Assembly (NCBI RefSeq): GCF_014672715.2
Contig: NZ_CP058566.2
Span: 1 to 64,000 of the forward strand
Direction: 5' to 3'
DNA from: Dehalogenimonas etheniformans
GTDB lineage: Bacteria; Chloroflexota; Dehalococcoidia; Dehalococcoidales; Dehalococcoidaceae
Length of the DNA: 64,000 bases
Shown here: positions 1 to 64,000 of the stretch, piece by piece
Position numbering within the stretch: position 1 is the first letter of the stretch
Layout of the letters: every line of letters starts with the position of its first letter
Program-made: the position numbers and the translations under genes
The notes under the pieces: model-generated
Told to the model about the DNA's origin: nothing
Seen by the model: only the letters and a program-made list of their open reading frames with translations
Databases searched by the model: none

Positions 1-249
1 ACCAAATATTTATTTTTTCACAATAGGAGGTTGTTACGATTGGAGTGGCTAAAAACACGAGATACAGCGAGTAACAGATACTTGCTTTCAATTCTAACGT
101 GTCCCAGAACCCTTGGTATTGGCGTTTGCTGTGCCGCTGTACCGGCTGGTAACATAGATATAACTTTCAAACCGGCTATCCGCCGGGACAAAATCGATTC
201 CTGGGGGCTTTAGTCCTAGGGTCGTTTTGTCTCTGAACGGAGATATATT
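1..249. other. dnaA upstream region, left window edge
   Basis: No convincing gene is seen here. A strong ribosome binding site AGGAGG (25-30) precedes a TTG at 40 that would open a 57-codon frame ending at 213, but its product resembles nothing I recognise. I found no cluster of consensus DnaA boxes (TTATCCACA), so I cannot call a replication origin. A weaker ribosome binding site (cggaga, about 237-242) sits just upstream of the TTG start of dnaA. Confidence 0.3.
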
Positions 250-1602
250 TTGGTCACAGACTCTGCGGCGATCCTTAACAACGCCGCCAAAATATGGGAG
301 ACAGCTCTAGGGGCTCTGGAATGCCAGTTATCCCGGCCGAATTTCCGGACCTGGTACGCCAGGACTACCGGCGTGGCTTACGAAGGCGGGTGTTTCACCG
401 TCGGCGTGCCCAACAGTTTCGTCGCCGAATACCTGGAGCAGAACCAACGCTCCTTGATCGAAAACACGCTGATGCGGCTGCTTCCGGGCAACGGCCTGCG
501 CATCGCCTTCCAGGTAGCCGGAGGCGGCAAGGCTTTGGCGGCGGCTCCCAGGGCTGAAAACGCCTCGACCAGAGCCGAGGGGGGCTGCCGGTTCAATCCC
601 CGCTATGATTTCGATACTTTTATCGTGGGTAACGCCAACCGGTTGGCCCACGCCGCCGCCCTATCTGCTGCCCAAAAACCGGGTGAAGGTTATAACCCTC
701 TGTTTATCCACGGTGGATCAGGACTCGGGAAGACTCACTTGCTGCAAGCCATCGGCCAGGCTGCCGAGCGCGCCGGCAAAACCGTCCGGTACGTCTCCGG
801 CGAGCAGTTCACCTCGGAATTTGTCGCCGCCTTGAAGGACCGTCGGGCTGACGAGTTCCGCGAAAAGTACCGCTCCGTTGATGTCCTCCTGGTCGACGAT
901 GTTCAGTTCATTGCCGGCAAAGCTCAGACCGAGGAGACTTTCTTCCATACCTTTAACGAATTGCACAATTCGGGGCGTCAGATCGTTCTTTCCGCCGACT
1001 CCCCGCCACGCGCGATTCTCCAGATGGAAGACCGCCTGCGCTCCCGTTTCGAGTGGGGATTGACCGCCGAGATCGCGCCGCCCGACGAGAAAATGCGCCT
1101 TTCCATCCTCAGAGCCAGGGCGGAAGAAGCCGGCGCCGAACTTGCGCCTGATGTCCTTGACTACATGGCTTCCGAGGTCATCCGTAATATCCGCGAACTT
1201 GAGGGGAATCTCAACCGCGTCCTGGCTTATTCAAAATTGCTCCGTTCCGCGATTACGCCTGACATGGCCCGCCGTGCCCTCAAGAACCTGGCGCTGGCCG
1301 AAGAAATTAAATCCAATGAGCCGCGGCTGCTTTTGGCGACAGTTGCCGAGTGCTTCGAATTGACCGTCGAAGACCTGTTAGGCCGCAAGCGTGACAAGGA
1401 AACCGCCGCCGCACGGCAGGTGGCGATGTTCGTGATGAAGAACCAGAAGATGTGGTCGTTGGGTGAGATCGGCAAGCTGGTTGGCGACCGCACCGCCGCC
1501 ACTGTGTCTCACGCCTGCGACAAGATCGAACAAGAAGCCGAATACAATCCGCTGTTGAAGCGAAAGCTTAAAGATATCGAACAACGCCTGAACGGGAAGT
1601 GA
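250..1602 (+). CDS. dnaA: Chromosomal replication initiator DnaA
   Basis: DnaA is the AAA+ ATPase that binds and opens the replication origin. The 450-residue product has the family length and order: N-terminal helicase-loading domain (1-75), variable linker (85-110), AAA+ core with Walker A GGSGLGKT (155-162) and Walker B VDVLLVDDVQF (about 210-220), sensor/arginine stretch EDRLRSRFEWGL, and a C-terminal helix-turn-helix domain. The start is TTG at 250. Oddly, the domain IV signature at 412-426 reads GDRTAATVSHACDKI, whereas the family usually has GGRDHTTVxHAxxKI. The Asp-His-Thr that contacts the DnaA box in E. coli is therefore replaced. No dnaN or gyrB follows; the next gene is convergent. 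The identification is secure; binding specificity may differ. Confidence 0.96.
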   Translation: MVTDSAAILNNAAKIWETALGALECQLSRPNFRTWYARTTGVAYEGGCFTVGVPNSFVAEYLEQNQRSLIENTLMRLLPGNGLRIAFQVAGGGKALAAAPRAENASTRAEGGCRFNPRYDFDTFIVGNANRLAHAAALSAAQKPGEGYNPLFIHGGSGLGKTHLLQAIGQAAERAGKTVRYVSGEQFTSEFVAALKDRRADEFREKYRSVDVLLVDDVQFIAGKAQTEETFFHTFNELHNSGRQIVLSADSPPRAILQMEDRLRSRFEWGLTAEIAPPDEKMRLSILRARAEEAGAELAPDVLDYMASEVIRNIRELEGNLNRVLAYSKLLRSAITPDMARRALKNLALAEEIKSNEPRLLLATVAECFELTVEDLLGRKRDKETAAARQVAMFVMKNQKMWSLGEIGKLVGDRTAATVSHACDKIEQEAEYNPLLKRKLKDIEQRLNGK

Positions 1603-1603
1603 C

Positions 1604-2323
1604 TTAACCCGGCGCCGCTAATCCACCCGCCACCAACAGTTCCCTGTTTTTCATAATCCCACAGGTCTCGCCGTCGGCGAGGATTTTGCCCTTGCTCATG
1701 ATGACCAGGCGAGGACACAAGGCTTCTATCAGTTCCAGGTCGTGAGACACGACTATCTTGGTCACATCGAGGGATTTCAGGAGTTGGATCAAGCCCCACT
1801 TGGCGGCGGGGTCCAGGTTGGAAGACGGCTCATCTAAGGCCAGGACCTCGGGTTGCATCGAGAGCACCGACGCCAACGCGATGCGTTTCTTCTCCCCGAG
1901 GCTGAGATGATGGGAACTCCGCTTCTCATAACCGGACAATCCGACGGCCGCGAGTGATTCGCCAACGCGCTTCTTGATCTCACCCTCCGGCAAGCCCATG
2001 TTGATCGGTCCGAAGGCTACGTCGTCGAAAACCTCGGGGCAGAATAATTGGTCGTCGGGATTTTGGAACACCACTCCGACCCTGGCGCGGATGGTTTTCA
2101 GATTAGCGGCGACAACCGGGATGCCGCAGACCTTCACCGCGCCATTTGTGCCGTGGATGATGCCGTTCAAATGCATCAATAGCGTCGACTTACCTGCGCC
2201 GTTAGCCCCGGCAATAGCGACACTCTCACCTTTCGCAATAGAAAGATTGATGCTTTCGAGGGCTCTGCGGCCGTCGGGGTAGGTATAGGTTAAGTCGTCT
2301 AGGCGGATGACAGGATCGTTCAT
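1604..2323 (-). CDS. cbiO: Cobalt/nickel ECF transporter ATPase CbiO
   Basis: This is the ATP-binding subunit energising an energy-coupling-factor metal transporter at the inner face of the membrane. The 239-residue product shows Walker A GANGAGKSTLL near residue 40, a Q-loop (VVFQNPDDQLF), the ABC signature LSLGEKKRIALA, Walker B with VLALDEPSSNLD and a switch histidine in VVSHD. It is the last gene of the run regulator-cbiM-PDGLE-cbiQ-cbiO, and its start overlaps the end of cbiQ by four bases (ATGA type), which suggests translational coupling. It ends almost against the dnaA stop codon, so the two genes converge. The CbiM partner points to Co2+ or Ni2+ as substrate; the sequence does not decide which. 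Confidence 0.93.
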   Translation of the reverse strand: MNDPVIRLDDLTYTYPDGRRALESINLSIAKGESVAIAGANGAGKSTLLMHLNGIIHGTNGAVKVCGIPVVAANLKTIRARVGVVFQNPDDQLFCPEVFDDVAFGPINMGLPEGEIKKRVGESLAAVGLSGYEKRSSHHLSLGEKKRIALASVLSMQPEVLALDEPSSNLDPAAKWGLIQLLKSLDVTKIVVSHDLELIEALCPRLVIMSKGKILADGETCGIMKNRELLVAGGLAAPG

Positions 2324-3099
2324 CGCAGCAGGCTCAGAGCAAGGGGTAAGAGCAACAAGAGTGAAAGGGCGACGCCGGTGATCATATCGATGCGGTCCAT
2401 CGCCAGTTTGTCGAGAGTGCGCGATTGCCCGTCGAAACCCCGCGCCGCCATCGCTGCGTAAACGCGCTCGCCCCGCTCGTAAGATCGGACAAATAGGCTG
2501 CCGATCATGGAGCCTACGGTTTTAGCCTGGAACCCAGTCGATGGATTACCCACCGACCGGGAGTCGCGGGCGTTCTTCATCCGCAGCACCTCATCGATCA
2601 GTAAAAACAGATACCGGTACATGAAAGATAGGATCATCACGATGACCTTGGGCGCGCCCAATCTCCCGATGCCTTTTAACAGCGCTGGCAGCGAGGTTGT
2701 GGAAGTCAATAGAATCAGAGCCAGCACTGAGAGCCAGCTCCGAGCCAGCAGTGTCCCGATGAAAATTAGCCCGCCGTCGGTTATTCCAAGGTGCCAACCG
2801 ATAATGTTCAGGCTGGACAATTCTGTTCCAGGCCGGGTGAAAATGTTTACCGCGCCGAGCAACAGCACGAATGGTAGGATGATCAATGACCGCTTGATGA
2901 CGTATCCTAACGGCACTTTCGAAATGGTAAAAACGGCTACAAGAATGCCGAAATAAGCCGCAAACGCTAACCAGCTTCCCGCGGGTGCTACCACGACGGC
3001 GATGATAAATAGAAGAGACAACAGAAATTTTACCCGCGGATCGCGCTGGTGGACCGGGCTCATGAGATGGCTGTATTTGTCTAAAAAGCTGTGTCTCAT
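2320..3099 (-). CDS. cbiQ: Cobalt ECF transporter transmembrane subunit CbiQ
   Basis: CbiQ is the T-component that couples the ATPase to the substrate-binding CbiM. The 259-residue protein has an N-terminal hydrophilic stretch (YSHLMSPVHQRDPRVKFLL, typical of the family), about five hydrophobic segments, and the cytoplasmic coupling signature AAMARGFDG near residue 215, which matches the Ala-Arg-Gly motif that docks on the ATPase. It lies between the PDGLE-domain gene and cbiO, overlapping cbiO by four bases. The 52-bp gap before it is the largest between the transporter genes. Confidence 0.93.
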   Translation of the reverse strand: MRHSFLDKYSHLMSPVHQRDPRVKFLLSLLFIIAVVVAPAGSWLAFAAYFGILVAVFTISKVPLGYVIKRSLIILPFVLLLGAVNIFTRPGTELSSLNIIGWHLGITDGGLIFIGTLLARSWLSVLALILLTSTTSLPALLKGIGRLGAPKVIVMILSFMYRYLFLLIDEVLRMKNARDSRSVGNPSTGFQAKTVGSMIGSLFVRSYERGERVYAAMAARGFDGQSRTLDKLAMDRIDMITGVALSLLLLLPLALSLLR

Positions 3100-3151
3100 A
3101 TCATTCCATTTTCCTCGCCCTTGATGGGAGAGGAATTAAGGGAGAGGGTGA

Positions 3152-3436
3152 TCAGGTTCGCTTCCTGGCGATTAAACGCCCGATACCAAAGACCGCTCCG
3201 AACACCACTAGCACCCCCAGCCATCCCGCCACTATCGTGGCCACTGTCTCGTTATGAATGCCAGGGAAGAGGTAGCCCGCGGCGATCTGGAACGGCGATT
3301 GGATCGCATCCCCAATGAATCCTTGTTGATCCGCCACTTTCTCGAGCCCGTCGGGTGAACCAGATGCCAGCGGTGAGACGGTAGCAAGAAGGAGGGCGAC
3401 ACCCAGGCCTATCAGCCACCATTTTTTAAAACTCAT
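3152..3436 (-). CDS. CbiN-like PDGLE-domain small subunit
   Basis: This 94-residue membrane protein stands where CbiN or NikN usually does. It has an N-terminal hydrophobic segment (residues 6-26), an extracytoplasmic loop with the diagnostic SPDGLEKVA motif, and a second membrane segment near the C-terminus followed by RKRT. PDGLE-domain proteins replace or supplement CbiN in many ECF-type cobalt/nickel importers and assist metal loading of CbiM. It overlaps the end of cbiM by four bases, so the two are probably translationally coupled. Confidence 0.88.
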   Translation of the reverse strand: MSFKKWWLIGLGVALLLATVSPLASGSPDGLEKVADQQGFIGDAIQSPFQIAAGYLFPGIHNETVATIVAGWLGVLVVFGAVFGIGRLIARKRT

Positions 3437-4071
3437 ATCCGCTCCATTTGGAGAACGTCGGCGCGGGACGCCATGACCGCCGAGATTACCAGGGCAGTTA
3501 TCAGTCCTTCGCCGATACCGATCAGTGCGTGGATGCCCAGCATTGCGGGTCCGACCACCTCGAAAGGAGAGGCGCCCGAAGAAGCCAGTTCAAAAGCCGC
3601 CGCTAGCGCTGCCAGCATGACCGAGAACCATCCCGCGACACCGGCTCCGGCCAATTTACTTCGTCTGATGTTGGGCAGGATTTTTGTTAACACATGATAG
3701 ATAAAATATGATCCGAAAACGGCGATGACGCCCATATTTAGTATGTTGGCGCCTAAGGCCGCCAGGCCGCCGTCCTGAAAAATAAGCGCCTGGGCGATGA
3801 GCACCGCCGACATGATAAGGATCCCCGCCCACGGTCCGATGAGGATGGCGCACAAAGCTGCGCCGATGAGGTGTCCTGATGTTCCCCCCGCCACCGGGAA
3901 ATTGAGCATCTGGGCGGCAAAGATGAACGCCGCCAGCATGCCCATCAGCGGCACTTGCTTCTCGCCGATCTTTTTGGAAGCTACTTTAACAGCCACGCCG
4001 ATCGTACCGGCCGATATGGCGCCGGTAGCGGCGAGGGTAGGGACGTTCAAAAAACCGTCTGGGATGTGCAT
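3433..4071 (-). CDS. cbiM: Cobalt/nickel ECF transporter substrate-binding CbiM
   Basis: CbiM is the membrane S-component that binds the metal. The 212-residue protein begins MHIPDGF, in which the N-terminal amine and His2 coordinate Co2+ or Ni2+ in characterised CbiM/NikM proteins; this fixes the start codon. About six hydrophobic segments follow, including the conserved GGTSGHLIGAA and GIGEGLITALV stretches. The gene follows the Fur-type regulator by 12 bp and leads the transporter genes. In an organism with RdhA enzymes, cobalt for the corrinoid cofactor is the likely cargo, but nickel for hydrogenases cannot be excluded. Confidence 0.94.
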   Translation of the reverse strand: MHIPDGFLNVPTLAATGAISAGTIGVAVKVASKKIGEKQVPLMGMLAAFIFAAQMLNFPVAGGTSGHLIGAALCAILIGPWAGILIMSAVLIAQALIFQDGGLAALGANILNMGVIAVFGSYFIYHVLTKILPNIRRSKLAGAGVAGWFSVMLAALAAAFELASSGASPFEVVGPAMLGIHALIGIGEGLITALVISAVMASRADVLQMERI

Positions 4072-4083
4072 AGACGTTTAATC

Positions 4084-4509
4084 CTAGTGCTTGGTGCTTT
4101 CTGCTTGGCTGCAAATGGGGCAAAGGCCGGTTATGACGTGATGGTGCATGTCGGCGATGAAACCGTATTGGTCGCGCAGAGTTTTACTTAGAACCTCTAG
4201 CGACTCTTCCGGTAATTCAGCGACCTTGCCGCAAACGCGGCATTTGAGATGATGGTGGTGGCCTTCCTCGGAGTGGTGGTAAACGTGAGCTCCATGGATT
4301 TCGGCCTTGACCACCAGCCCCAGGCTCTCCAGCAGTTCGAGGGTGCGGTAAACCGTCGATCGGTCAACTCCAGCCACCTTGTCCTTGACCTGCTCGTAGA
4401 GAGCGTCGGCGGTCAGGTGAGCCCCCTCATGGTGAAGGATATCGAGGATCACCCTCCGTTGGGGAGTGAGGCGGTAGCCCTTAGCTTTGAGGATGTTATT
4501 GCAACTCAT
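4084..4509 (-). CDS. Fur-family metal-responsive repressor
   Basis: The 141-residue product has a winged-helix domain (residues 1-80, with LTPQRRVILDIL and DRSTVYRTLELLESLGLV) and a C-terminal metal domain. Paired cysteines at C90/C93 (CRVCG) and C130/C133 (CPIC) form the structural zinc site of Fur proteins. His-rich stretches (HHSEEGHHHH, MHHH) supply regulatory metal ligands. I place the start at ATG 4509, not at the upstream in-frame ATG at 4575, because the longer frame would run through a TATAAT-like box and a palindromic operator. Its place at the head of a Co/Ni uptake operon suggests a Nur- or Zur-like sensor controlling cbiM-O and itself. The metal is not determined. Confidence 0.9.
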   Translation of the reverse strand: MSCNNILKAKGYRLTPQRRVILDILHHEGAHLTADALYEQVKDKVAGVDRSTVYRTLELLESLGLVVKAEIHGAHVYHHSEEGHHHHLKCRVCGKVAELPEESLEVLSKTLRDQYGFIADMHHHVITGLCPICSQAESTKH

Positions 4510-4511
4510 TG

Positions 4512-4542
4512 TTATTGCGACTCTTTGCAATAAATTATATAA
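4512..4542 (-). promoter_or_regulatory. Autoregulatory Fur-family operator and -10 box
   Basis: A perfect 7-8-7 inverted repeat, TTATTGC (4512-4518) and GCAATAA (4527-4533), lies directly upstream of the regulator's start codon. It contains TTGCGA-N4-TTGCAA, reminiscent of Nur/nickel boxes (TTGCAA-N5-TTGCAA). On the minus strand a TATAAT sequence immediately precedes it (about 4535-4540), so a bound repressor would block the promoter of the whole regulator-cbi operon. Confidence 0.7.
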
Positions 4543-4692
4543 GGGGTTAGTAGTGGTTGTCAAAATGTGCTGCAACCAAAAATACGTAAGGAACTGGGTG
4601 TTTTTACGTGGAATTACTAATTGCTACTGTTTGGTTTATGGAGCAATCATACATAAGGTTAGGAAGAATGTAGTTATTTAGAAGGAGAAGTC

Positions 4693-5877
4693 ATGAAAAA
4701 GAAACGGTTGTTGCTTTTAATCCTGGCTGGCGTATTTACCTTGACGCTGGCGCCATTGCATTCTATTGCCGCTCAATCCGGCGAGGGATTGACACCTATC
4801 CAACAACTAGGCAAATACATCTTTTTTGATACCACACTCTCGAAACCCGTTGGACAGTCTTGTGCAACCTGTCATGATCCAGGTTCGGCTTTCGCCGACC
4901 CGGAAGGAGGCGCCGTATCCCAGGGAGCGTTACAAAGTAGGGTAGGAGAGCGGAACTCACCTAGTGTCTCTTATGCGGCTTTCAGCCCGCAGATGTATTT
5001 TGATCCAAAGACTTCACCAGCCATTCCCGATGGGCAATACAAAGGTGGACTATTCTGGGATGGCCGTGCCGATACTCTGGAGGAACAGGCATTGCAGCCT
5101 TTCGTGAACCCACTCGAAATGCATAATTCAGACCTGAAGCAGGTATTCTTGGCAGTGCGCCAGTCGGATTATGCCAATTTGTTCCGTCAAGTCTTCGGCC
5201 AGAATTCGTTCGAAGATCTGGATTACGCTTCGGCATGCATCGGACAGGCTATCGCCGCTTACGAACGATCGGCTGAAGTAAACCCGTTCACTTCGAAATT
5301 TGATTATTGGAAAAAGGGCCAGGCCACTTTAACTGATACCGAATTGCGCGGTTATATGCTCTTCACCAATACGACAATGATGGGAGCCAAGTGTGCCAAC
5401 TGCCATTCGGTATCTGCTAATGAAACGGTTGCTCCTTCATTGTTCACCAATTTCGGACATCAGAACCTGGGTGTTCCCGGTAATCCGGAACTGCCATTCT
5501 ATTTTCTCCAAAAACCTCTCAACCCCGCAGGAACGAATTACATTGATCGCGGTTTAGGAGATTTCCTACGTAGTATCGGAGTCCCCGAAGAATTGGCCGC
5601 AAAAGAAGACGGCAGGTTTAAGATTCCGTCTCTCCGCAACTGTGCAATCACAGCTCCATACGAACATAATGGTGTCTTCACCACCCTCAGGGAGGTAGTG
5701 ATGTTCAATAACACCCGGGACGTTCCTGGAGCCGGTTGGCCTGCTCCTGAAGTGGCAGAAAACGTTCATCGCCATCCTTCGATGGATAGGACCTTTGGAA
5801 AACTGGGGCTTACCGACCAGCAAGTAGATGATATTGTGGCTTTCCTGGGTACGTTGACCGACGGCTATCAGCCGTAA
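4693..5877 (+). CDS. Di-haem cytochrome c peroxidase family protein
   Basis: This 394-residue exported protein belongs to the CcpA/MauG family, which reduces H2O2 or oxidises protein substrates outside the membrane. A signal peptide (1-27, ending SIAAQ) is followed by haem motif CATCH (57-61, in CATCHDP) and a second motif CANCH (234-238). The conserved FWDGRADTLEEQALQPFVNPLEM and FKIPSLRNCAITAPYEHNG stretches are present. A ribosome binding site (GAAGGAGAAG) precedes the ATG. It is transcribed divergently from the Fur regulator. A c-type cytochrome needs haem ligation machinery, which is not seen in this window. A second family member lies at 9.1-10.7 kb. Confidence 0.92.
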   Translation: MKKKRLLLLILAGVFTLTLAPLHSIAAQSGEGLTPIQQLGKYIFFDTTLSKPVGQSCATCHDPGSAFADPEGGAVSQGALQSRVGERNSPSVSYAAFSPQMYFDPKTSPAIPDGQYKGGLFWDGRADTLEEQALQPFVNPLEMHNSDLKQVFLAVRQSDYANLFRQVFGQNSFEDLDYASACIGQAIAAYERSAEVNPFTSKFDYWKKGQATLTDTELRGYMLFTNTTMMGAKCANCHSVSANETVAPSLFTNFGHQNLGVPGNPELPFYFLQKPLNPAGTNYIDRGLGDFLRSIGVPEELAAKEDGRFKIPSLRNCAITAPYEHNGVFTTLREVVMFNNTRDVPGAGWPAPEVAENVHRHPSMDRTFGKLGLTDQQVDDIVAFLGTLTDGYQP

Positions 5878-5903
5878 CAATCAATATACAAAACAAGGAA
5901 CAT

Positions 5904-5930
5904 AGGGAGGGCTTTTGCCCTCCCTCTTTC
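5904..5930 (+). terminator. Rho-independent terminator after peroxidase gene
   Basis: The hairpin AGGGAGGGC (5904-5912) / GCCCTCCCT (5917-5925) has a TTTT loop and is followed by a pyrimidine-rich tail (ctttctt). It lies 26 bp after the peroxidase stop codon. Confidence 0.8.
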
Positions 5931-5971
5931 TTGGCTTTGACAATTACCCAAAGGCTGTTAAATAACAGATT

Positions 5972-6520
5972 CTAAGCGATATCAGCCGGAATTATTGAAA
6001 ACAGGAATGAATCGTGTACCTTGTCTGGCAGTAAAAGGCGGTGGCGCATGATCGCCTCGCGGACGGCTCCGGCTTTTTCGGCGGTCCTCCGGCTGGCTGT
6101 ATTTTCTACCGCTGCCAGGATCTCGATGCGGTTAAACTTCAATTCGTCTATCCCGAATTTGATGAGTAGTTTTGCCGCCCGGCTCGCAGCCCCATGCCTC
6201 TGCCGACTGCTCCGGACCCAGTACCCCAGATTGGCGACCTTATCGATCGTGTTGATGTGGTTGAGCCCGCAGCCGCCGATGAATGCCCCATCTCTCGCGT
6301 CGGTGATGGCGAACTCGTAGGCTGTGCCCTCGGGCCGGGACTTCAGGGCGTTTTTGATCCAGCCTTCACTTTCGGCTATCGAATAAGCGGGGTGTGCCCA
6401 CGGCATCCATAACCTCAGCGAATCCATCGTTTCCTGGACTGCGAGCATGACCTCCAGGGCGTCGGACATCCGTAGCGGGCGGAGGGTGATTAGACCATCT
6501 GTGAGTTCAGTATCTTCCAT
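5972..6520 (-). CDS. GNAT N-acetyltransferase, RimJ/RimL type
   Basis: The 182-residue protein has the layout of acetyl-CoA-dependent N-acetyltransferases of the RimJ/RimL group, which acetylate ribosomal-protein N-termini or small amines. Visible features are the N-terminal LRPLRMSDALEVM strand-helix, IGGCGLNHINTIDKVANLGYWVRSSRQRHGAAS spanning motifs D/A with the pyrophosphate loop, and FNRIEILAAVENTASRRTAEKAGAVREAIMR, the family's motif B. It stands alone between a terminator and an unknown membrane gene. The substrate cannot be deduced. Confidence 0.85.
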   Translation of the reverse strand: MEDTELTDGLITLRPLRMSDALEVMLAVQETMDSLRLWMPWAHPAYSIAESEGWIKNALKSRPEGTAYEFAITDARDGAFIGGCGLNHINTIDKVANLGYWVRSSRQRHGAASRAAKLLIKFGIDELKFNRIEILAAVENTASRRTAEKAGAVREAIMRHRLLLPDKVHDSFLFSIIPADIA

Positions 6521-6589
6521 AACATTATCCTATTTGAAATATTGCAATGGCTACCTATCACTTGAACCTAATGTGAAATAATTCAATGA

Positions 6590-7099
6590 TCATTCTAATA
6601 TTTTAGTCTTCGTTATTTCACTTCTCGTTAAAGTTCGATCTTCTAATCGTTTTTCAAGGGACAAATATTGCCAATATTGAAGTATGATGCCAATAAGCAA
6701 TCCTTCAGCCAGATATATCGCATAAAATTGTCTTGTCCTCTCAGGAACGATGAAATTTAATATCCCCGCCCCTATCAGTATCAGAATTACTAACGCAGCT
6801 TGGGGCCATTTACGTTTTCGCAATCTAGGAGAACCTACAGCGAGGCAAAAAGCTAGGGAAAATCCAATCCAAAAAGTTATCGAATAAATCGTAACCAGAA
6901 ATAATTCTGGGCCGCGGTACATTTCATATTTAATAGTCAAATAAAAACTAAAAATAAGTGCAACGACGACGCCACTAGCTGACCATTTCAATGTCGAGCG
7001 CCCTCGAGTCCCATACAAACGACGTCTCATCCCAAAATATAAAACGGATTCAATAATGGGATCCGATATTTTTCGGAATATTTGTGCCATGGATGACAA
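6590..7099 (-). CDS. Hypothetical membrane protein
   Basis: I do not recognise this 169-residue protein. It has a basic N-terminus and four hydrophobic segments (roughly 44-61, 70-91, 100-116 and 125-143), ending in a charged tail (LEDRTLTRSEITKTKILE). It begins three bases after the dtd stop codon, with a TTG at 7099 or an ATG at 7090, so it is probably co-transcribed with dtd. Its coding sequence is visibly richer in A/T than its neighbours, which could mean later acquisition. Confidence 0.6.
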   Translation of the reverse strand: MSSMAQIFRKISDPIIESVLYFGMRRRLYGTRGRSTLKWSASGVVVALIFSFYLTIKYEMYRGPELFLVTIYSITFWIGFSLAFCLAVGSPRLRKRKWPQAALVILILIGAGILNFIVPERTRQFYAIYLAEGLLIGIILQYWQYLSLEKRLEDRTLTRSEITKTKILE

Positions 7100-7102
7100 A
7101 GT

Positions 7103-7564
7103 TTATCCTCTCGGCCGGAGCCTGTCGCTTGAGTCCAGCATGATAGTCACCGGGCCGTCGTTGACCAGCTCGACAAACATATGCGCCTGGAACCTACCGG
7201 TTTCCACCTTGACACCAGTCTTCCTCGCCTCCGCCACGAACTCGTCGAACATAAACTCGGCGGCCTCGGGCGGCGCCGCATCGGTGAAAGACGGCCGGCG
7301 TCCCTTACGCGTGTCGGCGATAAGTGTGAACTGGCTTATTAAAAGTAGTTCGCCCTTGACGTCGAGCAGCGACAGGTTGAACTTGGATTCGGCGTCGGCG
7401 AAGATCCTGAGGTTGACGATCTTGTTCACCAGGTAACCGATGTCGGCTTTCTCGTCCCCGACCGCCACCCCCACCAGCACCACCAGCCCGCCGCCAATGC
7501 TGCCGATGACGTCGCCATCAACAGTGACCTGAGCATGGGAGACTCTTTGGATGAGCGCTTTCAT
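7103..7564 (-). CDS. dtd: D-aminoacyl-tRNA deacylase
   Basis: Dtd hydrolyses D-amino acids mischarged on tRNA, and also Gly-tRNA(Ala). The 153-residue length and the N-terminal [17 protein letters not shown] are typical. The catalytic SQFTL motif appears as [26 protein letters not shown], and the cross-subunit Gly-cisPro motif corresponds to the C-terminal [11 protein letters not shown]. It acts as a cytoplasmic homodimer. It is followed at once by an unknown membrane gene, and an independent 111-codon membrane gene lies upstream. Confidence 0.95.
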
Positions 7565-7609
7565 GGCCGTATTCTAGGCTATCACGGCAGCGTCTGCCAC
7601 CCGATACGT

Positions 7610-7945
7610 TCAGACCGCCCTTGAAGCCACCAGGATATTCCAAAACACGATGATGATGTAGAAAGCCACGATTACAGCGGTGATCACCAGTGTTGGTCTT
7701 GGCGCACGGCGTGATAGATCCCAGAGGAGAATGGCCGCGAGTGCACTTGCCCCGGCCTTGATCAAGACGAATTCTCTCCTGGTTATCCAATAGGACAAGA
7801 GCAAATTGCCTTCGGTGCCGACTCCGCTTTGGACAATGAACTGGGAGATGACGGCATCTGCCACATTGAGCAATACCAGCGCCACGAGCAGAATTCTCGT
7901 TTGGCGCCGGGCTTGTTGGTCCGCAGGCGAAGCAACAGGTGTCAC
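7610..7945 (-). CDS. Small membrane protein, possibly DUF5658-like
   Basis: The 111-residue protein has four predicted membrane helices (about 17-36, 50-60, 62-78 and 86-106). The spacing of LLNVADAVISQFIVQSG-x-EGN-LLS resembles the Asn/Asp and Glu-x-Asn pattern of the DUF5658 group, an assignment made from memory and tentative. The start is GTG at 7945. It lies 7 bp downstream of the flavodoxin gene on the same strand and is probably co-transcribed with it. No function is known. Confidence 0.6.
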   Translation of the reverse strand: MTPVASPADQQARRQTRILLVALVLLNVADAVISQFIVQSGVGTEGNLLLSYWITRREFVLIKAGASALAAILLWDLSRRAPRPTLVITAVIVAFYIIIVFWNILVASRAV

Positions 7946-7952
7946 CCGCCAT

Positions 7953-8444
7953 TCACCACCGGCTGAGTTCGGCGCCCCATTGCCGCGCCCGTTCGATCTC
8001 CCCGTCCTTCAGCGGTCCCTGCGTGCCCTCTACGATGAACTTTTGAGCTTCGCTGGCCTTCCGGTAGCCGAGCTTCTTCATGCTATCTTCGATGACCGGC
8101 GTCGCCTTGCCCCACGGCCCCTTCACCCGGGTTTCGAACGCGGCGAACGGCTTTTGTCCCGGTGCAAGGGCATCAAGCCAGGTCCGCATCGGGGTCTGGG
8201 ACAGGTCGGGTGGAACCGAGGCGCTGCCCGGTTTCACCTGTATGCCCGCTATCATCTTTTCATTGGGCACTGAAAATCCCATTACTGGCGATCCGACCAC
8301 TAGAAAATCGGCGTCTTTAATGACCTCGGGCGTTGCCTCTGAAGTCGACATCACCCGGGTCCCGGATCCCAGCCCATCCCCGATGGCGTGGGCGATAGCC
8401 TCCGTATTGCCCCACAAGGATTCATAGACCACGATCGCTTTCAT
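7953..8444 (-). CDS. Flavodoxin-domain protein
   Basis: This is a 163-residue flavodoxin-fold protein. The N-terminal VVYESLWGNTEAIAHAIGDGL carries the FMN-phosphate loop (S/T-x-x-G-N-T), and FLVVGSPVMGFSVPNEKM aligns with the loop stacking on the isoalloxazine ring. It probably acts as a cytoplasmic electron carrier or a flavodoxin-like oxidoreductase. I place the start at ATG 8444, preceded by AAGGAGAAG; the longer in-frame ATG at 8474 lacks such a site. It is the first gene of a short minus-strand run. Confidence 0.87.
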   Translation of the reverse strand: MKAIVVYESLWGNTEAIAHAIGDGLGSGTRVMSTSEATPEVIKDADFLVVGSPVMGFSVPNEKMIAGIQVKPGSASVPPDLSQTPMRTWLDALAPGQKPFAAFETRVKGPWGKATPVIEDSMKKLGYRKASEAQKFIVEGTQGPLKDGEIERARQWGAELSRW

Positions 8445-8544
8445 CGGGCTTCTCCTTCTTTTATCAGCATCCAAAGAACATTCTATGAGCCGAGCTTAGG
8501 GATGGCAAGAGATTTTTTAGTCTTGCGACTGGAAGTTCACAAAA

Positions 8545-8572
8545 AAGGGGAGGAGTGCACGCTCCTCCCCTT
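8545..8572 (-). terminator. Terminator after cupredoxin gene
   Basis: The inverted repeat AAGGGGAGGAG (8545-8555) / CTCCTCCCCTT (8562-8572) lies 21 bp past the stop of the minus-strand cupredoxin gene. On that strand a run of T follows it, giving a good intrinsic terminator. Confidence 0.85.
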
Positions 8573-8593
8573 CGACCGATCGATCGAACCGAT

Positions 8594-8938
8594 TTATTGG
8601 ACGATGATCGTACCGGTCATGCCGGGGTGAATAATGCAGTAATACGGATAGGTTCCGGCTGTGGTGAAAGTGTGGGTATAGCTGCCGCCCGGGCTGAACA
8701 GTCCGCTGTCGAACAATCCGGTGGTGCTGGTGACCGAATGTTGGACGTTGTCCGTGTTCCGCCACGTAACCGTCGTACCGACGCTGACCGTCAGTGTTGC
8801 CGGGGCGTATTTGAGGTTGTGCATATCGACGGTGTTTGGCGGTGTAGAGGACCCGCCGCAGCCCAACGGGAGCAACGTCGCCGCGATCGCGAGAGTGACG
8901 GCAAAAATCCCGAAAATCGCTTTAAAATCTTTTTTCAT
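8594..8938 (-). CDS. Plastocyanin-like cupredoxin lipoprotein
   Basis: The 114-residue protein has a lipoprotein signal (lipobox LPLGC, Cys27) and a single cupredoxin domain. Type 1 copper ligands are visible: His67 (VQHSVT), Cys101, His104 and Met107 in YYCIIHPGM. It would carry electrons outside the membrane. The start at ATG 8938 is chosen because GGAG lies just upstream and a normal signal peptide results. It sits beside a di-haem peroxidase, to which it could donate electrons (inference). A paralogue occurs at 12.3-12.7 kb. Confidence 0.92.
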   Translation of the reverse strand: MKKDFKAIFGIFAVTLAIAATLLPLGCGGSSTPPNTVDMHNLKYAPATLTVSVGTTVTWRNTDNVQHSVTSTTGLFDSGLFSPGGSYTHTFTTAGTYPYYCIIHPGMTGTIIVQ

Positions 8939-9017
8939 CGGATGCTCCATTACAATTTGATATTTTGATTATAACTTTGATTTTAATGAGCTCAAAAGTC
9001 TGCTTCCCCCAAAACGG

Positions 9018-9047
9018 AAGCAGCCGGCGGTCCACCGCCGGCTGCTT
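9018..9047 (-). terminator. Strong hairpin after di-haem peroxidase gene
   Basis: A 13-bp perfect stem, AAGCAGCCGGCGG (9018-9030) with CCGCCGGCTGCTT (9035-9047), closes a 4-base loop. It lies about 20 bp beyond the stop of the minus-strand peroxidase gene. The T-tract is weak, but the stem is very stable. Confidence 0.75.
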
Positions 9048-9067
9048 ATCCTCAATTCAACGATTGT

Positions 9068-10738
9068 CTAATTCACGAATCCATCGGACAGCGTTTTCAT
9101 AAAGGCCAGGATGTTGGCCTGGTCGGCCATGACCGTCATCATGCCGCCACCACCCATACCACCGCCGCCCATCCCGCCTCCACCGCCCATCATGGGCATT
9201 GTGAAGTTGAGTGTCTCCAGGTTCAGACTGACCTCGGGCGCCGGGAACAGGTTCGGGTCGGGCATCATGCCGCCGCCCATGCCTCCTCCTCCCATACCTC
9301 CGCCGCCACCCATGCCGCCGCCCATCATCGCCTCCATATGGGCACGCCAGGTATAGAATAGGACGACTTCTTCAAGGTTCTTGAAGTAGCCGTTGTGCAT
9401 GTACGCTTTGAGGAAATCGGCGCTAGGCCTCAGGTCGACGTTACGCAGCGTCGGCACCTTGAACTTACCCAGGTTGGCTTCCCAGGTCGGGTCATTGATG
9501 CTCTTCAGGAAGGCGCCCAGACCGTAGTCGAGCCACGCTGCCCCTTCCGGATTGTACCTGCTGTCAGCCGTGTAAAAGGGGTTGGCCGGGTTCTTGGGTA
9601 CGCCGATGTTATGGTAGCTGTAGTCGGTGAATACCGGCTTGGCGTCCATGGAAGAACCCATCGAATGGCAGCGAACGCAGTCGCCGCGAGAAGGATCGTT
9701 GAAAGCCGCCAAACCCTGCAGTTCTTCGTCTGAAAATCCGAGGTTGCGGAAGTTCTGCCAGAAGTAGGGCGAAGCCGCCGGTGTTATCCTGACACCGGAG
9801 GAACCGAAGCCGGGCCTATAGTTCGTTCCCCCATTAGTAACCGTGATCGAGACGACAACACCGTCAACTACGGTAGCATAAGCTGTGGCGCCTGAGCCCA
9901 TCATGCCATTCCCGAAACTGATGGCAGGTGCCGCCACGTAGCCGGAGCCGCCATTAGTAACGGTGACGGCGGTGATTACCCCACCGACCACTGTGGATGT
10001 AGCCGTCGCCCCGCTGCCCATCCCGGCACTGGAGAAGCCGATCTTGGTGACGTCGAGGCCTGCCGTTTTAGCGTTGGCCCAGAATACATCGAACTTGGAA
10101 CTGAAAGGGCTGACTTCTGGGCTTTCTTCGAACGCCGCGATGGCCTCAGCCACCCGGGCGTAAGTCAGGTCGAGGTGGCTGTTGATAAAGCTTTCCTTGA
10201 TTGAGTTTTTGCCGAACACTTCCTCAAACAGACCTGCGTACTCGGAATGCGCCACCCCCAGGCACACCACCCGAGCGGACGGCATTGCCTGCTCCAGGGG
10301 GTTCAGGAATGGCCCCTGGGCCTGCTCGGCCAGCGGATCATCGAGAGTCCAGCCCGTAGCCCGGCCGTCGTAGAACATGCCGCCGATCCAATTGCCGTTC
10401 GCATCTTGATGCAGTAATGGGCTGTCTCCGGCATAAGCCGCTGACGGCGGTTTTCTGTTGCCCGCCCGCCCCTCGATCGCGCCGGGGTAAATCGCCTGGG
10501 TGTCATTGATCGCGGAATCCGGACCGGTATAGCCGGTGGACGGATCGTGGCAGGTAGCGCACGACATGTTGTTGCCGCTGGAAAGATTGGTGTCAAAGAA
10601 CAGGTACTTGCCCAGCAAGACCTTCTGCTGGGTCGGGGTGAGCCCGCTCCAGTCCTCGACCGCCGAGGCTTCGACTGGCGCCAGCGCCAGCATCAGACCG
10701 ACGACCGCCGCCGCCATGATCAGCTTCCTTCGCTTCAT
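9068..10738 (-). CDS. Di-haem peroxidase with inserted repeats and Gly/Met tracts
   Basis: This exported CcpA/MauG-family protein has 556 residues, against about 330-400 usually. A signal peptide (1-26) precedes haem motifs CATCH (60-64) and CVRCH (354-358). The family landmarks FYDGRATGW and GKFKVPTLRN are kept. The extra length has two sources. Residues 228-320 hold two roughly 40-residue repeats, each containing GSGATA, a hydrophobic strand pair and TVTNGG. Residues 471-492 and 516-534 are almost pure Gly/Met tracts. I place the start at ATG 10738 behind AGGGAGGAAG rather than at 10789. It is flanked by cupredoxin and matrixin genes. The catalytic core looks intact, but the role of the insertions is unknown. 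Confidence 0.9.
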   Translation of the reverse strand: MKRRKLIMAAAVVGLMLALAPVEASAVEDWSGLTPTQQKVLLGKYLFFDTNLSSGNNMSCATCHDPSTGYTGPDSAINDTQAIYPGAIEGRAGNRKPPSAAYAGDSPLLHQDANGNWIGGMFYDGRATGWTLDDPLAEQAQGPFLNPLEQAMPSARVVCLGVAHSEYAGLFEEVFGKNSIKESFINSHLDLTYARVAEAIAAFEESPEVSPFSSKFDVFWANAKTAGLDVTKIGFSSAGMGSGATATSTVVGGVITAVTVTNGGSGYVAAPAISFGNGMMGSGATAYATVVDGVVVSITVTNGGTNYRPGFGSSGVRITPAASPYFWQNFRNLGFSDEELQGLAAFNDPSRGDCVRCHSMGSSMDAKPVFTDYSYHNIGVPKNPANPFYTADSRYNPEGAAWLDYGLGAFLKSINDPTWEANLGKFKVPTLRNVDLRPSADFLKAYMHNGYFKNLEEVVLFYTWRAHMEAMMGGGMGGGGGMGGGGMGGGMMPDPNLFPAPEVSLNLETLNFTMPMMGGGGGMGGGGMGGGGMMTVMADQANILAFMKTLSDGFVN

Positions 10739-10886
10739 ACTTCCTCCCTTGAAACCACTGTAACTCTGGTGGTCTTTCACTGATATCATTTTATGGAAGG
10801 TTGTATGTCGATAACAATCCGTAAAGGTACTAGTTTTTTTACCCCATTCGCTACGTACTTAGACCTAATACTATATCCGAATATGT

Positions 10887-10907
10887 CCGAGCCTTCGGGC
10901 TTTTTTC
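10887..10907 (+). terminator. Small hairpin with T-run upstream of matrixin gene
   Basis: AGCC-TTCG-GGCT (10890-10901) followed by a run of T forms a short intrinsic-terminator-like structure in the 260-bp gap between the divergent peroxidase and matrixin genes. It could be a leader attenuator for the matrixin gene; no leader peptide is evident. Confidence 0.35.
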
Positions 10908-11001
10908 AGTCTGTTATTATGGTCCCGAGTCAAGCATCGAACCCTCTTGACTTACCGATCAAACGGAAATATGATGAATTACCAATGGCGTGAGGTGGAT
11001 C

Positions 11002-11757
11002 ATGAAAAAGAGAATTACGCTGGCCCTTATTTCTCTCGTCCTCGCCCTAATCCTCGTTGCCCCCGTAGTTGTCTCCGCAGCGGATCAGGGTAAAGGTCCC
11101 CCGGATTTGGAACGCATCGTATTTATCCATTCCAAGTTCCAGGATGTTAAACCCGGCGGTAATACTTCCAAGAACCCTGCGCTTTATTCTTACAGCCGCT
11201 ACCACTGGTCATCGCCGACGATTCCCTACTATTACAATCCCTCCGGCAGCCCCGTCACCAATGCGGAACAGGGTGTCACAACGTCTTTTGCCACCTGGAA
11301 CGACACTGCCTCAAGCGTCTACTTCGATTATAAAGGGATAACAACTGCGTATGTACCGGGGGTTGATGTCGCCTTGCCGGATTATAAAAACGTGGTAGGG
11401 TGGGCGAAATTGAACGATCCGGACACAATCGGTCTCACAATAATATGGTCGAATTCCAAGACCAAACTTGTTGTTGACGTCGATACCGTTTTTAATCTTG
11501 ATTCATGGTTGACCTGGTCCCAGACATCCGTGTCCGGCGATCCAGATACCGCCCCACTCCTCACCAACACCTCCGCTTACGATTGCGACGTCCAAGGTAT
11601 CATGACCCATGAAGCGGGCCATTGGCTGGTGCTGAATGACCTGTATACCAATGCTGCCGCCGCGCAGACGATGTACGGCTACGCCTCGGACAGGGAAGTG
11701 AAAAAGCGCAGCCTTGAAAGCGGCGATATCGCCGGTGTGTTGAAAATCTATCCGTAA
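11002..11757 (+). CDS. Secreted matrixin-like zinc metalloprotease
   Basis: The 251-residue protein has a signal peptide (1-26, ending VSAAD). Its zinc-binding motif is HEAGHWLVLND, with His203, catalytic Glu204 and His207. An aspartate (Asp213) stands where matrixins have the third histidine, as in snapalysin-type metzincins. A Met-turn follows in AQTMYGY (Met224). The start is ATG 11002 behind GAGGTGG, rather than the in-frame GTG at 10990. It should be an extracellular endopeptidase. It neighbours the secreted haem and copper proteins but has its own terminator. Confidence 0.85.
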   Translation: MKKRITLALISLVLALILVAPVVVSAADQGKGPPDLERIVFIHSKFQDVKPGGNTSKNPALYSYSRYHWSSPTIPYYYNPSGSPVTNAEQGVTTSFATWNDTASSVYFDYKGITTAYVPGVDVALPDYKNVVGWAKLNDPDTIGLTIIWSNSKTKLVVDVDTVFNLDSWLTWSQTSVSGDPDTAPLLTNTSAYDCDVQGIMTHEAGHWLVLNDLYTNAAAAQTMYGYASDREVKKRSLESGDIAGVLKIYP

Positions 11758-11782
11758 GGTAAACCGAAAACCGGTTGAAAAA

Positions 11783-11816
11783 GTGAGGGAGCCTGGAAAG
11801 GCTCCCTCACTTTTTA
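11783..11816 (+). terminator. Terminator after matrixin gene
   Basis: The perfect 11-bp stem GTGAGGGAGCC (11783-11793) / GGCTCCCTCAC (11800-11810) is followed by TTTTT and begins 25 bp after the stop codon. Confidence 0.92.
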
Positions 11817-11897
11817 ACTTTCGATATGCCAATTAAATAGTTAGCATTTCTGCAAACTGTAAACTGTCTACCGTCCACTGACCAACAAGTGCCCCGC

Positions 11898-12206
11898 TTA
11901 GTTGGTCTTCAACCACTCCGCCAGGATCGAATGCTGTTCTGTGGTTAGATTCTTGGCCGTTTTATGATCGACCAAAAACGCCACCAGGCTGGTCTGGGTG
12001 AAATCTTTGAGTTCCGGCGCCGTGATGTTCGGACCGTGGCCGCCCGTCCGGTCGGATTCATGGCAGGACGCGCAGTCGTTGGAGAAGATCTGGGTCGCGT
12101 CGGCTAAATCGATCGGAGATACCGTCTTAGGCACACACGCCGTAACCAGACCGCCGAAAATCAGGATGACCACCGGGACGATAATATAAAGCGCTTTCTT
12201 TCGCAT
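11898..12206 (-). CDS. Mono-haem c-type cytochrome lipoprotein
   Basis: The 102-residue protein has a lipobox (LVTAC, Cys24) and one haem motif, CASCH (45-49, in NDCASCHESD). A small class I cytochrome c domain ends in a C-terminal helix (TEQHSILAEWLKTN). The axial methionine is not obvious after the haem site. I place the start at ATG 12206 behind AGAGGA rather than at 12272. It would sit on the outer face of the membrane and is a plausible electron shuttle for the nearby di-haem peroxidases. Confidence 0.88.
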   Translation of the reverse strand: MRKKALYIIVPVVILIFGGLVTACVPKTVSPIDLADATQIFSNDCASCHESDRTGGHGPNITAPELKDFTQTSLVAFLVDHKTAKNLTTEQHSILAEWLKTN

Positions 12207-12291
12207 TGAATCCTCTGTCGGTTTATAGATGAATGAGAGACTATTATAACTTGCCGAAGGCGCCAGAACCAAACATCGTTTTAAAACTAAA

Positions 12292-12310
12292 GGGCACGCC
12301 CCGCGTGCCC
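12292..12310 (-). terminator. Terminator after second cupredoxin gene
   Basis: The 8-bp stem GGGCACGC (12292-12299) / GCGTGCCC (12303-12310) is followed on the minus strand by TTTAGTTTTAAAA, about 27 bp beyond the cupredoxin stop codon. Confidence 0.82.
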
Positions 12311-12336
12311 CTCCCCAAGTGTCCGAATGGGTGACT

Positions 12337-12681
12337 TTATTTCACGAATATCGTGCCGGTCATTCCCCCCTGGATTTTGCAGTGGTAGTAGTAAGTCCCC
12401 GTTGAGAGGAACGTGTAGGTATAACTGTCGCCGGGGCTGAACAACCCGCTGTCGAAAAGTCCGGTATCGCTGGTGACCGAATGCACATTACTTTCGGTAT
12501 TCTTCCAGGTTACGGCTGTCCCGACTTTTACCGTCAGCGCCGCCGGCAAATATTGAAGGCGGTACATTTCCACCGTCTGGGCCGAAACCTGGGAGCTGCA
12601 GGCCTCCGGGATCAGCATGGCGGCAAGCACCATAATGGTCGCTGCCAGCAGAGAAAATGTCGCCTTGAGGTTCTTCCCCAC
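12337..12681 (-). CDS. Cupredoxin lipoprotein with altered copper site
   Basis: This 114-residue paralogue of the protein at 8.6 kb is colinear with it along its whole length. A lipobox with Cys28 (IPEAC) is followed by the cupredoxin domain. His67 (NVHSVT), Cys101 and Met107 are kept, but the equatorial histidine at 104 is a glutamine (CKIQGGM). I choose GTG 12681 as start because AAGGAG precedes it by seven bases; the longer ATG frame from 12738 lacks a site. Loss of one histidine should change or abolish type 1 copper binding, so this copy may have a different metal or role. Confidence 0.85.
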   Translation of the reverse strand: MGKNLKATFSLLAATIMVLAAMLIPEACSSQVSAQTVEMYRLQYLPAALTVKVGTAVTWKNTESNVHSVTSDTGLFDSGLFSPGDSYTYTFLSTGTYYYHCKIQGGMTGTIFVK

Positions 12682-12834
12682 AACCGGCTCCTTAATCGCC
12701 GGATAATTATAGCACTGCCGTATATCCCCTGTTTCCAAACATTAGCCCATCCGCAACGACCCAGGTATCCATTGTCATTGCGGGGCTTACCCTTCCGCTT
12801 TGCTCTGGCCCTCGACCGAGGGCTTTGCAGACTC

Positions 12835-12978
12835 TCAGCAGCCCGGCTCGCCAGGGTGGCCGCAGCAATCCTGGTGCTTGGTGATCTTGATCTTGGTATT
12901 TCTCATCGCCAGGTAAACCTTTCGGCGGAACGGCATGTCGACAGCCCAGTTATTGAAGAATGCTTTCAGACTTGGCAT
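12835..12978 (-). CDS. Small protein with C-terminal CCGHPGEPGC motif
   Basis: A 47-codon gene starts at ATG 12978 behind AGAGAGGG and ends at TGA 12837-12835. The N-terminal half is amphipathic and basic, including MPFRRKVYLAMRNTKIKI. The protein ends in CCGHPGEPGC, three cysteines and a histidine that could bind a metal or cluster. I recall similar tiny proteins in Dehalococcoidia, but cannot name a function. Good start signals and a constrained-looking C-terminus argue that it is real. It lies upstream of the second cupredoxin gene on the same strand. Confidence 0.72.
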   Translation of the reverse strand: MPSLKAFFNNWAVDMPFRRKVYLAMRNTKIKITKHQDCCGHPGEPGC

Positions 12979-13031
12979 ACAAGCCCTCTCTTTTTGTAGC
13001 CATTGTACCCCACCGCCAATCCCTCCCCAAA

Positions 13032-13170
13032 TCTGTCTTTGCGAGACCTGCTTATTAATTCATCCCTCGCCCCCAGAGTGGGAGAGGTTCGAGGGTGTCG
13101 GCAAATGGCATTACCCTATTCTGAGCCTGTCGAGGGGGTAACAATCGTCCCCGAATAGTACACCGATCCC
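13032..13170. repeat. Interrupted copy of the dispersed intergenic repeat
   Basis: The repeat's left end (CTGTCTTTGCGAGACCTGC, from 13033) and its core (CAATCGTCCCCGAATAGTA, from about 13143) are both present, but about 90 bp of other sequence separates them. The other copies, at 18.9, 19.0, 19.5 and 20.4 kb, are continuous. With the palindrome next to it, this fills the 334-bp gap between the 47-codon gene and the gene at 13313; I see no further gene. Confidence 0.7.
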
Positions 13171-13176
13171 AAATAT

Positions 13177-13201
13177 AAGGGGCTCGCCACGCGAGCCCCT
13201 T
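13177..13201. repeat. Perfect 11-bp palindrome
   Basis: AAGGGGCTCGC (13177-13187) / GCGAGCCCCTT (13191-13201) flank a 3-base loop at the end of the interrupted repeat. It resembles the hairpin tails (gcgaggc...gcctcgc) of the other repeat copies and may belong to the element rather than act as a terminator. Confidence 0.6.
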
Positions 13202-13312
13202 ACGAACCGTTATTCCTTTTTCCGTGTCCTATTCGCCTGAACCACCCACGTTGTCATCCTCACACCCGGACATATGCTTTTCAAAGAAGGAAAGGAAAAT
13301 ATTTGCCGTACT

Positions 13313-13537
13313 TCAACGTTGTACGGGCTTATTTCCGTATGCAAGTGTCATCGCAAAGCTCCAACCCGGTGCCTCAGAATCTCCGGCTAAAGCGTGAGCG
13401 AATGATATTTTATATATAACTACATCTTGGTTTTGAGATCTCAACCAATCATTAACCTTTTTGTCGAGTTTCTCTTCCTCTGGGGCTTGGAAGGATACAA
13501 CGCGAAAATCACTAGCTCGTAACGGTTCTGAAAACAT
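13313..13537 (-). CDS. Small hypothetical protein, island gene 5
   Basis: I do not recognise this 74-residue soluble protein. It has no signal peptide or membrane segment and contains a charged helix (APEEEKLDKKVNDWLRSQNQD) followed by alternating hydrophobic strands (VVIYKISFAHAL, WSFAMTLAY). A ribosome binding site (TAAGGAGAG) precedes its ATG. It lies 49 bp after the dUTPase-like gene and is probably the last gene of the radical SAM-UDG run. Its A/T-rich codon use matches those genes more than the surrounding chromosome. Confidence 0.62.
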   Translation of the reverse strand: MFSEPLRASDFRVVSFQAPEEEKLDKKVNDWLRSQNQDVVIYKISFAHALAGDSEAPGWSFAMTLAYGNKPVQR

Positions 13538-13586
13538 GTTTCTCTCCTTATAGCTTAATTCACAAATTCCGGAGCCTTATTAATAA

Positions 13587-14210
13587 TTATTGAATGAATA
13601 GCGCAATAATCGCGCTTATCAATGCGATTAATATGGCCCAAAAGACCTTCCCCCACGTCTCGAGTTGCGCAACCCGTTTATCAACATCGGAGAGTGATGC
13701 GCTTGTTCCTCTTAACGATGTCACAATTTCGACAGGAAGTGCTTTGTAACCTGGTTTATTATAGGGCTTTTCTGCGTCCTTCGATAGTTCATAGAAGAAA
13801 ATCATGAATGTCTTTTCTCGGTATTTAAGAACCACGTCTGTTGGGCCAGCGTTGTAAACAGAAAAAACGATTTTTCCTTCATAACCTGGATCGACATGAA
13901 AACCCGAAACATTGATCAAGCCTCGCGCTTTCTTCCGAAATTTGACCGAGATCAATCCCAAATAGTTTTTAGGGAGTTTGATAGTTTCATAAGTGTGAAG
14001 CAGCGCAAATTGACCTCTTGGAATACTTACAAAAGGTTTCTCTTGCGTTAGCTTCTGGGGGTATTCTTCTCGGCTAATGTATACTTCATCTCCAAGGCTG
14101 AGATCATAAGAGGCCCTTTCCGCCGCATTATCATCAAATTCACTCAAATGGTTTGGAAATAACTCAGATCGTTTTTCGATAATATCGCGATCAGTCAAAA
14201 ACCCTGGCAT
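13587..14210 (-). CDS. Membrane-anchored dUTPase/dCTP-deaminase-like protein
   Basis: The 207-residue protein has the trimeric dUTPase/dCTP-deaminase beta-fold (about residues 30-142). Landmarks are RASYDLSLGDEV, IPRGQFALLHT, SVKFRKKARGLINVSGFHVDPGYEGKIVFSVYNAG and REKTFMIFF. A C-terminal membrane helix follows (187-206). The family's VDPGY-G aspartate is present. The glutamate that activates water in dCTP deaminases (E138 in E. coli, in LEF-N) corresponds to a serine here (IVFSVYN). A deaminase is therefore unlikely; a dUTPase-like hydrolase or a nucleotide-binding sensor is possible. The family is normally soluble, so the tail is unusual. It follows the 3-TM gene by 15 bp. Confidence 0.78.
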   Translation of the reverse strand: MPGFLTDRDIIEKRSELFPNHLSEFDDNAAERASYDLSLGDEVYISREEYPQKLTQEKPFVSIPRGQFALLHTYETIKLPKNYLGLISVKFRKKARGLINVSGFHVDPGYEGKIVFSVYNAGPTDVVLKYREKTFMIFFYELSKDAEKPYNKPGYKALPVEIVTSLRGTSASLSDVDKRVAQLETWGKVFWAILIALISAIIALFIQ

Positions 14211-14225
14211 TTGGTCACCTACCCT

Positions 14226-14561
14226 TTAGTCAACTATTTGGGACAATAGCACTAATACGACCACTGCCACTGCCCCAACTCCCAAAGACAAAGCTAGCCG
14301 CAGCATGAACTGGACAACGCGATAGTCGCGACGCTCTCCTAATAAAGGGCTATTCGCTAAAGCGATAATTAAATAAATTGCGCCACCAAGCAATATGACA
14401 AAATACAGACTTCCAAGATATAGAGTATAGTCAATATCCAATCCGGTTAATTGGGGGGCTAATAGCCCTAACAAAACGAGTCCTAGTACAATAACTACCT
14501 CCCACCACCTGGGGCGAATAATATTATTCTGTTCTGATTCGCTAGGTTCGTTATTTGCCAT
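14226..14561 (-). CDS. Small 3-TM membrane protein, island gene 3
   Basis: The 111-residue protein has an acidic, polar N-terminus (NNEPSESEQNN) and three hydrophobic helices (about 19-36, 47-68 and 88-108) separated by a basic loop (GERRDYRVVQ). I do not recognise the family. Its start overlaps the end of the uracil-DNA glycosylase gene by 11 bases, so the two are probably translationally coupled. Its partner downstream also has a membrane anchor, and the two may form a membrane complex (inference). Confidence 0.65.
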   Translation of the reverse strand: MANNEPSESEQNNIIRPRWWEVVIVLGLVLLGLLAPQLTGLDIDYTLYLGSLYFVILLGGAIYLIIALANSPLLGERRDYRVVQFMLRLALSLGVGAVAVVVLVLLSQIVD

Positions 14562-15165
14562 TGTCTATCTCCGTTGTAGCATTCCGGGTTATCTTGCCAA
14601 GGACTTGATAATCAACGCATTGCTGGCATTTTGATCTTTGAGAAAACACTCGTGGGCTTGGATGAAATAATGGCAACAGAATGCAATTACGCCAATTTAT
14701 GGGTTCCGCTACGCTTGAACTCAATGTTACAGTATGGGGTTCGATGACCGCCAATGCCTTTAAAGCTATCCTACCAAGAGGAACAATAAATGCAGGGGAC
14801 AAAATATCAATTGTTTCTCTCAGAAAATCAGAACAATTGAATATCTCAGCTTTGGTCGGTGTGTCATTAACCCCAATCTGATTAATGGGATTACAGAGGA
14901 TTGCGTTTGTGATAAAGACTTTAGTACGGTCAATTTCCGCAGATTCTAAAAAAGAAGCGAAATTCCTGCCAGTTTGATCTCCAAAAAGAGGAATCCCATA
15001 CTTTTCTGCGCCCAAGCGCCCTGGGGCCTCGGCGATAAACATAACCTGGGCGTCCAATGGTCCATTAGATGGTCCAAGAACACGACGGCGCCCATTCATC
15101 CGGGGGCATTTGCTACAAATCTGCGCCCGCTTTACAAGGCTATCAAATCGCGACTGCTTTGTCAT
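14551..15165 (-). CDS. Fe-S uracil-DNA glycosylase, family 4/5-like
   Basis: The 204-residue protein matches the thermophile-type UDG fold that excises uracil from DNA. It begins with the cluster pair Cys17/Cys20 (CSKCPRM), has the glycosylase motif FIAEAPGRLG (46-50 region) with GIPLFGDQTGRNF, the second cysteine pair Cys91 and Cys111 (ILCNP and FNC), and the leucine-loop motif HPSPRV (168-173). All four 4Fe-4S ligands and the catalytic motifs seem intact. I use ATG 15165, which overlaps the radical SAM gene by 23 bases; ATG 15216 is an alternative. Its place between a radical SAM enzyme and a nucleotide-hydrolase-like gene suggests a dedicated role rather than general repair. Confidence 0.85.
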   Translation of the reverse strand: MTKQSRFDSLVKRAQICSKCPRMNGRRRVLGPSNGPLDAQVMFIAEAPGRLGAEKYGIPLFGDQTGRNFASFLESAEIDRTKVFITNAILCNPINQIGVNDTPTKAEIFNCSDFLRETIDILSPAFIVPLGRIALKALAVIEPHTVTLSSSVAEPINWRNCILLPLFHPSPRVFSQRSKCQQCVDYQVLGKITRNATTEIDNGK

Positions 15166-16210
15166 CGCTCCTAACCGCCGTTTTTTGGGAAATAAGGCAG
15201 TCAGGATCTTTGCCACCGCATATAGTGCCCGCCTTAATGGCTTTCTGGGCTAGACAGCCAGATTTACACTTCGAATATTGGTGACAGGTAATACATGTAA
15301 AATTGATCTCATCATGTGCTTGCCTAACAGTTTGAAGCAAGATTGACTTGTTCCAAATCTCCTCAAGAGAATGGTCTCTAACATTTCTAAACGGATCCAC
15401 GAATTCAAATCGCTTAAAGGCATCACAGGGGGCAACAGTCCCATCAGGATTTATTGTAAGCACGTTCAAACCCGCTTCACATGATGAAGGATTTTCTGGG
15501 CATATAATGTTAAATGGGGCTCCTGCGCGTACCATCAAATTAGGAAACTCCGCAGCAATCCTATTTTTTTTATCACACAAGGTTCTGAAGTTTTTCGCTG
15601 AAAGCTGGAGCATGTCCCGGTTAAACGCTCCGCGGCCTTGGGGTACGAATCGCAGCCAGCTCATTTTTCTCACACCCATGGAATCCACTAACTGGCCTAT
15701 ATCAAATAACTCGCCGATGTTTCCGGCGTGTGGCACCACATGAACCTCGGAGTTAACCCCGTGGCGTTTGGCAGTATTAAGGGCAGAAATAGTTAGGTTA
15801 AAGCTGCCATTGACCCGAGTAATCCATTCATGGCTGTCGGCGTTTGCCCCATGGAGACTAAAAATCGTTCGAATTCGCTTTCCTGCAAGAAAAGCAGCCA
15901 TATCTTCAGATAGGGCTTGAAGCACTCCCCTTTTCTCCATGATTCCTGTCGTATACAGAGAGACGTCGAGATCTTTATCCGTTGCTTTTGTCAAAACTAA
16001 CTTTATATCGGCATAAGTCAGCGGTTCACCACCGGATATGCAAATCTTCCGCCCACCCATTTCCGCAAACTCAGTGACAAGACTTTCAACGCGGTGTGCG
16101 TCTAGGAAAAGCATTGAAGAGGATTCGCCACTTGACGAACAGTGAAGGCAAGCCAACGGGCAATGACGGTTGACTTCTATCTTGAGTTCGCGGAGTTTGT
16201 AATTATTCAT
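15143..16210 (-). CDS. Radical SAM/SPASM enzyme, island gene 1
   Basis: The 355-residue enzyme carries the radical SAM cluster motif CPLACLHC (Cys17, Cys21, Cys24), the SAM-binding GGEPLTY, and a SPASM-type C-terminus. That C-terminus has SCEAGLNVLTINPDGTVAPC, then CITCHQYSKCKSGC and a final CGGKDPDC, giving ligands for one or two extra clusters. Such enzymes modify peptides, proteins or small molecules by radical chemistry. No RiPP precursor is obvious next to it. It leads the run rSAM-UDG-3TM-dUTPase-like-small protein and is divergent from an HTH gene. It is not viperin-like, because viperins lack SPASM. The substrate is unknown. Confidence 0.88.
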   Translation of the reverse strand: MNNYKLRELKIEVNRHCPLACLHCSSSGESSSMLFLDAHRVESLVTEFAEMGGRKICISGGEPLTYADIKLVLTKATDKDLDVSLYTTGIMEKRGVLQALSEDMAAFLAGKRIRTIFSLHGANADSHEWITRVNGSFNLTISALNTAKRHGVNSEVHVVPHAGNIGELFDIGQLVDSMGVRKMSWLRFVPQGRGAFNRDMLQLSAKNFRTLCDKKNRIAAEFPNLMVRAGAPFNIICPENPSSCEAGLNVLTINPDGTVAPCDAFKRFEFVDPFRNVRDHSLEEIWNKSILLQTVRQAHDEINFTCITCHQYSKCKSGCLAQKAIKAGTICGGKDPDCLISQKTAVRSDDKAVAI

Positions 16211-16359
16211 GTGACTCCCTGTTTCAAGACAAGGATGTTTAGTCTATTACGAAATCGGGGATTCGTCAATTGCTAGTTTAACACCGTGTAAAATATAGGT
16301 CAACAAAAATTATTCTAAGGACTATTGACTTCAACTTATCATGATGTTAATAATAACCT

Positions 16360-16782
16360 GTGTCAAAAAGAAGATATGGACGTCGCGGTTCAGCGGAGTT
16401 TGGCGCATTACTCAAACAGTGGCGAAAAGCCGTCCGGCTGACCCAAGCTCAGGCGGCCGAACGCCTGGGGATTAAGAGTGCGAGCCCTGGGGCTTACCTA
16501 AGCCTTATTGAGAAGGGGGAGCGCCCAATTCCTGACGCTGTATTAGCTAATGTTCCAAACGTCTATTCAAAGCGAGCTGAAGAGGTGATCAAAGCTGCAT
16601 ACCATCCCCAGATTCCTATGCCCCTGCTGGCATTAACTCTTGATCCTTCTTCTCTTCCGAAAAGTATTGAAGATTATCTCACTGAACTTGGCGACGAGGA
16701 AAAAAGGGACCTGATAAAATACGCAGCCTTTTTGGTGTTGCGCCATAAAACCGAACAAAACGATATTAAGGTCTCAACTTAG
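16360..16782 (+). CDS. XRE-family HTH regulator
   Basis: The 140-residue protein has an N-terminal Cro/C1-type helix-turn-helix (residues 12-55: EFGALLKQWRKAVRLTQAQAAERLG...YLSLIEKGERPIP) and a helical C-terminus (DYLTELGDEEKRDLIKYAAFLVLRHK). The start is GTG 16360; the region before it is A/T-rich. It is divergent from the radical SAM gene and so is a likely regulator of the island. Its stop lies 6 bp from the convergent end of the Mrr-like gene. Confidence 0.82.
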   Translation: MSKRRYGRRGSAEFGALLKQWRKAVRLTQAQAAERLGIKSASPGAYLSLIEKGERPIPDAVLANVPNVYSKRAEEVIKAAYHPQIPMPLLALTLDPSSLPKSIEDYLTELGDEEKRDLIKYAAFLVLRHKTEQNDIKVST

Positions 16783-16788
16783 CAGGCT

Positions 16789-17694
16789 TTATTCGCTAAA
16801 ATAATCCGAATCGAGCCTTTTCAGATTGTAACTAACCACGGGGCTTACCCCAATATTATGTTCAATCATCAGTTCGGTTAGTTTTGCCCCGTCAATAAGC
16901 ACTATTTTGCTTTCAATCTGCTGAGCATATCTCTCGGCTTCATCTGAAAAGCCCGATGTTGTGATAAAAATCCCTTTTTTTGCCCGCTGACCTTGAAGAG
17001 CCCCGGCGAATTTCTGCACCTCCGGTCTACTAACAGTGCCTTCCCATCGCTTGGCTTGAATATATATAACATCAAGACCGAGTTTGTCCTCTTTGATTGT
17101 GCCGTCAATCCCCTCATCACCGCTTTTACCAACAACTTGACCCGCGTCCTTGATACTACCGCCGTAACCCATTTGAACCAACAACTCGATTACAGTGTTT
17201 TCAAAGAACCCGGGATCACTGTCCTTAATTTTTTGAAGGAGTTCATCAGCAAGCGCACTATTAAGCTCGTTATAAGCATTTTCCAATGCTTCTTGAGGGG
17301 TGACAGCAGTAGTTTTATCAGGTGGCTTGGGAGTCTTTGGTTTCTCGTGACCAAGTTTCTTGAAATCTTGAAACTCCTTAAACTGTTCCAAATATTTTGC
17401 GTTAATACTATTCGGTTTAGCTTTTAGGACTTCTTTACCCCTATTGGTTATCTTAAAGCTTCCCCTTTTGGTTGACTCGATCAATCCAGCTTTTTTCATA
17501 TAAGTACGTGCCCAACCAACTCGATTATGGAAAACCGCCTGCCTGCCGCTTGGCAGTACCTTTCTTAGATCCTCAGGCATAAGATGAAATTGGTTTCCCA
17601 GCGAGGCTATGCTGTCTTGCAGGGTATGTTCTTTCCCATCAGAAATAAGTGTGAGCAGGGGTAGCATAATCGTCTGATAATCTGGAATTGGCAT
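16789..17694 (-). CDS. Mrr-like restriction endonuclease
   Basis: The 301-residue protein has an N-terminal winged-helix Mrr_N domain (IPDYQTIMLPLLTLISDG to GLIESTKRGSFKITNRGKEVL) and a C-terminal restriction-endonuclease-fold Mrr_cat domain. The catalytic pattern is visible as GDEGIDGTI, then VIYIQAKRW (D...QxK), then VQKFAGALQGQRAKKGIFITTSGFS. Mrr enzymes are type IV nucleases that cut modified or foreign DNA. The start is taken at ATG 17694; the in-frame ATG 17706 would add four residues. It stands alone on its strand, convergent with the HTH gene. Defence is the likely role, but the target modification is unknown. Confidence 0.88.
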   Translation of the reverse strand: MPIPDYQTIMLPLLTLISDGKEHTLQDSIASLGNQFHLMPEDLRKVLPSGRQAVFHNRVGWARTYMKKAGLIESTKRGSFKITNRGKEVLKAKPNSINAKYLEQFKEFQDFKKLGHEKPKTPKPPDKTTAVTPQEALENAYNELNSALADELLQKIKDSDPGFFENTVIELLVQMGYGGSIKDAGQVVGKSGDEGIDGTIKEDKLGLDVIYIQAKRWEGTVSRPEVQKFAGALQGQRAKKGIFITTSGFSDEAERYAQQIESKIVLIDGAKLTELMIEHNIGVSPVVSYNLKRLDSDYFSE

Positions 17695-17909
17695 TCTTTC
17701 CCCCAAGCTAAATTCCGTTTTTCAGCTTTGTCTTAATTTACGCTGTGCCAATTGAAAAGGCAACAATATTTTTTGTTGATGGTTGATCCACCCACCACAC
17801 TGCAAAACTCACAAAGACATGACGACTGAAAACTAACCCTTTCCCCCTTTGACCTCCCCTCCCAGCCTTGTATACTAAATATCGGTAACCCCCCACTAAG
17901 GAGCCCACG

Positions 17910-18890
17910 ATGAAATCAGAAGATATCTTCTGGAAGATCGGCGAGACTACTATCGGCGCTACGTTGACCTTGCCGGATGAACCGGGGAAATCGGTCGGCA
18001 TTGTTTTCGTCGCCGGGTCGGGGCCCACAGACCGTAACTGGGAATCTCCCCTCCTACCCGGCAACAATGGTTCCGCTAGGCTGTTGGCCGAGAGGCTGAC
18101 CGCCGAGGGCTACGTCACCCTGAGGTATGACAAGCGCGTCACCGGCTCCTACGCCAAAGACAACATGGCGCACTTGGCCGGCAAGATCAGCATGGAGAGC
18201 CACTTCGAGGAGCTCAAGAGCGCCGTTTCACAGCTCATCGATCGGCCTGAACTGGCCCCCGAGAGCATCTACGTCCTCACCAACTCCGAGGGCGCCCTCC
18301 ACGCCCTGTACTACCAGACCCACGCCAACGTGCTGCCCTTCTCCGGCATGATTCTGACCGGCGCGCCGGGCCGGCCGCTGTCCCACGTCGCCAACCACCA
18401 GGTCTTCACCCAGGCGAAGGCTCTGCCCAATGCCGACGATGTCATTGCCCGCTACAAGAAGCTCATCGCCAGTTTCGAGGCCGGCAAGCCTTTCGTTGCC
18501 GATCCCAACCTGCCCGAGGGCTTCAACAACATGGTGGCGGCTTTAAGCGCCCCGTTCAACCAGCCGTTTACCAGGGAGTTCTGGGCTTTCAAACCGGCAC
18601 CCTATTTCAGGAACCTCGACGTGCCCGTCCTGGTGGTCATCGGCAAGAAGGATCTCCAGTGCGATTGGAAGCTCGACGGCGAAGCTCTCGAAAAAGAGGC
18701 CGAGGTCAACGAAAACGTCGAGTTCTTCTATCCCGACAACGCCAACCATGTCCTGAAATTCGAGCCCACCCCCCGCGAGCAACTGACCATGGCCGACGCC
18801 GTCAAGAACTACAACCTGCCCGAAGCCAAACTCGACCCTGAAACCGTCTCCACCATCATCAGCTGGCTGAACCTGCAAGTAGCCCGTTAA
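17910..18890 (+). CDS. Alpha/beta hydrolase
   Basis: The 326-residue cytoplasmic enzyme has an oxyanion region VFVAGSGPTDRNW (33-44), the strand VTLRYDKRVTGS (69-80), a nucleophile elbow LTNSEGA with Ser126 (an Asn replaces the usual first Gly), an acid region VVIGKKDLQCDWKLDG, and a C-terminal histidine in NANHVLKFEP. This resembles the dienelactone-hydrolase/peptidase-like group. A ribosome binding site (AAGGAG) precedes the ATG. It is GC-rich like the core chromosome and unlike the island on its left. The substrate is unknown. Confidence 0.85.
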   Translation: MKSEDIFWKIGETTIGATLTLPDEPGKSVGIVFVAGSGPTDRNWESPLLPGNNGSARLLAERLTAEGYVTLRYDKRVTGSYAKDNMAHLAGKISMESHFEELKSAVSQLIDRPELAPESIYVLTNSEGALHALYYQTHANVLPFSGMILTGAPGRPLSHVANHQVFTQAKALPNADDVIARYKKLIASFEAGKPFVADPNLPEGFNNMVAALSAPFNQPFTREFWAFKPAPYFRNLDVPVLVVIGKKDLQCDWKLDGEALEKEAEVNENVEFFYPDNANHVLKFEPTPREQLTMADAVKNYNLPEAKLDPETVSTIISWLNLQVAR

Positions 18891-18918
18891 CAAACCTGAG
18901 ACGACTGCCGCCTTTTGA

Positions 18919-19009
18919 CTGTCTTTGCGAGGATTGCCTTGAATGGCAATCCGTGGCAATCGTCCCCGAATAGTACACCGATGCAATCGTGCGAGGCTTT
19001 AGCCTCGCA
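18919..19009. repeat. Dispersed intergenic repeat, copy A
   Basis: It starts CTGTCTTTGCGAGGATTGCC, contains the short palindrome attgccTTGAATggcaat and the core CAATCGTCCCCGAATAGTA, and ends in a small hairpin gcgaggc/gcctcgc (18991-19008). Copies B-D share this layout. It lies between the hydrolase gene and a decayed GIY-YIG gene. Confidence 0.88.
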
Positions 19010-19032
19010 TTACCCCTCAATCCCACCCCCAG

Positions 19033-19122
19033 CTGTCTTTGCGAGGACTGCCTTGAATGGCAGTCCGTGGCAATCGTCCCCGAATGGTATACCGATGTAG
19101 TCGTGCGAGGCAGCGCCTCGCA
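19033..19122. repeat. Dispersed intergenic repeat, copy B
   Basis: It has the same layout as copy A in the same orientation, 24 bp further on: CTGTCTTTGCGAGGACTGCC, a compensated palindrome (actgcc...ggcagt), the core with one change (GAATGG), and the tail hairpin gcgaggc/gcctcgc (19105-19121). The paired change in the palindrome suggests that folding is selected or was recently generated. Confidence 0.88.
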
Positions 19123-19153
19123 GTCCAGACTATTACTCGTGCTAAAATACCCC

Positions 19154-19445
19154 GTGCCCGAAAAACTGTACTGCGGCCTATATCCTGGCATCGAGGGACA
19201 ACACAACCGTCTATATTGGCGTCACCAGCGATCTGAAACAACGGGTTTTCCAGCATAAATCTCACCTGGTCGCCGGTTTTACCAAACGCTATAACGTCGA
19301 TAAACTCGTCTACTATGAAACTTGCGGCGATGTAATCTCAGCCATTTCCCGCGAGAAACAACTGAAATCATGGCACCGTGAGAGGAAAAACAAACTTATC
19401 GAGAGATCCAACCCTGAATGGTGCGACCTCTACGATAATATCTAA
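19154..19445 (+). pseudogene. GIY-YIG endonuclease gene, frameshifted
   Basis: From 19173 to the TAA at 19445 one frame encodes a nearly complete GIY-YIG domain. It contains AYILASRDNTTVYIGVTSDL, the conserved catalytic arginine region (DLKQRVFQHK), KLVYYE, a REKQLKSWHRERK helix and a C-terminal NPEWCDLYDNI. No start codon exists in that frame after the preceding stop. The likely start (GTG 19154, KLYCG...) is in another frame, implying a one-base shift near codon 8. The intact protein would be a small UPF0213-like nuclease. It lies exactly between repeat copies B and C. Confidence 0.82.
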
Positions 19446-19450
19446 TTAAA

Positions 19451-19540
19451 CTGTCTTTGCGAGAATTGCCTTGAATGGCAATCCGTGGCAATCGTCCCCG
19501 AATAGTACACCTATGAAATGGTGCGAGGCATACCTCGCAG
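19451..19540. repeat. Dispersed intergenic repeat, copy C
   Basis: It has the same layout as copies A and B in the same orientation (CTGTCTTTGCGAGAATTGCC, then the core, then gcgaggcatacctcgc). It begins six bases after the stop of the GIY-YIG pseudogene. The remaining 220 bp to the VOC gene hold only an A/T-rich stretch (cggatttcgatattcgaatt, about 19712) of a type seen at several other places in the window. Confidence 0.87.
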
Positions 19541-19765
19541 TACTTGTGCCCTTCGCCCGTGGTCGAATCTAATAAAAGATTCTCTTCGCCCGGAAAAACT
19601 TGTACCCCCGCAGCCGGAACACCAGCGACCTCATCCTCTCCCTCTGCGACAATGAACTCGATGGGCATTTATTCGTATCCATAGCGGCCGCTCCTTTTTG
19701 GAGTGTTTTTCGGATTTCGATATTCGAATTTCGGATTTATTAGCTGAAAGCCTCGGGCTTTCAGC

Positions 19766-20116
19766 CTATTTCCAGGGTGAATTCACCTGGAAATAATTCC
19801 CGTCCGGGTCCGCGAAAGTGCTGATCCACGCCCCGTCCAACTCATAGAGTTCCTTGACGACCTTCGCGCCCAGCGCCTTTATCCTCTCGTATTCTTTCTT
19901 GTAATACCTCGTCTCGAAGTTCAGCAGGATCCTCTGCGGTTCCTTGGCGATACCCTTGACCTCGGAGTGCTCCCCGATGTGCAGCCAGCAGTCTCCGACC
20001 TTCCACCCCCACCAACCCTCTTCCGTCCAATCCGGCTTGCCGAGGACTTTGGTGTAGAATTCCGCCAGCACCGCCGGTTTCTCCGACCCGATCATGATCG
20101 ACGTCATGGTCAACAT
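19766..20116 (-). CDS. VOC-family (glyoxalase-like) protein
   Basis: The 116-residue protein is a single vicinal-oxygen-chelate domain: MTSIMIGSEKPAVLAEFYTKVLG at the N-terminus, then W-x-G-W-K-V-G-D-CWLHIGEHSEV, and ISTFADPDGNYFQV at the C-terminus, whose Asp-Pro-Asp-Gly-Asn pattern is typical. Members bind a metal or small ligand as dioxygenases, isomerases or resistance proteins. The start ATG 20116 is preceded by GGGAGGG. It stands alone between repeat-rich intergenic regions. The substrate cannot be deduced. Confidence 0.86.
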   Translation of the reverse strand: MLTMTSIMIGSEKPAVLAEFYTKVLGKPDWTEEGWWGWKVGDCWLHIGEHSEVKGIAKEPQRILLNFETRYYKKEYERIKALGAKVVKELYELDGAWISTFADPDGNYFQVNSPWK

Positions 20117-20406
20117 TGTTGTTCCCTCCCGTATATTTTCGATTCCTTGCCGACCCTAGTTTAGAACCTGCCCGATAGCTTATATATCCGTAATTTCCCC
20201 TATTTTTCGATGCCAATACTCCTACTTTTCCCATGCGTCGTTGTGAGGAGCATGGCGACGCGGCATCTGACTGGGATCGTCCCAGGCCTTATCTCCTCTC
20301 CCCCACGGGGAGAGGGTAGGGAGAGGGGTACCTTTGCATTAATGGCAATCCATGGCAATCTGCGGTTGGTCATTCTCTTCCACCCCTATACCAAACCCTC
20401 CCCAAA

Positions 20407-20493
20407 CTGTCTTTGCGAGACCTGCCTGACGGCAGGTCGTGGCAATCGTCCGCGAATAGTACACCGATCTTATCGTGCGAGCTGTTCCTCGCA
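20407..20493. repeat. Dispersed intergenic repeat, copy D
   Basis: It starts CTGTCTTTGCGAGACCTGCC, with a compensated palindrome (cctgcc...ggcagg), the core with one change (CGTCCGCGAATAGTA) and a tail hairpin (gcgagctgttcctcgc). It is about 40 bp from the left end of the large inverted element. Confidence 0.85.
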
Positions 20494-20558
20494 GTTATAT
20501 ACACCGCAACCCCCTTGGCCTTTCGTAAAAATATTGCCCCAAAAACGACACGAAACGC

Positions 20559-20619
20559 TTGACACCCTCGAGAACACCGGTGCTATAATATCACCCGATG
20601 ATTATTAGAACACCTGTAC
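20559..20619 (+). promoter_or_regulatory. SOS-type promoter inside the dispersed element
   Basis: TTGACA (20559-20564) and TATAAT (20584-20589) are 19 bp apart. Between them lies GAACACCGGTGC (20572-20583), and a second box, GAACACCTGTAC, lies at 20608-20619. Both fit GAAC-N4-GTRC, close to the GAACATGTGTTC in front of lexA. LexA repression of this promoter is an inference. Confidence 0.6.
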
Positions 20620-20704
20620 AATCTCTATTTGTCGCCCCGAATCCTTTTACGCCCGAAATATTCGTTTCATTCGTTTTCACCACGCCCTGGACTGAAAACT
20701 AAAC

Positions 20705-20953
20705 ATGATTACCTGCGATATGTGTGCGATTGAGCTATTTAGGATGGATGCTAATCCACCGCAAACGGTAGTATTGATCAAGGCTGGGTATTTGGAATTT
20801 CATGACATTTGTTTTTCTTGCCGGCAAAATAATGAATATTTGTTTCCTCACGATTGGCCAATCGCGAAATTTTGGGGTTTGTTTCAGAAAAAAGGTTTTT
20901 CCCCGAAAAAACAAAAAACAAATCGGTCTTTGGGATTTTTATGTCGTTCTTGA
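20705..20953 (+). CDS. Possible small zinc-ribbon ORF of the element
   Basis: This 82-codon frame begins with TCDMCAIELFR, continues through VVLIKAGYLEFHDICFSC, and so carries two CxxC knuckles 30 residues apart, as in small zinc ribbons. It lies about 115 bp after the element's promoter. The matching frame in the inverted copy (27.7-28.2 kb) is broken, and one CxxC cysteine there is a tyrosine. There is no clear ribosome binding site, and the last 30 residues are low-complexity (KKGFSPKKQKTNRS). It may be the cargo gene or remnant of the element; low confidence. Confidence 0.35.
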   Translation: MITCDMCAIELFRMDANPPQTVVLIKAGYLEFHDICFSCRQNNEYLFPHDWPIAKFWGLFQKKGFSPKKQKTNRSLGFLCRS

Positions 20954-21188
20954 ATTTGAATTTCGGTTTTGTATTTTGAGTTTTGATATTTGAATTTGTT
21001 TCGGATTTCGATATTCGGATTTCGGATTTACGACCAGGTATAGGTTCCTTTTAACTCCCAATGCCCCACCGAGTCGTTCCAGTCGTTTTTGCACGGACAG
21101 AAAGCCGAGAACTAATGGCTGACAGCTTGCCCGCCAACCGCCGAAAGTCTATAATCCATAGCTACACTGCTCAAAAAGGAGGCCCCCG

Positions 21189-22100
21189 ATGCCCAGTTAC
21201 TGCTACTTCCAGGGTGAGATAATCCCTTTAGAGAACGCCAAAATCGGCGTCATGACCCACGCCTTGCACTACGGCACCGGCCTCTTTGAGGGCATCCGCG
21301 GCAATTGGAACGCCGACCACGGCCAGCTCTACATCTTTCGCCTTCAGGACCACATGCGGCGCATGAAGGAAGGCTGCAAGGTCCTCAAGCTCGACATTCC
21401 CTTCACTGCCGACGACCTCTCCCGCATCACTGTCGACGTCGCCAAAAAGTGCGGCTTCAAAGAGGATATTTACCTCCGCCCTCTCGCCTATAAGTCCAGC
21501 GAGGCCTTGGGGGTGCGCCTCCATGATCTGAAAAGTGACTTCCTGTGCTTTGCCATCCCCTGGGGTCGCTACATCGACACCGACTCCTGCCGCTGCGCCG
21601 TATCAACTTGGCGACGCCCCGACGACAACGTCTTCCCGCCCAGTGTGAAGGCGACGGGCCTCTACATCAACAACGCCCTGACCAAGACCGAGGTCATCGA
21701 GAACGGCTTCGACGAAGGCATCATGCTCGCCCCCGACGGCCACGTCGCCGAGGGTTCTGGCGAGAACCTCTTCCTGGTCGAAAAAGGCAAGCTGATCACT
21801 CCGGCGACCTATTCGAGCATCCTTAACGGCATCACCCGCGATACCGTCATCCAGCTGGCGAAGAAGGAACTCGGCATCGAGGTCGAGGAGAGGCTGGTCG
21901 ACCGCTACGAACTCTACACCGCCGACGAGTGCTTCCTGACGGGTACGGCTGCTCACCTTACTCCAGTCTGCGAGATTGATCGTCGCAAGCTCGGCGATGG
22001 CGGCCTTGGTCCGATCACTTCCAAGCTGAAAGACCTCTACTTCGACGCCATCAAGGGTAATCTGCCCAAGTACACCGGCTGGTGCACGCCGGTCTATTAG
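21189..22100 (+). CDS. ilvE: Branched-chain amino-acid aminotransferase
   Basis: IlvE catalyses the last step of valine, leucine and isoleucine synthesis. The 303-residue product is a class IV PLP enzyme: N-terminal YFQGEIIPLENAKIGVMTHALHYGTG, a catalytic Lys in PPSVKATGLYINNALTK, the signature EGSGENLFLVEKGKLITP, ILNGITRDTVIQLAKKELGI, and a substrate-gating FLTGTAAHLTPV near the C-terminus. An AAGGAGG-type site precedes the ATG. plsY follows after 50 bp on the same strand. The fold also fits D-amino-acid transaminases, but the length and motifs favour IlvE. Confidence 0.94.
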   Translation: MPSYCYFQGEIIPLENAKIGVMTHALHYGTGLFEGIRGNWNADHGQLYIFRLQDHMRRMKEGCKVLKLDIPFTADDLSRITVDVAKKCGFKEDIYLRPLAYKSSEALGVRLHDLKSDFLCFAIPWGRYIDTDSCRCAVSTWRRPDDNVFPPSVKATGLYINNALTKTEVIENGFDEGIMLAPDGHVAEGSGENLFLVEKGKLITPATYSSILNGITRDTVIQLAKKELGIEVEERLVDRYELYTADECFLTGTAAHLTPVCEIDRRKLGDGGLGPITSKLKDLYFDAIKGNLPKYTGWCTPVY

Positions 22101-22149
22101 ACTCCTCGCCCGCAGTCTTGTGGGAGAGGGTTAGGGTGAGGGCAAGACA

Positions 22150-22767
22150 ATGCCAATATTAGCCCTCATGTTAGGTTATCTCTGGGGCAGCATCCCCACC
22201 GCGAACTTAATCGCCCGCCTCTCCGGCGGCGACCTGGGCGGTGGTAATGTCGGTACCCTGAATACCATTCGGCGAGTAGGGCTTGGTCCCGGTCTCGCCG
22301 TGGCTACCCTGGACATTGCCAAGGGTGCCGCGGCGGTGCTCACCGCCCGTTACCTCCTGGACGTGCCGACTGTCTGGGTCCTCTTTGCCGGAGTCATGGC
22401 TGTGGTGGGGCACAACTGGATGGTCTGGTTAGCGTTCAAGGGCGGCAAGGGCATGGCGGCGGCAACGGGTTCCGTCGCCGCCGCCTCTATCATCTACCAC
22501 GAGGCTTGGGGCATCGCCGCCTTCGTAGGCATAATCCTGGTGGTTTGGAGGTTGAGACGTAATCTGGTACTGGGCAACGCGGTGGGCTTATTAAGCCTGC
22601 CTCTGTTAGCCTGGCTGGCTTCTCATTCGATAGAGGCTACGCTGACAGCCTTTGCCCTCGATGCCGTCATTGGAGCGAAGTACGCGCCAGATGCCATCGC
22701 CGACTTCAAACGGAGGGGGCTGGCTGCTTTGGGCAGGGATGACATTAAACCAAAAGAGAGTGGCTAA
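22150..22767 (+). CDS. plsY: Glycerol-3-phosphate acyltransferase PlsY
   Basis: PlsY transfers an acyl group from acyl-phosphate to glycerol-3-phosphate, the first step of phospholipid synthesis. The 205-residue membrane protein has about five helices. Motif 1 is recognisable but varied, with LWGSIPTANLIARLSGGDLGGGNVGTLNTIRRVG where GSGNxGATN is usual. Motif 2 (GHNWMVWLAFKGGKGMAAATG) is well kept, and motif 3 is short. It converges on an aldolase gene whose stop codon directly abuts it. Given the divergence, retention of activity is likely but not certain. Confidence 0.87.
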   Translation: MPILALMLGYLWGSIPTANLIARLSGGDLGGGNVGTLNTIRRVGLGPGLAVATLDIAKGAAAVLTARYLLDVPTVWVLFAGVMAVVGHNWMVWLAFKGGKGMAAATGSVAAASIIYHEAWGIAAFVGIILVVWRLRRNLVLGNAVGLLSLPLLAWLASHSIEATLTAFALDAVIGAKYAPDAIADFKRRGLAALGRDDIKPKESG

Positions 22768-23328
22768 CTATCTCGCCTTCCGGAGGCTCTTGACCAGCCA
22801 TAATACTTGGCAGACCTCTTCCAGGGCGGCAGTGTACTTGTATGCCTCCTCGAGGATCTGGCCGGTGGCAAAGCTGCCGTGGCCGTGCACCAGGACGATC
22901 TTGTGGGTCTTTAGCGCCTCGGCGACCTCCTCGCTCAGGCAGCCTGGGCGGGTGTCCTGGTTCCAACCAAGGACAGGTATCTTACCAAGTTCATAGTGCT
23001 CCGCCTGCTCCGAGACGATCTCGGTTTCAGTCATGGAAAGTGCAATGGCGTGCGGAGGATGCGCATGAACGATGGCGCCGGCGTTGGTATGCTGCAAGAT
23101 GGCTCGGTGCACCGGCAATTCCACCGATGCTAGGGGTGTCTGAAGATCGTTCTTGACAATGCCCGTCTCGATCAGGTCCTGGTCGGAGAGAACGCCCAGT
23201 TGGCTTCCCCGGCGGGTGATGAGCATCTTTTCATCGTTTAAGCGAACCGACAGGTTGCCTGAATGCGAGGACACGAGCCCCCGGGTGAAAAGAGCTTTGC
23301 CGACTTCTTTGAATTGGATACCGAGCAT
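22768..23328 (-). CDS. Class II aldolase/adducin-family protein
   Basis: The 186-residue enzyme resembles L-fuculose-1-phosphate aldolase and L-ribulose-5-phosphate epimerase. It has GLVSSHSGNLSVRLNDEKMLITRRGSQLG, the zinc-binding HAHPPHAIALS and the later KIVLVHGHGSFATG, which supply three of the usual metal histidines. It catalyses retro-aldol or epimerase chemistry on a phosphosugar, or a methylthioribulose-phosphate step. Neighbouring genes do not narrow the choice. No partner kinase is adjacent. Confidence 0.88.
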   Translation of the reverse strand: MLGIQFKEVGKALFTRGLVSSHSGNLSVRLNDEKMLITRRGSQLGVLSDQDLIETGIVKNDLQTPLASVELPVHRAILQHTNAGAIVHAHPPHAIALSMTETEIVSEQAEHYELGKIPVLGWNQDTRPGCLSEEVAEALKTHKIVLVHGHGSFATGQILEEAYKYTAALEEVCQVLWLVKSLRKAR

Positions 23329-23393
23329 AGTACAGCAGCCTTGATAAAGATGATTGGGAAGCTGCTATATGGTAGCCGACCAGGTTTTAAAAA

Positions 23394-24050
23394 TCAAACG
23401 AGCTTACGAATGACGCCTACTACCCGGCCCTGGACCTCGACATTGGAGGCTTCGGAGAAGATGGGCGCCATCTGGGAGTTTGCAGGCTGCAAGCGGACCT
23501 TGTTGCCCCTCTTCTCTTTGTAAAAACGCTTCAGAGTGGCTTCTTTCTCGGTCTTGAGCCATACAGCGGCCATCTCGCCGTTGTCCACCGATTGGACTGC
23601 CTGCATGATGACAACATCGCCATCATTGATAAGGGCATCGATCATGGACGTGCCTTTGACTTTCAGAGCGTAGACGTCCTTGCGGTCATCCACGAAGGCC
23701 TGTGGCACCTCGACGGTTTCGGCAGAACCGGAAGCGTTCCAAGTTTCCGTGTCCGGCACCGGGATCGGTCGACCGGCGGCGATCTGGCCCATCAGAGGCA
23801 CTGTGGTCGGGCATGCCCGGTTCACTTTATCGACGAGTTCGATGCCGCGGGAGATCTCGTGGTGACGGCGGATATAACCCAGACGCTCAAGGTGTTTCAG
23901 GTTGTAATCGGCAACAGACGTTGAACTGATGCCACACCCGGCAACGATATCCCGGATGCTTGGGGGAATACCGAATTTCTTGACGTAGTTCTGGATGAAC
24001 TCCAGTATCTTTTCTTGCCTGGCCGAAAGGGTATCCAGCATTTTAGCCAT
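23394..24050 (-). CDS. lexA: SOS repressor LexA
   Basis: LexA represses DNA-damage genes and self-cleaves on RecA activation. The 218-residue product has an N-terminal winged helix (SARQEKILEFIQNYVKKFGIPPSIRDI...) and a C-terminal S24 peptidase. The Ala-Gly cleavage site is A92-G93 (IAAGRP), the catalytic Ser is 135 (VKGTSMIDALINDGD) and the Lys is 174 (TLKRF). The start ATG 24050 has an AGGCGGTG site. A perfect GAAC-N4-GTTC box lies 13 bp upstream, so it is autoregulated. It follows gyrA by 106 bp but has its own promoter region. Confidence 0.96.
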   Translation of the reverse strand: MAKMLDTLSARQEKILEFIQNYVKKFGIPPSIRDIVAGCGISSTSVADYNLKHLERLGYIRRHHEISRGIELVDKVNRACPTTVPLMGQIAAGRPIPVPDTETWNASGSAETVEVPQAFVDDRKDVYALKVKGTSMIDALINDGDVVIMQAVQSVDNGEMAAVWLKTEKEATLKRFYKEKRGNKVRLQPANSQMAPIFSEASNVEVQGRVVGVIRKLV

Positions 24051-24063
24051 CTTTACACCGCCT

Positions 24064-24083
24064 GAACATGTGTTCTTGAGAAC
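24064..24083 (-). promoter_or_regulatory. LexA operator upstream of lexA
   Basis: GAACATGTGTTC (24064-24075) is a perfect palindrome of the GAAC-N4-GTTC form known for Gram-positive-type LexA (CGAACRNRYGTTCG core). An overlapping half-site pair, GTTCTTGAGAAC (24072-24083), may give a second LexA contact. Similar boxes occur in the dispersed element at 20.57, 28.2 and 57.59 kb. Confidence 0.85.
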
Positions 24084-24155
24084 ACTTTATCTCATTTCCG
24101 ACTGCGTGTCAAGACCTTTAACACAAATTTCCGAAAAAGTTCTTGTCTTGAGTCT

Positions 24156-26597
24156 TTAGACGACCATCGTGCCAAAGGTGACGACGCGGTCGTTCTCGTC
24201 GGGCCGGATGACAATGACGCCCTGGGTGCTACGGCCCATGACGACGATGCCTTTTTCGGAATCTTCGGTGCCAACAGGGGTGCGTATCACGACGCCTTCA
24301 GCGGTCGCGATCATCACCTGATGTTCTTTATCAACTACTTTGCCCGCTACCACCGGTCCAGTCTTCTCAACCACCTTGAAAGTCAATACGCCGGAACCGC
24401 CTCGGTGCTGCAGCGGATATTCCTCCACTGGGGTAAGTTTACCCATGCCACCTGATGTGATAACCAGAACGAAGTGTCCGGGGTGAGTGACGTCCATACC
24501 GACCATGCGGTCATCGCCCCGCAGGGTGATGCCGCGCACGCCTCCGGACGCTCTCTGCGAAACCCGAAGATCTGATACGGGGAAGTGGATGGACTGACCA
24601 TCCCGGGTAATCAGGATGATATTTTCGTCTTCCTTAGCGACAAGAGCGCCGATGAGTTCATCGCCTTTGGGTAGATCCATGGCCAACAAGCCGCTAGACC
24701 GCACCGAAGCGAAATCCGAAGCCGGGGTGCGCTTGATCTCGCCGCCGGCGGTGCCCATGATTAGCGAATTCTCTTCCTTGAACTCCGTCAGCGAAAGCAT
24801 GGCGGTTATCTTCTCGTTTTCCGACAACGGAACGAGGTTTATGATCGCGAGGCCCTTGGCGGTACGAGACAAATCACAGGGAATCTCGTGACACTTGATC
24901 GAGAAAATCCGCCCACGGTTGGTGAACAAAAGAACGCTATCGTGCGTGTCAGCCACCATGATGAAGCGGACGGCATCTTCCTCGCGGGTGGTGATGATGC
25001 TCTTGCCCCGGCCGGCGCGATTCTGTAACCGGTAGACCTCGGTGGGCACCCGCTTGATGAAATTACGCTCGGTCAGGGTAACCACCATGCTCTGGTGAGG
25101 GATGAGGTCCTCTTCACGGAACTCGATAACGCCCTGAGCCTGAATCTCGGTACGACGGGCGTCGCCGTACTTGGCCTTGATGTCGGCAACATCGGACTTG
25201 ATCAAAGCCAGGATCTTTCTCGGGTTGGCCAGAAGATCTTCTAGGTAGGATATCTGTTTCAAGACCTCGGCGTATTCATCGAGGATCTTCTGACGTTCGA
25301 GACCGGCCAGGCGGCGCAGTTGAAGATCGAGGATGGCCTGGGCCTGGATCTGGGAAAGGCCGAACCTGCTCTGGAGTTCTCGCCGGGCGACTTCAGAATT
25401 CTCAGCTTTACGGATAAGGTTGATTATGGCGTCGAGATTATCGAGGGCTATTTTAAGCCCCTCGAGGATGTGGGCTCTATCTTTGGCGGCTTTGAGCTCG
25501 AACTTGGAACGCCGGATGATGACCACCTGGCGGAACTCGACGTAAAGCTTCAGGGCTTCCTTCAGGTTGATGATCTGCGGTTTACCGTCGACCAGGGCGA
25601 GCATGTTGATAAAGAAGCTATCCTGGAGGTTGGTGTGCTTGTGGAGATTGTTCAGTATCTGTTGTGGCTGACCGTCGCGCTTGAGGTCGATGACGACTCG
25701 AAGTCCCTGTCGATCCGACTCGTCGCGGACTTCGGCGATGCCGGTGACCTTCTTCTCCCTGACCAGACCGGCGACGCGGGAAACCAGTTCTGCTTTGTTA
25801 ACCTGGTAGGGGAGTTCGGTGATGATGATCTGCCGTTTACCGGTCTCAGAGGCGTCGGTGATGTGAGCCCGGGCGCGGATAACGACTTTTCCGTGACCTG
25901 AAGCGTAGGCGCTACGGATGCCATCGGTACCAAGGATAATGCCGCCGGTGGGGAAATCCGGTCCCTTGACGAAGTGCATCAGGTCATCCATGGTGCACTC
26001 GGGGTTATCGATCAGATAGGCGATGCCATCGCAAAGCTCGGACAGGTTATGAGGCGGGATGTTGGTGGCCATACCGACGGCGATGCCGGCCGAGCCGTTC
26101 ATCAGCAGGTTGGGCAGTCTTGAAGGAAGAACCGTCGGCTCATTCAACGACGCATCGAAGTTGGGCATAAAATCGACAGTGTCTTTATCGATGTCGACCA
26201 GCATTTCCTCGGCGAGTCGGGTGAGCCGGGCTTCGGTGTAGCGCATGGCAGCCGGCGGATCGGCGTCAACCGAACCGAAGTTACCCTGGCCGTCGACCAT
26301 GGTGTAGCGCATCGAGAACGGCTGGGCCATGCGCACCATTGCGTCATAAACCGAGGTATCGCCATGTGGATGGTATTTGCCGAGGACTTCGCCGACGATG
26401 CGGGCGCTTTTCTTGTAGGCGGTATTGTAGTGCATCCCCATGTCGCTCATGGCATAGAGGATGCGGCGGTGGACCGGTTTCAAACCGTCGCGGACGTCGG
26501 GAAGGGCGCGGGAGACGATGACGCTCATGGCATAGTCGAGGTAGGAGTTTTTCATCTCCTCCTCTATGTTGATCGGGCGGGTTTTTCCGATTACCAT
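24156..26597 (-). CDS. gyrA: DNA gyrase subunit A
   Basis: GyrA is the DNA cleavage-rejoining subunit of the type II topoisomerase that introduces negative supercoils. The 813-residue product has the N-terminal [27 protein letters not shown], the quinolone-region [12 protein letters not shown], the active-site Tyr120 ([10 protein letters not shown]) and a C-terminal beta-pinwheel. The GyrA box in the first blade reads QNRAGRG where QRRGGKG is usual. Even so, the pinwheel is complete and gyrase is preferred over topoisomerase IV. The start ATG overlaps the stop of the upstream TPR gene (TAATG), so translation is coupled. Confidence 0.95.
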
Positions 26598-27400
26598 TAG
26601 ACCTCCAACTCCTCTTCGTCCTCTTCCTCGGGATAGGTTTCCTCTTCAAGGTTCTCTTCGACCGCAACCTCGGCTTCTTCGCCCTCAGGCGCCGGTTCGG
26701 TTTCTTCGGCAACTGATTCGAGTTCAGGTTTGCGCGCCGCTGCGGGCAAGCGGGTGGGGAAGGATATTTGCCCTACTTGCGACGGATCCTGATAGGTTTC
26801 GCGGATCATGATCGACAGCTTGTCTTCCGTAGAACTGACGACGGTGCCAGAATACCTGTTACCGCCGCGCATGAGTTTTAAAAGCCTCAGGGCGTGGCGC
26901 GGCTCAACCGAACCGACGTACTCACCCGCCACCGTCTCGATCCTGATGACGGCACCGGCCGGAAGCAGGTTAACCTTGTCGCCAGCCACCGCATGAGCCA
27001 GCACCTCCCGAGGCGCCAGGGAACTCAGGTTGACGACGCCGGCTTTGCCGGTTTCCTCGAGGAAAACCTGCGGTTCCACGCGCTGCCCGTTGCCTTCCAC
27101 ATTGGTCTTGGACCCGGAGACGACCAGGACTTCGAGCCGTCGCAGGTTACGGTCGGCGATGGAGTTATAAGGGTCGGCTTCTTTTGACTTTTTATAAGCA
27201 GCCTGGGCCATGGTGTACTCGCCGAGTTCCATGTGAGCCCGTCCCAACCGGTTTAAGGCCTCAACGTCCTGGGGAAAGAGTTCGAGGATGGCCTGATTGG
27301 CGGCAATGGCATCGCGCCAGCGGCCTGAAAGGGCAAGCTCTATAGCGCTCTGGCTGTGCTGCTTTTTGAGTTTAGCCTGTTCGTCGTCGTTGTAGGCCAT
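26597..27400 (-). CDS. TPR-repeat protein upstream of gyrA
   Basis: The 267-residue protein starts with two tetratricopeptide repeats (about 15-85: [29 protein letters not shown], then [32 protein letters not shown]). A beta-rich middle with [36 protein letters not shown] follows, and the last 40 residues are almost all acidic ([28 protein letters not shown]). TPRs mediate protein contacts; the acidic tail could mimic DNA. Its stop overlaps the gyrA start. Function unknown; a role linked to gyrase is inference from context. Confidence 0.8.
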
Positions 27401-27732
27401 CGCCGGCTCCTAATCTTGATTTTGGTGACAGATTTTACTCGATTACGGAGGGGCGAGCAAACATTCTTATCTCTCGTGTGTCTAGAACAGGCGTATTATA
27501 CAACCTCGAGGGGAATAGTACCAACATTAACAATATCAAATAATACCAACAATCCACTCCTGATCACCCCTTAGAGCATTGTGAAAATAACTAAAACGAC
27601 TCGGTGAGGCATTGGGGATTGAGACGCCCGCAGAGCTGTTCTCCTCGTGCAGGTGGTTGGTTGCAGGTCTTGGGCGACACTTGCGTGCGAAAACGAATGA
27701 AACGATTCCTGCCCTCGGTGGTTTTTTCAAAA

Positions 27733-28243
27733 AGGAATCTATCCCCTGGTCGTAAATCCGAAATCCGAATATCGAAATCCGAAACAAATTCAAATATCAA
27801 AACTCAAAATACAAAACCGAAATTCAAATTCAAGAACGATATAAAAATCCCAAAGACCGATTTGTTTTTTGTTTTTTCGGGGAAAAACCTTTTTTCTGAA
27901 ACAAATCCCAAAATTTCGCGATTGGCCAATCGTGGGGAAACAAATATTCATTATTTTGCCGGCAAGAAAAACAAATGGTCATCAAATTCCAAATCCTACG
28001 GCGCCTGATCGATAATACCGTTGTGGTGGATTAGCATCCATCCTAAATGGCTCAATCGCATACATATCGCAGGTCATCAGTGTTTAGTTTTCAGTCCAGG
28101 GCGTGGTGAAAACGAATGAAACGAATATTTCGGGCGTAAAAGGATTCGGGGCGACAAATATAGATTGTACAGGTGTTCTAATAATCATCGGGTGATATTA
28201 TAGCACCGGTGTTCTCGAAGGTGTCAAGCGTTTCGTGTCGTTT
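27733..28243 (-). repeat. Large dispersed element, right copy (inverted pair)
   Basis: This is the inverted counterpart of 20532-21055. Read on the minus strand it has the same TTGACA...GAACACCGGTGC...TATAAT promoter (operator at about 28203-28214), the GAACACCTGTAC box and the A/T-rich tail. Its small reading frame is broken by indels. With the short repeats on its right it accounts for most of the 1.19-kb gap between the TPR gene and hisS; I see no gene there. Confidence 0.9.
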
Positions 28244-28336
28244 TTTGGGGATTATTTTGTTATGTAGGGTGTGGGGAAAATGGTGGGTTCCGCTGCGCTG
28301 CACCCACCTTACTCGACTCAAAATCCCCATATTGAA

Positions 28337-28462
28337 TCGGAACCTATCCCCTGCCCCTTCCCTTCGGCTCGGGCGCTCGCCGTGGGAAGGAGCGAAGTTT
28401 TATAAGAGGTTCCGGCTCGCAGACCCCGCTCGCCGGAATCTCTAACCGAGGGGCCCCGCCCC
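28337..28462. repeat. Second dispersed repeat family, copy 1
   Basis: The block starts GGAACCTATCCCCTGCCCC, passes through CGCCGTGGGAAGG, AAGAGGTTCCGGCTCGCA and CCGCTCGCCGGAA, and ends GGGGCCCCGCC. A matching block with changes and a short insertion lies at 29949-30105. Its ends include inverted GGTTCCGG/CCGGAA segments. It is non-coding as far as I can tell. Confidence 0.75.
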
Positions 28463-28477
28463 AGATACAAGCGGCGG

Positions 28478-28564
28478 GTGGACTGTTCGGGGACCGATTG
28501 CCATCCTTCGACTCTTCTCAGGACGGCTAGTGGTGTCAGGCAGGTCTCGCAAAGACAGTTTTAG
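28478..28564 (-). repeat. Divergent, inverted copy of the short repeat
   Basis: Read on the minus strand this gives CTGTCTTTGCGAGACCTGCC and, further on, GGCAATCGGTCCCCGAACAG, the two ends of the A-D repeat. Between them is unrelated sequence, including a tccttcgactcttctcagga stretch. It is therefore a divergent or recombined member, like the one at 13.0 kb. Confidence 0.6.
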
Positions 28565-28586
28565 GAGGTGAGATATCTCCAGGAAC

Positions 28587-29843
28587 TTATAGCGCTTTGA
28601 GCGCCGAGACTAGGCCGTCAAGGGGGAGGGCGCGCTGTTCAGAGGAGGTCATATCGCGGAGGAGGATTTCACCTTTCTCCAATTCCGCATCGCCGAGGAT
28701 AAGGGTGTATCGAGCGCCGAGGCCGGAGGCTTGGCGTAGTTGAGCCTTAAGGGAACGGGATGCAAGGGACTCAAACATTGGAATTCCATCGCGACGCAAG
28801 TCAGCGGCTAGTTTGAAGGCAGCTATGAAAGCGGCTTCGCCGAGTGCGGCCAGGAAGAAGCGCGGCGATTCGAGGGCAGGCACCACGATGTTCTGGCGCT
28901 TTAGATTCAGGATGATCCGCTCGATACCCGTCGCAAAGCCGATGGCCGGGGTGGGTTCGCCTCCAAGTTGGGGGATCAGGTTGTCGTAGCGGCCGCCGCC
29001 GCCGATGGTGCTCTGGGCGCCTTCCTCTCGAGGCTGAATCTCGAAGACGGTACGGCTATAGTAGTCCAAGCCGCGAACCAGGCAATGATTGATTTCAAAA
29101 GGAATCGCAATCGCGCCCATGAAGGCGGTCAACTTGTCGAAATGGGCTTTACAGTCAGGGCAAAGAAAATCGACCGAATGCGGTGCCTTCGAGGCGGCAA
29201 CGCTACAGTCCGGTTTCTTGCAATCGAGCAGCCGCAGAGGGTTCTTGCCGTATCGAATCTTGCAGTCGCCACAGAGGGTGTCGATGCAGGTCGAATAATA
29301 ATCTTTCAACGCGGCGAGGTAAGCGGCGCGGCATTCCGGGCAGCCGATGGAATTGAGCTGGACGGGCAGGGTGGTGATGCCGAGCTCTCGATATAACGAC
29401 CAGGCCATGTCGATGACCTCGGCATCGGCGGCGGCGTCAGATTCGCCAAAAACCTCGAAACCGAACTGGTGGTGCTCGCGGTAGCGCCCGGCCTGGGGGC
29501 GGTCGTAGCGGAAAATGGAAGCCAGGTAATAGAGCTTGACAGGCTTGGGCTGAGAAGCCATGCCGTGCTCGATGTAGGCGCGGCACACCGGCGCGGTGCC
29601 TTCGGGCCGGAGGGTCAGGTCCGCCCCGCCGCGGTCCTGAAAGGTGTACATCTCCTTGGTGACGATATCGGTCTCCTCGCCGACGGTGCGGGTGAAAAGC
29701 CGGGCATCCTCGAAAGTCGGCGTGTCGATCCGGGAATAGCCGTAGCGGGCGGCAATGGCGGCGGCTTTAGATTCGACATAACGCCAATATGATTGCTCTT
29801 CCGGCAAGATGTCCTGGGTACCGCGGGGAGCCTGGTAATCCAT
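28587..29843 (-). CDS. hisS: Histidine-tRNA ligase
   Basis: HisRS charges tRNA(His). The 418-residue class II synthetase has motif 1 around EDARLFTRTVGEETDIVTKEMYTF, motif 2 in LYYLASIFRYDRPQAGRYREHHQFG, histidine-binding LVRGLDYYSRTVFEI, motif 3 in AIGFATGIERIIL, and a C-terminal anticodon-binding domain (DGIPMFESLASRSLKAQLRQASGLGARY). I place the start at ATG 29843 (MDYQAPRGTQDILPEE) behind AAGGAGA; the longer frame from 29903 is not supported. A four-cysteine insert (CGDCKIR...CPDCKAHF) is of a kind common in bacterial HisRS. Confidence 0.95.
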   Translation of the reverse strand: MDYQAPRGTQDILPEEQSYWRYVESKAAAIAARYGYSRIDTPTFEDARLFTRTVGEETDIVTKEMYTFQDRGGADLTLRPEGTAPVCRAYIEHGMASQPKPVKLYYLASIFRYDRPQAGRYREHHQFGFEVFGESDAAADAEVIDMAWSLYRELGITTLPVQLNSIGCPECRAAYLAALKDYYSTCIDTLCGDCKIRYGKNPLRLLDCKKPDCSVAASKAPHSVDFLCPDCKAHFDKLTAFMGAIAIPFEINHCLVRGLDYYSRTVFEIQPREEGAQSTIGGGGRYDNLIPQLGGEPTPAIGFATGIERIILNLKRQNIVVPALESPRFFLAALGEAAFIAAFKLAADLRRDGIPMFESLASRSLKAQLRQASGLGARYTLILGDAELEKGEILLRDMTSSEQRALPLDGLVSALKAL

Positions 29844-29948
29844 GGTTTTAATCGATCTCCTTATGGGATGATTGATGATACTATTGCTGGCTTGCTCTGG
29901 CAAGCCAGCAAATCCGAAAAGACTAAGCCAAATTTAAAGCCTCTCTTA

Positions 29949-30105
29949 AAAAGGAGCCTATCCCCTGCCCCTTCTCCTTCGACAGGCTCAGGACAGGCCC
30001 TTGGGCTCAACTGTTCGCCGTGGGAAGGGGTGTCTTTTTTAAGAGGTTCCGGCTCGCATGCCACGCTCACCGGAACCTCTGACCGAGCAGCCCCGCCAAA
30101 GAGGC
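29949..30105. repeat. Second dispersed repeat family, copy 2
   Basis: It matches 28337-28462: GGAGCCTATCCCCTGCCCC, CGCCGTGGGAAGGG, AAGAGGTTCCGGCTCGCAT, CGCTCACCGGAACCTCT, and the final GCCCCGCC. It contains an extra segment (CCTTCGACAGGCTCAGGACA) that is itself a common intergenic hairpin arm. It fills most of the 400-bp gap between hisS and the first rdhA. Confidence 0.75.
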
Positions 30106-30183
30106 GGTTTACAGAGGGATCGTCCTCCTCACAAAGAGGGCAGAGGGAATGGTGGGTTAGCACCCGTCGTAAATCTGACAAGA

Positions 30184-30217
30184 GCGAGGGGCCCTCCGTT
30201 GATGGAGAGCCCCTCGC
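30184..30217 (-). terminator. Hairpin downstream of first rdhA
   Basis: The stem GCGAGGGG (30184-30191) / CCCCTCGC (30210-30217), with additional inner pairing (ctccgttgatggag), starts 28 bp after the rdhA stop on the minus strand. The T-tract is weak (ctcttgtc), so termination is probable but not certain. Confidence 0.6.
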
Positions 30218-30244
30218 GATAATGACTTCCCGTTGAAAAAGAAA

Positions 30245-31762
30245 TTACTTCCTGTAGCCACCATCTTCGGCGGTTAGCGTACTGTTTATGCCGAATTGAG
30301 GCAGGGAAGAATCCCACCACTCTTCCGGATCTTTAAAGGCCCCATAACCGAAGGTTCGGCCCATATTAGCAAGAAAGCCATTGAATACTGGAACGTAAGA
30401 GATAGTCGACTTCAGCACAGAGTGGATGATAGCCCCGCTTCCAGTCGAGAAGGTGCAATAGGCGGCGCATGCGCTGCAACCGGAACCAGGAATGGCTTCA
30501 TTTACATAGTTCCTGCAACCCGATCCATCGTAATAGAACCTCTTAATTCCCGCTACATGCTGAGTATCAGGTTTGCCATTAATGGGAGGCATTTCATAGC
30601 TTGCTTCCCCGGCATCTAATCCTTGTATAGATTTGGAGGGGCAAGAATCGGCGCAGATGCCACAAGTCTGGCAGAAACGCCACACCCCGGCGTCGATTGG
30701 ATGGGTCTCGGCAAGCGGCATATCCGTAATTTGGCATAGGTCGGTGCTTCGCGGACCCCAGGCGGGAGAGATTACCCAGTTGGCCATGCGAGCGGCCTCA
30801 GCCTTGCCGGTGAAAACAGCGACACCAGGCGTGTTAAAGCAGTCGGTGCCATGTCCGGTGCCTCCAAACATGTTGTAACCAAGAGCCCTAAAGAACTGAT
30901 AGGTACTATAGTAAGCGATATTGCGGATTCCGGAGTTGGCTACAAGATTCGATTTAGACATCCTTGATGGGTAGGTCCTGTCGGTCTCTCTGGGTTCCGG
31001 TCCGCCCAGATACATTACGTTCAGGTCTTTGGTCGGGACCACCCACTTCTCCTTGGTGTAATAGGGCTCAGCTACATCCTCGTACACGATGGGTCTTGCG
31101 GCCGAGGCTGGAACATCAGCCGGATCGGTATCGATATATTTCGCGCCCGTAGCACTGCCCTTTTCATTCTTAGCCACTAACTTGGTGCGCCAGGTGCTAT
31201 CCAGATTGTTGAAGCCGGCTTCTGCCATACCAAACAGTCTAATGGCGGCGACCACCATCTTCGAGTTCTCTTCAGGAGTGCCCTGCCATTTGGGTACTCC
31301 AAGACCCTCCGGAGTCGTCACGTTTATCTTCCCATCAACCTCTGGGCCAAGAAATGACACCGACCATCGGTTGGACTGGCTCAAGGCAGACCTTAGAGCT
31401 TCCCATTTGTGACCGAAACCAGGCACATTGTCCTTCATCCTTTTCGCTTGAAGAGCGCCCGATTCAGCATCTATTTTTTCGACGTAGGCTTTCCCATAGT
31501 ATTTGGCACGGATATTGGAACACTGTCCCATATAGCGCCGGTCATAGCGGTGTATAACATTCCAATCTATTTCAGGCGTGGGATCGAGGCGCTCGCGTTC
31601 CTTGATATACCAGGGATGTTTTTGGAGTTCGCCGCTTGATGCCAATTCATCCAGGTCATGAAAGGTCGGAGCTATCATGGCGGCTCCGCCGATCCCGGCA
31701 CCTGCCACTCCAAGAGCTTTCATGAATTGCCTTCGAGAAACCGTGCTGTGAAATCCTGTCAC
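30245..31762 (-). CDS. rdhA: Reductive dehalogenase catalytic subunit RdhA (1)
   Basis: RdhA is the corrinoid/Fe-S enzyme that removes halogens from organohalides as terminal reductase, on the outer face of the membrane. The 505-residue precursor has a Tat motif (SRRQFMKALG, 9-18) and a hydrophobic h-region. It has the two ferredoxin motifs: C364/C367/C370/C374 (CQTCGICADSCP), and C416 with C429/C432/C436 (CSACAAYC). The start is GTG 31762 behind AAGGGAGGAAG. No rdhB anchor gene or regulator is adjacent. The halogenated substrate cannot be told from sequence. It is similar along its length to the rdhA at 35.5 kb. Confidence 0.95.
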   Translation of the reverse strand: MTGFHSTVSRRQFMKALGVAGAGIGGAAMIAPTFHDLDELASSGELQKHPWYIKERERLDPTPEIDWNVIHRYDRRYMGQCSNIRAKYYGKAYVEKIDAESGALQAKRMKDNVPGFGHKWEALRSALSQSNRWSVSFLGPEVDGKINVTTPEGLGVPKWQGTPEENSKMVVAAIRLFGMAEAGFNNLDSTWRTKLVAKNEKGSATGAKYIDTDPADVPASAARPIVYEDVAEPYYTKEKWVVPTKDLNVMYLGGPEPRETDRTYPSRMSKSNLVANSGIRNIAYYSTYQFFRALGYNMFGGTGHGTDCFNTPGVAVFTGKAEAARMANWVISPAWGPRSTDLCQITDMPLAETHPIDAGVWRFCQTCGICADSCPSKSIQGLDAGEASYEMPPINGKPDTQHVAGIKRFYYDGSGCRNYVNEAIPGSGCSACAAYCTFSTGSGAIIHSVLKSTISYVPVFNGFLANMGRTFGYGAFKDPEEWWDSSLPQFGINSTLTAEDGGYRK

Positions 31763-31939
31763 TTGACTTCCTCCCTTAAAATATTGTTACTCTTTTATAA
31801 TAAAGAATCCATAATTTAACATCGTACTAAAGGACTAATGGGTATGCCTATAGTATTAATCCATTACACTGATTTATTTTCATTAATGTCAATGGAGGTA
31901 TAAAGATAAATAAAAATTAATCATGACTGCCCCTAATTA

Positions 31940-31967
31940 TTGACTCGAAGATAATTCACAGGATAAA
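31940..31967 (+). promoter_or_regulatory. Candidate promoter of ABC exporter operon
   Basis: TTGACT (31940-31945) and GATAAA (31962-31967) are 16 bp apart, 22 bp before the TTG start of the ATPase gene. A CGGAG ribosome binding site follows. Assigned by consensus similarity only. Confidence 0.4.
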
Positions 31968-31989
31968 CTCTCCGAAAACGGAGTGTTCT

Positions 31990-32967
31990 TTGAATACCAT
32001 TTCGCCGCTGGCAATTGAAACATATGGCTTAACTAAATATTTCGGCACTACCCGCGCCGTGGACGGAGTCGACCTGGCGGTAGCCGCCGGTTCGGTTTAC
32101 GGTTTCCTGGGGCCGAATGGGGCGGGGAAAACGACAACTATCCGCATCCTGGCGACCCTGATGCAGCCTGATGCCGGGACAGCCCGGGTATTCGGCTACG
32201 ATGTGGTCGGCCAGGCTGACGAGGTGCGGCGGAGGGTCGGCCTGACCGGCCAGTTTGCTTCGGTGGATGATGACCTCACCGGGCAGGAGAACCTGGTGCT
32301 CCTGGCGCGCCTCCAGGGATTCGGCTGGCCGCTAGCTAAGAGGAGGGCAGCCGACCTGCTGGAAGCCTTCGGGCTGAGCGAGGCGGCGGGGCGGATGGTC
32401 AAAACCTATTCCGGAGGCATGCGCCGGCGCATCGATATCGCTGCCAGCATCGTCGTCACGCCTGAACTGTTATTTCTCGACGAGCCGACAACCGGCCTCG
32501 ATCCGCGCAACCGCAACCAGGTCTGGGACATCATCAAAGCCCTGACCGGCTACGGCTGTACCATCTTCCTGACAACCCAGTATCTATACGAAGCCGACGA
32601 GCTGGCCGACCGCATCGCCGTAATCGATAACGGCCGGATTGTCGCCGAGGGCACCAGCGGGCAACTCAAGGCGGCGGTGGGGAGCGGGGCGGTGCACATC
32701 CGCCTCATCAACGCCGAATCGCGAACCATTTCCGAACAATTACTGACGACCAAATTGGGATTAGCGGTGAAACCCGAGTCCGACCCAGCCGAGTTTTCCA
32801 TAATCTTGTCCGATCCGGACATGGCAACCCGGGCACTCTGGGAGCTTAGCCAGGCGGGTATTGGCGTAGCCACGTTTTCCTATGGCCAACCCAGCCTCGA
32901 CGAGGTCTTCCTGATGCTGACAGGGCATCCGGCAGACTCAATCCATAACCGGGAGCCTCTCAAATGA
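31990..32967 (+). CDS. ABC-2 type exporter ATPase (DrrA-like)
   Basis: The 325-residue ATPase has Walker [10 protein letters not shown] (near 43), Q-loop [12 protein letters not shown], signature [15 protein letters not shown], Walker [22 protein letters not shown] and a C-terminal extension typical of the DrrA/daunorubicin-resistance group. The expected switch histidine is a glutamine ([12 protein letters not shown]), which is normal for this group. The start is TTG 31990. Its stop overlaps the permease start by four bases. The operon lies between two rdhA genes and probably exports a drug-like or lipid substrate. Confidence 0.93.
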
Positions 32968-33791
32968 AGGACGAAACGACTTTTCAACCGGAAATGATCC
33001 GCACCGTTCTCTCCATCAAGGAACGACCGCCGGGACTATCGCCGCTGGCAACGACGCTGGCCTTCGGCTGGCGGGCGATGTTAAAGATCCGGCATGTCCC
33101 GGAGCAGCTTTTCGATGTCACCGCTTCGCCTATCATCTTCCTCCTGATGTTCACCTATCTCTTCGGCGGCGCCCTGGCCGGGTCCACCGGAGCCTATCTG
33201 CAGTTTGTGCTGCCCGGCATCCTGGTCATGACCATCATCATGATCACGATCTATACCGGCCTGGGCATCAACCAGGACATTAAGAAGGGCGTTTTCGACC
33301 GTTTCAGGTCACTGCCCATCTGGAGGCCTTCGGTGATCGCCGGCATGCTGCTGGCAGACGGCGCCCGATACACGATGGCCTCGGCGGTCATGATCCTGCT
33401 GGGACTGGCCCTGGGCTACCACCCGGAAGCCGGATTTTCCGGGATTCTCCTATCGGTCCTTTTGCTGCTGGCTTTTTCTTCCTGCCTGTCGTGGATATGG
33501 ATCGCCCTGGGGCTGGTGATGCGAACGCCAGAGTCGCTGATGGCGGTGAGCATGATGATCTTGTTCCCGCTGACCTTCGTCAGCAACGTCTTCGTGGCGC
33601 CGCAGACGATGCCGGGCTGGCTGGAGTCTTTCGTAAATGTAAATCCCGTCACCCACCTGGTGACGGCGGTGCGGGGGCTGATCACGGGGGCCCCCGACGC
33701 CGGGGAAATCGCCATCGTCCTGGCAGTGAGCGCCGCGCTGCTGCTGGTGTTTTGCCCGCTTGCGATAAGGCTGTATCAGAAGCGCCAATAA
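32964..33791 (+). CDS. ABC-2 type exporter permease
   Basis: The 275-residue protein has a cytoplasmic N-terminus and six hydrophobic segments. The family sequence [24 protein letters not shown] is near residues 48-72, and the C-terminal signature is [39 protein letters not shown]. It overlaps the ATPase gene by ATGA, which marks them as one transporter. The substrate is unknown; DrrB-like permeases export hydrophobic compounds. Confidence 0.92.
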
Positions 33792-33976
33792 TTGGTTCCG
33801 AGGGACTACCTGCAAGGTGATGATGATTTTGGCCGCTGCCAAGGCGGACTATTGCCACAGCCTCGATTTTTATCAAGATCTTTCGCCTAGAAGCGCATAT
33901 CAGCTCTTGAAAAAAGCCTCATCCCCAGAGTATTGTGAGTATGGACGTCTCGATAACCTGGTGACGGAGGTGGGAT

Positions 33977-34414
33977 ATGTTCAAAACAATCGTTGTTCCT
34001 CTGGACGGCTCTCCCGTTTCAGAACAGGTCCTGCCCATGGCGGCTGAACTGGCTAAATGTACCCCTGATTCCAAGATAATCCTGCTTGAGGTGATCAAGC
34101 CGGTGGGTCCAAGCGTGATAGACGCACTGGTACTCTCAAACGCCAGCGAGGTTGAGACGCTGACGCCGGCAGAGGCGAAAGATTATCTCAGGCAGATAGC
34201 CGCGAAATATCTGGCAGGAATCCATGTACAGATTTTGGCGGAGGAAGGCGGGGCGGCGGAGATCATCCTGCAGACGGCCAAAGATAACAAGGCGGATGTG
34301 ATCGCCATGGCAAGCCACGGCAGAAGCGGGATCGCAAGGCTCACTCTTGGGAGCGTGACTTCACAGGTCATCAACCATGCGGAGATTCCGGTGCTAGTAG
34401 TCAAGGCAAAATAG
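33977..34414 (+). CDS. Universal stress protein (UspA family)
   Basis: The 145-residue protein has the Usp fold: TIVVPLDGSPVSEQVLPMAAELAK at the N-terminus and the ATP-binding pattern G-x2-G-x9-G-[S/T] as ASHGRSGIARLTLGSVTSQVINHAEIPVLVVK at the C-terminus. A GGAGGTGGGAT site precedes the ATG. ATP-binding members act in stress tolerance. It lies alone between the ABC exporter and a TSUP permease. The 286 bp after it hold no gene I can identify. Confidence 0.93.
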   Translation: MFKTIVVPLDGSPVSEQVLPMAAELAKCTPDSKIILLEVIKPVGPSVIDALVLSNASEVETLTPAEAKDYLRQIAAKYLAGIHVQILAEEGGAAEIILQTAKDNKADVIAMASHGRSGIARLTLGSVTSQVINHAEIPVLVVKAK

Positions 34415-34700
34415 GAGAGCCCCGCGCGGTTCTCGCCGATGCAAACCTAGCGCCCCCAGAAATAGTTTCAGGTTGAGGAGCTCTTCGATACCACCTTTCG
34501 CACTTTGCCGCCCGAAAAACAGAATTACGAGAGCAAGCGCCATTTCATCCTCAGCCCGGTCCTTGAATTAGTTTACCATGTAAAAAAGTTAAGAAGTGAG
34601 GTCGATGCCCCTCGGATCGCTGCCGCCATCAGCTAAATCCGACAAACAAGACTGATGAATCGAGTTTTGACCAGAGTAATTCGTGTGTGAATATTAGAAG

Positions 34701-35423
34701 GTGATATTTACAACGAGCCTGGCTTTGATCGCGCTTGTCGCAGGGGCGGTGGCTTCGTTAGCCGGTTTCGGCATCGGTAGCCTGCTGACGCCGCTGCTGG
34801 CGCTTAAAACGGGAATCGGGGTAGCAGTAGCCGCCATAGCGATCGCCCATTTCATCGGAACCTCACTTCGATTCTTTATTTTGAGGGCATCAGTAAACAA
34901 AAGAGTCCTGCTGAGCTTTGGCCTGGCCAGCGCGGCCGGAGGATTAACCGGGGCTTTGCTTCATAACACCTTCAACAACAGCCTCCTCGGCGTAATCTTC
35001 GGGTGCCTACTCATAATCGCGGGAGTCTCGGAAATCACCGGATTAGCCGGCAAAATCCAGATCAAAGGACCACTCTCCTGGTTCAGCGGGGCGCTTTCCG
35101 GACTGTTCGGGGGACTGGTGGGCAACCAGGGAGGCATCAGGTCCGCGGCGTTGACCGGGTTCAACCTGGGAAAAGACGAATTCGTGGCAACGGCGACGGG
35201 GATCGCGCTCATGGTCGATTTCGCAAGGATCCCGGTTTATTTGGCGGTACAAGGGCGCGAATTGATTCCGATCTGGTATTTGATCACGATCGTTACGATC
35301 GGGGTCATCGTTGGAACACTATTCGGCAAAAGGATCTTGCAGCGACTTTCTCAGGAAGCTTTCACGAAAACGGTGGGAGTGGTTCTTTTCGGGATAGGTT
35401 TACTAATCCTAATCCGGATTTAG
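34701..35423 (+). CDS. TSUP-family permease (TauE/SafE)
   Basis: The 240-residue membrane protein has about eight hydrophobic segments in two half-repeats. Each half contains a family-like glycine motif: GFGIGSLLTPLLAL in the first and GLFGGLVGNQGGIRSAAL in the second. The family transports sulfite, sulfonates or other organic anions. The start is GTG 34701. It converges on the second rdhA with a shared terminator between them. A role in handling sulfur or organic acids near RdhA genes would be speculation. Confidence 0.87.
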   Translation: MIFTTSLALIALVAGAVASLAGFGIGSLLTPLLALKTGIGVAVAAIAIAHFIGTSLRFFILRASVNKRVLLSFGLASAAGGLTGALLHNTFNNSLLGVIFGCLLIIAGVSEITGLAGKIQIKGPLSWFSGALSGLFGGLVGNQGGIRSAALTGFNLGKDEFVATATGIALMVDFARIPVYLAVQGRELIPIWYLITIVTIGVIVGTLFGKRILQRLSQEAFTKTVGVVLFGIGLLILIRI

Positions 35424-35429
35424 CAGTAA

Positions 35430-35462
35430 AAACGAGAGGAGCTGAATAAGCTCCTCTCGTTT
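35430..35462. terminator. Bidirectional terminator between permease and rdhA
   Basis: The 13-bp perfect stem AAACGAGAGGAGC (35430-35442) / GCTCCTCTCGTTT (35450-35462) lies between convergent genes, 7 bp after the permease stop and 22 bp after the rdhA stop. A and T runs on either side serve both directions. Confidence 0.92.
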
Positions 35463-35483
35463 ACCGAGTTGGGACACTAAGGT

Positions 35484-36998
35484 TTATTTCCGATAGCCGC
35501 CGTGAAGAGCGGTCGTGGTGGTGTCGATGCCGAGCATCGGCAGTGACTGATCCCACCATTCTTCCGGATCCTTGTAGTTGCCGTAGCCGAAAGTCCGGCC
35601 CATGTTGGCCAAGAATCCATTGAACACGCCGACATTGGCGATAGTACCTTTTAAAACGGAGTGAACAACAGCTGCGCTTCCCGTAGAGAAGGTACAATTG
35701 GCAGCGCAGAGGCTGCAGCCGGTACCGGGATAGGTCTCAGTGACCCACAGGCGGCAAGAAGCGCCGTTGAACCAAATCAACTTAGCGCCGGTGGAGTGTT
35801 GGGTATCTGGTTTGCCTTCGATATTCGGTTTGTCGAAGGAAGGTTCGGTGCCTTTCTTCGGAATAGAGTTGGAAGGGCAGACATCGGCGCAGATACCGCA
35901 GGTCTGGCAGAAGCGCCAGATACCAGCATCGATCGGTTTGCTTGGGGCGACGGGCAGGTCGATTGTCTGTGTCATGTCGAAAGCCCGAGGACCGTAAGCT
36001 ATAGAGATCGGCCAGTTGCTGTGCCTACCGCATTCGGCTTTACCGGTCAGCACAGCGATGGTGCCGGTGTTGAACATGTCCGACTGGTGACCCGTCAGAC
36101 CGATGCCACTGTAACCTAACCCATTGAGGAACTTGTGGGTACTGAAATATGCCATATTCCGGATGCCCGAATTGGAAACCAGGTTGGACTTGGACATGCG
36201 GGAGACGGCCGTGCGGTCGGTTTCGCGTGGTTCCGGTCCAGACAGGAAGATTACCCAACGTTCGGCGGTGGGGATGACGCCCTTATTTTTTGTATAGTAA
36301 GCCTTGCTGACATCTTCATAGACATACTTGAAACGTTCGGTGTCAGGGGGAGGATAGGGGACGGTCAGGTCGTTGTATTTGGAGGCGCTCACGCCATCGG
36401 TGGTATAGGAGACTACCAGCTTGTTGCGAAGGGTATCGTCAAGCTGGGCAAAACCGATTTCGCCAACGCCAAATAGCCTGGTGGCAGCCATGAGCAGCTT
36501 GGAGTTCTCTTCAGGACTTCCCTGCCACTTGGGAACCCCCATTGTATCAGGAGTAGCGCCCAGACTGGCACCTTCCGGCCCGGTGAATCCGGCGCTCCAG
36601 GTATTCGATTGGCCAAGGGCATTCCGGAGCACTTCCCACTTGTGGCCGAAGCCGGGGGTGTTACCCTTGAGCAGCTGGGCGCTCAATGCCCCGGAGTTGG
36701 CGCTCGCTTTGTTAACGCGATCGGTGCCGTAATAAACCGACTGAACATGGCCCATCTGGCCTTGCCATGCGCGGTCGTACCGCTTCATGATGTTCCAATC
36801 GACGTCGATGGTGGGATCTAGAAGTTCGCGTTCTTTGACATACCAAGGGTGTTTTTCGAGAGACCCTGCTGACGATGTCAACTCGTCTACGTCGTGAAAC
36901 ACTGGAGCGGTTAAAGCCGCCGCACCCAGGCCAGCCCCTGCTAATCCCAATCCTTTCATGAATTGCCTGCGAGATACGGTGCTGTGGAATAGGGACAT
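35484..36998 (-). CDS. rdhA: Reductive dehalogenase catalytic subunit RdhA (2)
   Basis: This 504-residue RdhA precursor is colinear with the one at 30.2 kb. It has a Tat motif (SRRQFMKGLG, 9-18) followed by GLAGAGLGAAALTAP. Its Fe-S motifs are C364/C367/C370/C374 (CQTCGICADVCP) and C415 with C428/C431/C435 (CSLCAANC). Conserved blocks such as LSGPEPRETDRT and FLANMGRTFGYG are shared by both. An AGGAGGG site precedes ATG 36998. There is no adjacent rdhB, MarR or two-component gene. The membrane gene divergent from it is not RdhB-like. The substrate is undetermined. Confidence 0.95.
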   Translation of the reverse strand: MSLFHSTVSRRQFMKGLGLAGAGLGAAALTAPVFHDVDELTSSAGSLEKHPWYVKERELLDPTIDVDWNIMKRYDRAWQGQMGHVQSVYYGTDRVNKASANSGALSAQLLKGNTPGFGHKWEVLRNALGQSNTWSAGFTGPEGASLGATPDTMGVPKWQGSPEENSKLLMAATRLFGVGEIGFAQLDDTLRNKLVVSYTTDGVSASKYNDLTVPYPPPDTERFKYVYEDVSKAYYTKNKGVIPTAERWVIFLSGPEPRETDRTAVSRMSKSNLVSNSGIRNMAYFSTHKFLNGLGYSGIGLTGHQSDMFNTGTIAVLTGKAECGRHSNWPISIAYGPRAFDMTQTIDLPVAPSKPIDAGIWRFCQTCGICADVCPSNSIPKKGTEPSFDKPNIEGKPDTQHSTGAKLIWFNGASCRLWVTETYPGTGCSLCAANCTFSTGSAAVVHSVLKGTIANVGVFNGFLANMGRTFGYGNYKDPEEWWDQSLPMLGIDTTTTALHGGYRK

Positions 36999-37221
36999 TT
37001 TACCCTCCTTTTTTATTTTGACTTAAGGTTATAATCAGTCACGCTCGAAGTAAATACGTATTTATGCCGATTTATATTTATTAATCTTCCGCCGAACGTG
37101 ATAATTAATATATATTCATACTGATAATGAAATAATAATTTTCAATGAACGGGAATAAATAATGATATTATATAAAATATTTAAAATTACTAATCATAAC
37201 CCCATCACTATCTAGAACCAC

Positions 37222-37249
37222 TTGACATGAAACCTTCCAAGAATACAAT
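37222..37249 (+). promoter_or_regulatory. Promoter of a probably leaderless gene
   Basis: TTGACA (37222-37227) and TACAAT (37244-37249) are 16 bp apart, and the ATG of the next gene is at 37256, only 6 bp past the -10 box. No ribosome binding site is present. Transcription would start at or near the A of the start codon. Confidence 0.6.
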
Positions 37250-37255
37250 TGTTCC

Positions 37256-37564
37256 ATGGATTTTTGGGTAGCTTTTTGGACCGCTGGTTTGACTGGGCTG
37301 GTGATCTGGATCCTAAAAAAGATCGGGAAAAGAAAACTCAGCAAGCGGTTGGGGCAGGCGGCAGTGATTCTCGGGGTTATCCCGGTATTGGTTATTTTCT
37401 TTCTCGGCGTTTACCGTATGGCCGCTGCGAGCGATCAGACGTCCATCGACACAATCGGCACACAAACCGCCCGCGACCTGGGAGAATGGCTGAGGATAAA
37501 TTTCATTTCGATAATCGCCGGTGAAATCGGCGGATTCGTGCTGGCGAAAGTGCTGCCTAAATAG
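37256..37564 (+). CDS. Small hypothetical membrane protein near rdhA
   Basis: The 102-residue protein has an N-terminal hydrophobic helix (3-19), a basic loop (KKIGKRKLSKR), a second helix (36-54), a polar segment (SDQTSIDTIGTQTARDLGEW) and a C-terminal hydrophobic stretch. I do not recognise it. RdhB anchors are of similar size, but this protein is divergent from the rdhA and lacks the RdhB Glu-x-Glu-Pro motif. The MFS gene starts 10 bp after it, so they are probably co-transcribed. Confidence 0.65.
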   Translation: MDFWVAFWTAGLTGLVIWILKKIGKRKLSKRLGQAAVILGVIPVLVIFFLGVYRMAAASDQTSIDTIGTQTARDLGEWLRINFISIIAGEIGGFVLAKVLPK

Positions 37565-37574
37565 CGCTCATATT

Positions 37575-38786
37575 ATGAAATTCAGACTCACACCATTCTG
37601 GATACTCTGCTTAACAGGCGGTGTGGCCATTTTCAGCTCGACGATGGCCAAAAATCCGGCGCTACCGTTGTACGTCAAATCGTTGGGAATATCGGACCCC
37701 GCGCTGGGTTTCATCGCCGCTTCATCCACTATCGTCGGTATCCTGGCCAGCTTGCCTGCGGGGGCGATATCGGACGCCATCGGGCGCAGGAGGGTGGTGT
37801 TGTTTGCGGCGGTGATCTTCGCGACCGCGCCTTTTTTGTATCTCTTCGTCCACAACGCGGGAACGCTGGTGCTGGTGCGCGTTTACCATGGACTAGCCAC
37901 GGCGATCCTAGGACCAGTTGCTCTGGCAATCGTGGCCGACACTTATGCAAAGGGGCGGGGGGAGCGGATGGGGTGGTACTCATCGGCAACGCTGGTGGGG
38001 CGGTTCCTGGCGCCGTTCGTCGGCGGGCTGCTGATTTTCGGCAACGATTTCCACCTGGTCTATCTGGCTGACGGTGTCGCCGGAGTCATAACTCTGTTGC
38101 TGGCGATCCGATTACCGAAAGATTCAACCGGAAATGCGAGGGTCGCCGATACACTGAGAAAGAACTGGCGCAAATACGTTAAAGAGGTCTCTTTCGTCTT
38201 CCGGCATAAGGGAATACTGGCGACCAGCGGCGTCGAAGCGGCACAGTATTTCGGCTACGGCTGCCTGGAAACTTTCCTGCCGGTTTACCTAAACGAGAAG
38301 CTGGGGTTTGCCGCATGGCAGATCGGGCTCCTGTTCACCGCCCAAATCGTGGTTACCGCTTTCACCAAACCGATCATGGGCAGGTTATCCGACAAGTACG
38401 GGCGGATCCGAACGATCATGGCCGGACTGATCCTCGGGGGAGCGATAATCATGCTCATCCTGACTACCTCCAGCTACCTCCTGATGCTGATTCTTATCGC
38501 TACATCAGGATTGGGGCTTGCTATTGTCACCTCATCAACCTCGGCGCTGGTAGCAGACTTGGCGCGGGAGGAGGGGAGGGGGAGCGCACTCGGGATTATG
38601 TCCGGCATCATGGACATCGGGCAATCTAGCGGTCCGATCCTGACTGGTATCCTGATCGGGGCGTTCTCATTTACCTTGGCCTTCACCACAGCCGGGCTTG
38701 TCCTTATAGTCATGAGCATTATTTTCTGGTTGGTGATGCGGTCGTCCAGGCAACAAACCGAGACGACCGGCGTTCAAGACAAATGA
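37575..38786 (+). CDS. MFS transporter
   Basis: The 403-residue protein has twelve hydrophobic segments. The A-motif is in the loop between helices 2 and 3 (PAGAISDAIGRRRVVLFAA), with its repeat in the second half (ITKPIMGRLSDKYGRIRTIMAG-like). It is probably a drug or metabolite:H+ antiporter. I place the start at ATG 37575 (MKFRLTPFW); the longer frame from 37521 overlaps the preceding gene and adds a non-membrane leader. The substrate is unknown. Confidence 0.9.
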   Translation: MKFRLTPFWILCLTGGVAIFSSTMAKNPALPLYVKSLGISDPALGFIAASSTIVGILASLPAGAISDAIGRRRVVLFAAVIFATAPFLYLFVHNAGTLVLVRVYHGLATAILGPVALAIVADTYAKGRGERMGWYSSATLVGRFLAPFVGGLLIFGNDFHLVYLADGVAGVITLLLAIRLPKDSTGNARVADTLRKNWRKYVKEVSFVFRHKGILATSGVEAAQYFGYGCLETFLPVYLNEKLGFAAWQIGLLFTAQIVVTAFTKPIMGRLSDKYGRIRTIMAGLILGGAIIMLILTTSSYLLMLILIATSGLGLAIVTSSTSALVADLAREEGRGSALGIMSGIMDIGQSSGPILTGILIGAFSFTLAFTTAGLVLIVMSIIFWLVMRSSRQQTETTGVQDK

Positions 38787-38839
38787 CACCCCTCTGAAAC
38801 GGGCGTATAATTGCCATAATCCCGTTTGCGAGGTCCCCA

Positions 38840-39631
38840 TTGCCAGATCCCTCATCAGTCCCGGAACAGGATGCTTCCGATTTCCAAACCCTGGTCAACA
38901 TCATAGACCGACTGCGGGCTCCGGACGGATGCCCGTGGGACCGGGAACAAACACACCTGTCTGTCCGCGACAGCTTGCTCGAGGAATGCTACGAGGTGCT
39001 AGAAGCGATAGACTCCGGCGACAAGATTGAGCTTAAGACCGAGCTGGGCGACCTATTGATGCAGGTCGTATTTCATTCGAAAATCGCCGCGGAAAACGGC
39101 GATTTCACCATCGGCAATGTCATCGAGGGCATCGTCACCAAACTTATCAGACGCCATCCCCACGTTTTCGGCGACAGGGAAGCCAAAGATGCGGGCGAGG
39201 TGCTCCGGCGTTGGGAGGATATTAAAAAAGCCGAAAAACCTACCAGGGAATCAATGCTGGACGGAGTCCCGATAGCTATGCCCGCTCTTGCCTATAGCGA
39301 GGAAGTCCAAGGCAGGGTGGCCAGGGTGGGTTTCGATTGGAAAGACGACCAGGGGGTTATCGACAAATTGGTTGAGGAGATTGCCGAACTAAAGGAAGCC
39401 GCAACAGGCGCAGAAAGAGAAGCGGAGTTTGGCGACGTCCTGTTCACCCTGGTCAACTATGCCCGGAGACAGGGCATCGACGCCGAAAGCGCGTTAAGAG
39501 GCGCAAACCATAAGTTTGCAGAACGCTTCAAGGCGATGGAGGGCTACTGCACTGAAAAGGGAATATCCTTCAAGGACTTGACCTTCGACCAGCAGAACGA
39601 AATTTGGGAAAAGGTGAAGGAGCAGACTTAA
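38840..39631 (+). CDS. mazG: Nucleoside triphosphate pyrophosphohydrolase MazG
   Basis: MazG hydrolyses NTPs to NMP and PPi, cleaning non-canonical nucleotides and modulating the alarmone response. The 263-residue product has two MazG helices. Domain 1 has RLRAPDGCPWDREQTHLSVRDSLLEECYEVLEAID and LKTELGDLLMQVVFHS, with the EExxE...ExxD metal site. Domain 2 has LVEEIAELKEA and EFGDVLFTLVNYARR. The start is TTG 38840 with a weak GAGGT site. A tRNA-Pro gene on the opposite strand follows. Confidence 0.95.
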   Translation: MPDPSSVPEQDASDFQTLVNIIDRLRAPDGCPWDREQTHLSVRDSLLEECYEVLEAIDSGDKIELKTELGDLLMQVVFHSKIAAENGDFTIGNVIEGIVTKLIRRHPHVFGDREAKDAGEVLRRWEDIKKAEKPTRESMLDGVPIAMPALAYSEEVQGRVARVGFDWKDDQGVIDKLVEEIAELKEAATGAEREAEFGDVLFTLVNYARRQGIDAESALRGANHKFAERFKAMEGYCTEKGISFKDLTFDQQNEIWEKVKEQT

Positions 39632-39707
39632 TCGTGGTATTATGTAATAAAATATTCGAATGCAGCATGGAGATTCTTCGCTGCTCTCAGAATGACAATA
39701 GGGGAGA

Positions 39708-39785
39708 TGGTCGGGGCGAGAAGATTTGAACTTCCGACCTCAGCGTCCCGAACGCTGCGCGCTAACCAGGCTGCGCTACGCCCCG
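39708..39785 (-). tRNA. tRNA-Pro (CGG)
   Basis: On the minus strand the sequence folds as a cloverleaf. The acceptor stem is CGGGGCG/CGCCCCG. The D-arm contains GCGCAGCCTGGTTAGCGC. The anticodon stem CAGCG/CGCTG closes the loop TTCGGGA with anticodon CGG. The T-arm is GGAAG-TTCAAAT-CTTCT. The discriminator A and the CCA end are encoded (39711-39708). Confidence 0.95.
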
Positions 39786-39839
39786 CCAGAATGATTATTA
39801 TACGGTCAGCCCTCCGGCAATAGCAAATAGGATGGCAGT

Positions 39840-41027
39840 ATGAAATACGTAGTGCTCATCATTGACGGGGCCTCCGGATGGCCGGTGGAATCGCTAGGAA
39901 ACAAAACGAGCCTGGAAGCGGCAGAGACGCCGAACCTCGACCAAATGGCGAGGCGCGCCACGGTAGGCATGACCGGCACGGTGCCCGAAGGGATGGAACC
40001 GTCATCCGCCTGCGCCTGCATGTCGGTGCTGGGCTATAATCCCAAGGTCTATTACAAAGGGCGCGCCGCAATCGAAGCCAAGAGCCTGGACATCCCCATC
40101 GCCGCCGAAGAAACGGTCTTCCGAGCCAACTTGGTGACAGTCGAGGACGGGATCATGCGGGATTATTCCGCCGGGCATATTGACTCCAACGAATCCGCCG
40201 CCCTGATCAAGTTCCTGAACGAAAAACTGGAGACACCAGACCTTAAACTGTTCCCTGGGGTGGGGTACCGCCATATTTTAAAACTCAAAGGACGTCCGGA
40301 AACGCTTCGCGCCGCATGCAAACCGCCCCACGACATCCCCGACCAACCTGTCGAGGGATATTTGCCGAAGGGTGAAGGCAGCGACATCCTGCGAAGCATA
40401 ATGGATTCTTCTGCAGAACTACTGAAAGACCACCCGATCAATGTCGCCAGAATTGCCCGGGGCGAACCGCCAGCAACTCAACTATGGCTGTTCTGGGGCA
40501 GCGGTCCCCTCCCCAAAATGCCGTCGTTCAAGGAACGCTACGGGATAGGAGCGGCGATCACCTCTGGCGTCGATCTCCTACGGGGTCTGGGGCAGATGCA
40601 GGGGATGGACGTGATGTGCATCGATGGCGTCACCGATAACATCGACAACGACTACGCGCTTCAGATGGAAGAAGCCCTGAAGGCATTAGACATTTACGAC
40701 ATGGTGGTGGTTCACGTGGAGGCACCAGACGAGGCGGGGCACTCCGGCAACGCTGAGGAAAAGGTCAAAGCGATCGAAATGATCGACCGCGACATGGTAG
40801 GGCGGTTGCGGGATTTCAAGGGAGATAAGCTCAGAGTGCTGATCATGCCCGATCACCCGACGCCGCTTAAGATCCGTACCCACGCCGCCGAAATGGTGCC
40901 ATTTTTGATCTGGGGTTCCGGCGTCAGGACGAGCGGCGCAAGACGCTTCACTGAGGCCGAGGCAAAAGGCACTAAGCTGATGGTGGCCGAGGCGCACAAC
41001 ATTATGAGTATGGTGGTAAGAGGATAA
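39840..41027 (+). CDS. apgM: 2,3-BPG-independent phosphoglycerate mutase, archaeal type
   Basis: ApgM interconverts 3- and 2-phosphoglycerate. The 395-residue product is of the alkaline-phosphatase superfamily: N-terminal VVLIIDGASGWP with the first metal Asp, ETPNLDQMARRATVGMTGTVPEGMEPSSACACMSVLGYNP with the phosphorylated Ser, DNDYALQMEEALKAL, VVHVEAPDEAGHSGN and VLIMPDHPTP with metal ligands. This metal-dependent type is common in archaea and some deep-branching bacteria. It follows the tRNA on the opposite strand and is probably monocistronic. Confidence 0.94.
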   Translation: MKYVVLIIDGASGWPVESLGNKTSLEAAETPNLDQMARRATVGMTGTVPEGMEPSSACACMSVLGYNPKVYYKGRAAIEAKSLDIPIAAEETVFRANLVTVEDGIMRDYSAGHIDSNESAALIKFLNEKLETPDLKLFPGVGYRHILKLKGRPETLRAACKPPHDIPDQPVEGYLPKGEGSDILRSIMDSSAELLKDHPINVARIARGEPPATQLWLFWGSGPLPKMPSFKERYGIGAAITSGVDLLRGLGQMQGMDVMCIDGVTDNIDNDYALQMEEALKALDIYDMVVVHVEAPDEAGHSGNAEEKVKAIEMIDRDMVGRLRDFKGDKLRVLIMPDHPTPLKIRTHAAEMVPFLIWGSGVRTSGARRFTEAEAKGTKLMVAEAHNIMSMVVRG

Positions 41028-41119
41028 ATCCGAAATTCGAATATCGAATTCCGAAATAACACGAACGACTAGACCAGAAAATTCCAACGAAAAGGGTTTT
41101 AAAAGCAGGATCTGACACA

Positions 41120-41329
41120 ATGAGTCCCAGAGAAGATGAGGTTTATCGGCAAGTGAGGTATGGAGGGCATCCGCCGGCCTGCACCTGCGTCGAGTGTTGC
41201 GAAAAACGGAGAAGGGGAGAATCTACCGGGTACCGGGGGGACAGGGTAGGTGGCGGAACTCCGGCGTGGTTCTGGGCGATCATCGGCATCGTTATTATTG
41301 CGCTGATTTTGACGCTTGTTTTGAAGTAA
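41120..41329 (+). CDS. Small single-span membrane protein with Cys cluster
   Basis: The 69-residue protein has a soluble N-terminus with a cysteine group (HPPACTCVECCEKRRRG, four Cys), a Gly-rich linker and one C-terminal membrane helix (FWAIIGIVIIALILTLVLK). I do not recognise it. The cysteines could bind zinc, and the tail would anchor it with the N-terminus probably cytoplasmic (basic residues before the helix). It is followed by A/T-rich sequence (aatccaaaaatcgaaactcg) of the kind repeated elsewhere. Confidence 0.6.
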   Translation: MSPREDEVYRQVRYGGHPPACTCVECCEKRRRGESTGYRGDRVGGGTPAWFWAIIGIVIIALILTLVLK

Positions 41330-41391
41330 ATCCAAAAATCGAAACTCGAATACGACACAAATTCAAACAACCGAAATACCAAATGACCAAA

Positions 41392-42177
41392 ATGGAACGA
41401 AGAACGGCAAAATGGGCATCGATGCCGTTGGCAATATTTATCACGGCGGCAGTGTTGTCCGGGTGTTCGTTCTCATTGGAGATTCCCGGCGCAGGCTACC
41501 CTCCGGCGATAACGCTTACCGCTCCTGATGACGTCGCCGGCATCAACTCCATCGCCGGTGCTCTTTCTTATGACGGACGTCAACCGCCTTACAAGTTGTA
41601 CCCTGGCGGAGCGTCAGTGAAGCTGGTAAACAATCCAGCCGCCGGCGATGTAACCTGGGCCAGGCTAATAGCTTTTATCGAAAGCGACGCCACGGATCAC
41701 AACGCCTACATACCCGACAGGTACATGTGCGGCAGCTTTGCGATGGACCTGCACAACGACGCCGAAGAAGCCGATATCAAGGCAGCCTGGGTAGCTATAG
41801 ATTTTTACGGCGAGGATGTAGGACACGCGGCCACCGCGTTTATGACTACCGACCGGGGACTGGTTATTATCGACGACACATCTTCTTACGATGTTGCTCG
41901 ACAGGACATCAGCAGCAATGCCGTAGGGAGTTTCGACAAAGTGGCATATATCGCCATCGGGCAGGACTACGGAGTAGTCCCGCTTGAGGTCGCAAGCTCT
42001 CCCCTTTATAATTACTACCTGTCTTATCTGGACAATTTCCGGCTGTTCGAACAGAAACGAGACACCTACGAAGCTGACGCCACTGCTTACGAACAGGCGC
42101 TCGGCGGCAGGATCAGGCTCAAGGAACCGGAATACACATATTTCGCTAACTGGCACGATAGACTCCAGGCGGAGTAA
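41392..42177 (+). CDS. Secreted lipoprotein, probably cut by a nonsense codon
   Basis: The 261-residue product has a signal peptide and lipobox (AAVLSGCSF; ATG 41392, with ATG 41383 as an alternative). It has PPAITLTAPDDVAGINSIAGALSYDGRQPPYKLYPGG, then LIAFIESDATDHNAYIPDRYMCGSFAMDLHNDAEEADIKAAWVAIDF, which looks like a papain/transglutaminase-like Cys region. I do not recognise the family. After the TAA at 42175-42177 the same frame runs on for 28 sensible codons (RELSILGDSLGDYYWESLG...) to TGA at 42264. A CAA-to-TAA change is therefore plausible. Confidence 0.68.
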   Translation: MERRTAKWASMPLAIFITAAVLSGCSFSLEIPGAGYPPAITLTAPDDVAGINSIAGALSYDGRQPPYKLYPGGASVKLVNNPAAGDVTWARLIAFIESDATDHNAYIPDRYMCGSFAMDLHNDAEEADIKAAWVAIDFYGEDVGHAATAFMTTDRGLVIIDDTSSYDVARQDISSNAVGSFDKVAYIAIGQDYGVVPLEVASSPLYNYYLSYLDNFRLFEQKRDTYEADATAYEQALGGRIRLKEPEYTYFANWHDRLQAE

Positions 42178-42349
42178 CGGGAACTCAGCATCCTGGGCGA
42201 TTCACTCGGGGACTACTACTGGGAGAGCCTGGGGGTGGTGTCGTCCGTGAAGATTTACTGGTGAGTTTCGAGAATCGAAAATTGAAAATAAAGGCGTCGG
42301 ATTCCCGCTTGCGCGGGAATGACAATTTTGAGGGCATTAGCGAGGCAGA

Positions 42350-43567
42350 ATGGCAATCATCGTTCAAAAGTACGGCGGCACCTCGGTAGCTAATGCCGAG
42401 CGCATACGCTCCGTTGCCCGCAGGATCATCGCCACAAAAGAGAAAGGCAACCAGGTGGTGGTCGTCGTTTCGGCCATGGGCGATTCCACCGATGACCTCA
42501 TTGAATTGGCAGAATCTCTAACCGACCGGCCAGACCCACGGGAACTCGACCTGCTCATGTCCACCGGCGAGATCGTCTCATCGACTCTCCTGGCGATGAC
42601 CCTAAAGCACATGGGACACGAGGCGATTTCCCTTTCGGGCGCACAGGCGGGCATCAAAACCGACGCCTCCCACAGCCGAGCCCGCATCACCGGCATCGAG
42701 CCCGAACGTATCCATCGGGAGTTGCATAAAGGGCGTATAGTCATCGTCGCCGGCTTCCAGGGCATCACCGAGAGCATGGAGGTGACCACCCTCGGGCGGG
42801 GAGGTTCCGACACCTCGGCGGTGGCTCTTGCCGCTATCCTGGGGGCGAAGATCTGCGAACGATTCACCGACGTCGACGGCGTCTACACGGCCGATCCCAG
42901 GGTCGTTCCCGAAGCCCGGCGATTGAAAGAGATAAGCTACGAGGAGATGCTGGAGCTTGCGACCTACGGCGCTAAGATCATGCATCCCCGGGCCGTCGAA
43001 TTGGGCGAGCTCTATAATATCCCGATTTTGGTTGCTTCCAGTTTCAATGATAATCCCGGCACGTTGATTCACGGAGGACAAATGGAGATTCGGAATAAGG
43101 TGAGCGGCATCGCTCACGACCTCGACGTGGCAAAGATCACGATCGTCGGCATACCTGACAAACCCGGCATTGCGGCATCGCTGTTCGAGCCGCTGGCCAA
43201 AGCAGGCGTATCGGTCGATACCATAGTCCAGAACGCAAGCGTTAAGCACATCACGGACATGACCTTTACCCTGGCGGAGTCGGACCTGAAAAAAGCAATG
43301 GAAGTGGTCAAGCCGATAGCCGATCACCTGGGAGCAACCAGCATCGAGGCCGATCCGAATATTGGCAAGATTTCAATCGTAGGAACGGGCATCCAGAACA
43401 CGCCGGGTTATGCCGCTAAGATGTTCAGGGCTTTGTACGATGCCGGCATCAACATCGACCTCATTTCCACCTCGGAAATCCGGATAACGGTCATTATCGA
43501 GGAAGGCAAGGTTAAAGAAGCGGTTCGGGCGCTGCACAAAGCGTTTGAATTGGAAACCGAAGAATAG
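42350..43567 (+). CDS. lysC: Aspartate kinase
   Basis: Aspartokinase phosphorylates aspartate at the head of the lysine, threonine and methionine pathways. The 405-residue product has the kinase motif VQKYGGTSVANAERI, the aspartate-binding LGRGGSDTSAVALAA and FTDVDGVYTADPRVVPEAR, and a pair of C-terminal ACT domains (from about 265, with GIPDKPGIAASLFEPLAKAGVSVDTIVQNAS). The ACT pair provides allosteric feedback control. It converges on an nfu gene across a terminator. Confidence 0.95.
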   Translation: MAIIVQKYGGTSVANAERIRSVARRIIATKEKGNQVVVVVSAMGDSTDDLIELAESLTDRPDPRELDLLMSTGEIVSSTLLAMTLKHMGHEAISLSGAQAGIKTDASHSRARITGIEPERIHRELHKGRIVIVAGFQGITESMEVTTLGRGGSDTSAVALAAILGAKICERFTDVDGVYTADPRVVPEARRLKEISYEEMLELATYGAKIMHPRAVELGELYNIPILVASSFNDNPGTLIHGGQMEIRNKVSGIAHDLDVAKITIVGIPDKPGIAASLFEPLAKAGVSVDTIVQNASVKHITDMTFTLAESDLKKAMEVVKPIADHLGATSIEADPNIGKISIVGTGIQNTPGYAAKMFRALYDAGINIDLISTSEIRITVIIEEGKVKEAVRALHKAFELETEE

Positions 43568-43583
43568 TTGAGTGAGCGATGAA

Positions 43584-43611
43584 AAAAGCCCGCTCAATTG
43601 AACGGGCTTTT
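43584..43611. terminator. Bidirectional terminator between lysC and nfu
   Basis: The stem AAAAGCCCG (43584-43592) / CGGGCTTTT (43603-43611) lies between convergent genes, with T-runs in both directions. Confidence 0.92.
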
Positions 43612-43636
43612 CAATTTCCAAGGATTCATTTAGCGT

Positions 43637-43855
43637 TTAGGCTGAAACGACCTCTTTGACCTCCGGGATCTCCCGTTTGAGGAAATTCTCGATACCTTTT
43701 TTTAGGGTCATCTGAGACATGGGGCAACCGGCGCAGGCGCCGGTGAGTTTAACTTTAACGACACCGTCTTTGACTTCAACGAACTGAACATCGCCGCCGT
43801 CGGCCTGGAGATTGGGGCGGACTTTGTCCAAGGCTGCCTTGACCTTATCCTGCAT
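43637..43855 (-). CDS. NFU-type Fe-S scaffold protein
   Basis: The 72-residue protein is a minimal NifU C-terminal domain: DKVRPNLQADGGDVQFVEV, then KLTGACAGCPMSQMTLKKGIENFLKREIPEV with the cluster-binding CxxC. Such proteins deliver Fe-S clusters to client enzymes in the cytoplasm. A ribosome binding site (AAGGAG) precedes the ATG. It is monocistronic and faces lysC. With many Fe-S proteins in this window (RdhA, radical SAM, UDG), demand for the scaffold is plausible. Confidence 0.93.
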   Translation of the reverse strand: MQDKVKAALDKVRPNLQADGGDVQFVEVKDGVVKVKLTGACAGCPMSQMTLKKGIENFLKREIPEVKEVVSA

Positions 43856-44066
43856 GATAGCTCCTTCTTTTACCGAAATTCATTCGGACGTATCTTAAAA
43901 AGCTATCACGAAAGAGCAACGGTGTCAATTTGCGAAGCTGTAATGGTCGCATTCAGCCTCAACCTTGCTTCCTGACCGTGTCGTCGTGCTAAAAGCAGTA
44001 TTGCTCGCCTGGCATGGAGATAGCTTCGCCGGTGCACCGGCCTCGCAACGACGAATAGGAAAGAGT

Positions 44067-44091
44067 GGCGGGAGGTCCAAGACCTCCCGCC
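44067..44091 (-). terminator. Terminator after 35-codon gene
   Basis: The perfect 11-bp stem GGCGGGAGGTC (44067-44077) / GACCTCCCGCC (44081-44091) with a 3-base loop is followed on the minus strand by actctttcc. It starts 37 bp after the stop of the small gene. Confidence 0.8.
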
Positions 44092-44127
44092 ATATCGAAA
44101 CGGGCGAGTTTTCGAGGCTCACCCAGC

Positions 44128-44235
44128 TTATTGACGGTTACGACGGACACGTACAACTGCGTATCGGGGCATGGGTTGCCGGAATTTCCAGATCTCATAA
44201 AGTACCCGATCCCAGGCATCATAGACGCGGCGCAT
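44128..44235 (-). CDS. 35-residue basic small protein
   Basis: ATG 44235 is preceded by a near-perfect ribosome binding site, AAGAGGAGGTAAAAT, and opens 35 codons ending at TAA 44130-44128, followed by a terminator. The peptide starts MRRVYDAWDRVLYEIWKF, continues with QPMPRY, and ends in an Arg-rich strand (VVRVRRNRQ). It has no signal or membrane segment. I do not recognise it. The start signals, short leader and terminator argue for a real gene; an RNA-binding role is only a guess from charge. It occupies the 537-bp gap between the nfu and methyltransferase genes. Confidence 0.6.
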   Translation of the reverse strand: MRRVYDAWDRVLYEIWKFRQPMPRYAVVRVRRNRQ

Positions 44236-44392
44236 ATTTTACCTCCTCTTGGCACACTCACCGTTTATAACGACGAAACTTGCGTGGATGTTAGCCCCCT
44301 GGCGCCATTCAATCGTAAAAATTGGAAAGATGAGTATTTGATGATACAATTACTAAGTATATGATTCGCCTTGCAGAGCGAGAACGCCGGCT

Positions 44393-44986
44393 TTGATCGT
44401 GAGTTTTTACAGCCTGGTTATCGACCGGGCGTTAAGGCGATTACGTCAAAGAACCCCCGAATTTGCAGGGATGAAACCCGGCGACAAAGTGCTGGATGTC
44501 TGCTGCGGGACTGGGGACCAGGCAGCTTATCTAGCCTGGCTAGGAATTGACGCGTGGGGGATCGATCTTGACCCCAAGATGATCGCCGTCGCAGAGAGAA
44601 AACGGCAGAAATCCGGAAAAGAAAACCTGCATTTTCAGTTGGCCGACGCCACGGCGTTGCCTTTCGGAGATGGATTTTTCGATTACTCAACGATTTCGTT
44701 AGCTCTGCACGAAAAGTCACTCGAAACCCAGCAAAAAGTGATTGCTGAGATGCAGCGTGTGACGAAAAAAGGGGGCGGCCGGTTGATCCTGGCCGATTAT
44801 CCAGTTCCGGCACGGCGGTTCTACCGGTTCGCGGAGATGGTGGTTGGCGGAGAACATTATCTTTGCTTTAAGGCCACCCAGGCTCTAGGCGGGATGGAAG
44901 CACTCGCAAAGACACTTGATCTAGGAATTGAAGAGGCAAGCTCCGCGGTTGGCGGCAGCTTTAACCTATTGAAAATTAAGAACTGA
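44393..44986 (+). CDS. Class I SAM-dependent methyltransferase
   Basis: The 197-residue protein has the Rossmann-like SAM fold: motif I KVLDVCCGTGDQAAYLA (near 30-46), the acidic residue of motif II in GIDLDPKMIAVAERKRQ, motif III LADATALPFGDGFFDYSTISLALHEK, and VTKKGGGRLILADYPVP. This is the UbiE-like group, and the acceptor cannot be deduced. The start at TTG 44393 is tentative. The ferredoxin gene follows after 11 bp and is probably co-transcribed. Confidence 0.85.
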   Translation: MIVSFYSLVIDRALRRLRQRTPEFAGMKPGDKVLDVCCGTGDQAAYLAWLGIDAWGIDLDPKMIAVAERKRQKSGKENLHFQLADATALPFGDGFFDYSTISLALHEKSLETQQKVIAEMQRVTKKGGGRLILADYPVPARRFYRFAEMVVGGEHYLCFKATQALGGMEALAKTLDLGIEEASSAVGGSFNLLKIKN

Positions 44987-44997
44987 GGTGAGGATGT

Positions 44998-45204
44998 ATG
45001 GAAGATAGAGTCAAAATCGATCCGGAACTGTGTACCGGCTGCGGGGTCTGCGCGATGATGTGCCCGCGGCAAATCCTCGAGGTAGATGCTGACACTGGCC
45101 TCTGCAAGGTTACCGACCAGAGCAAATGTGACCTACTGGGCGGCTGCGAGTTCCAATGCCCAACCGGAGCAATAAGTGTCCGGCGGCCCGCTGTCTCCAG
45201 ATAG
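44998..45204 (+). CDS. 4Fe-4S ferredoxin-like protein
   Basis: The 68-residue protein has a canonical 4Fe-4S motif CTGCGVCAMMCP (Cys12, 15, 18, 22). A second cysteine group (C-x8-C-x5-C-x3-CP, ending CEFQCPTGAI) probably holds another cluster, although its spacing is unusual for a bacterial 2[4Fe-4S] ferredoxin. A GAGGTGAGG site precedes the ATG. It follows the methyltransferase by 11 bp. It is a cytoplasmic electron carrier. Confidence 0.9.
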   Translation: MEDRVKIDPELCTGCGVCAMMCPRQILEVDADTGLCKVTDQSKCDLLGGCEFQCPTGAISVRRPAVSR

Positions 45205-45230
45205 TGAAGTTCCCAAAACCGGAAATGTTA

Positions 45231-45262
45231 AGAGGCAGGCCGTTCGGCCTGCCTCTTTGTTA
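45231..45262 (+). terminator. Terminator after ferredoxin gene
   Basis: The 12-bp stem AGAGGCAGGCCG (45231-45242) / CGGCCTGCCTCT (45245-45256) with a 2-base loop is followed by TTGTTATTT. It may also serve the convergent citrate-synthase gene. Confidence 0.88.
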
Positions 45263-45297
45263 TTTGCGAAAACGCTGAACAAATGGGTGGGGTTGGT

Positions 45298-46608
45298 CTA
45301 CAGTGTTTCCTTGATTTTATTCTTATCCTCGGGCCAGGGCGTAAACAGTTCATCGATAACGTCCGATCCCTCCAGTGGAGTCACCGTGAGCAGGCGTTTG
45401 GCGGTGTGGGGGTAGCGGGCGATAAACAGCAATTCGTCTTCGACCAGCGGTTTATGGGAAAGGACATTGGCGTAGCGCACCAGCTCAAGTATCTCCTGGG
45501 CTTCTTCCTTGTTCTTGAAGTGCCAGGACATTCGGTCGCTCATGATATGAGAGAAGCCGGAGATACCGGAATATTCTCCGGCGCAGATCTCGCGTCCGGT
45601 CTCCACCATTTCGGGATCGCCGCGGCCGAGCTCTTCGAAGCCGTAAAGCTCATAATTGTGAGGGTCTTTGAGGACACCGTCGGCGTGGATGCCGGATTCG
45701 TGGGCGAAGGCGTTGGCGCCGACACCGGGCTGGTTGATAGGTATGGGGACGCCGAAAGCGTATGAAGCGAACTTGGCGATCTTCCAGCTCTTGGTTAAGT
45801 CGATAGGATTGCCCAGCTCGTATTTGCCCGCAAAGCTCTTGCTTTTGGTCAAGGCCAGCACTGTGGCAACGAGGTCGGCGTTGCCGGCTCGCTCGCCGAT
45901 GCCGTTGAGGGTGGTGTTGATATAGGCGTCCTGACCGCCATCGATAACGCCGCGAGCCCCGGCTATCGAGTTGGCTACGGCCATTCCAAGGTCACCGTGA
46001 CAGTGCAATTCTATGGGCATACCGACGGCCTCGGCCAGCGCGCGACAGGTATCGTAGATGGAGAAGGGGTCGTCATAACCAAGGGTGTCGCAGTAACGCA
46101 ACCGGGTGGCGCCGTGTTCCTTGGCCGCGAGACCATATTCCGTCAGATACTCGAGATCGGTGCGCGAACCATCCTCGGCGTTGACGCCCACAGTTGTGGC
46201 GCCGAGGCGGTAAGCGGTGTCAACCGCGGAAGTCATTTCCTTGATGACGTCCTTCCGTGTCTTCTTGCCTTTGAATTTACCATCGATCATCTGATTGGAG
46301 GTTGAAATCGAAAGGTTGACATGCTTCAACCCCGGCACCATCTGGAAGCCCAATTCAACGTCCGATGAAATAGCGCGCATCCATCCTTCCAAGCGCAATG
46401 GAGCGATGACCCCGAGTTCAGCCAGGCGCAGATTGGCGCGCAGATAGTTCGTTTCGTGTTTGGTGGTGGGGAAACCAAATTCCGATTGGAAAACACCCAT
46501 CTCGGAAAGGTATAGGTTGACCATGGTCTTTTCCAGTTTGGACAAGCCGAGTTTGGCCGTCTGTACGCCGTCGCGGTTGGTGACATCGATTAAATAAATC
46601 TTAGGCAC
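45298..46608 (-). CDS. HMGL-family acyltransferase, candidate Re-citrate synthase
   Basis: The 436-residue enzyme is of the homocitrate/2-isopropylmalate synthase family, which condenses acetyl-CoA with a 2-oxoacid. It has IYLIDVTNRDGVQTAKLGLS with the metal Asp, LRYCDTLGYDDPFSIYDTC, the metal site ELHCHGDLGMAVANS, the glycine motif NTTLNGIGERAGNADL, and a C-terminal HESGIHADGVLKDPHNYELY. In Dehalococcoides a protein of this type, first annotated as homocitrate synthase, was shown to be a Re-stereospecific citrate synthase. By gene content I favour the same here, but isopropylmalate or homocitrate synthase is not excluded. No leuC/leuD genes are adjacent. Confidence 0.88.
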   Translation of the reverse strand: MPKIYLIDVTNRDGVQTAKLGLSKLEKTMVNLYLSEMGVFQSEFGFPTTKHETNYLRANLRLAELGVIAPLRLEGWMRAISSDVELGFQMVPGLKHVNLSISTSNQMIDGKFKGKKTRKDVIKEMTSAVDTAYRLGATTVGVNAEDGSRTDLEYLTEYGLAAKEHGATRLRYCDTLGYDDPFSIYDTCRALAEAVGMPIELHCHGDLGMAVANSIAGARGVIDGGQDAYINTTLNGIGERAGNADLVATVLALTKSKSFAGKYELGNPIDLTKSWKIAKFASYAFGVPIPINQPGVGANAFAHESGIHADGVLKDPHNYELYGFEELGRGDPEMVETGREICAGEYSGISGFSHIMSDRMSWHFKNKEEAQEILELVRYANVLSHKPLVEDELLFIARYPHTAKRLLTVTPLEGSDVIDELFTPWPEDKNKIKETL

Positions 46609-46669
46609 ATTTCACCTCAATCGTGGCGGTTAGCGGTGGTAAAGTGTTATGGTAACATATTGGACTATG

Positions 46670-47368
46670 ACCGGCAAACCTGAATTACGAAGAGAGTTGA
46701 TCGGTATACACAACAAACTTCTAGCCTGCTACGGTGTACAACACTGGTGGCCGGGCGAAACGCCGTTTGAAATCATGGTTGGTGCTATTCTCACCCAGTC
46801 AGCGGCCTGGGGTAACGTTGAAAAAGCGATCACAAACCTCAAATCCGCGGGGAAGCTTTCACCATCGGCCATCAGGGACATGCCAATGGTTGACCTCGCC
46901 AAAATGGTTTACCCTTCCGGGTATTACAACGCCAAGGCAAGGAAGCTCAAAGCTCTGGCCGAGTGGCTCGGCAAGTATAAGGACGACCTGTCAAGGCTCG
47001 ACAGATCTCCGACTGTTGATCTGCGGCAGGAACTCCTCGAGATCTACGGAGTAGGGCCGGAGACATCTGACGCGATTTTGCTTTACGTGTTCAAACGGCC
47101 GGTATTCGTCATTGATGCCTATACCCGAAGACTATTCAGGCGCCTGGGGGTTGAGCCTCCGGTTGACAATTACGACGGTTGGCAGGCTCTTTTCATGGAC
47201 AACCTGCCCCACGAATTCGAGTTATTCGCCGAATATCATGCCCTGATCGTTAAACACGGCAAAGACATCTGCCGGAAGTCGCCGCAATGCACCGAATGTT
47301 GCCTCAGCAACGAATGTTCAGGAAAGCCCTCCGCCACTAAACCGGTTCACTTGGGCGGACCGACGTGA
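46670..47368 (+). CDS. Endonuclease III-like (MagIII-type) DNA glycosylase
   Basis: The 232-residue HhH-GPD protein has FEIMVGAILTQSAAWGNVEKAI, the helix-hairpin-helix EIYGVGPETSDAILLYVFKRPVFVIDAYTRR with the catalytic Asp, and a C-terminal 4Fe-4S loop CRKSPQCTECCLSNEC (C-x6-C-x2-C-x5-C). In endonuclease III the residue after GVG-x is a catalytic Lys; here it is Glu, as in MagIII. It is therefore probably a monofunctional glycosylase for alkylated bases. ATG 46649 is an alternative start. Its 3' end overlaps the convergent PAS gene by 32 bp. Confidence 0.9.
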   Translation, partial: TGKPELRRELIGIHNKLLACYGVQHWWPGETPFEIMVGAILTQSAAWGNVEKAITNLKSAGKLSPSAIRDMPMVDLAKMVYPSGYYNAKARKLKALAEWLGKYKDDLSRLDRSPTVDLRQELLEIYGVGPETSDAILLYVFKRPVFVIDAYTRRLFRRLGVEPPVDNYDGWQALFMDNLPHEFELFAEYHALIVKHGKDICRKSPQCTECCLSNECSGKPSATKPVHLGGPT

Positions 47369-47705
47369 TGTCATCCGCCATTTCGACCATTCCAAGGTAG
47401 TCACCCAACGCATCGCGGACGGCCATATACCTGATCCGGATTTTCCGCCCGTCGCTTTTGTCGGTGAAATGCTCTACCAGATCGCTCGCGCCCGATTTGA
47501 AATCGGCGATCATTTTGTCGATAGCCGGCCGCGATGACTCCTTGTGGCACAGCCGGACATCACGGCCAATTATCTCCGCCGGGCGGTTGAAGATGCGGTG
47601 GCCGGAAAACCAAACGATCCGGTCTTTTTCATCCATGAACGTCAGGTCGACCGGCAATGTGTCCAGCATGGCGGCGATGGTTGAAAGAGGCAGGCTTTCG
47701 AGCAT
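47337..47705 (-). CDS. PAS-domain protein of the DUF438 type
   Basis: The 122-residue protein is one PAS domain resembling the C-terminal part of DUF438 proteins: LPVDLTFMDEKDRIVWFSGHRIFNRPAEIIGRDVRLCHKESSRPAIDKMIADFKSG. The conserved Arg-x-x-Gly-x6-CH pattern in the middle may bind a cofactor such as haem. I place the start at ATG 47705 behind AGGGAG; the longer frame to 48044 overlaps the divergent GIN gene. It has no output domain, so it may act as a sensor subunit in trans. It overlaps the glycosylase gene tail to tail. Confidence 0.82.
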   Translation of the reverse strand: MLESLPLSTIAAMLDTLPVDLTFMDEKDRIVWFSGHRIFNRPAEIIGRDVRLCHKESSRPAIDKMIADFKSGASDLVEHFTDKSDGRKIRIRYMAVRDALGDYLGMVEMADDITSVRPSEPV

Positions 47706-47855
47706 GAATATCTCCCTGAAATTGTTGCCGAGATAATACCAGTCAAATTGCCGAAGGGGCAAATGATGTTCCGGCTCATTGCCGACGATGTTATAATTTC
47801 TTGAAAATGAAATAAAGCCACCGGGCGCGAGACCTGGGGCAAACGAGGTGATAAC

Positions 47856-48500
47856 ATGGCCCGTAAGGAATTCGATTTCAGCGGTTTCACCGGCGTTGAA
47901 GTCCGCAACGCCATGAAACTTGAGGTCAAGCGCGGCGATCAGTTCTCGGTAGCGGTCGAAGCAGACGATCAGGCATTGAACGACGTCAAAGTCAGCGTTT
48001 TCGGCGGGACGCTCACCGCTAAGCTGGAAGCTCGGTGGGGCCATATCGGCCTGGTTTTTAAGGGGGTTTCAGCTCCAAAGCTAATCGTCACTATGCCGGA
48101 ACTACGCTCAATCGAACTGGCTGCCGCCAGCAAAGGGGAAATTTCCGGGTTCAGCGGGCTCGATACCTTTCAGGCAACGCTCTCCGGTGCAAGCACCCTG
48201 AGCGGCGACGTCGCCTGTAAACAATTGAAACTCGAAGCGGGAGCGGCTTCCCATTTCGAACTCAGCGGTAGCGCCGAGACGGCGAATATCGAACTTACAG
48301 CAGCTTCCAACGCCAACCTTGAAAAAATGACTGTTGGAGATGCCCGGATAAAGCTCGGCGGGGCCGCCAGCATGACCATCGACGTCAAAGGCAAACTCGA
48401 CGCAATCGTTTCAGGCGCCAGCAACCTCCGGTGGTTAGGCACGCCAACACTCGGCGACGTCAAAATAACCGGTGCTTCGAGTTTTACCAAGAAGACATAA
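47856..48500 (+). CDS. GIN-domain (DUF2807) protein, cytoplasmic paralogue
   Basis: The 214-residue protein has the auto-transporter-adhesin-like head GIN repeats of DUF2807: KEFDFSGFTGVEVRNAMKLEVKRGDQFSV, then repeated short strands with Ser-Gly-Ala-Ser motifs (LSGASTL, VSGASNL). It folds as a parallel beta-helix. There is no signal peptide, unlike its neighbour at 48.7 kb. The two genes are tandem paralogues ending in almost the same motif (TLGDVKITGASSF here, TMGDVNVTGASTL there). The start is ATG 47856. Function unknown; such proteins are often surface or envelope proteins. Confidence 0.87.
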   Translation: MARKEFDFSGFTGVEVRNAMKLEVKRGDQFSVAVEADDQALNDVKVSVFGGTLTAKLEARWGHIGLVFKGVSAPKLIVTMPELRSIELAAASKGEISGFSGLDTFQATLSGASTLSGDVACKQLKLEAGAASHFELSGSAETANIELTAASNANLEKMTVGDARIKLGGAASMTIDVKGKLDAIVSGASNLRWLGTPTLGDVKITGASSFTKKT

Positions 48501-48677
48501 AACGCCCGTATCGAGATTGGTCTACACTGTCCGAGTAGGAGGTGCCTTCGGGGCTTTTGTGAGCGCCCGTAAAGAGGCGACTTTCGAAAACTATCCTTAA
48601 GGCGAGCCAAAAACTCCTCGTTCGCGGGGTGTTCTTATGTGTGGACATGCCCATAATGAATGGGGAGGACAATAATT

Positions 48678-49451
48678 ATGAAGAAACTTTTTGTGTTGAT
48701 CGGACTTGCTACGCTTCCACTACTTGGATTAGCCTGTATCCCGTTCGGCAGTATCGTCGGACGCGGACCAACCGAAACTCGATCCCTCGATTTCTCGGAG
48801 TTCACCAAGGTAGAGGTCTCCTCGACTTTCGATGTAGAGATTATCCGGGATGCCTCTTATTCGGTGAGCGTCACCACCAACCAAAATATATTTGACTACC
48901 TGGACTTCGAGAGAAACGGGGATACGCTGAAGATAAAGCTCAAGAACGGCAACTATACCGTCGCTTCTCTGAAAGCCAGGGTCGCCATGCCGCAGATCGC
49001 AAGCTTGCAGGTCACCGTCGCCTCTTCGGCCGCACTCAGCGGTTTTACCTCCAACGAAGGCTTGAAGCTCGCTGCCAGCGGCGCCAGCAGTATAGAACTA
49101 GATGGTATCAAATGTGGCGACGTCAACAGCACCATCTCGGGCGCTTCCAAGATCCGCGGCAGCCTGGAAAGCGGCAATACCGTGTTTAACGTCAGCGGGG
49201 CATCAAATATCAGCTTCTCAGGCCGAGGCCAAGATCTGAACATGGCGGTTTCCGGCGCCTCACGGGCGACACTCAAAGAATTCGTTACGGCAAGCGCAAA
49301 AGTCAATTTTTCCGGCGCCTCGAACGGCGACGTAAACACCTCGGGCAGGCTGGATGTGACCTTGTCGGGGGCTTCATCTTTGAAGTATTACGGAAATCCT
49401 ACAATGGGCGACGTCAATGTCACAGGAGCGTCAACTTTGAATAAAGGCTAA
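48678..49451 (+). CDS. GIN-domain (DUF2807) lipoprotein
   Basis: The 257-residue protein has a lipoprotein signal (LATLPLLGLAC) and a DUF2807 domain: LDFSEFTKVEVSSTFDVEIIRDASYSVSV, then repeats with VSGASNIS, VSGASRAT, FSGASNGD and LSGASSLK, ending GDVNVTGASTLNKG. I place the start at ATG 48678 behind GGAGGA rather than at 48660. It should be an outer-face lipoprotein. Its tandem paralogue at 47.9 kb lacks a signal, which suggests duplication followed by change of location. Confidence 0.88.
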   Translation: MKKLFVLIGLATLPLLGLACIPFGSIVGRGPTETRSLDFSEFTKVEVSSTFDVEIIRDASYSVSVTTNQNIFDYLDFERNGDTLKIKLKNGNYTVASLKARVAMPQIASLQVTVASSAALSGFTSNEGLKLAASGASSIELDGIKCGDVNSTISGASKIRGSLESGNTVFNVSGASNISFSGRGQDLNMAVSGASRATLKEFVTASAKVNFSGASNGDVNTSGRLDVTLSGASSLKYYGNPTMGDVNVTGASTLNKG

Positions 49452-49572
49452 TCGCCAGTCCTTCATCCAAAGCTGCTTCTTTAAACAATCCAGTATGAAG
49501 GAGATCAAAGCCAGGTCCTTCATATTGGATTATGTTTTTCTTGCCACCGGGCAATGCTGCTATTATTTAGCT

Positions 49573-50934
49573 ATGAAAGCTCAATACCACGCGGCACTGG
49601 ATTGGCTCTATGGGTTCGTCGATTATGAGGCGGGACAGCGCCCCCGCGATGCATCCCGATACGACCTTCGGCGGGTACGCCTTTTCCTCGAACGGCTGGG
49701 CAACCCTCACCTGATGTCCAAAACTGTCCACATTGCCGGCAGCAAAGGCAAAGGCTCGACGGCAGCAATCATATTTTCAGTGCTGAAAGAGGCAGGTTAT
49801 AAAACCGGCCTCTATACCTCACCTCACCTTATGGAGACCTACGAACGGTTCAAGATAGGCGACCACTTTATCGACGAAGATGAATTCGTCGAGGAGGTCG
49901 AAAGGTTGAAGCCGATCGTTGCCGAGATAAATGCTCAAGCACTTTACGGAGAACTCACCACGTTCGAAATAATGACCGTCCTTGCCTTCGATTATTTTGC
50001 TAATAACCAGGTTGACTGGCAGGTCATTGAGGTGGGGCTGGGCGGGAGGCTGGATGCCACTAACATTGTTGAACCTCAGCTCTCGGTCATCACTACGATC
50101 AATTTGGAGCATACCGAAGTGCTTGGCGACACCATCCGGGAGATCGCAGCCGAAAAGGCCGGCATTATCAAGCGGGGGGTGCAGGTGGTTTCCGCGCCAC
50201 AACACGAAGACGCAAAGGAAGTCATCGATTCGACCTGTCGAAAACTAACCGCCCCTTTAACGATAGCCAATCTAGATACCGTGACCCGCTCCAATTTTGA
50301 AGACGAATTCCAGACATTCAATATATTGGGCAGGCATGACATCTATGATGTGAAATTGCCGCTGCTAGGTACTTATCAGCGGACCAACTGCGCGACGGCA
50401 GTGGCGGCGCTGGAGGCTCTCATCGGTCAAGGTGTAGCCGGCATCGACAAGAAAACAATCGAGGAAGGGCTGTCGAAGACCGATTGGCCAGGGAGGTTTC
50501 AGATAATTGATCGATGCCCGCTGGTGATACTCGACGGCGCGCACAACCCAGCCTCTGCCAAGGAGTTGGTGGCTTCCCTCGAGGCCTATCTCGGCCAGGA
50601 CCTCGGGCCACATCCGGCATCCCTGGTCATAGCGGCATCGGCTGACAAAGATGTAACCGGAATGGCGGAGGTCCTGGCTCTGGCTTTTGATGAATTCATC
50701 GTTACCCGCACGCGGCATCCGAGGGCGATGGACGTTGAAACCCTGGGCCGAGCTTTTGAAAAACTCGGCAAGAGGGTTAATTACACGTCAACCACGGCTG
50801 AGGCGGTGATTGTGGCCACAAACCTGGCCGGTCTAGATGGGATGGTGTGCGTCACCGGCTCGCTTTTTGCCGTCGGCGAAACCCTAGAAATCTGGAGGAA
50901 CAGAGCAGCCGGAGAAAATCCCCGGATTATTTAA
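49573..50934 (+). CDS. folC: Folylpolyglutamate/dihydrofolate synthase
   Basis: FolC adds glutamates to folates, and often also makes dihydrofolate. The 453-residue product is a Mur-ligase-fold enzyme: YDLRRVRLFLERLGNPH, P-loop IAGSKGKGSTAAIIF, SPHLMETYERFKI, DWQVIEVGLGGRLDATNIV, INLEHTEVLGDTIREIAAEKAGIIK, and LDGAHNPASAKELV in the C-terminal domain. I place the start at ATG 49573; the in-frame ATG 49495 would add a poor N-terminus. Its stop overlaps the convergent SWIM gene by four bases. Confidence 0.94.
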   Translation: MKAQYHAALDWLYGFVDYEAGQRPRDASRYDLRRVRLFLERLGNPHLMSKTVHIAGSKGKGSTAAIIFSVLKEAGYKTGLYTSPHLMETYERFKIGDHFIDEDEFVEEVERLKPIVAEINAQALYGELTTFEIMTVLAFDYFANNQVDWQVIEVGLGGRLDATNIVEPQLSVITTINLEHTEVLGDTIREIAAEKAGIIKRGVQVVSAPQHEDAKEVIDSTCRKLTAPLTIANLDTVTRSNFEDEFQTFNILGRHDIYDVKLPLLGTYQRTNCATAVAALEALIGQGVAGIDKKTIEEGLSKTDWPGRFQIIDRCPLVILDGAHNPASAKELVASLEAYLGQDLGPHPASLVIAASADKDVTGMAEVLALAFDEFIVTRTRHPRAMDVETLGRAFEKLGKRVNYTSTTAEAVIVATNLAGLDGMVCVTGSLFAVGETLEIWRNRAAGENPRII

Positions 50935-51188
50935 ACCGGGAATTCGGTGACCCGGGCTTCTTCAGACAGCATCGGGCCGAGGACTTTTTCGAGCGCCATG
51001 GTATGGCAGCAGCGCCCCCAGGTCACAAAGAAATCACAAGAACAATGCCATTGACCATGTTTCAGTTCGGTGGTATGGATATCGTTTTCGCCGCGGAATT
51101 TGACGCTCATGTCGGTAAAGGTGATTCGGTCTTTCTCCTGGGCGTAGCGGTTGGCTTTTTCGATTTTACCGATCAGGCTTGAATACAT
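50931..51188 (-). CDS. Small SWIM zinc-finger protein
   Basis: The 85-residue protein carries a SWIM motif (CxCx(n)CxH): WHCSCDFFVTWGRCCHTMALEKVL, with an extra Cys next to the third ligand. SWIM domains bind DNA or proteins. The N-terminal half (SLIGKIEKANRYAQEKDRITFTDMSVKFRGEND) is the usual beta-rich lead-in. A GGAGGAGAAA site precedes the ATG. It converges on folC. Similar small SWIM proteins are common in Dehalococcoidia, as far as I recall. Confidence 0.82.
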   Translation of the reverse strand: MYSSLIGKIEKANRYAQEKDRITFTDMSVKFRGENDIHTTELKHGQWHCSCDFFVTWGRCCHTMALEKVLGPMLSEEARVTEFPV

Positions 51189-51222
51189 TTTCTCCTCCTG
51201 ACTCGTTTATTGGTAAATTAAA

Positions 51223-51253
51223 AAGCACCGCCGCGCAATGCGCGACAGTGCTT
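51223..51253 (-). terminator. Terminator at end of candidate RNA gene
   Basis: The stem AAGCAC-CGC-CGCGC / GCGCG-ACA-GTGCTT (51223-51253), with a small internal loop, is followed on the minus strand by TTTTTAATTT. It stands 176 bp after the hicA stop and ahead of the SWIM gene. Confidence 0.85.
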
Positions 51254-51370
51254 CAGCACACATTTCTACGGGGATCAACTACTCGCATGGCGGGAAGTAC
51301 CTCTGGATGTTCACGTCCCTATTTTACCCCCGTCGACTGCACTGCGTCTAGGGGTTTTTCGAAATTATTT
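51254..51370 (-). ncRNA. Candidate structured RNA
   Basis: The minus strand before the terminator folds well. ACGGGG/CCCCGT (51328-51333 with 51268-51273) closes a multi-branch region, an inner GGGA/TCCC pair follows, and a small GTGCT/AGCAC hairpin precedes the terminator. No coding frame with a ribosome binding site is seen in the 180 bp. It matches no RNA class I can name; it is not an obvious SRP, tmRNA, 6S or tRNA. It could equally be the 3' tail of the hicBA transcript. Confidence 0.35.
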
Positions 51371-51429
51371 TTGGGCATTCTCTAAAATCGAAAGACATTC
51401 CAAATTCGAATAGACAGTTGACCGGTGGA

Positions 51430-51678
51430 TTAAGCGAAGAACAGTGCGGTGATGAGCGCGTCCTTCTCAATGGAAAGATAACTGGCGATCTCAGTCAAGA
51501 TGTTGTTCAGGGTAGCCATACGCAATAGTCGCCCTGTGGTGATGGTTATCTGGTGCTCCCGACCGGCCTGGGCCGACATGATTTTCACATGGCAGCCGGT
51601 CTGGCGGGTGATCGAGTAACCATAGAGCGCGAGCTGTCTGACAAGGTATTGACCGCCAATGTCTCGAGGGAGTCTCAC
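51430..51678 (-). CDS. hicA: HicA-like mRNA interferase toxin
   Basis: The 82-residue protein has the dsRBD-like HicA fold: RDIGGQYLVRQLALYGYSITRQTGCHVKIMS, with the catalytic His in the T-G-C-H turn (usually G-S-H). A longer than usual C-terminal helix follows (ATLNNILTEIASYLSIEKDALITALF). HicA cleaves mRNA when not bound by HicB. Its start overlaps the hicB stop by four bases. The C-terminal extension is not typical of minimal HicA, and it may be a HicA relative. Confidence 0.8.
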   Translation of the reverse strand: MRLPRDIGGQYLVRQLALYGYSITRQTGCHVKIMSAQAGREHQITITTGRLLRMATLNNILTEIASYLSIEKDALITALFFA

Positions 51679-51881
51679 GACAGGATGACCTCATCTTTCT
51701 GAAGACTGAGGCGGACGACTGGTGGGGCGGCTCCATAACCGAAGTGGCAGGCCAGGGCATCGCGGACCTGGGATTTTAATTCATCGAGGGTATCCGCCTC
51801 GGTGAAAATGGGTTGTCCAAGAGCCCGGGCGGTGAAGCCGCCTTCGGGGTCTTCCTGAACCAAAAAGATGATCTCATTCAT
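51675..51881 (-). CDS. hicB: HicB-like antitoxin
   Basis: The 68-residue protein has the partial RNase H fold of HicB: IIFLVQEDPEGGFTARALGQPIFTEADTLDELKSQVRDALACHF. The C-terminal DNA-binding domain found in larger HicB proteins is missing, so autoregulation may depend on another factor. It precedes hicA with ATGA overlap, the order hicB-hicA. It neutralises the toxin by direct binding in known systems. Confidence 0.85.
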   Translation of the reverse strand: MNEIIFLVQEDPEGGFTARALGQPIFTEADTLDELKSQVRDALACHFGYGAAPPVVRLSLQKDEVILS

Positions 51882-51945
51882 TTTGCGCCCAGATTAGAGA
51901 ATTGAAGGGATGATTGTCAAGGATTCAGGATGCTTGAGGTTTTAG

Positions 51946-54312
51946 CTACGGTTTGAGCCACAACGAACATCCATCAGTGATGAAGGTGACTGAGCCAGAA
52001 GTATCCATGCGGAAAACGCCATTCTCGATGCACAACGTGTCCAGAGAAGCCACAACCGCCGATGCCGGGTGACCATAACTGTTTTGGCCGACCGGTATAG
52101 CGGCTAACTCCGGCTGGGTAACGGCAAGAAATGCAGCCCCGGTCGAGCCGCTCGATCCATGGTGAGCGACTTTTAAAACGGTCGCATCGGGTAGCAACCG
52201 GCGGTAAATCAATTCCTGCTCCGCTGCCTGAGGTAAGTCACCAGCAAAGAGCAGCGAAACGTCGCCGAAAGACAAATTTAAGACCAGGCATGAAGAATTG
52301 GAATCGGTAATCGTCTTATCGTATGGATTCAAGACTTCAAATTCAAGGCTTCCAGCAAGCCGGATGCGCTGTCCTGCGACTACGGCTGTATCCGCCACTC
52401 CTTTTTCATCAATCAACCGGCGCCACTCGCGGTACAGGTCGGTATCGGCGGCAATGCCCGGATCGATTACCTGGTTAACTTTGTAGCGTTTCAAGACCTC
52501 AATCAGACCGGTGAGGTGATCGGCATCGACGTGAGTCGAAACGACCAATTCGATGGACCGGTCCCAGAAAGGCATCTTTTTTGAAAGTTCCTGGGCGAGG
52601 CGTTGGGGAGAAGGGCCGCCGTCAATGAGAATATCCTGGCCAGCGGGAGTGCGAATGTAGACGGCATCACCCTGGCCGACATCGAGGAAGGTTATCTGTA
52701 ACCGGTGGTCGCCGGGAAACATCAAGACGCTCGATGTTAAAAAGGTCAGGAGGATGATTGCCGGCACACCGATCGACGCAAAGCGGCCTAGTCTCATAGG
52801 TCTTGTGGTGACCTCAGACGCCTGCAACCGTTGCCAGCGCCACAGCCACCAGGCGCAAGCGGCAAGTAAGGCATAGAAGAACCAAATCATTAGCGGATTG
52901 AATGCGCCGACGTGCAACGGGGGGATCCGGGCAAAGAGTTCCACTATAACCAGAAGGTAGCTAATGAACAGCCAGGTAATCGCTCCGAAAAGAATCGCCA
53001 AAACCGGGTGGACAACGGCAGCTGCACCGGTAAGCAGGCCGCCGAAGATGATGAGGGGCAACGCGGGGGCGGCAGCGAGAGTCGCGACACCGCCTATCAG
53101 AGAGACACTCCCGAAGTAATAGGCGACGAGGGGCAAGACGCCAGCAACCGCGGCGGCACTTACCGCCAGACCCTCCGCCAGCCAGCGAAAAATTCCATAG
53201 AAGCGTGAATCTTGCCCTGTAAATTTTAGTGCCATACGACGTACAAATTCGTTGATCGGTGGCAGAAGGAAGATGAGACCGGCCATGGCGGCGAAACTCA
53301 TTTGGAAAGAAGCCGACCATAGCAATTGGGGATTTGCCGCAACCATCAGGGCCGCCGCAAAACAGAGAGCGGCGGCGGCTGCCTTCTGCCTTCCAAGGAA
53401 CTCAGCCAAAAGGAAGATCGAGGCCATTATGGCGCCACGGACGACCGGCGGAGCCAGACCGGAAAGCACGGTGAAACCCCAGACAGCCGTCATAGCCAGC
53501 CAGACATACCAGTAGCCGCGGCGGCCGATCAAACCACGGATGGCGAACAAAAGAACCCCAGCAATGATCGCCAGGTTCTGCCCGGAGACGGCCAGCAGAT
53601 GCGACGTGCCGGAGGCGGAAAAAGCCTGGTTAACATCGTCGGGGATGCTGGAACGGATGCCGAGAGCAAGACCCTGCGCCAAGGAGGCCTGGGGCTCGGG
53701 GAGGGCGGTAGCGATGCCGTCGGCCAGCTTTTGCCTAAGATGGTAAATCCCGGCAAGCACCGGGTTACCGTGTTCAGGGCTGACAGCGGTGACCGGTGGA
53801 TATAGAACGGTGGCAAAAACCTCGTCATGGGCGAGGTAGGTGCGCCAGTCGAAGGTGTCGAACACCGGGGGCTCAAGCAACTTTCCGGTCAGGGTAATCC
53901 GGTCGCCGTATTGATGTTTGGGGAAGGGGGGAACGTAGACCAGGACGGCGCCGGTCAGATTACGTTTGCTGCTGCCGGTGTCGATCGTAACATCAGAAAG
54001 ACGCAGCGCAACGGACTTCTCCTTTTCTTCCGGCGGACGGCTGACAGTTCCTTCAAAAGTGTATACCGTCGACCCAACATAGAAGGCCACGTGGTTCTCG
54101 TCTACCTTAGTCACGGTAGAATGGAAGAATCCAGCCCCACCAACCAGTAAAAGAACAACTAGACAACCGCTAACGGCTTTCAGCCGCCAGCGCCGTACAA
54201 ACAAAAAGGCGGCGGGAACAATCGCCGCCAAAAGCCACAGCGGCGATGGAGCCACCTGTGAACCGAGCCATATGCCGATAATCCACGCTAGGGACATGAC
54301 TATAAGGACCAA
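51946..54312 (-). CDS. comEC: DNA uptake channel ComEC/Rec2
   Basis: ComEC forms the inner-membrane channel for single-stranded DNA in natural transformation. The 788-residue protein has the full family layout. N-terminal membrane helices are followed by a soluble OB-like part (TFEGTVSRPPEEKEKSVALRLSD), the competence domain with SGTSHLLAVSGQNLAIIAGVLL (near 230), several more helices, and a C-terminal metallo-beta-lactamase domain (FLDVGQGDAVYIRTPAGQDILIDGG and STHVDADHLTGL, then KVAHHGSSGSTG). comEA precedes it by 4 bp on the same strand. Dehalococcoidia are not generally known to be transformable, but the pair is complete. Confidence 0.94.
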   Translation of the reverse strand: MVLIVMSLAWIIGIWLGSQVAPSPLWLLAAIVPAAFLFVRRWRLKAVSGCLVVLLLVGGAGFFHSTVTKVDENHVAFYVGSTVYTFEGTVSRPPEEKEKSVALRLSDVTIDTGSSKRNLTGAVLVYVPPFPKHQYGDRITLTGKLLEPPVFDTFDWRTYLAHDEVFATVLYPPVTAVSPEHGNPVLAGIYHLRQKLADGIATALPEPQASLAQGLALGIRSSIPDDVNQAFSASGTSHLLAVSGQNLAIIAGVLLFAIRGLIGRRGYWYVWLAMTAVWGFTVLSGLAPPVVRGAIMASIFLLAEFLGRQKAAAAALCFAAALMVAANPQLLWSASFQMSFAAMAGLIFLLPPINEFVRRMALKFTGQDSRFYGIFRWLAEGLAVSAAAVAGVLPLVAYYFGSVSLIGGVATLAAAPALPLIIFGGLLTGAAAVVHPVLAILFGAITWLFISYLLVIVELFARIPPLHVGAFNPLMIWFFYALLAACAWWLWRWQRLQASEVTTRPMRLGRFASIGVPAIILLTFLTSSVLMFPGDHRLQITFLDVGQGDAVYIRTPAGQDILIDGGPSPQRLAQELSKKMPFWDRSIELVVSTHVDADHLTGLIEVLKRYKVNQVIDPGIAADTDLYREWRRLIDEKGVADTAVVAGQRIRLAGSLEFEVLNPYDKTITDSNSSCLVLNLSFGDVSLLFAGDLPQAAEQELIYRRLLPDATVLKVAHHGSSGSTGAAFLAVTQPELAAIPVGQNSYGHPASAVVASLDTLCIENGVFRMDTSGSVTFITDGCSLWLKP

Positions 54313-54316
54313 TTTT

Positions 54317-54790
54317 TTACCCCGACACCGTAATCAAGTCTTTGAGGGCATCAAACGTCGACTGTCCGAAGCCGGGAACCTTGACCAGTTCCATGATATT
54401 TACAAAAAGCCCGTGAGACTGGCGATAATCGATAATCGCAGCGGCTTTGACGGCACCGATGCCGGGAAGGGCTTCCAGCAGCCAAGCCTCGGCGGTGTTG
54501 ATGTTGATCTTCTGAGGAGCGTTGGAGATGCCGCCAATGACCAGTTTTACATTTGAACTGGAGTCAGTTTGACCGCCGGCTGCCTGGAGTAAATCCTCGA
54601 GGGTGTCCCCGGCTTTAACAGGGTAAATGCCCGGAAGAGTTACGGCTCCTTCTATGGCAACTGAGGCAAAGGGGGAAGGTTGGGTGGTGGGTGTGTAGAT
54701 CTCGACCAGGGAGGAATCGCTGCAACCCGAGAGTAGGACCGGCAGAACTAGTGGTATGGTAAGTACAATCGATCGCAAACGTCCTGCCAT
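54317..54790 (-). CDS. comEA: DNA-binding competence lipoprotein ComEA
   Basis: The 157-residue protein has a lipoprotein signal (VLPVLLSGCSD), an SLBB-like domain (VAIEGAVTLPGIYPVKAGDTLEDLLQAAGG) and a C-terminal double helix-hairpin-helix (KININTAEAWLLEALPGIGAVKAAAIIDYRQSHGLFVNIMELVKVPGFGQSTFDAL). ComEA binds incoming double-stranded DNA outside the membrane. I place the start at ATG 54790; the frame extending to 55081 would overlap the divergent PrsW gene. A cysteine lipid anchor instead of the usual membrane helix is a minor variation. It leads a comEA-comEC pair. Confidence 0.92.
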   Translation of the reverse strand: MAGRLRSIVLTIPLVLPVLLSGCSDSSLVEIYTPTTQPSPFASVAIEGAVTLPGIYPVKAGDTLEDLLQAAGGQTDSSSNVKLVIGGISNAPQKININTAEAWLLEALPGIGAVKAAAIIDYRQSHGLFVNIMELVKVPGFGQSTFDALKDLITVSG

Positions 54791-54919
54791 GGCGCCCCCA
54801 AAAAACAAAAATTGATTTAGGCTATACCCTATCTGGAAGGGCGTCAAGGGTTTTTGACCGGGTTTTGACATGCTGAACCGAGGGAATATGATTAACTTGG
54901 CAGTCGGAGGAGGCTTAAT

Positions 54920-55747
54920 ATGAAGCTGAACTGGCTTTGGACCTTGGGTGTTGGCGTCGCATTGTTTTTTATGACCAACGTAACGATGCAGAGCACCGGC
55001 AATCCCAACTTTTTCCCGACGGTAATAATGCTCGGGTCCTTCGTGGTGCCGGTGGCGTTCGTAAGTTTTTTCTATGAACACATTCGCGACAGGGATATTC
55101 CTCTGTCTGTATTGGGCGGTTCCTTCCTGCTGGGTGGTGCGATCGGCACCATTGCCGCGGGTCTGCTGGAATACTCCACCCTGACCAGTTCATCGGTTTC
55201 AAGTCTGTTCGGGGTGGGCTTGATCGAGGAATCGGCAAAAATCATCGTACCGGTATTCCTATTCTTGGGCTGGAAGTACCGCCATCAAGCTGACGGTCTG
55301 CTCTTCGGGGTCACGGTGGGGATGGGTTTTGCCGCACTAGAGACAATGGGTTACGCGCTGGTGACACTGATCCAAAGCCAGGGCGACGTAACCGCCATGA
55401 ACCAGGTACTCCTGGTCAGGGGTCTTCTGGCGCCGGCTGGCCACGGTGCTTGGACGGGCATCGTTTGCGCCGTATTGTGGAGAGAACGAGCTAAGGCAGG
55501 CAAAATCAATATAAACGGCTGGGTAATCGGCGCATTCATCCTTGCAGTGGTCCTTCACGCGTTGTGGGATATCGTAAACAGCCAGAACTCAAACGCCATC
55601 GCTTACGGGGGCATGCTCGCGCTGGCAATTGTCAGCCTGGAGTTGCTGTTTGCGCTCTATGCGAGCGCCCGCAAGGAAGCCGGACTAACGCCGATGACAG
55701 AACCCACGGATGACGAGAAGTTCGATAAGCGAGGAAAACCCGGCTAA
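54920..55747 (+). CDS. PrsW-family intramembrane metalloprotease
   Basis: The 275-residue protein has eight to nine hydrophobic segments and the PrsW/RseC-fold catalytic signature. EESAKIIVP (metal-binding Glu pair) is near residue 100, followed by GAPAGHGAWTG-type histidine motif LLAPAGHGAWTGIVCAV and AVVLHALWDIVNS. The family cleaves anti-sigma factors and similar membrane proteins. It is divergent from comEA and converges on a PH-domain gene. The target is unknown. Confidence 0.9.
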   Translation: MKLNWLWTLGVGVALFFMTNVTMQSTGNPNFFPTVIMLGSFVVPVAFVSFFYEHIRDRDIPLSVLGGSFLLGGAIGTIAAGLLEYSTLTSSSVSSLFGVGLIEESAKIIVPVFLFLGWKYRHQADGLLFGVTVGMGFAALETMGYALVTLIQSQGDVTAMNQVLLVRGLLAPAGHGAWTGIVCAVLWRERAKAGKININGWVIGAFILAVVLHALWDIVNSQNSNAIAYGGMLALAIVSLELLFALYASARKEAGLTPMTEPTDDEKFDKRGKPG

Positions 55748-55752
55748 ATAGG

Positions 55753-56229
55753 TTAACTCCTGGATAGATCTTTCCGGCGGTTTGCCGAGCGCATCGCCAG
55801 TTCCAGCTGTTCCAAAAATGTTTCGCGGTCACTCGGGGATATAACGACATCCATGCCACCACGCCTGACCAGTTCGACAACATTCTTACTTGAAGTGGCC
55901 ATTCGAAGTCCCCAGTATACCCAGGCTTCAGCGCCGCCGCCAGGACGGGCTTCTCGGATTGTCGACAAGGGGATATCGTATCTTACCGGCGCACCGAGAC
56001 AAATGCGCACCCGGTCGTCAAAGATCTGGTATTTGCGCGGGATAATGAAGTAGAACAGCCCAGCCTCGGCAAGAGCGACGATTACCATCAGCCATAAAGT
56101 CCCCGGGATGAGAAATCCCAGGAGTAGATCGGCGAAAATCAGCAAACTGATGATGCCGGATATCGGCGCGGTATCGTAACGCGGAGCCGTTTCATAACGG
56201 AGTTCCGGCGAATTGCCTATGCTATACAT
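55753..56229 (-). CDS. Bacterial PH-domain membrane protein
   Basis: The 158-residue protein has two close hydrophobic helices (about 22-40 and 43-63: IISLLIFADLLLGFLIPGTLWLMVIVALAEAGLFYFI), followed by a bacterial pleckstrin-like domain (YQIFDDRVRICLGAPVRYDIPLSTIREARPG..., VELVRRGGMDVVISPSDRETFLEQLEL). Function unknown; some relatives are membrane scaffolds. It begins inside the last codons of the ychF gene (8-bp overlap), so they are probably coupled. Confidence 0.85.
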   Translation of the reverse strand: MYSIGNSPELRYETAPRYDTAPISGIISLLIFADLLLGFLIPGTLWLMVIVALAEAGLFYFIIPRKYQIFDDRVRICLGAPVRYDIPLSTIREARPGGGAEAWVYWGLRMATSSKNVVELVRRGGMDVVISPSDRETFLEQLELAMRSANRRKDLSRS

Positions 56230-57298
56230 TGAATAGGAATTGGGCGATGTCGCCGTCCTTCATGATGTAGGTCTTGCCTTCTAGTCGAAGAACACCCTGT
56301 TTTTTGGCTTCGGCCATCGAACCGGCACGGATAAAATCATCATAGGCGACGATCTCGGCCCGGATGAAACCGCGCTGGATATCGGAGTGGATCTTGCCGG
56401 CGGCAAATTGCGCGTTGGTGCCGGCAGTGATACTCCAGGCGCGGCACTCATCGGGGCCGGCGGTGAAGAAAGAGATCAGATTTAAAAGAGCGTAAGACGC
56501 TCGAATAGTGCGGGATAGGCCGGTCTCCACCAGCCCGTAGTCGGCGCGGAATTCTGCGGCGGAGGCGGCGTCCATGGTAGCCAGTTCGGCCTCAAGTTTG
56601 CCGCAGATGGCGATAAGGCGGCGTTTGTTGCCGGAAAACTTCGCAGTGAATTCTTTTTCGATCTTCTCGACATTTCCCAGGTCTTCCTCGCCGATGTTGA
56701 TCACCGTCAACAGGGGCTTCGCGGAAAGGAACTGGTACCCCGTCAGCGATTTCTCTTCATCTTCTGTGAGTTCGACGTCGCGCAGGGGGATATCCTTTTC
56801 GAGCTCGGCTTTCAAGCGGTTGATCAGGTCCTGCTCGGCAAGGATCTTGGGACGCTCGGTAGCCTTAGCGGCCTTGAGGGACTGTTCGATCTTGCCCAAG
56901 CGGCGCTCGATGATCGCCAGATCGGAGAAGGTCAGTTCAAGGTTCATGGCTTCGATGTCCCTGGCAGCGTCGACGGTGAGCTGGGGGTGGGGCACCGAAT
57001 CGTCTTTAAAGGCGCGGACGACGCTGACAAGCTCATCCATGGCAGAGAGTTCGCGCAGAGCCTCGCCGCCGATGTTCTTGACTGAGGCTCCCAAGTCAAG
57101 GTATTTGACCTCGGCGAAGGTGGTTTTTACGGGTTTGAACATCGCCGACAGTTTGTCGATTCGGGCATCCGGAACTTTGGCGATGCCGACGTGGACGGAT
57201 TCGCCGGGCCGGGCAGCCGCAGCCGCGCCCGTGGCAGCTTCAAAAATGGTGGTGCGGCCGCTCATGGAGAGGCCGATAATGCCGATAGATAAAGCCAT
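56222..57298 (-). CDS. ychF: YchF/OLA1-like ATPase with altered P-loop
   Basis: The 358-residue protein has the YchF layout: N-terminal nucleotide-binding domain, a long coiled-coil insert (about 130-200: IIERRLGKIEQSLKAAKATERPKILAEQ), NIGEEDL in place of NKxD-like NVxEED, and a C-terminal TGS domain (LISFFTAGPDECRAWSITAGTNAQFAAGKIHSDIQRGFIRAEIV). The P-loop is changed: GLSMSGRTT (9-17) instead of GxPNVGKST, so the conserved lysine is an arginine. The DxxG motif reads DLGAS. Nucleotide hydrolysis may be lost or altered. The gene is conserved in length, which argues for function, perhaps as a ribosome-associated stress protein. Confidence 0.88.
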   Translation of the reverse strand: MALSIGIIGLSMSGRTTIFEAATGAAAAARPGESVHVGIAKVPDARIDKLSAMFKPVKTTFAEVKYLDLGASVKNIGGEALRELSAMDELVSVVRAFKDDSVPHPQLTVDAARDIEAMNLELTFSDLAIIERRLGKIEQSLKAAKATERPKILAEQDLINRLKAELEKDIPLRDVELTEDEEKSLTGYQFLSAKPLLTVINIGEEDLGNVEKIEKEFTAKFSGNKRRLIAICGKLEAELATMDAASAAEFRADYGLVETGLSRTIRASYALLNLISFFTAGPDECRAWSITAGTNAQFAAGKIHSDIQRGFIRAEIVAYDDFIRAGSMAEAKKQGVLRLEGKTYIMKDGDIAQFLFNV

Positions 57299-57582
57299 TC
57301 AATATCCTTTAAAGAAAGTCGGGGACATTATACCATCCGAGGTTAGGAGCTTTCAGCAGTCTAATGTTGTGTTTGAATTTGCCATTTTAACGAAAACGAC
57401 TCAAACGACTCGGATTTCAGGTTCAAATTCACCTTCTCGTCGAGAACCTCGATTGAAAACAAATCTCGGGGCGTCGGCGGAGAACGAAGAATCGCCATTC
57501 CACCATAGTGGATTTTTCCAGATGGGGTAGCATAGAGGTCCTGCGCTTCACTCAGGACGACATACGAGGAAAACATGGCACT

Positions 57583-57614
57583 ATTATAGCACACATGTTC
57601 ATTAGAGTTGTCAA
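57583..57614 (-). promoter_or_regulatory. SOS-type promoter, partial third copy of dispersed element
   Basis: On the minus strand TTGACA (57614-57609) and TATAAT (57588-57583) enclose GAACATGTGTGC (57600-57589), one base from the GAACATGTGTTC upstream of lexA. Flanking CGACACGAGACGCTTGACA and the trailing oligo-A match the promoter end of the 20.5- and 28.2-kb elements. Downstream there is a 77-codon frame (57594-57361) with no convincing ribosome binding site. The 400-bp gap between ychF and the radical SAM gene holds nothing else. Confidence 0.6.
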
Positions 57615-57701
57615 GCGTCTCGTGTCGTTTTTTGTGCCATTTTCAAAAAATATTTTGGCAAAAAAGCTACCACAAATGCGCGGGCGGGTTAAAATCCGCC
57701 C

Positions 57702-59546
57702 CTACAGGGAGCGTTTTGCGAGGGATGCCTCACAGTCGGCAACAAGGTTTTGCAAGCCGCAGGCGAGACAGGGAGAATCGTGGCAGTCGCCAGTGGATTC
57801 GCCGGACAGGGCGCGTTTATACTCCCGTCTCAAATAACCCTCGGTGACGCCGGTCTCGATGTGCGACCACGGGAAGACCTCATCCAACGGCCGCTGCCGG
57901 CGGGCGTAGAAGGCGGGGTCAAGGCCGAATTCGGCGAAGGCATCAGCCCAGCGCTGCCAGGAGAAAAATTCCGTCCAACCATCCAGCATGCTGCCGCGTT
58001 TCCAGGCCGAGTGGATCACTTTCGACATACGCCGGTCGCCGCGGGAGATAGCCGCCTCGAGGAGGCTGGCTTTGGGCTCCGACCACGATAGTTTAATGCC
58101 CTTGCTCCTTATACGATCGAGCAGGTGGCGTTGCTTAACAACGATAGTCTCCTCATCATCCTGGGCCGCCCATTGGAATGGGGTGTGGGGCTTGGGAATG
58201 AAGGTGGACAGACTGACACGCAGAGTTGGCCGGCGGCCGGGGGCGTTACTACCAAGGGCATATACCTTATGCAGAGTGTCGGCCATCTCCGAAAGATCGT
58301 CGAGAGTTTCTGTCGGTAAACCCAGCATGTAGTAAAGCTTCATGCCCGTCCAGCCACGGTCGAAAGCCGCTTGAGCGGTGGCAAAAAGGGCTTCGTCCGG
58401 GATGATTTTGTTGATCACATTCTGGAGGCGAGGCGAAGCGGCTTCCGGTGCGAAGGTCAGGCCGCTTTTGCGGCCTTCAGGAAGACTCTCGACCAGCGAC
58501 ACCGAACCGGGTGTGACCCGTAGCGAAGGCAGAGAAATGGCGATGTGCCTGCCTGAATAGCGATCGGCAAGTTTGCTCACCAAACCATCGATGTCATCGT
58601 AATCAGATGTGGAAAGCGAAAGAAGCGAAATTTCATCGTAGCCGCAATTGGATATGATCTCATCGGCGGCATCGATTACTTCCTGGTGGGGGCGCTGTCG
58701 GGTGGGGCGATAGACAACGCCTGCATGGCAGAAACGGCAGCCCCGGACGCAACCTCGGGAGATCTCGATGACGCCTCGGTCCTGCACAGCTTCGATGTAT
58801 GGGACAACCGGTTTGGTTATCGGTGGAGGAAGTTTTTGGACGATGCGACGGGTGATTATGGCAGGGGCAACCGGATTGTTTGGAGTTACCGAAGCAACAG
58901 TGCAGTCGTCTTTGGATTTCACGTCATAGAACGAGGGGATATATAAACCGTCTACAGCTGCCAATTTTTCAAGAAGCCCGGTTTTACCACCCGGCTCGCC
59001 GTCGGTTTTCCAACCGCAGTAAACATCGATAAATTCGGAAATAGAGTCCTCGCCGTCACCGATGAAAAAGACATCAACGAAATCAGAGACCGGTTCGGGA
59101 TTGAACATCGAGGTACCGCCAGCGACCACCAAGGGGGAATCTTCTCCTCGATCAGCCGCCCAAACCGGGATACCGGCGAGGTCAAGCATTTCCAGCATCG
59201 TGGTGAAAGACAGTTCGGCGCCCAGAGAGAAACCGACGACATCGAAGTCACGGACCGGACGGAAATTCTCGAGAGACAAAAGGGTCAGCCCATTGTCCCG
59301 TATAGCCTTGATCATATCAGGCCAGGGCATGTAGGCGCGTTCAGCGAGGGCGTCATGCCGCCTGTTGATGATATCATAGAGAATGGGGAGAGAAAGATTG
59401 GAGAGGGCGACTTCATAAAGATCAGGGAAGCAAAGGGCTATCCTGACCGGAGTCGCGTCGAAATCCTTGACAATAGCATTAACCTCGCTGCCGGTGTAGC
59501 GGGCGGGTTTTTGGACTTTATATAAAATGGAATCGGGGTAAGACAA
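57702..59546 (-). CDS. B12-binding-domain radical SAM protein (TIGR03960-like)
   Basis: The 614-residue protein has an N-terminal cobalamin-binding-like Rossmann part (SLPILYDIINRRHDALAERAYMPWPDM, VVGFSLGAELSFTTMLEMLDLAGIPV) and a radical SAM core with CVRGCRFCHAG (C-x3-C-x2-C), then the SAM-binding EISLLSLSTSDYDDIDGL. A C-terminal region with CHDSPCLACGLQ may hold another cluster. This matches the N-terminal half of fused TIGR03960-type proteins, whose partner TIGR03936/DUF2344 gene is often adjacent but is not seen here. Function unknown; tRNA or rRNA modification has been proposed for relatives. Confidence 0.88.
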   Translation of the reverse strand: MSYPDSILYKVQKPARYTGSEVNAIVKDFDATPVRIALCFPDLYEVALSNLSLPILYDIINRRHDALAERAYMPWPDMIKAIRDNGLTLLSLENFRPVRDFDVVGFSLGAELSFTTMLEMLDLAGIPVWAADRGEDSPLVVAGGTSMFNPEPVSDFVDVFFIGDGEDSISEFIDVYCGWKTDGEPGGKTGLLEKLAAVDGLYIPSFYDVKSKDDCTVASVTPNNPVAPAIITRRIVQKLPPPITKPVVPYIEAVQDRGVIEISRGCVRGCRFCHAGVVYRPTRQRPHQEVIDAADEIISNCGYDEISLLSLSTSDYDDIDGLVSKLADRYSGRHIAISLPSLRVTPGSVSLVESLPEGRKSGLTFAPEAASPRLQNVINKIIPDEALFATAQAAFDRGWTGMKLYYMLGLPTETLDDLSEMADTLHKVYALGSNAPGRRPTLRVSLSTFIPKPHTPFQWAAQDDEETIVVKQRHLLDRIRSKGIKLSWSEPKASLLEAAISRGDRRMSKVIHSAWKRGSMLDGWTEFFSWQRWADAFAEFGLDPAFYARRQRPLDEVFPWSHIETGVTEGYLRREYKRALSGESTGDCHDSPCLACGLQNLVADCEASLAKRSL

Positions 59547-59617
59547 TCAATGACTCCATTGATAAGAATTCAAGGTATTCGGGGCTCTGAGATTCTTCAC
59601 TTCGTTCAGAATGACAT

Positions 59618-60409
59618 TTACGTTTTAACTTCATCGAGGTCTGCAAGATGGAAAACCATGCCGTCGCGGGCGGCGATCACGCGAATGCCGGTTCTTTCGG
59701 TCATATCCGCGGCAACCTCCCACGGATGCGCTTTCCAGACGTTCATACCGAAATGTGTCAGGATGGCGGCTTTGGGCTTGATGCCGGCGATGATTTTCTT
59801 CGCCTCGTCCAGGGTCAGGTGATCGACGGTGGGTCTCGGCTCAGTCAAGACGACGTTAATGATCAGTAAGTCGGCGCCCTTGTAAACATCGATCAATTTA
59901 TCGAAATATCGGGTGTCCGTAATGTAGGCGATGGTGCGCCCGTCTGCATGGAAAACAATCCCATAGGTCTCAACGGGGTGATGGTGCTGCAACGGCGTCT
60001 CGAACTTGAGACCATCGAGTTCATACTTGCCGCCTTCTTTAAGAACCACAACTTCATTGAGGAACTTTTTTACGTATGAGTAGATGACGGGCTCGGGCCC
60101 GAAGGCATCGGATGGCGCATAAAATTTACCCTTGCCGCGGAAACCGCCGCCGGTCATGGCTTCGATCATGACGTTGACGTCGCCGGAATGGTCGAGGTGG
60201 CGGTGGGAGAGGATGATAGCATCCAGGGTCTCGGCACGGAGCTTGCGCTTGTTTACCTGGACGATGCATCCCGGGCCCGGGTCAACCAGAACATTCTTCC
60301 CAGATAGGGACATCCACATTCCGCCGGACGCCAGAATCTGGAGGGCAACCATGATGCGGGCGCCGCCCGTGCCTAAAAAAGTGATGCTATCGTCGCGGGG
60401 TTCAGTCAT
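59618..60409 (-). CDS. Metallo-beta-lactamase-fold hydrolase
   Basis: The 263-residue protein has the MBL fold with FLGTGGARIMVALQILASGGMW, the metal motif LSHRHLDHSGDVNVMIEAMTG (HxHxDH-type), IVFHADGRTIAYITDTRYF, and ILTHFGMNVWKAHP near the C-terminus. It resembles the RNase Z/ArsJ-like or PqqB-like small-molecule hydrolases. I prefer ATG 60409 over the TTG at 60418. It precedes the radical SAM gene by 71 bp on the same strand. The substrate is unknown. Confidence 0.87.
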   Translation of the reverse strand: MTEPRDDSITFLGTGGARIMVALQILASGGMWMSLSGKNVLVDPGPGCIVQVNKRKLRAETLDAIILSHRHLDHSGDVNVMIEAMTGGGFRGKGKFYAPSDAFGPEPVIYSYVKKFLNEVVVLKEGGKYELDGLKFETPLQHHHPVETYGIVFHADGRTIAYITDTRYFDKLIDVYKGADLLIINVVLTEPRPTVDHLTLDEAKKIIAGIKPKAAILTHFGMNVWKAHPWEVAADMTERTGIRVIAARDGMVFHLADLDEVKT

Positions 60410-60540
60410 GACCGGCAAAGTATAGCAGAATCCCTACCCACCACCCATACTCCACAAACCGGAAATCCGAATATCGTCCCTCGACAAGCTCAGCACCGAA
60501 TAAATTCAAATGACCAAAATCCAAAACTGGTACGCCGGGT

Positions 60541-61464
60541 TTAAGGAGGGCTGGAATCGGCCGGGTTGCGCTGCTGGGCTAACCGGGAGATCTGGTCAAT
60601 TTGGGATTTGTCGAAAGACACCTTGGTCTGGGGGAAGGGTATTTCGATGCCGTTTTCGTCGAAGGCTTTCTTTAGACGCAACCGGAGTTCGCCGGCGACC
60701 TGCCACTGCTTATTCGGCCGGGTGTCCCCCACGATCTTGATTTCCACACCGGAATCAGCGAGATTCTCGACCCTGAGAACCTGAGGCGGTGAAATTATTA
60801 TTGGGCTGTAATTCTCATCGGCAGCCAGCTCTTTACCGACCTTATTGATCACGGCGATAGCCTTCTCAAGATCGGTCCCATAGTCTACGGAAACATTGAT
60901 ATTGACCCTGGCCCATTCACGGGTGAAATTGGACACTGTGGTTATCAAGCTATTAGGAATTATATGAACGATGCCATCAAGATCACGTAGCACGGTGCGC
61001 CGCATGTTGAAGTCCTCAACCTGGCCGGAAATATCGACGATCTTAACTACATCACCGGGGTTGAACTGGTCTTCAAGCATGATAAACAGGCCATTTAAAG
61101 TATCTTTGATCAGGCTCTGGGCGCCGAAACCGATAGCGATACCGGCGACGCCGGCGCTGGCGATGAGCGGTCCGATGTTGATATTCAATTCTGATAAGAC
61201 CATGAAGGTAGCTATGGTGAAGATCGCCACGCCCAGGGCACCGATGAGAACGCTAAGGATGGATTTAATGCGGCGGAGCTCATCTTCCTTGGGCAACCGG
61301 TCAACACGGGCGCGAAGTTCGACCAGGCGGCGAACGACGCGGGAGAGGAATACTTTGATTATCTGATAGAAAATCCAGGAGCCGACGACGATCAGCAAAA
61401 TCCGTGCGCCATGGCTGCCTATCCAAGAACCGATGGAATCTATGAGATCTCCCCAATCAATCAT
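60541..61464 (-). CDS. Small-conductance mechanosensitive channel (MscS)
   Basis: The 307-residue protein has three to four N-terminal hydrophobic helices, including the pore-lining IGPLIASAGVAGIAIGFGAQSLIKDTLNGLFIMLEDQF with its Gly/Ala pattern. The beta domain follows (GDVVKIVDISGQVEDFNMRRTVLRDLDGIVHIIPNSLITTVSNFTR), then the C-terminal alpha-beta part. It opens under membrane tension to protect against hypo-osmotic shock. It lies between the rel gene and the MBL gene on the same strand, with spacers of 60 and 131 bp. Confidence 0.93.
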   Translation of the reverse strand: MIDWGDLIDSIGSWIGSHGARILLIVVGSWIFYQIIKVFLSRVVRRLVELRARVDRLPKEDELRRIKSILSVLIGALGVAIFTIATFMVLSELNINIGPLIASAGVAGIAIGFGAQSLIKDTLNGLFIMLEDQFNPGDVVKIVDISGQVEDFNMRRTVLRDLDGIVHIIPNSLITTVSNFTREWARVNINVSVDYGTDLEKAIAVINKVGKELAADENYSPIIISPPQVLRVENLADSGVEIKIVGDTRPNKQWQVAGELRLRLKKAFDENGIEIPFPQTKVSFDKSQIDQISRLAQQRNPADSSPP

Positions 61465-61524
61465 GATTTCGCAGTATACAAAAGAACACCGAAAATTGGA
61501 ACTCCCGGTGAAAAAATTGAAGGG

Positions 61525-63738
61525 TTAAGGCCAGGTGGGTTTACCGGTGCGAACTTCCTCTCCGAGGCGGCTGACCGAAGTGACGCCCTTGACACCTTCC
61601 ATTTTCGAGATCAGGCGGGCCAGTTGGGTCAGTCCCTTGGTCTCGATGTCCAGGCTGATGGCGGTCACACGGTCGGGGCTCTCGGCTACGGTCATGCCGG
61701 TGATATTGATCTTTTCATCCGCGATCAGAGTAGAAATATCGCGCACCAGGCCGACCCTGTCCCAGGCCAATATCTGGAGACGGGTTGGGTAAAGCTGGTC
61801 GGCGGTACCCCACTGGACAGGGATCAAGCGCTCGGGTTCTTCTTCCTTGAGGACATTGTAGCAGTCGGTCCGATGGATGGTGACCCCCTGGGAACGGGTG
61901 ACATAGCCGATGATATCCTCGCCGGGAATAGGATGGCAGCAGCCGGCGATCTTGGAGACGATGTCGCCGATGCCCATGACTGAAACGCCAGACGTCGGGC
62001 CTTTGCCAGACGAAGACGGGGCTGAAACCGGGAGAGCGCTGGGCTCTACAACAGGCTTCGGCCCCTCCGAGGCGGCGATCTGGGCCATGGCGATGGTGTG
62101 GGCCGACAAACCGCCGTAACCGATGGCGGCGTAGAATTCGTCGACGTTTTCGTAGTTGTTCTGGTGGGCCAGGCTCTTCAGTTCGGGGATCTTGATGCCG
62201 AGATGGCGGAACTCCTTCTCCAACTGCTCCCGGCCTTTTTCGATGTTTTCAGTCCGCTCCTGCTTCTTGAACCACTGGCGGATCTTGGTTATGGCATGAG
62301 AAGTTTTCACGTAGCCGAGGTTGGGATTCAGCCAGTCCCGTGAAGGGCCCTTGTCTTTCTTGGTAGTGACGATCTCAACGACATCGCCATTCCTGAGACG
62401 ATAATCCAAGCCGACCAATTTGCCGTTGATCTTGGCGCCGACGCAGCGGTGGCCGAGCTCAGTGTGGACGCGATAGGCGAAATCGAGAGGCGTGGCACCC
62501 TTGGGCAAATCTTTAATTTCGCCGCCGGGGGTGAAAACGAATACCTGGTCGTTGAAGATATCGGTCTTGACCGATTCAAGGAACTCCTCGGCGCCCGACA
62601 GGTCGCGGTGCCAGTCGACAAGCTGCCGCAGCCAGGAGATGCGGTCTTCGGACTTTACCGCGGCTTTTTCGCCTTCCTTGTAGCGCCAATGGGCGGCGAC
62701 GCCATATTCCGCCAGGCGGTGCATCTCATAAGTCCGGATCTGGATCTCGAGAGGGGTGCCGCCGACCGAAACCACCCCGGTGTGGAGGGACTGGTAGCCG
62801 TTAGGCTTGGGATTGGCGATATAGTCGTCAAAGGTGCTCGGAATGGGGTGCCAGATGGCATGTACCGTCCCCAGGGCGGTGTAACACTCCCGGACCGAAT
62901 TGACCAGCACCCTGATGGCTAAAAGGTCGTAAATCTCGTCTATCTGGCGTCCTTGGGCGGTGTATTTTTCTGCCTTCTGGTGCAGAGAATAGATGTGCTT
63001 GGCGCGTCCTGTGATCTCGGCTTTTAGGCCGGATTTTTCGAATTCGCCCCGTAAAACCTCGATAACCTTATTAATGAACTCCTCGCGTTCAGTCCGTTTG
63101 GATGAGATAAGCCTGGCCAGGGACTTGTATTCGGTGGGCTCTAGGAATCGGAAGGCGAGGTCCTCAAGCTGCCACTTTATTTCCCAGATGCCGAGGCGGT
63201 GGGCGAGGGGAGCGTAAATCTCGAGAGTTTCGCGGGCGGTAGCCTTCTGGTTCTCCGGCGGCATGGCATCCAGGGTTCGCATGTTGTGAAGCCGGTCGGC
63301 AAGCTTGATGAAGACGACACGGAGGTCTTCTGCCATGGCCACGAGCATCTTGCGGAGGTTCTCGGCTTGCCGTTCGTACGTAGTGTTACCGGAAAAACGC
63401 GTCTCGCCCGGGGCAGCCAGTTGCAGTTTGGCCAGCTTGGTGACCCCGTCGACAAGCTTGGCGACGTCCTTGCCGAAAAGCTCCTCGATTTTACTCAGGG
63501 GTATCGTGGAGTCCTCGGGAACGTCGTGGAGCAAAGCGGCTTTGATCGCCGTGGAATCTAGCTGAAGCTCAGCAAGGGTCAAGGCGACGGAGAGAGGGTG
63601 CTCGATGAAAGGTTCGCCGCTCTTGCGGGTCTGGCCTTCATGGGCTTTGGCCGCGAAGTCATAAGCCGATCTTATCAACTCGACTTTTTCCGTGGGCAGG
63701 TAGCGGGTGGTAGCTTCTAAGAGGGTGGTTACTTCCAT
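61525..63738 (-). CDS. rel: Bifunctional (p)ppGpp synthetase/hydrolase
   Basis: Rel makes and degrades the starvation alarmone (p)ppGpp. The 737-residue product has an intact HD hydrolase domain (GEPFIEHPLSVALTLAELQLDSTAIKAALLHDVPEDS, then DKLADRLHNMRTL-type FIKLADRLHNMRTLDAM) and an intact synthetase (HAIWHPIPSTFDDYIANPKPNGYQSLHTGV). A TGS domain (VFVFTPGGEIKDLPKGATPLDFAYRVHTELGHRCVGAKINGKLVGL) and a C-terminal ACT domain (LVRDISTLIADEKINITGM) follow. I place the start at ATG 63738; the in-frame ATG 63798 adds a leader of low coding quality. Confidence 0.95.
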   Translation of the reverse strand: MEVTTLLEATTRYLPTEKVELIRSAYDFAAKAHEGQTRKSGEPFIEHPLSVALTLAELQLDSTAIKAALLHDVPEDSTIPLSKIEELFGKDVAKLVDGVTKLAKLQLAAPGETRFSGNTTYERQAENLRKMLVAMAEDLRVVFIKLADRLHNMRTLDAMPPENQKATARETLEIYAPLAHRLGIWEIKWQLEDLAFRFLEPTEYKSLARLISSKRTEREEFINKVIEVLRGEFEKSGLKAEITGRAKHIYSLHQKAEKYTAQGRQIDEIYDLLAIRVLVNSVRECYTALGTVHAIWHPIPSTFDDYIANPKPNGYQSLHTGVVSVGGTPLEIQIRTYEMHRLAEYGVAAHWRYKEGEKAAVKSEDRISWLRQLVDWHRDLSGAEEFLESVKTDIFNDQVFVFTPGGEIKDLPKGATPLDFAYRVHTELGHRCVGAKINGKLVGLDYRLRNGDVVEIVTTKKDKGPSRDWLNPNLGYVKTSHAITKIRQWFKKQERTENIEKGREQLEKEFRHLGIKIPELKSLAHQNNYENVDEFYAAIGYGGLSAHTIAMAQIAASEGPKPVVEPSALPVSAPSSSGKGPTSGVSVMGIGDIVSKIAGCCHPIPGEDIIGYVTRSQGVTIHRTDCYNVLKEEEPERLIPVQWGTADQLYPTRLQILAWDRVGLVRDISTLIADEKINITGMTVAESPDRVTAISLDIETKGLTQLARLISKMEGVKGVTSVSRLGEEVRTGKPTWP

Positions 63739-63940
63739 GAATTTACCATAAAGTGACGAATGCTTAAGTATAGCGTAAATGCCGACAGCTGTCAGCAAGG
63801 TACATAAAGCAAAATCCTAATATCTAATACTAAATCCTAAATAAATCCAAATGATAAAAATCAAAATCCAAAACGGGAAACGAACGTTGAACCACAGCCG
63901 GGATTGAATCCAGTGTTATAATTCATCCGAATTTGTTCAG

Positions 63941-64000
63941 ATGAAAAGAATTCATAAGATATTAATCTCGACAACAGTAGGAATTTTGATCCTAGCTTTA
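63941..64000 (+). CDS. Partial CDS at right edge, probable secreted protein
   Basis: ATG 63941 opens a frame that runs to the window end (20 codons). The residues MKRIHKILISTTVGILILAL form a typical start of a signal peptide or membrane anchor: basic n-region followed by a hydrophobic stretch. A TATAAT-like box (about 63917) lies 18-24 bp upstream; there is no clear ribosome binding site. The product cannot be named. The 200 bp on its left are A/T-rich repeat-like sequence (aaatcctaaatactaaatcc type). Confidence 0.5.
   Translation, partial: MKRIHKILISTTVGILILAL

Follow-up and report, generated by a model that had tools for sequence, protein, structure and literature searches.

We asked whether a compact group of genes in Dehalogenimonas etheniformans, in which a radical SAM/SPASM enzyme (rSAM) and a 4Fe-4S uracil-DNA glycosylase (UDG) are encoded together with two membrane proteins, forms a single nucleotide-based system, as had been predicted from the sequence of the region. 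The window, that is, the whole stretch of DNA analysed, comprises 64,000 nucleotides (positions 1 to 64,000, forward strand, of contig NZ_CP058566.2, assembly GCF_014672715.2).

Gene organization and genomic setting

ORF and profile analyses placed five genes on one strand (Table 1): rSAM, UDG, a small protein with about three transmembrane helices (3-TM), a dCTP deaminase/dUTPase-fold protein ending in a membrane helix (DCD-TM), and a 74-aa ORF. With the UDG started at its internal ATG, the rSAM and UDG genes overlap by 23 bp; the UDG and 3-TM genes overlap by 11 bp, and a 15-bp spacer separates 3-TM from DCD-TM. The arrangement, the families and the C-terminal helix are all as originally predicted, and so are the divergent XRE-type gene and the Mrr-like nuclease gene next to it.

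The operon is horizontally acquired. The island was also rightly described as richer in A/T than its flanks, with a GC content of 42-47% across 13-18 kb against about 55% in the surroundings. In a collinear genome of the same genus (G256), about 1.7 kb stands in place of some 7 kb of the window (roughly 12.5-19.6 kb). Repeats within the island appear to be chance matches.

Table 1. Features of the locus, in window coordinates.
Feature	Position	Strand	Basis
Strain-variable, partly A/T-rich segment, missing in G256	12500..19580 (approximate boundaries)		GC content and genome comparison
74-aa ORF, possible last gene of the operon	13313..13537	-	ORF; no family detected
DCD-TM: dCTP deaminase/dUTPase-fold domain, linker, C-terminal TM helix	13587..14210	-	DCD profile, 2e-13
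3-TM: small membrane protein, ~3 predicted TM helices, 111 aa	14226..14561	-	ORF
Family-4-like UDG, 221 aa from GTG; internal ATG at 15165	14551..15216	-	UDG profile, 3e-23
Radical SAM/SPASM enzyme, 355 aa; SPASM, residues 244-310	15143..16210	-	CPLACLHC cluster motif
Divergent rSAM-XRE intergenic region, sigma-70-like matches on both strands	16211..16359		Consensus matches only
XRE-type HTH regulator, 140 aa, divergent	16360..16782	+	HTH_31, 3e-8
Mrr-type type IV restriction endonuclease, adjacent	16789..17706	-	Mrr_cat, 1e-36

A membrane-anchored dCTP-deaminase-fold protein without the catalytic Glu

The DCD-TM protein scored 70.7 bits against the equivalog model TIGR02274, under its cut-off of 92.8. 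Its AF2 model (pLDDT 89) has the dCTP deaminase/dUTPase fold (Foldseek match to 8y1w, 1e-12, TMt 0.86) and matches both Dcd and dUTPase P45, the closest folds being dUTPases. The position of the catalytic Glu was read from an HMM alignment to 2j4h/1xs4. In the window protein the deaminase Glu is replaced by Ser117, while Asp107 is retained, and none of the 82 relatives carries Glu at the position of E138 in E. coli Dcd (Ser in 57, Ala in 22, Thr in 2, and Gly in 1). A C-terminal TM helix was predicted in 77 of 81 relatives. Compared with dCTP deaminases, bifunctional DCD-DUT enzymes, and archaeal dUTPase P45, DCD-TM shares the fold and the general ligand site, but lacks the catalytic Glu, has a changed phosphate-loop serine, and carries the extra membrane helix. 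Judged from its residues, it is apparently catalytically dead as a deaminase. Nucleotide hydrolysis could still occur, since the dUTPase-type Asp is kept and the closest folds are dUTPases. The family-wide loss of the catalytic Glu (82 of 82) lends support to the earlier idea that this membrane protein may serve as a sensor.

At other rSAM loci, genes for proteins with 2-4 TM helices adjoin DCD-TM. The 3-TM protein of the window showed weak similarity to its counterpart at locus L048 (E = 5e-5 within a set of 12 sequences).

A separate subfamily of uracil-DNA glycosylases

The UDG retains all four Fe-S cysteines (C34, C37, C108, and C128) and the Glu of motif A (AEAPG); its motif A reads AEAPGRLGAEKYGIPL and its motif B HPSPR. 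It scored 78.3 bits against TIGR00758, below the cut-off of 125.3. In sequence family, cluster cysteines, and motif A Glu it resembles the family-4 UDG of T. maritima (TM0511, 1ui0); however, it belongs to a separate subfamily (98/98) that has AEAPGRLGA and HP(S/G)PR, not HPAA. Its closest relatives in the phylum were found in 13 of 251 genomes, in every case as solo genes without rSAM or DCD, which speaks against the prediction that the genes make up one system.

This distribution would fit an alternative in which the UDG and the dUTPase-like protein maintain nucleotide-pool hygiene by limiting uracil in DNA, with an unrelated rSAM joined by chance; so would the dUTPase-type Asp107 and the dUTPase-like folds of DCD-TM. 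However, the same genome already encodes a second UDG of the housekeeping type, and DCD-TM has lost the deaminase residue family-wide while conserving its membrane tail. Moreover, the rSAM, which occurs in only 1 of 301 genomes of the phylum (that of the window itself), elsewhere repeatedly adjoins DCD-TM or UDG. We regard the hygiene explanation as very unlikely.

The radical SAM/SPASM enzyme

The cluster cysteines of the rSAM are intact in the sequence, and Pfam/NCBIfam profiles recognized both its Radical_SAM (1e-14) and its SPASM (1.5e-10) domains. In a Foldseek search with its AF2 model (pLDDT 87), the peptide maturases SuiB and SkfB, together with PqqE, were nearest, and BlsE and viperin came further down. 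A peptide substrate is therefore conceivable, and the locus could be a RiPP-type cluster in which the SPASM enzyme matures a small peptide such as the 74-aa product, the membrane proteins export it or respond to it, and UDG and DCD are incidental. The best NCBIfam scores, which include the peptide maturases MftC and PqqE, and the presence of a 74-aa ORF that matches no Pfam or NCBIfam family are in keeping with such a cluster. Yet none of the NCBIfam rSAM models reached its own cut-off, related loci contain no equivalent of the 74-aa ORF, and among their ORFs of at least 50 aa no small peptide gene was seen to recur. The partners that do recur are TS-like, HMUDK_hel, DCD-TM, UDG, and Nmad2, and we consider a RiPP-type cluster distinctly unlikely. 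Single-protein pattern scans with the rSAM gave no match in genome or viral contigs.

Recurrence of the modules across bacteria and archaea

We collected the neighbourhoods of 82 DCD-TM loci, drawn from archaea and from many phyla of bacteria. Nearly all adjoin nucleotide-modification genes: HMUDK_hel (47 loci), MazG (28), thymidylate-synthase-like (TS-like, 21) and TS (11), rSAM (18), Nmad2 (12), and UDG (9), besides 'up' (25) and TIR (7). In the DCD-TM tree the window member falls in an rSAM-linked clade (100/99), where a homologue of the window's rSAM is present at 17 of 21 loci and a small TM gene often occurs as well. A neighbour in archaea ('KIWGLE') resembled an ATP-grasp by eye, and this assignment was dropped as no PDB match was convincing.

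The reverse search, from rSAM, yielded six independent loci. Two of them have TM and DCD-TM genes alongside (L133, L142), two have TS-like+rSAM+UDG, with a UDG of the window's own subfamily (L134, 7e-53; L135, 2e-53), and two have TS-like+HMUDK+rSAM (L143, L144); L152, a transposon-interrupted relative of L134, adds no new arrangement. In the rSAM tree, that of the window clusters with the TS/UDG-type enzymes (99/98). All four functions meet on a single Desulfohalobiaceae contig (L086: 4TM+DCD-TM+rSAM+UDG).

The predicted linkage of the rSAM, UDG, membrane, and DCD genes was thus borne out at the level of modules that recur across phyla, rSAM+TM+DCD-TM on the one hand and (TS-like+)rSAM+UDG on the other, and this conservation of gene neighbours places their association beyond chance. 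The five genes are not a fixed unit, however. No other genome searched had exactly this set, and because it occurs once, the pairing with the window's UDG may be partly fortuitous. The 74-aa ORF, XRE, and Mrr do not recur with the remaining genes in related loci: the first is an orphan, and neither XRE nor Mrr is a conserved partner, although XRE is weakly similar (~1e-7) to HTH genes of two other DCD-TM loci.

Genes of biological conflict also surround the modules: ThsB-TIR and SLATT at L050, TIR and Nmad2 at L047, a UDG fused to a Panacea antitoxin domain at L134, and Shedu, caspase, and pYEATS beside plasmid copies. Together with HMUDK_hel, TS-like, MazG, and Nmad2, these partners point to nucleotide-based conflict systems, in agreement with the setting first proposed. 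PADLOC matches in the flanks of the rSAM loci were scattered and had no control set, so no enrichment of defence genes is claimed. A phage origin is not favoured, since the viral collection held just one DCD-TM contig.

The same partners could instead indicate host DNA hypermodification or self-marking, with the rSAM and partners altering a pyrimidine in genomic DNA or its dNTP, the UDG removing errors, and Mrr restricting. HMUDK_hel, TS-like, and Nmad2 are hypermodification-type enzymes, and a type IV nuclease of the Mrr kind does adjoin the operon. Against this, a TS-like protein, a kinase, or another loading enzyme is absent from the window, Mrr is not a conserved neighbour, and the scheme gives the membrane-anchored DCD protein no role. 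We judge it unlikely.

Relation to known systems

When the window was compared with PADLOC models, the Mrr gene alone was recognized (2e-85); the rSAM gave weak matches to prokaryotic viperins (pVip, 4e-11), and the other genes gave none. The rSAM resembles pVip in its core fold and in its conflict setting among nucleotide enzymes, but it differs from the viperin type in its SPASM domain and CPLACLHC motif.

Nucleotide-modifying defence domains, including UDG, dUTPase, MazG, and aGPT-Pplase, have already been predicted (DefensePredictor, PMC13092281, which cites Burroughs 2015, doi 10.1093/nar/gkv1267). In PMC13092281, validation covered E. coli systems containing TS and a 5-hmdU kinase; those with aGPT-Pplase/MazG/dUTPase/UDG were predictions only. 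The domain pool around DCD-TM is like that of these systems (aGPT-Pplase/HMUDK_hel, MazG, TS, NMAD, dUTPase, UDG), but the terms 'radical SAM', 'dCTP', and 'deaminase' are absent from the main text of that paper. Parts of the idea were therefore anticipated; as for the claim that no named system has this gene set, the combination rSAM+UDG+TM+DCD-TM was not found in the literature searched, and an earlier description in two founding bioinformatic studies is possible.

Proposed function

As in conflict systems, nucleotide-modifying enzymes occur here together with a predicted nucleotide-binding sensor/effector, and the islands that carry them are patchy and mobile. Because parts of the operon recur together in both bacteria and archaea, next to immune genes and genes for nucleotide modification, defence against viruses is the operon's probable role. 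That the locus is an undescribed form of nucleotide-based conflict operon, probably anti-phage, is our tentative reading, to which we give a little less than an even chance.

In such an operon the rSAM/SPASM enzyme would act on a pyrimidine (deoxy)nucleotide to yield a modified one, and the UDG would excise the modified base, or uracil from the same pathway, out of DNA. Excision would serve to protect the chromosome of the host or else to damage the DNA of the phage. DCD-TM, trimeric by analogy and devoid of deaminase chemistry, would be a receptor on the inner membrane that binds a modified or imbalanced pyrimidine nucleotide and, with its 3-TM partner, acts as a membrane sensor/effector. The divergent XRE protein would regulate the operon. 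A more elaborate version, which we find rather doubtful, is a new kind of immune signalling: the rSAM would make a viperin-like pyrimidine nucleotide as messenger, and a membrane-anchored DCD receptor, dead as a deaminase, would read it and, together with the small TM partner, disrupt the membrane. A dedicated Fe-S UDG would confer self-immunity by removing the modified base from the DNA of the host, and in both bacteria and archaea many enzyme sets would have the receptor in common.

An orphan rSAM/SPASM family and a UDG subfamily of non-housekeeping type are now tied to a dCTP-deaminase-fold protein that is anchored in the membrane, catalytically altered, and conserved in both bacteria and archaea. 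The class of candidate rSAM substrates is small, and residues Ser117, Lys94, and Asp107 of DCD-TM are testable. Should DCD-TM prove to be a nucleotide receptor, many of the predicted nucleotide-modification defence islands would have their readout in common.

The gene island of the window

Re-examination of the window upheld the open reading frames, coordinates and overlaps first described for the cluster. The radical SAM gene (rSAM) contains both Radical_SAM and SPASM domains, and is followed in the operon by a gene for a uracil-DNA glycosylase (UDG) superfamily protein, a gene encoding about three hydrophobic helices, and the gene for a dCTP-deaminase/dUTPase-fold protein with a C-terminal transmembrane (TM) helix (DCD-TM), which matched DCD/dCTP-deaminase models with a score under the curated NCBIfam cut-off. 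No family match was found for the 74-aa ORF. The divergent gene encodes an HTH protein, and the adjoining Mrr-type nuclease gene is the only one that PADLOC recognises strongly. The island was originally described as richer in A/T than its flanks; its GC content is indeed 42-47% at 13-18 kb, compared with about 55% around it. Because the counterpart of the window's stretch from roughly 12.5 to 19.6 kb is only about 1.7 kb long in a same-genus genome that is collinear on both sides, the island is strain-variable. Two reductive dehalogenase genes are also present in the window and, taken with the small genomes, may point to Dehalococcoidia.

Positions of genes and loci (L numbers, loci in other genomes)
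Feature	Sequence	Position (strand)
74-aa ORF	window	13313-13537(-)
DCD-TM	window	13587-14210(-)
Three-helix gene	window	14226-14561(-)
UDG	window	14551-15216(-)
rSAM	window	15143-16210(-)
HTH gene	window	16360-16782(+)
Mrr-type nuclease	window	16789-17706(-)
Reductive dehalogenases	window	30248-31762(-); 35487-36998(-)
TS-like/HMUDK_hel islands	L039; L143	1205-8893; 4103-8606
Archaeal TIR/SLATT operon	L050	1856-6832
210-223 aa family	L046; L050; L058	8132-8770; 4137-4799; 11400-12071
UDG-SocA_Panacea fusion	L134	7018-8193
Interrupted L134 relative	L152	6311-7998

DCD-TM and its neighbours

Within the phylum, window-type rSAM was present in 1 of 301 genomes and a DCD-like protein in 2 of 301, and the window UDG subfamily occurred in 13 other genomes of 251, as solo genes there. 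On this evidence alone, the arrangement could have been due to chance. Islands around plasmid DCD relatives hold UDG, MazG, thymidylate synthase (TS), HMUDK_hel, ImmA, HTH and C1 peptidase genes, and Shedu, caspase and pYEATS genes adjoin some of them. Genome contigs were searched with an alignment of these relatives led by the window protein, giving 218 matching stretches, of which 80 were kept. Within 5 kb of DCD-TM at 82 loci we counted HMUDK_hel (47), ImmA (29), MazG (28), an all-alpha "up" protein (25), TS-like (21), rSAM (18), Nmad2 (12), TS (11), UDG (9) and TIR (7). The rSAM count falls to 17 when L052 and L054, one locus of contig JAAZKM010000250.1 in both orientations, are counted once; this inverted duplicate is likely an assembly artefact. 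L039 and L143, islands with DCD-TM or rSAM, carry HTH, ImmA, TS-like and HMUDK_hel genes and have an acyl-carrier-like small gene or acpS nearby.

The tree of DCD proteins puts that of the window inside a clade of 21 (support 100/99), 17 of which have rSAM. The typical gene order is rSAM, a small gene with 2-4 TM helices, and DCD-TM, often along with DUF2284; archaeal-type variants carry extra NDK-, CYTH- or TIR/SLATT-type genes. The archaeal operon of L050 encodes a ThsB-type TIR protein, a SLATT-domain membrane protein, a 220-aa protein, DCD-TM and rSAM. A conserved family of 210-223 aa adjoins rSAM/DCD-TM at three loci, and is ATP-grasp-like by eye, with no match in Pfam or PDB. On a short Desulfohalobiaceae contig (L086), 4TM, DCD-TM, rSAM and UDG genes are consecutive, the UDG being unlike that of the window.

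The active site was mapped by HMM alignment to E. coli Dcd (2j4h, which keeps E138; 1xs4, the E138A mutant). The catalytic Glu aligned with Ser117 of the window protein, and this column was Ser in 57, Ala in 22, Thr in two, Gly in one and Glu in none of the 82 DCD-TM sequences, so that deaminase activity is unlikely; hydrolase activity may be present. Lys94 and Asp107 were invariant. Invariance of the NVSGFHVD segment stems partly from the search pattern, the other alignment columns being free of that bias. A hydrophobic C-terminal helix was found in 77 of 81 proteins, and the AlphaFold2 model of the window protein (pLDDT 89) matched archaeal dUTPases, DCD-DUT and Dcd.

Reverse search from rSAM

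The rSAM profile was searched against 348, 247, 247 and 149 genomes from the phyla of L071, L086, L046 and L075, respectively, and six new loci were inspected. At L133 and L142, rSAM was accompanied by a TM gene and DCD-TM; at L143 and L144, by TS-like and HMUDK_hel genes. L134 and L135 contained a TS-like gene (matching TIGR03283 at 4e-15 in L134), rSAM, and an overlapping UDG of the window's subfamily. At L152, a TS-like gene and a truncated rSAM precede transposase-like genes. The rSAM tree placed the window rSAM with the TS/UDG/HMUDK type (99/98) and its DCD is of the rSAM-DCD type; the window operon thus unites both modules.

All four cluster cysteines of the window UDG are intact, as is its motif A glutamate, and the subfamily of this UDG, with motifs AEAPGRLGA and HP(S/G)PR, stands apart from housekeeping family 4 (98/98). 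With an assumed, unmeasured 1-2% chance of a UDG-superfamily gene beside a given gene, the probability that UDG would neighbour rSAM at four of 26 loci is roughly 1e-4 to 2e-3. The gene cluster of the window is real, and is conserved in modules. The L134 gene that adjoins one for an HNH nuclease encodes a fusion of UDG with a SocA_Panacea antitoxin domain, which suggests a glycosylase under toxin-antitoxin-like control.

Proposed function

The DefensePredictor work includes validated E. coli systems that have TS and a 5-hmdU kinase, along with aGPT-Pplase, MazG, dUTPase, NMAD and UDG systems that it predicted but did not validate (PMC13092281). The main text of that paper mentions neither "radical SAM" nor "dCTP" nor "deaminase" (PMC13092281). 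No description of the window's gene set was found in the literature searched, which did not include the two earlier bioinformatic studies closest to the subject.

The recurrent partner families act at C5 of pyrimidine nucleotides, or on such bases in DNA, and rSAM would therefore most likely modify a pyrimidine nucleotide. UDG might then shield host DNA or attack marked DNA. DCD-TM, which has lost the deaminase residue and kept the fold and the membrane anchor, is for that reason best read as a putative receptor that may have the small TM protein for a partner. Since TIR, SLATT and Panacea domains are associated with the relatives, we favour a role in conflict, and infer that the window operon functions as a nucleotide-modification conflict system of a new variety.
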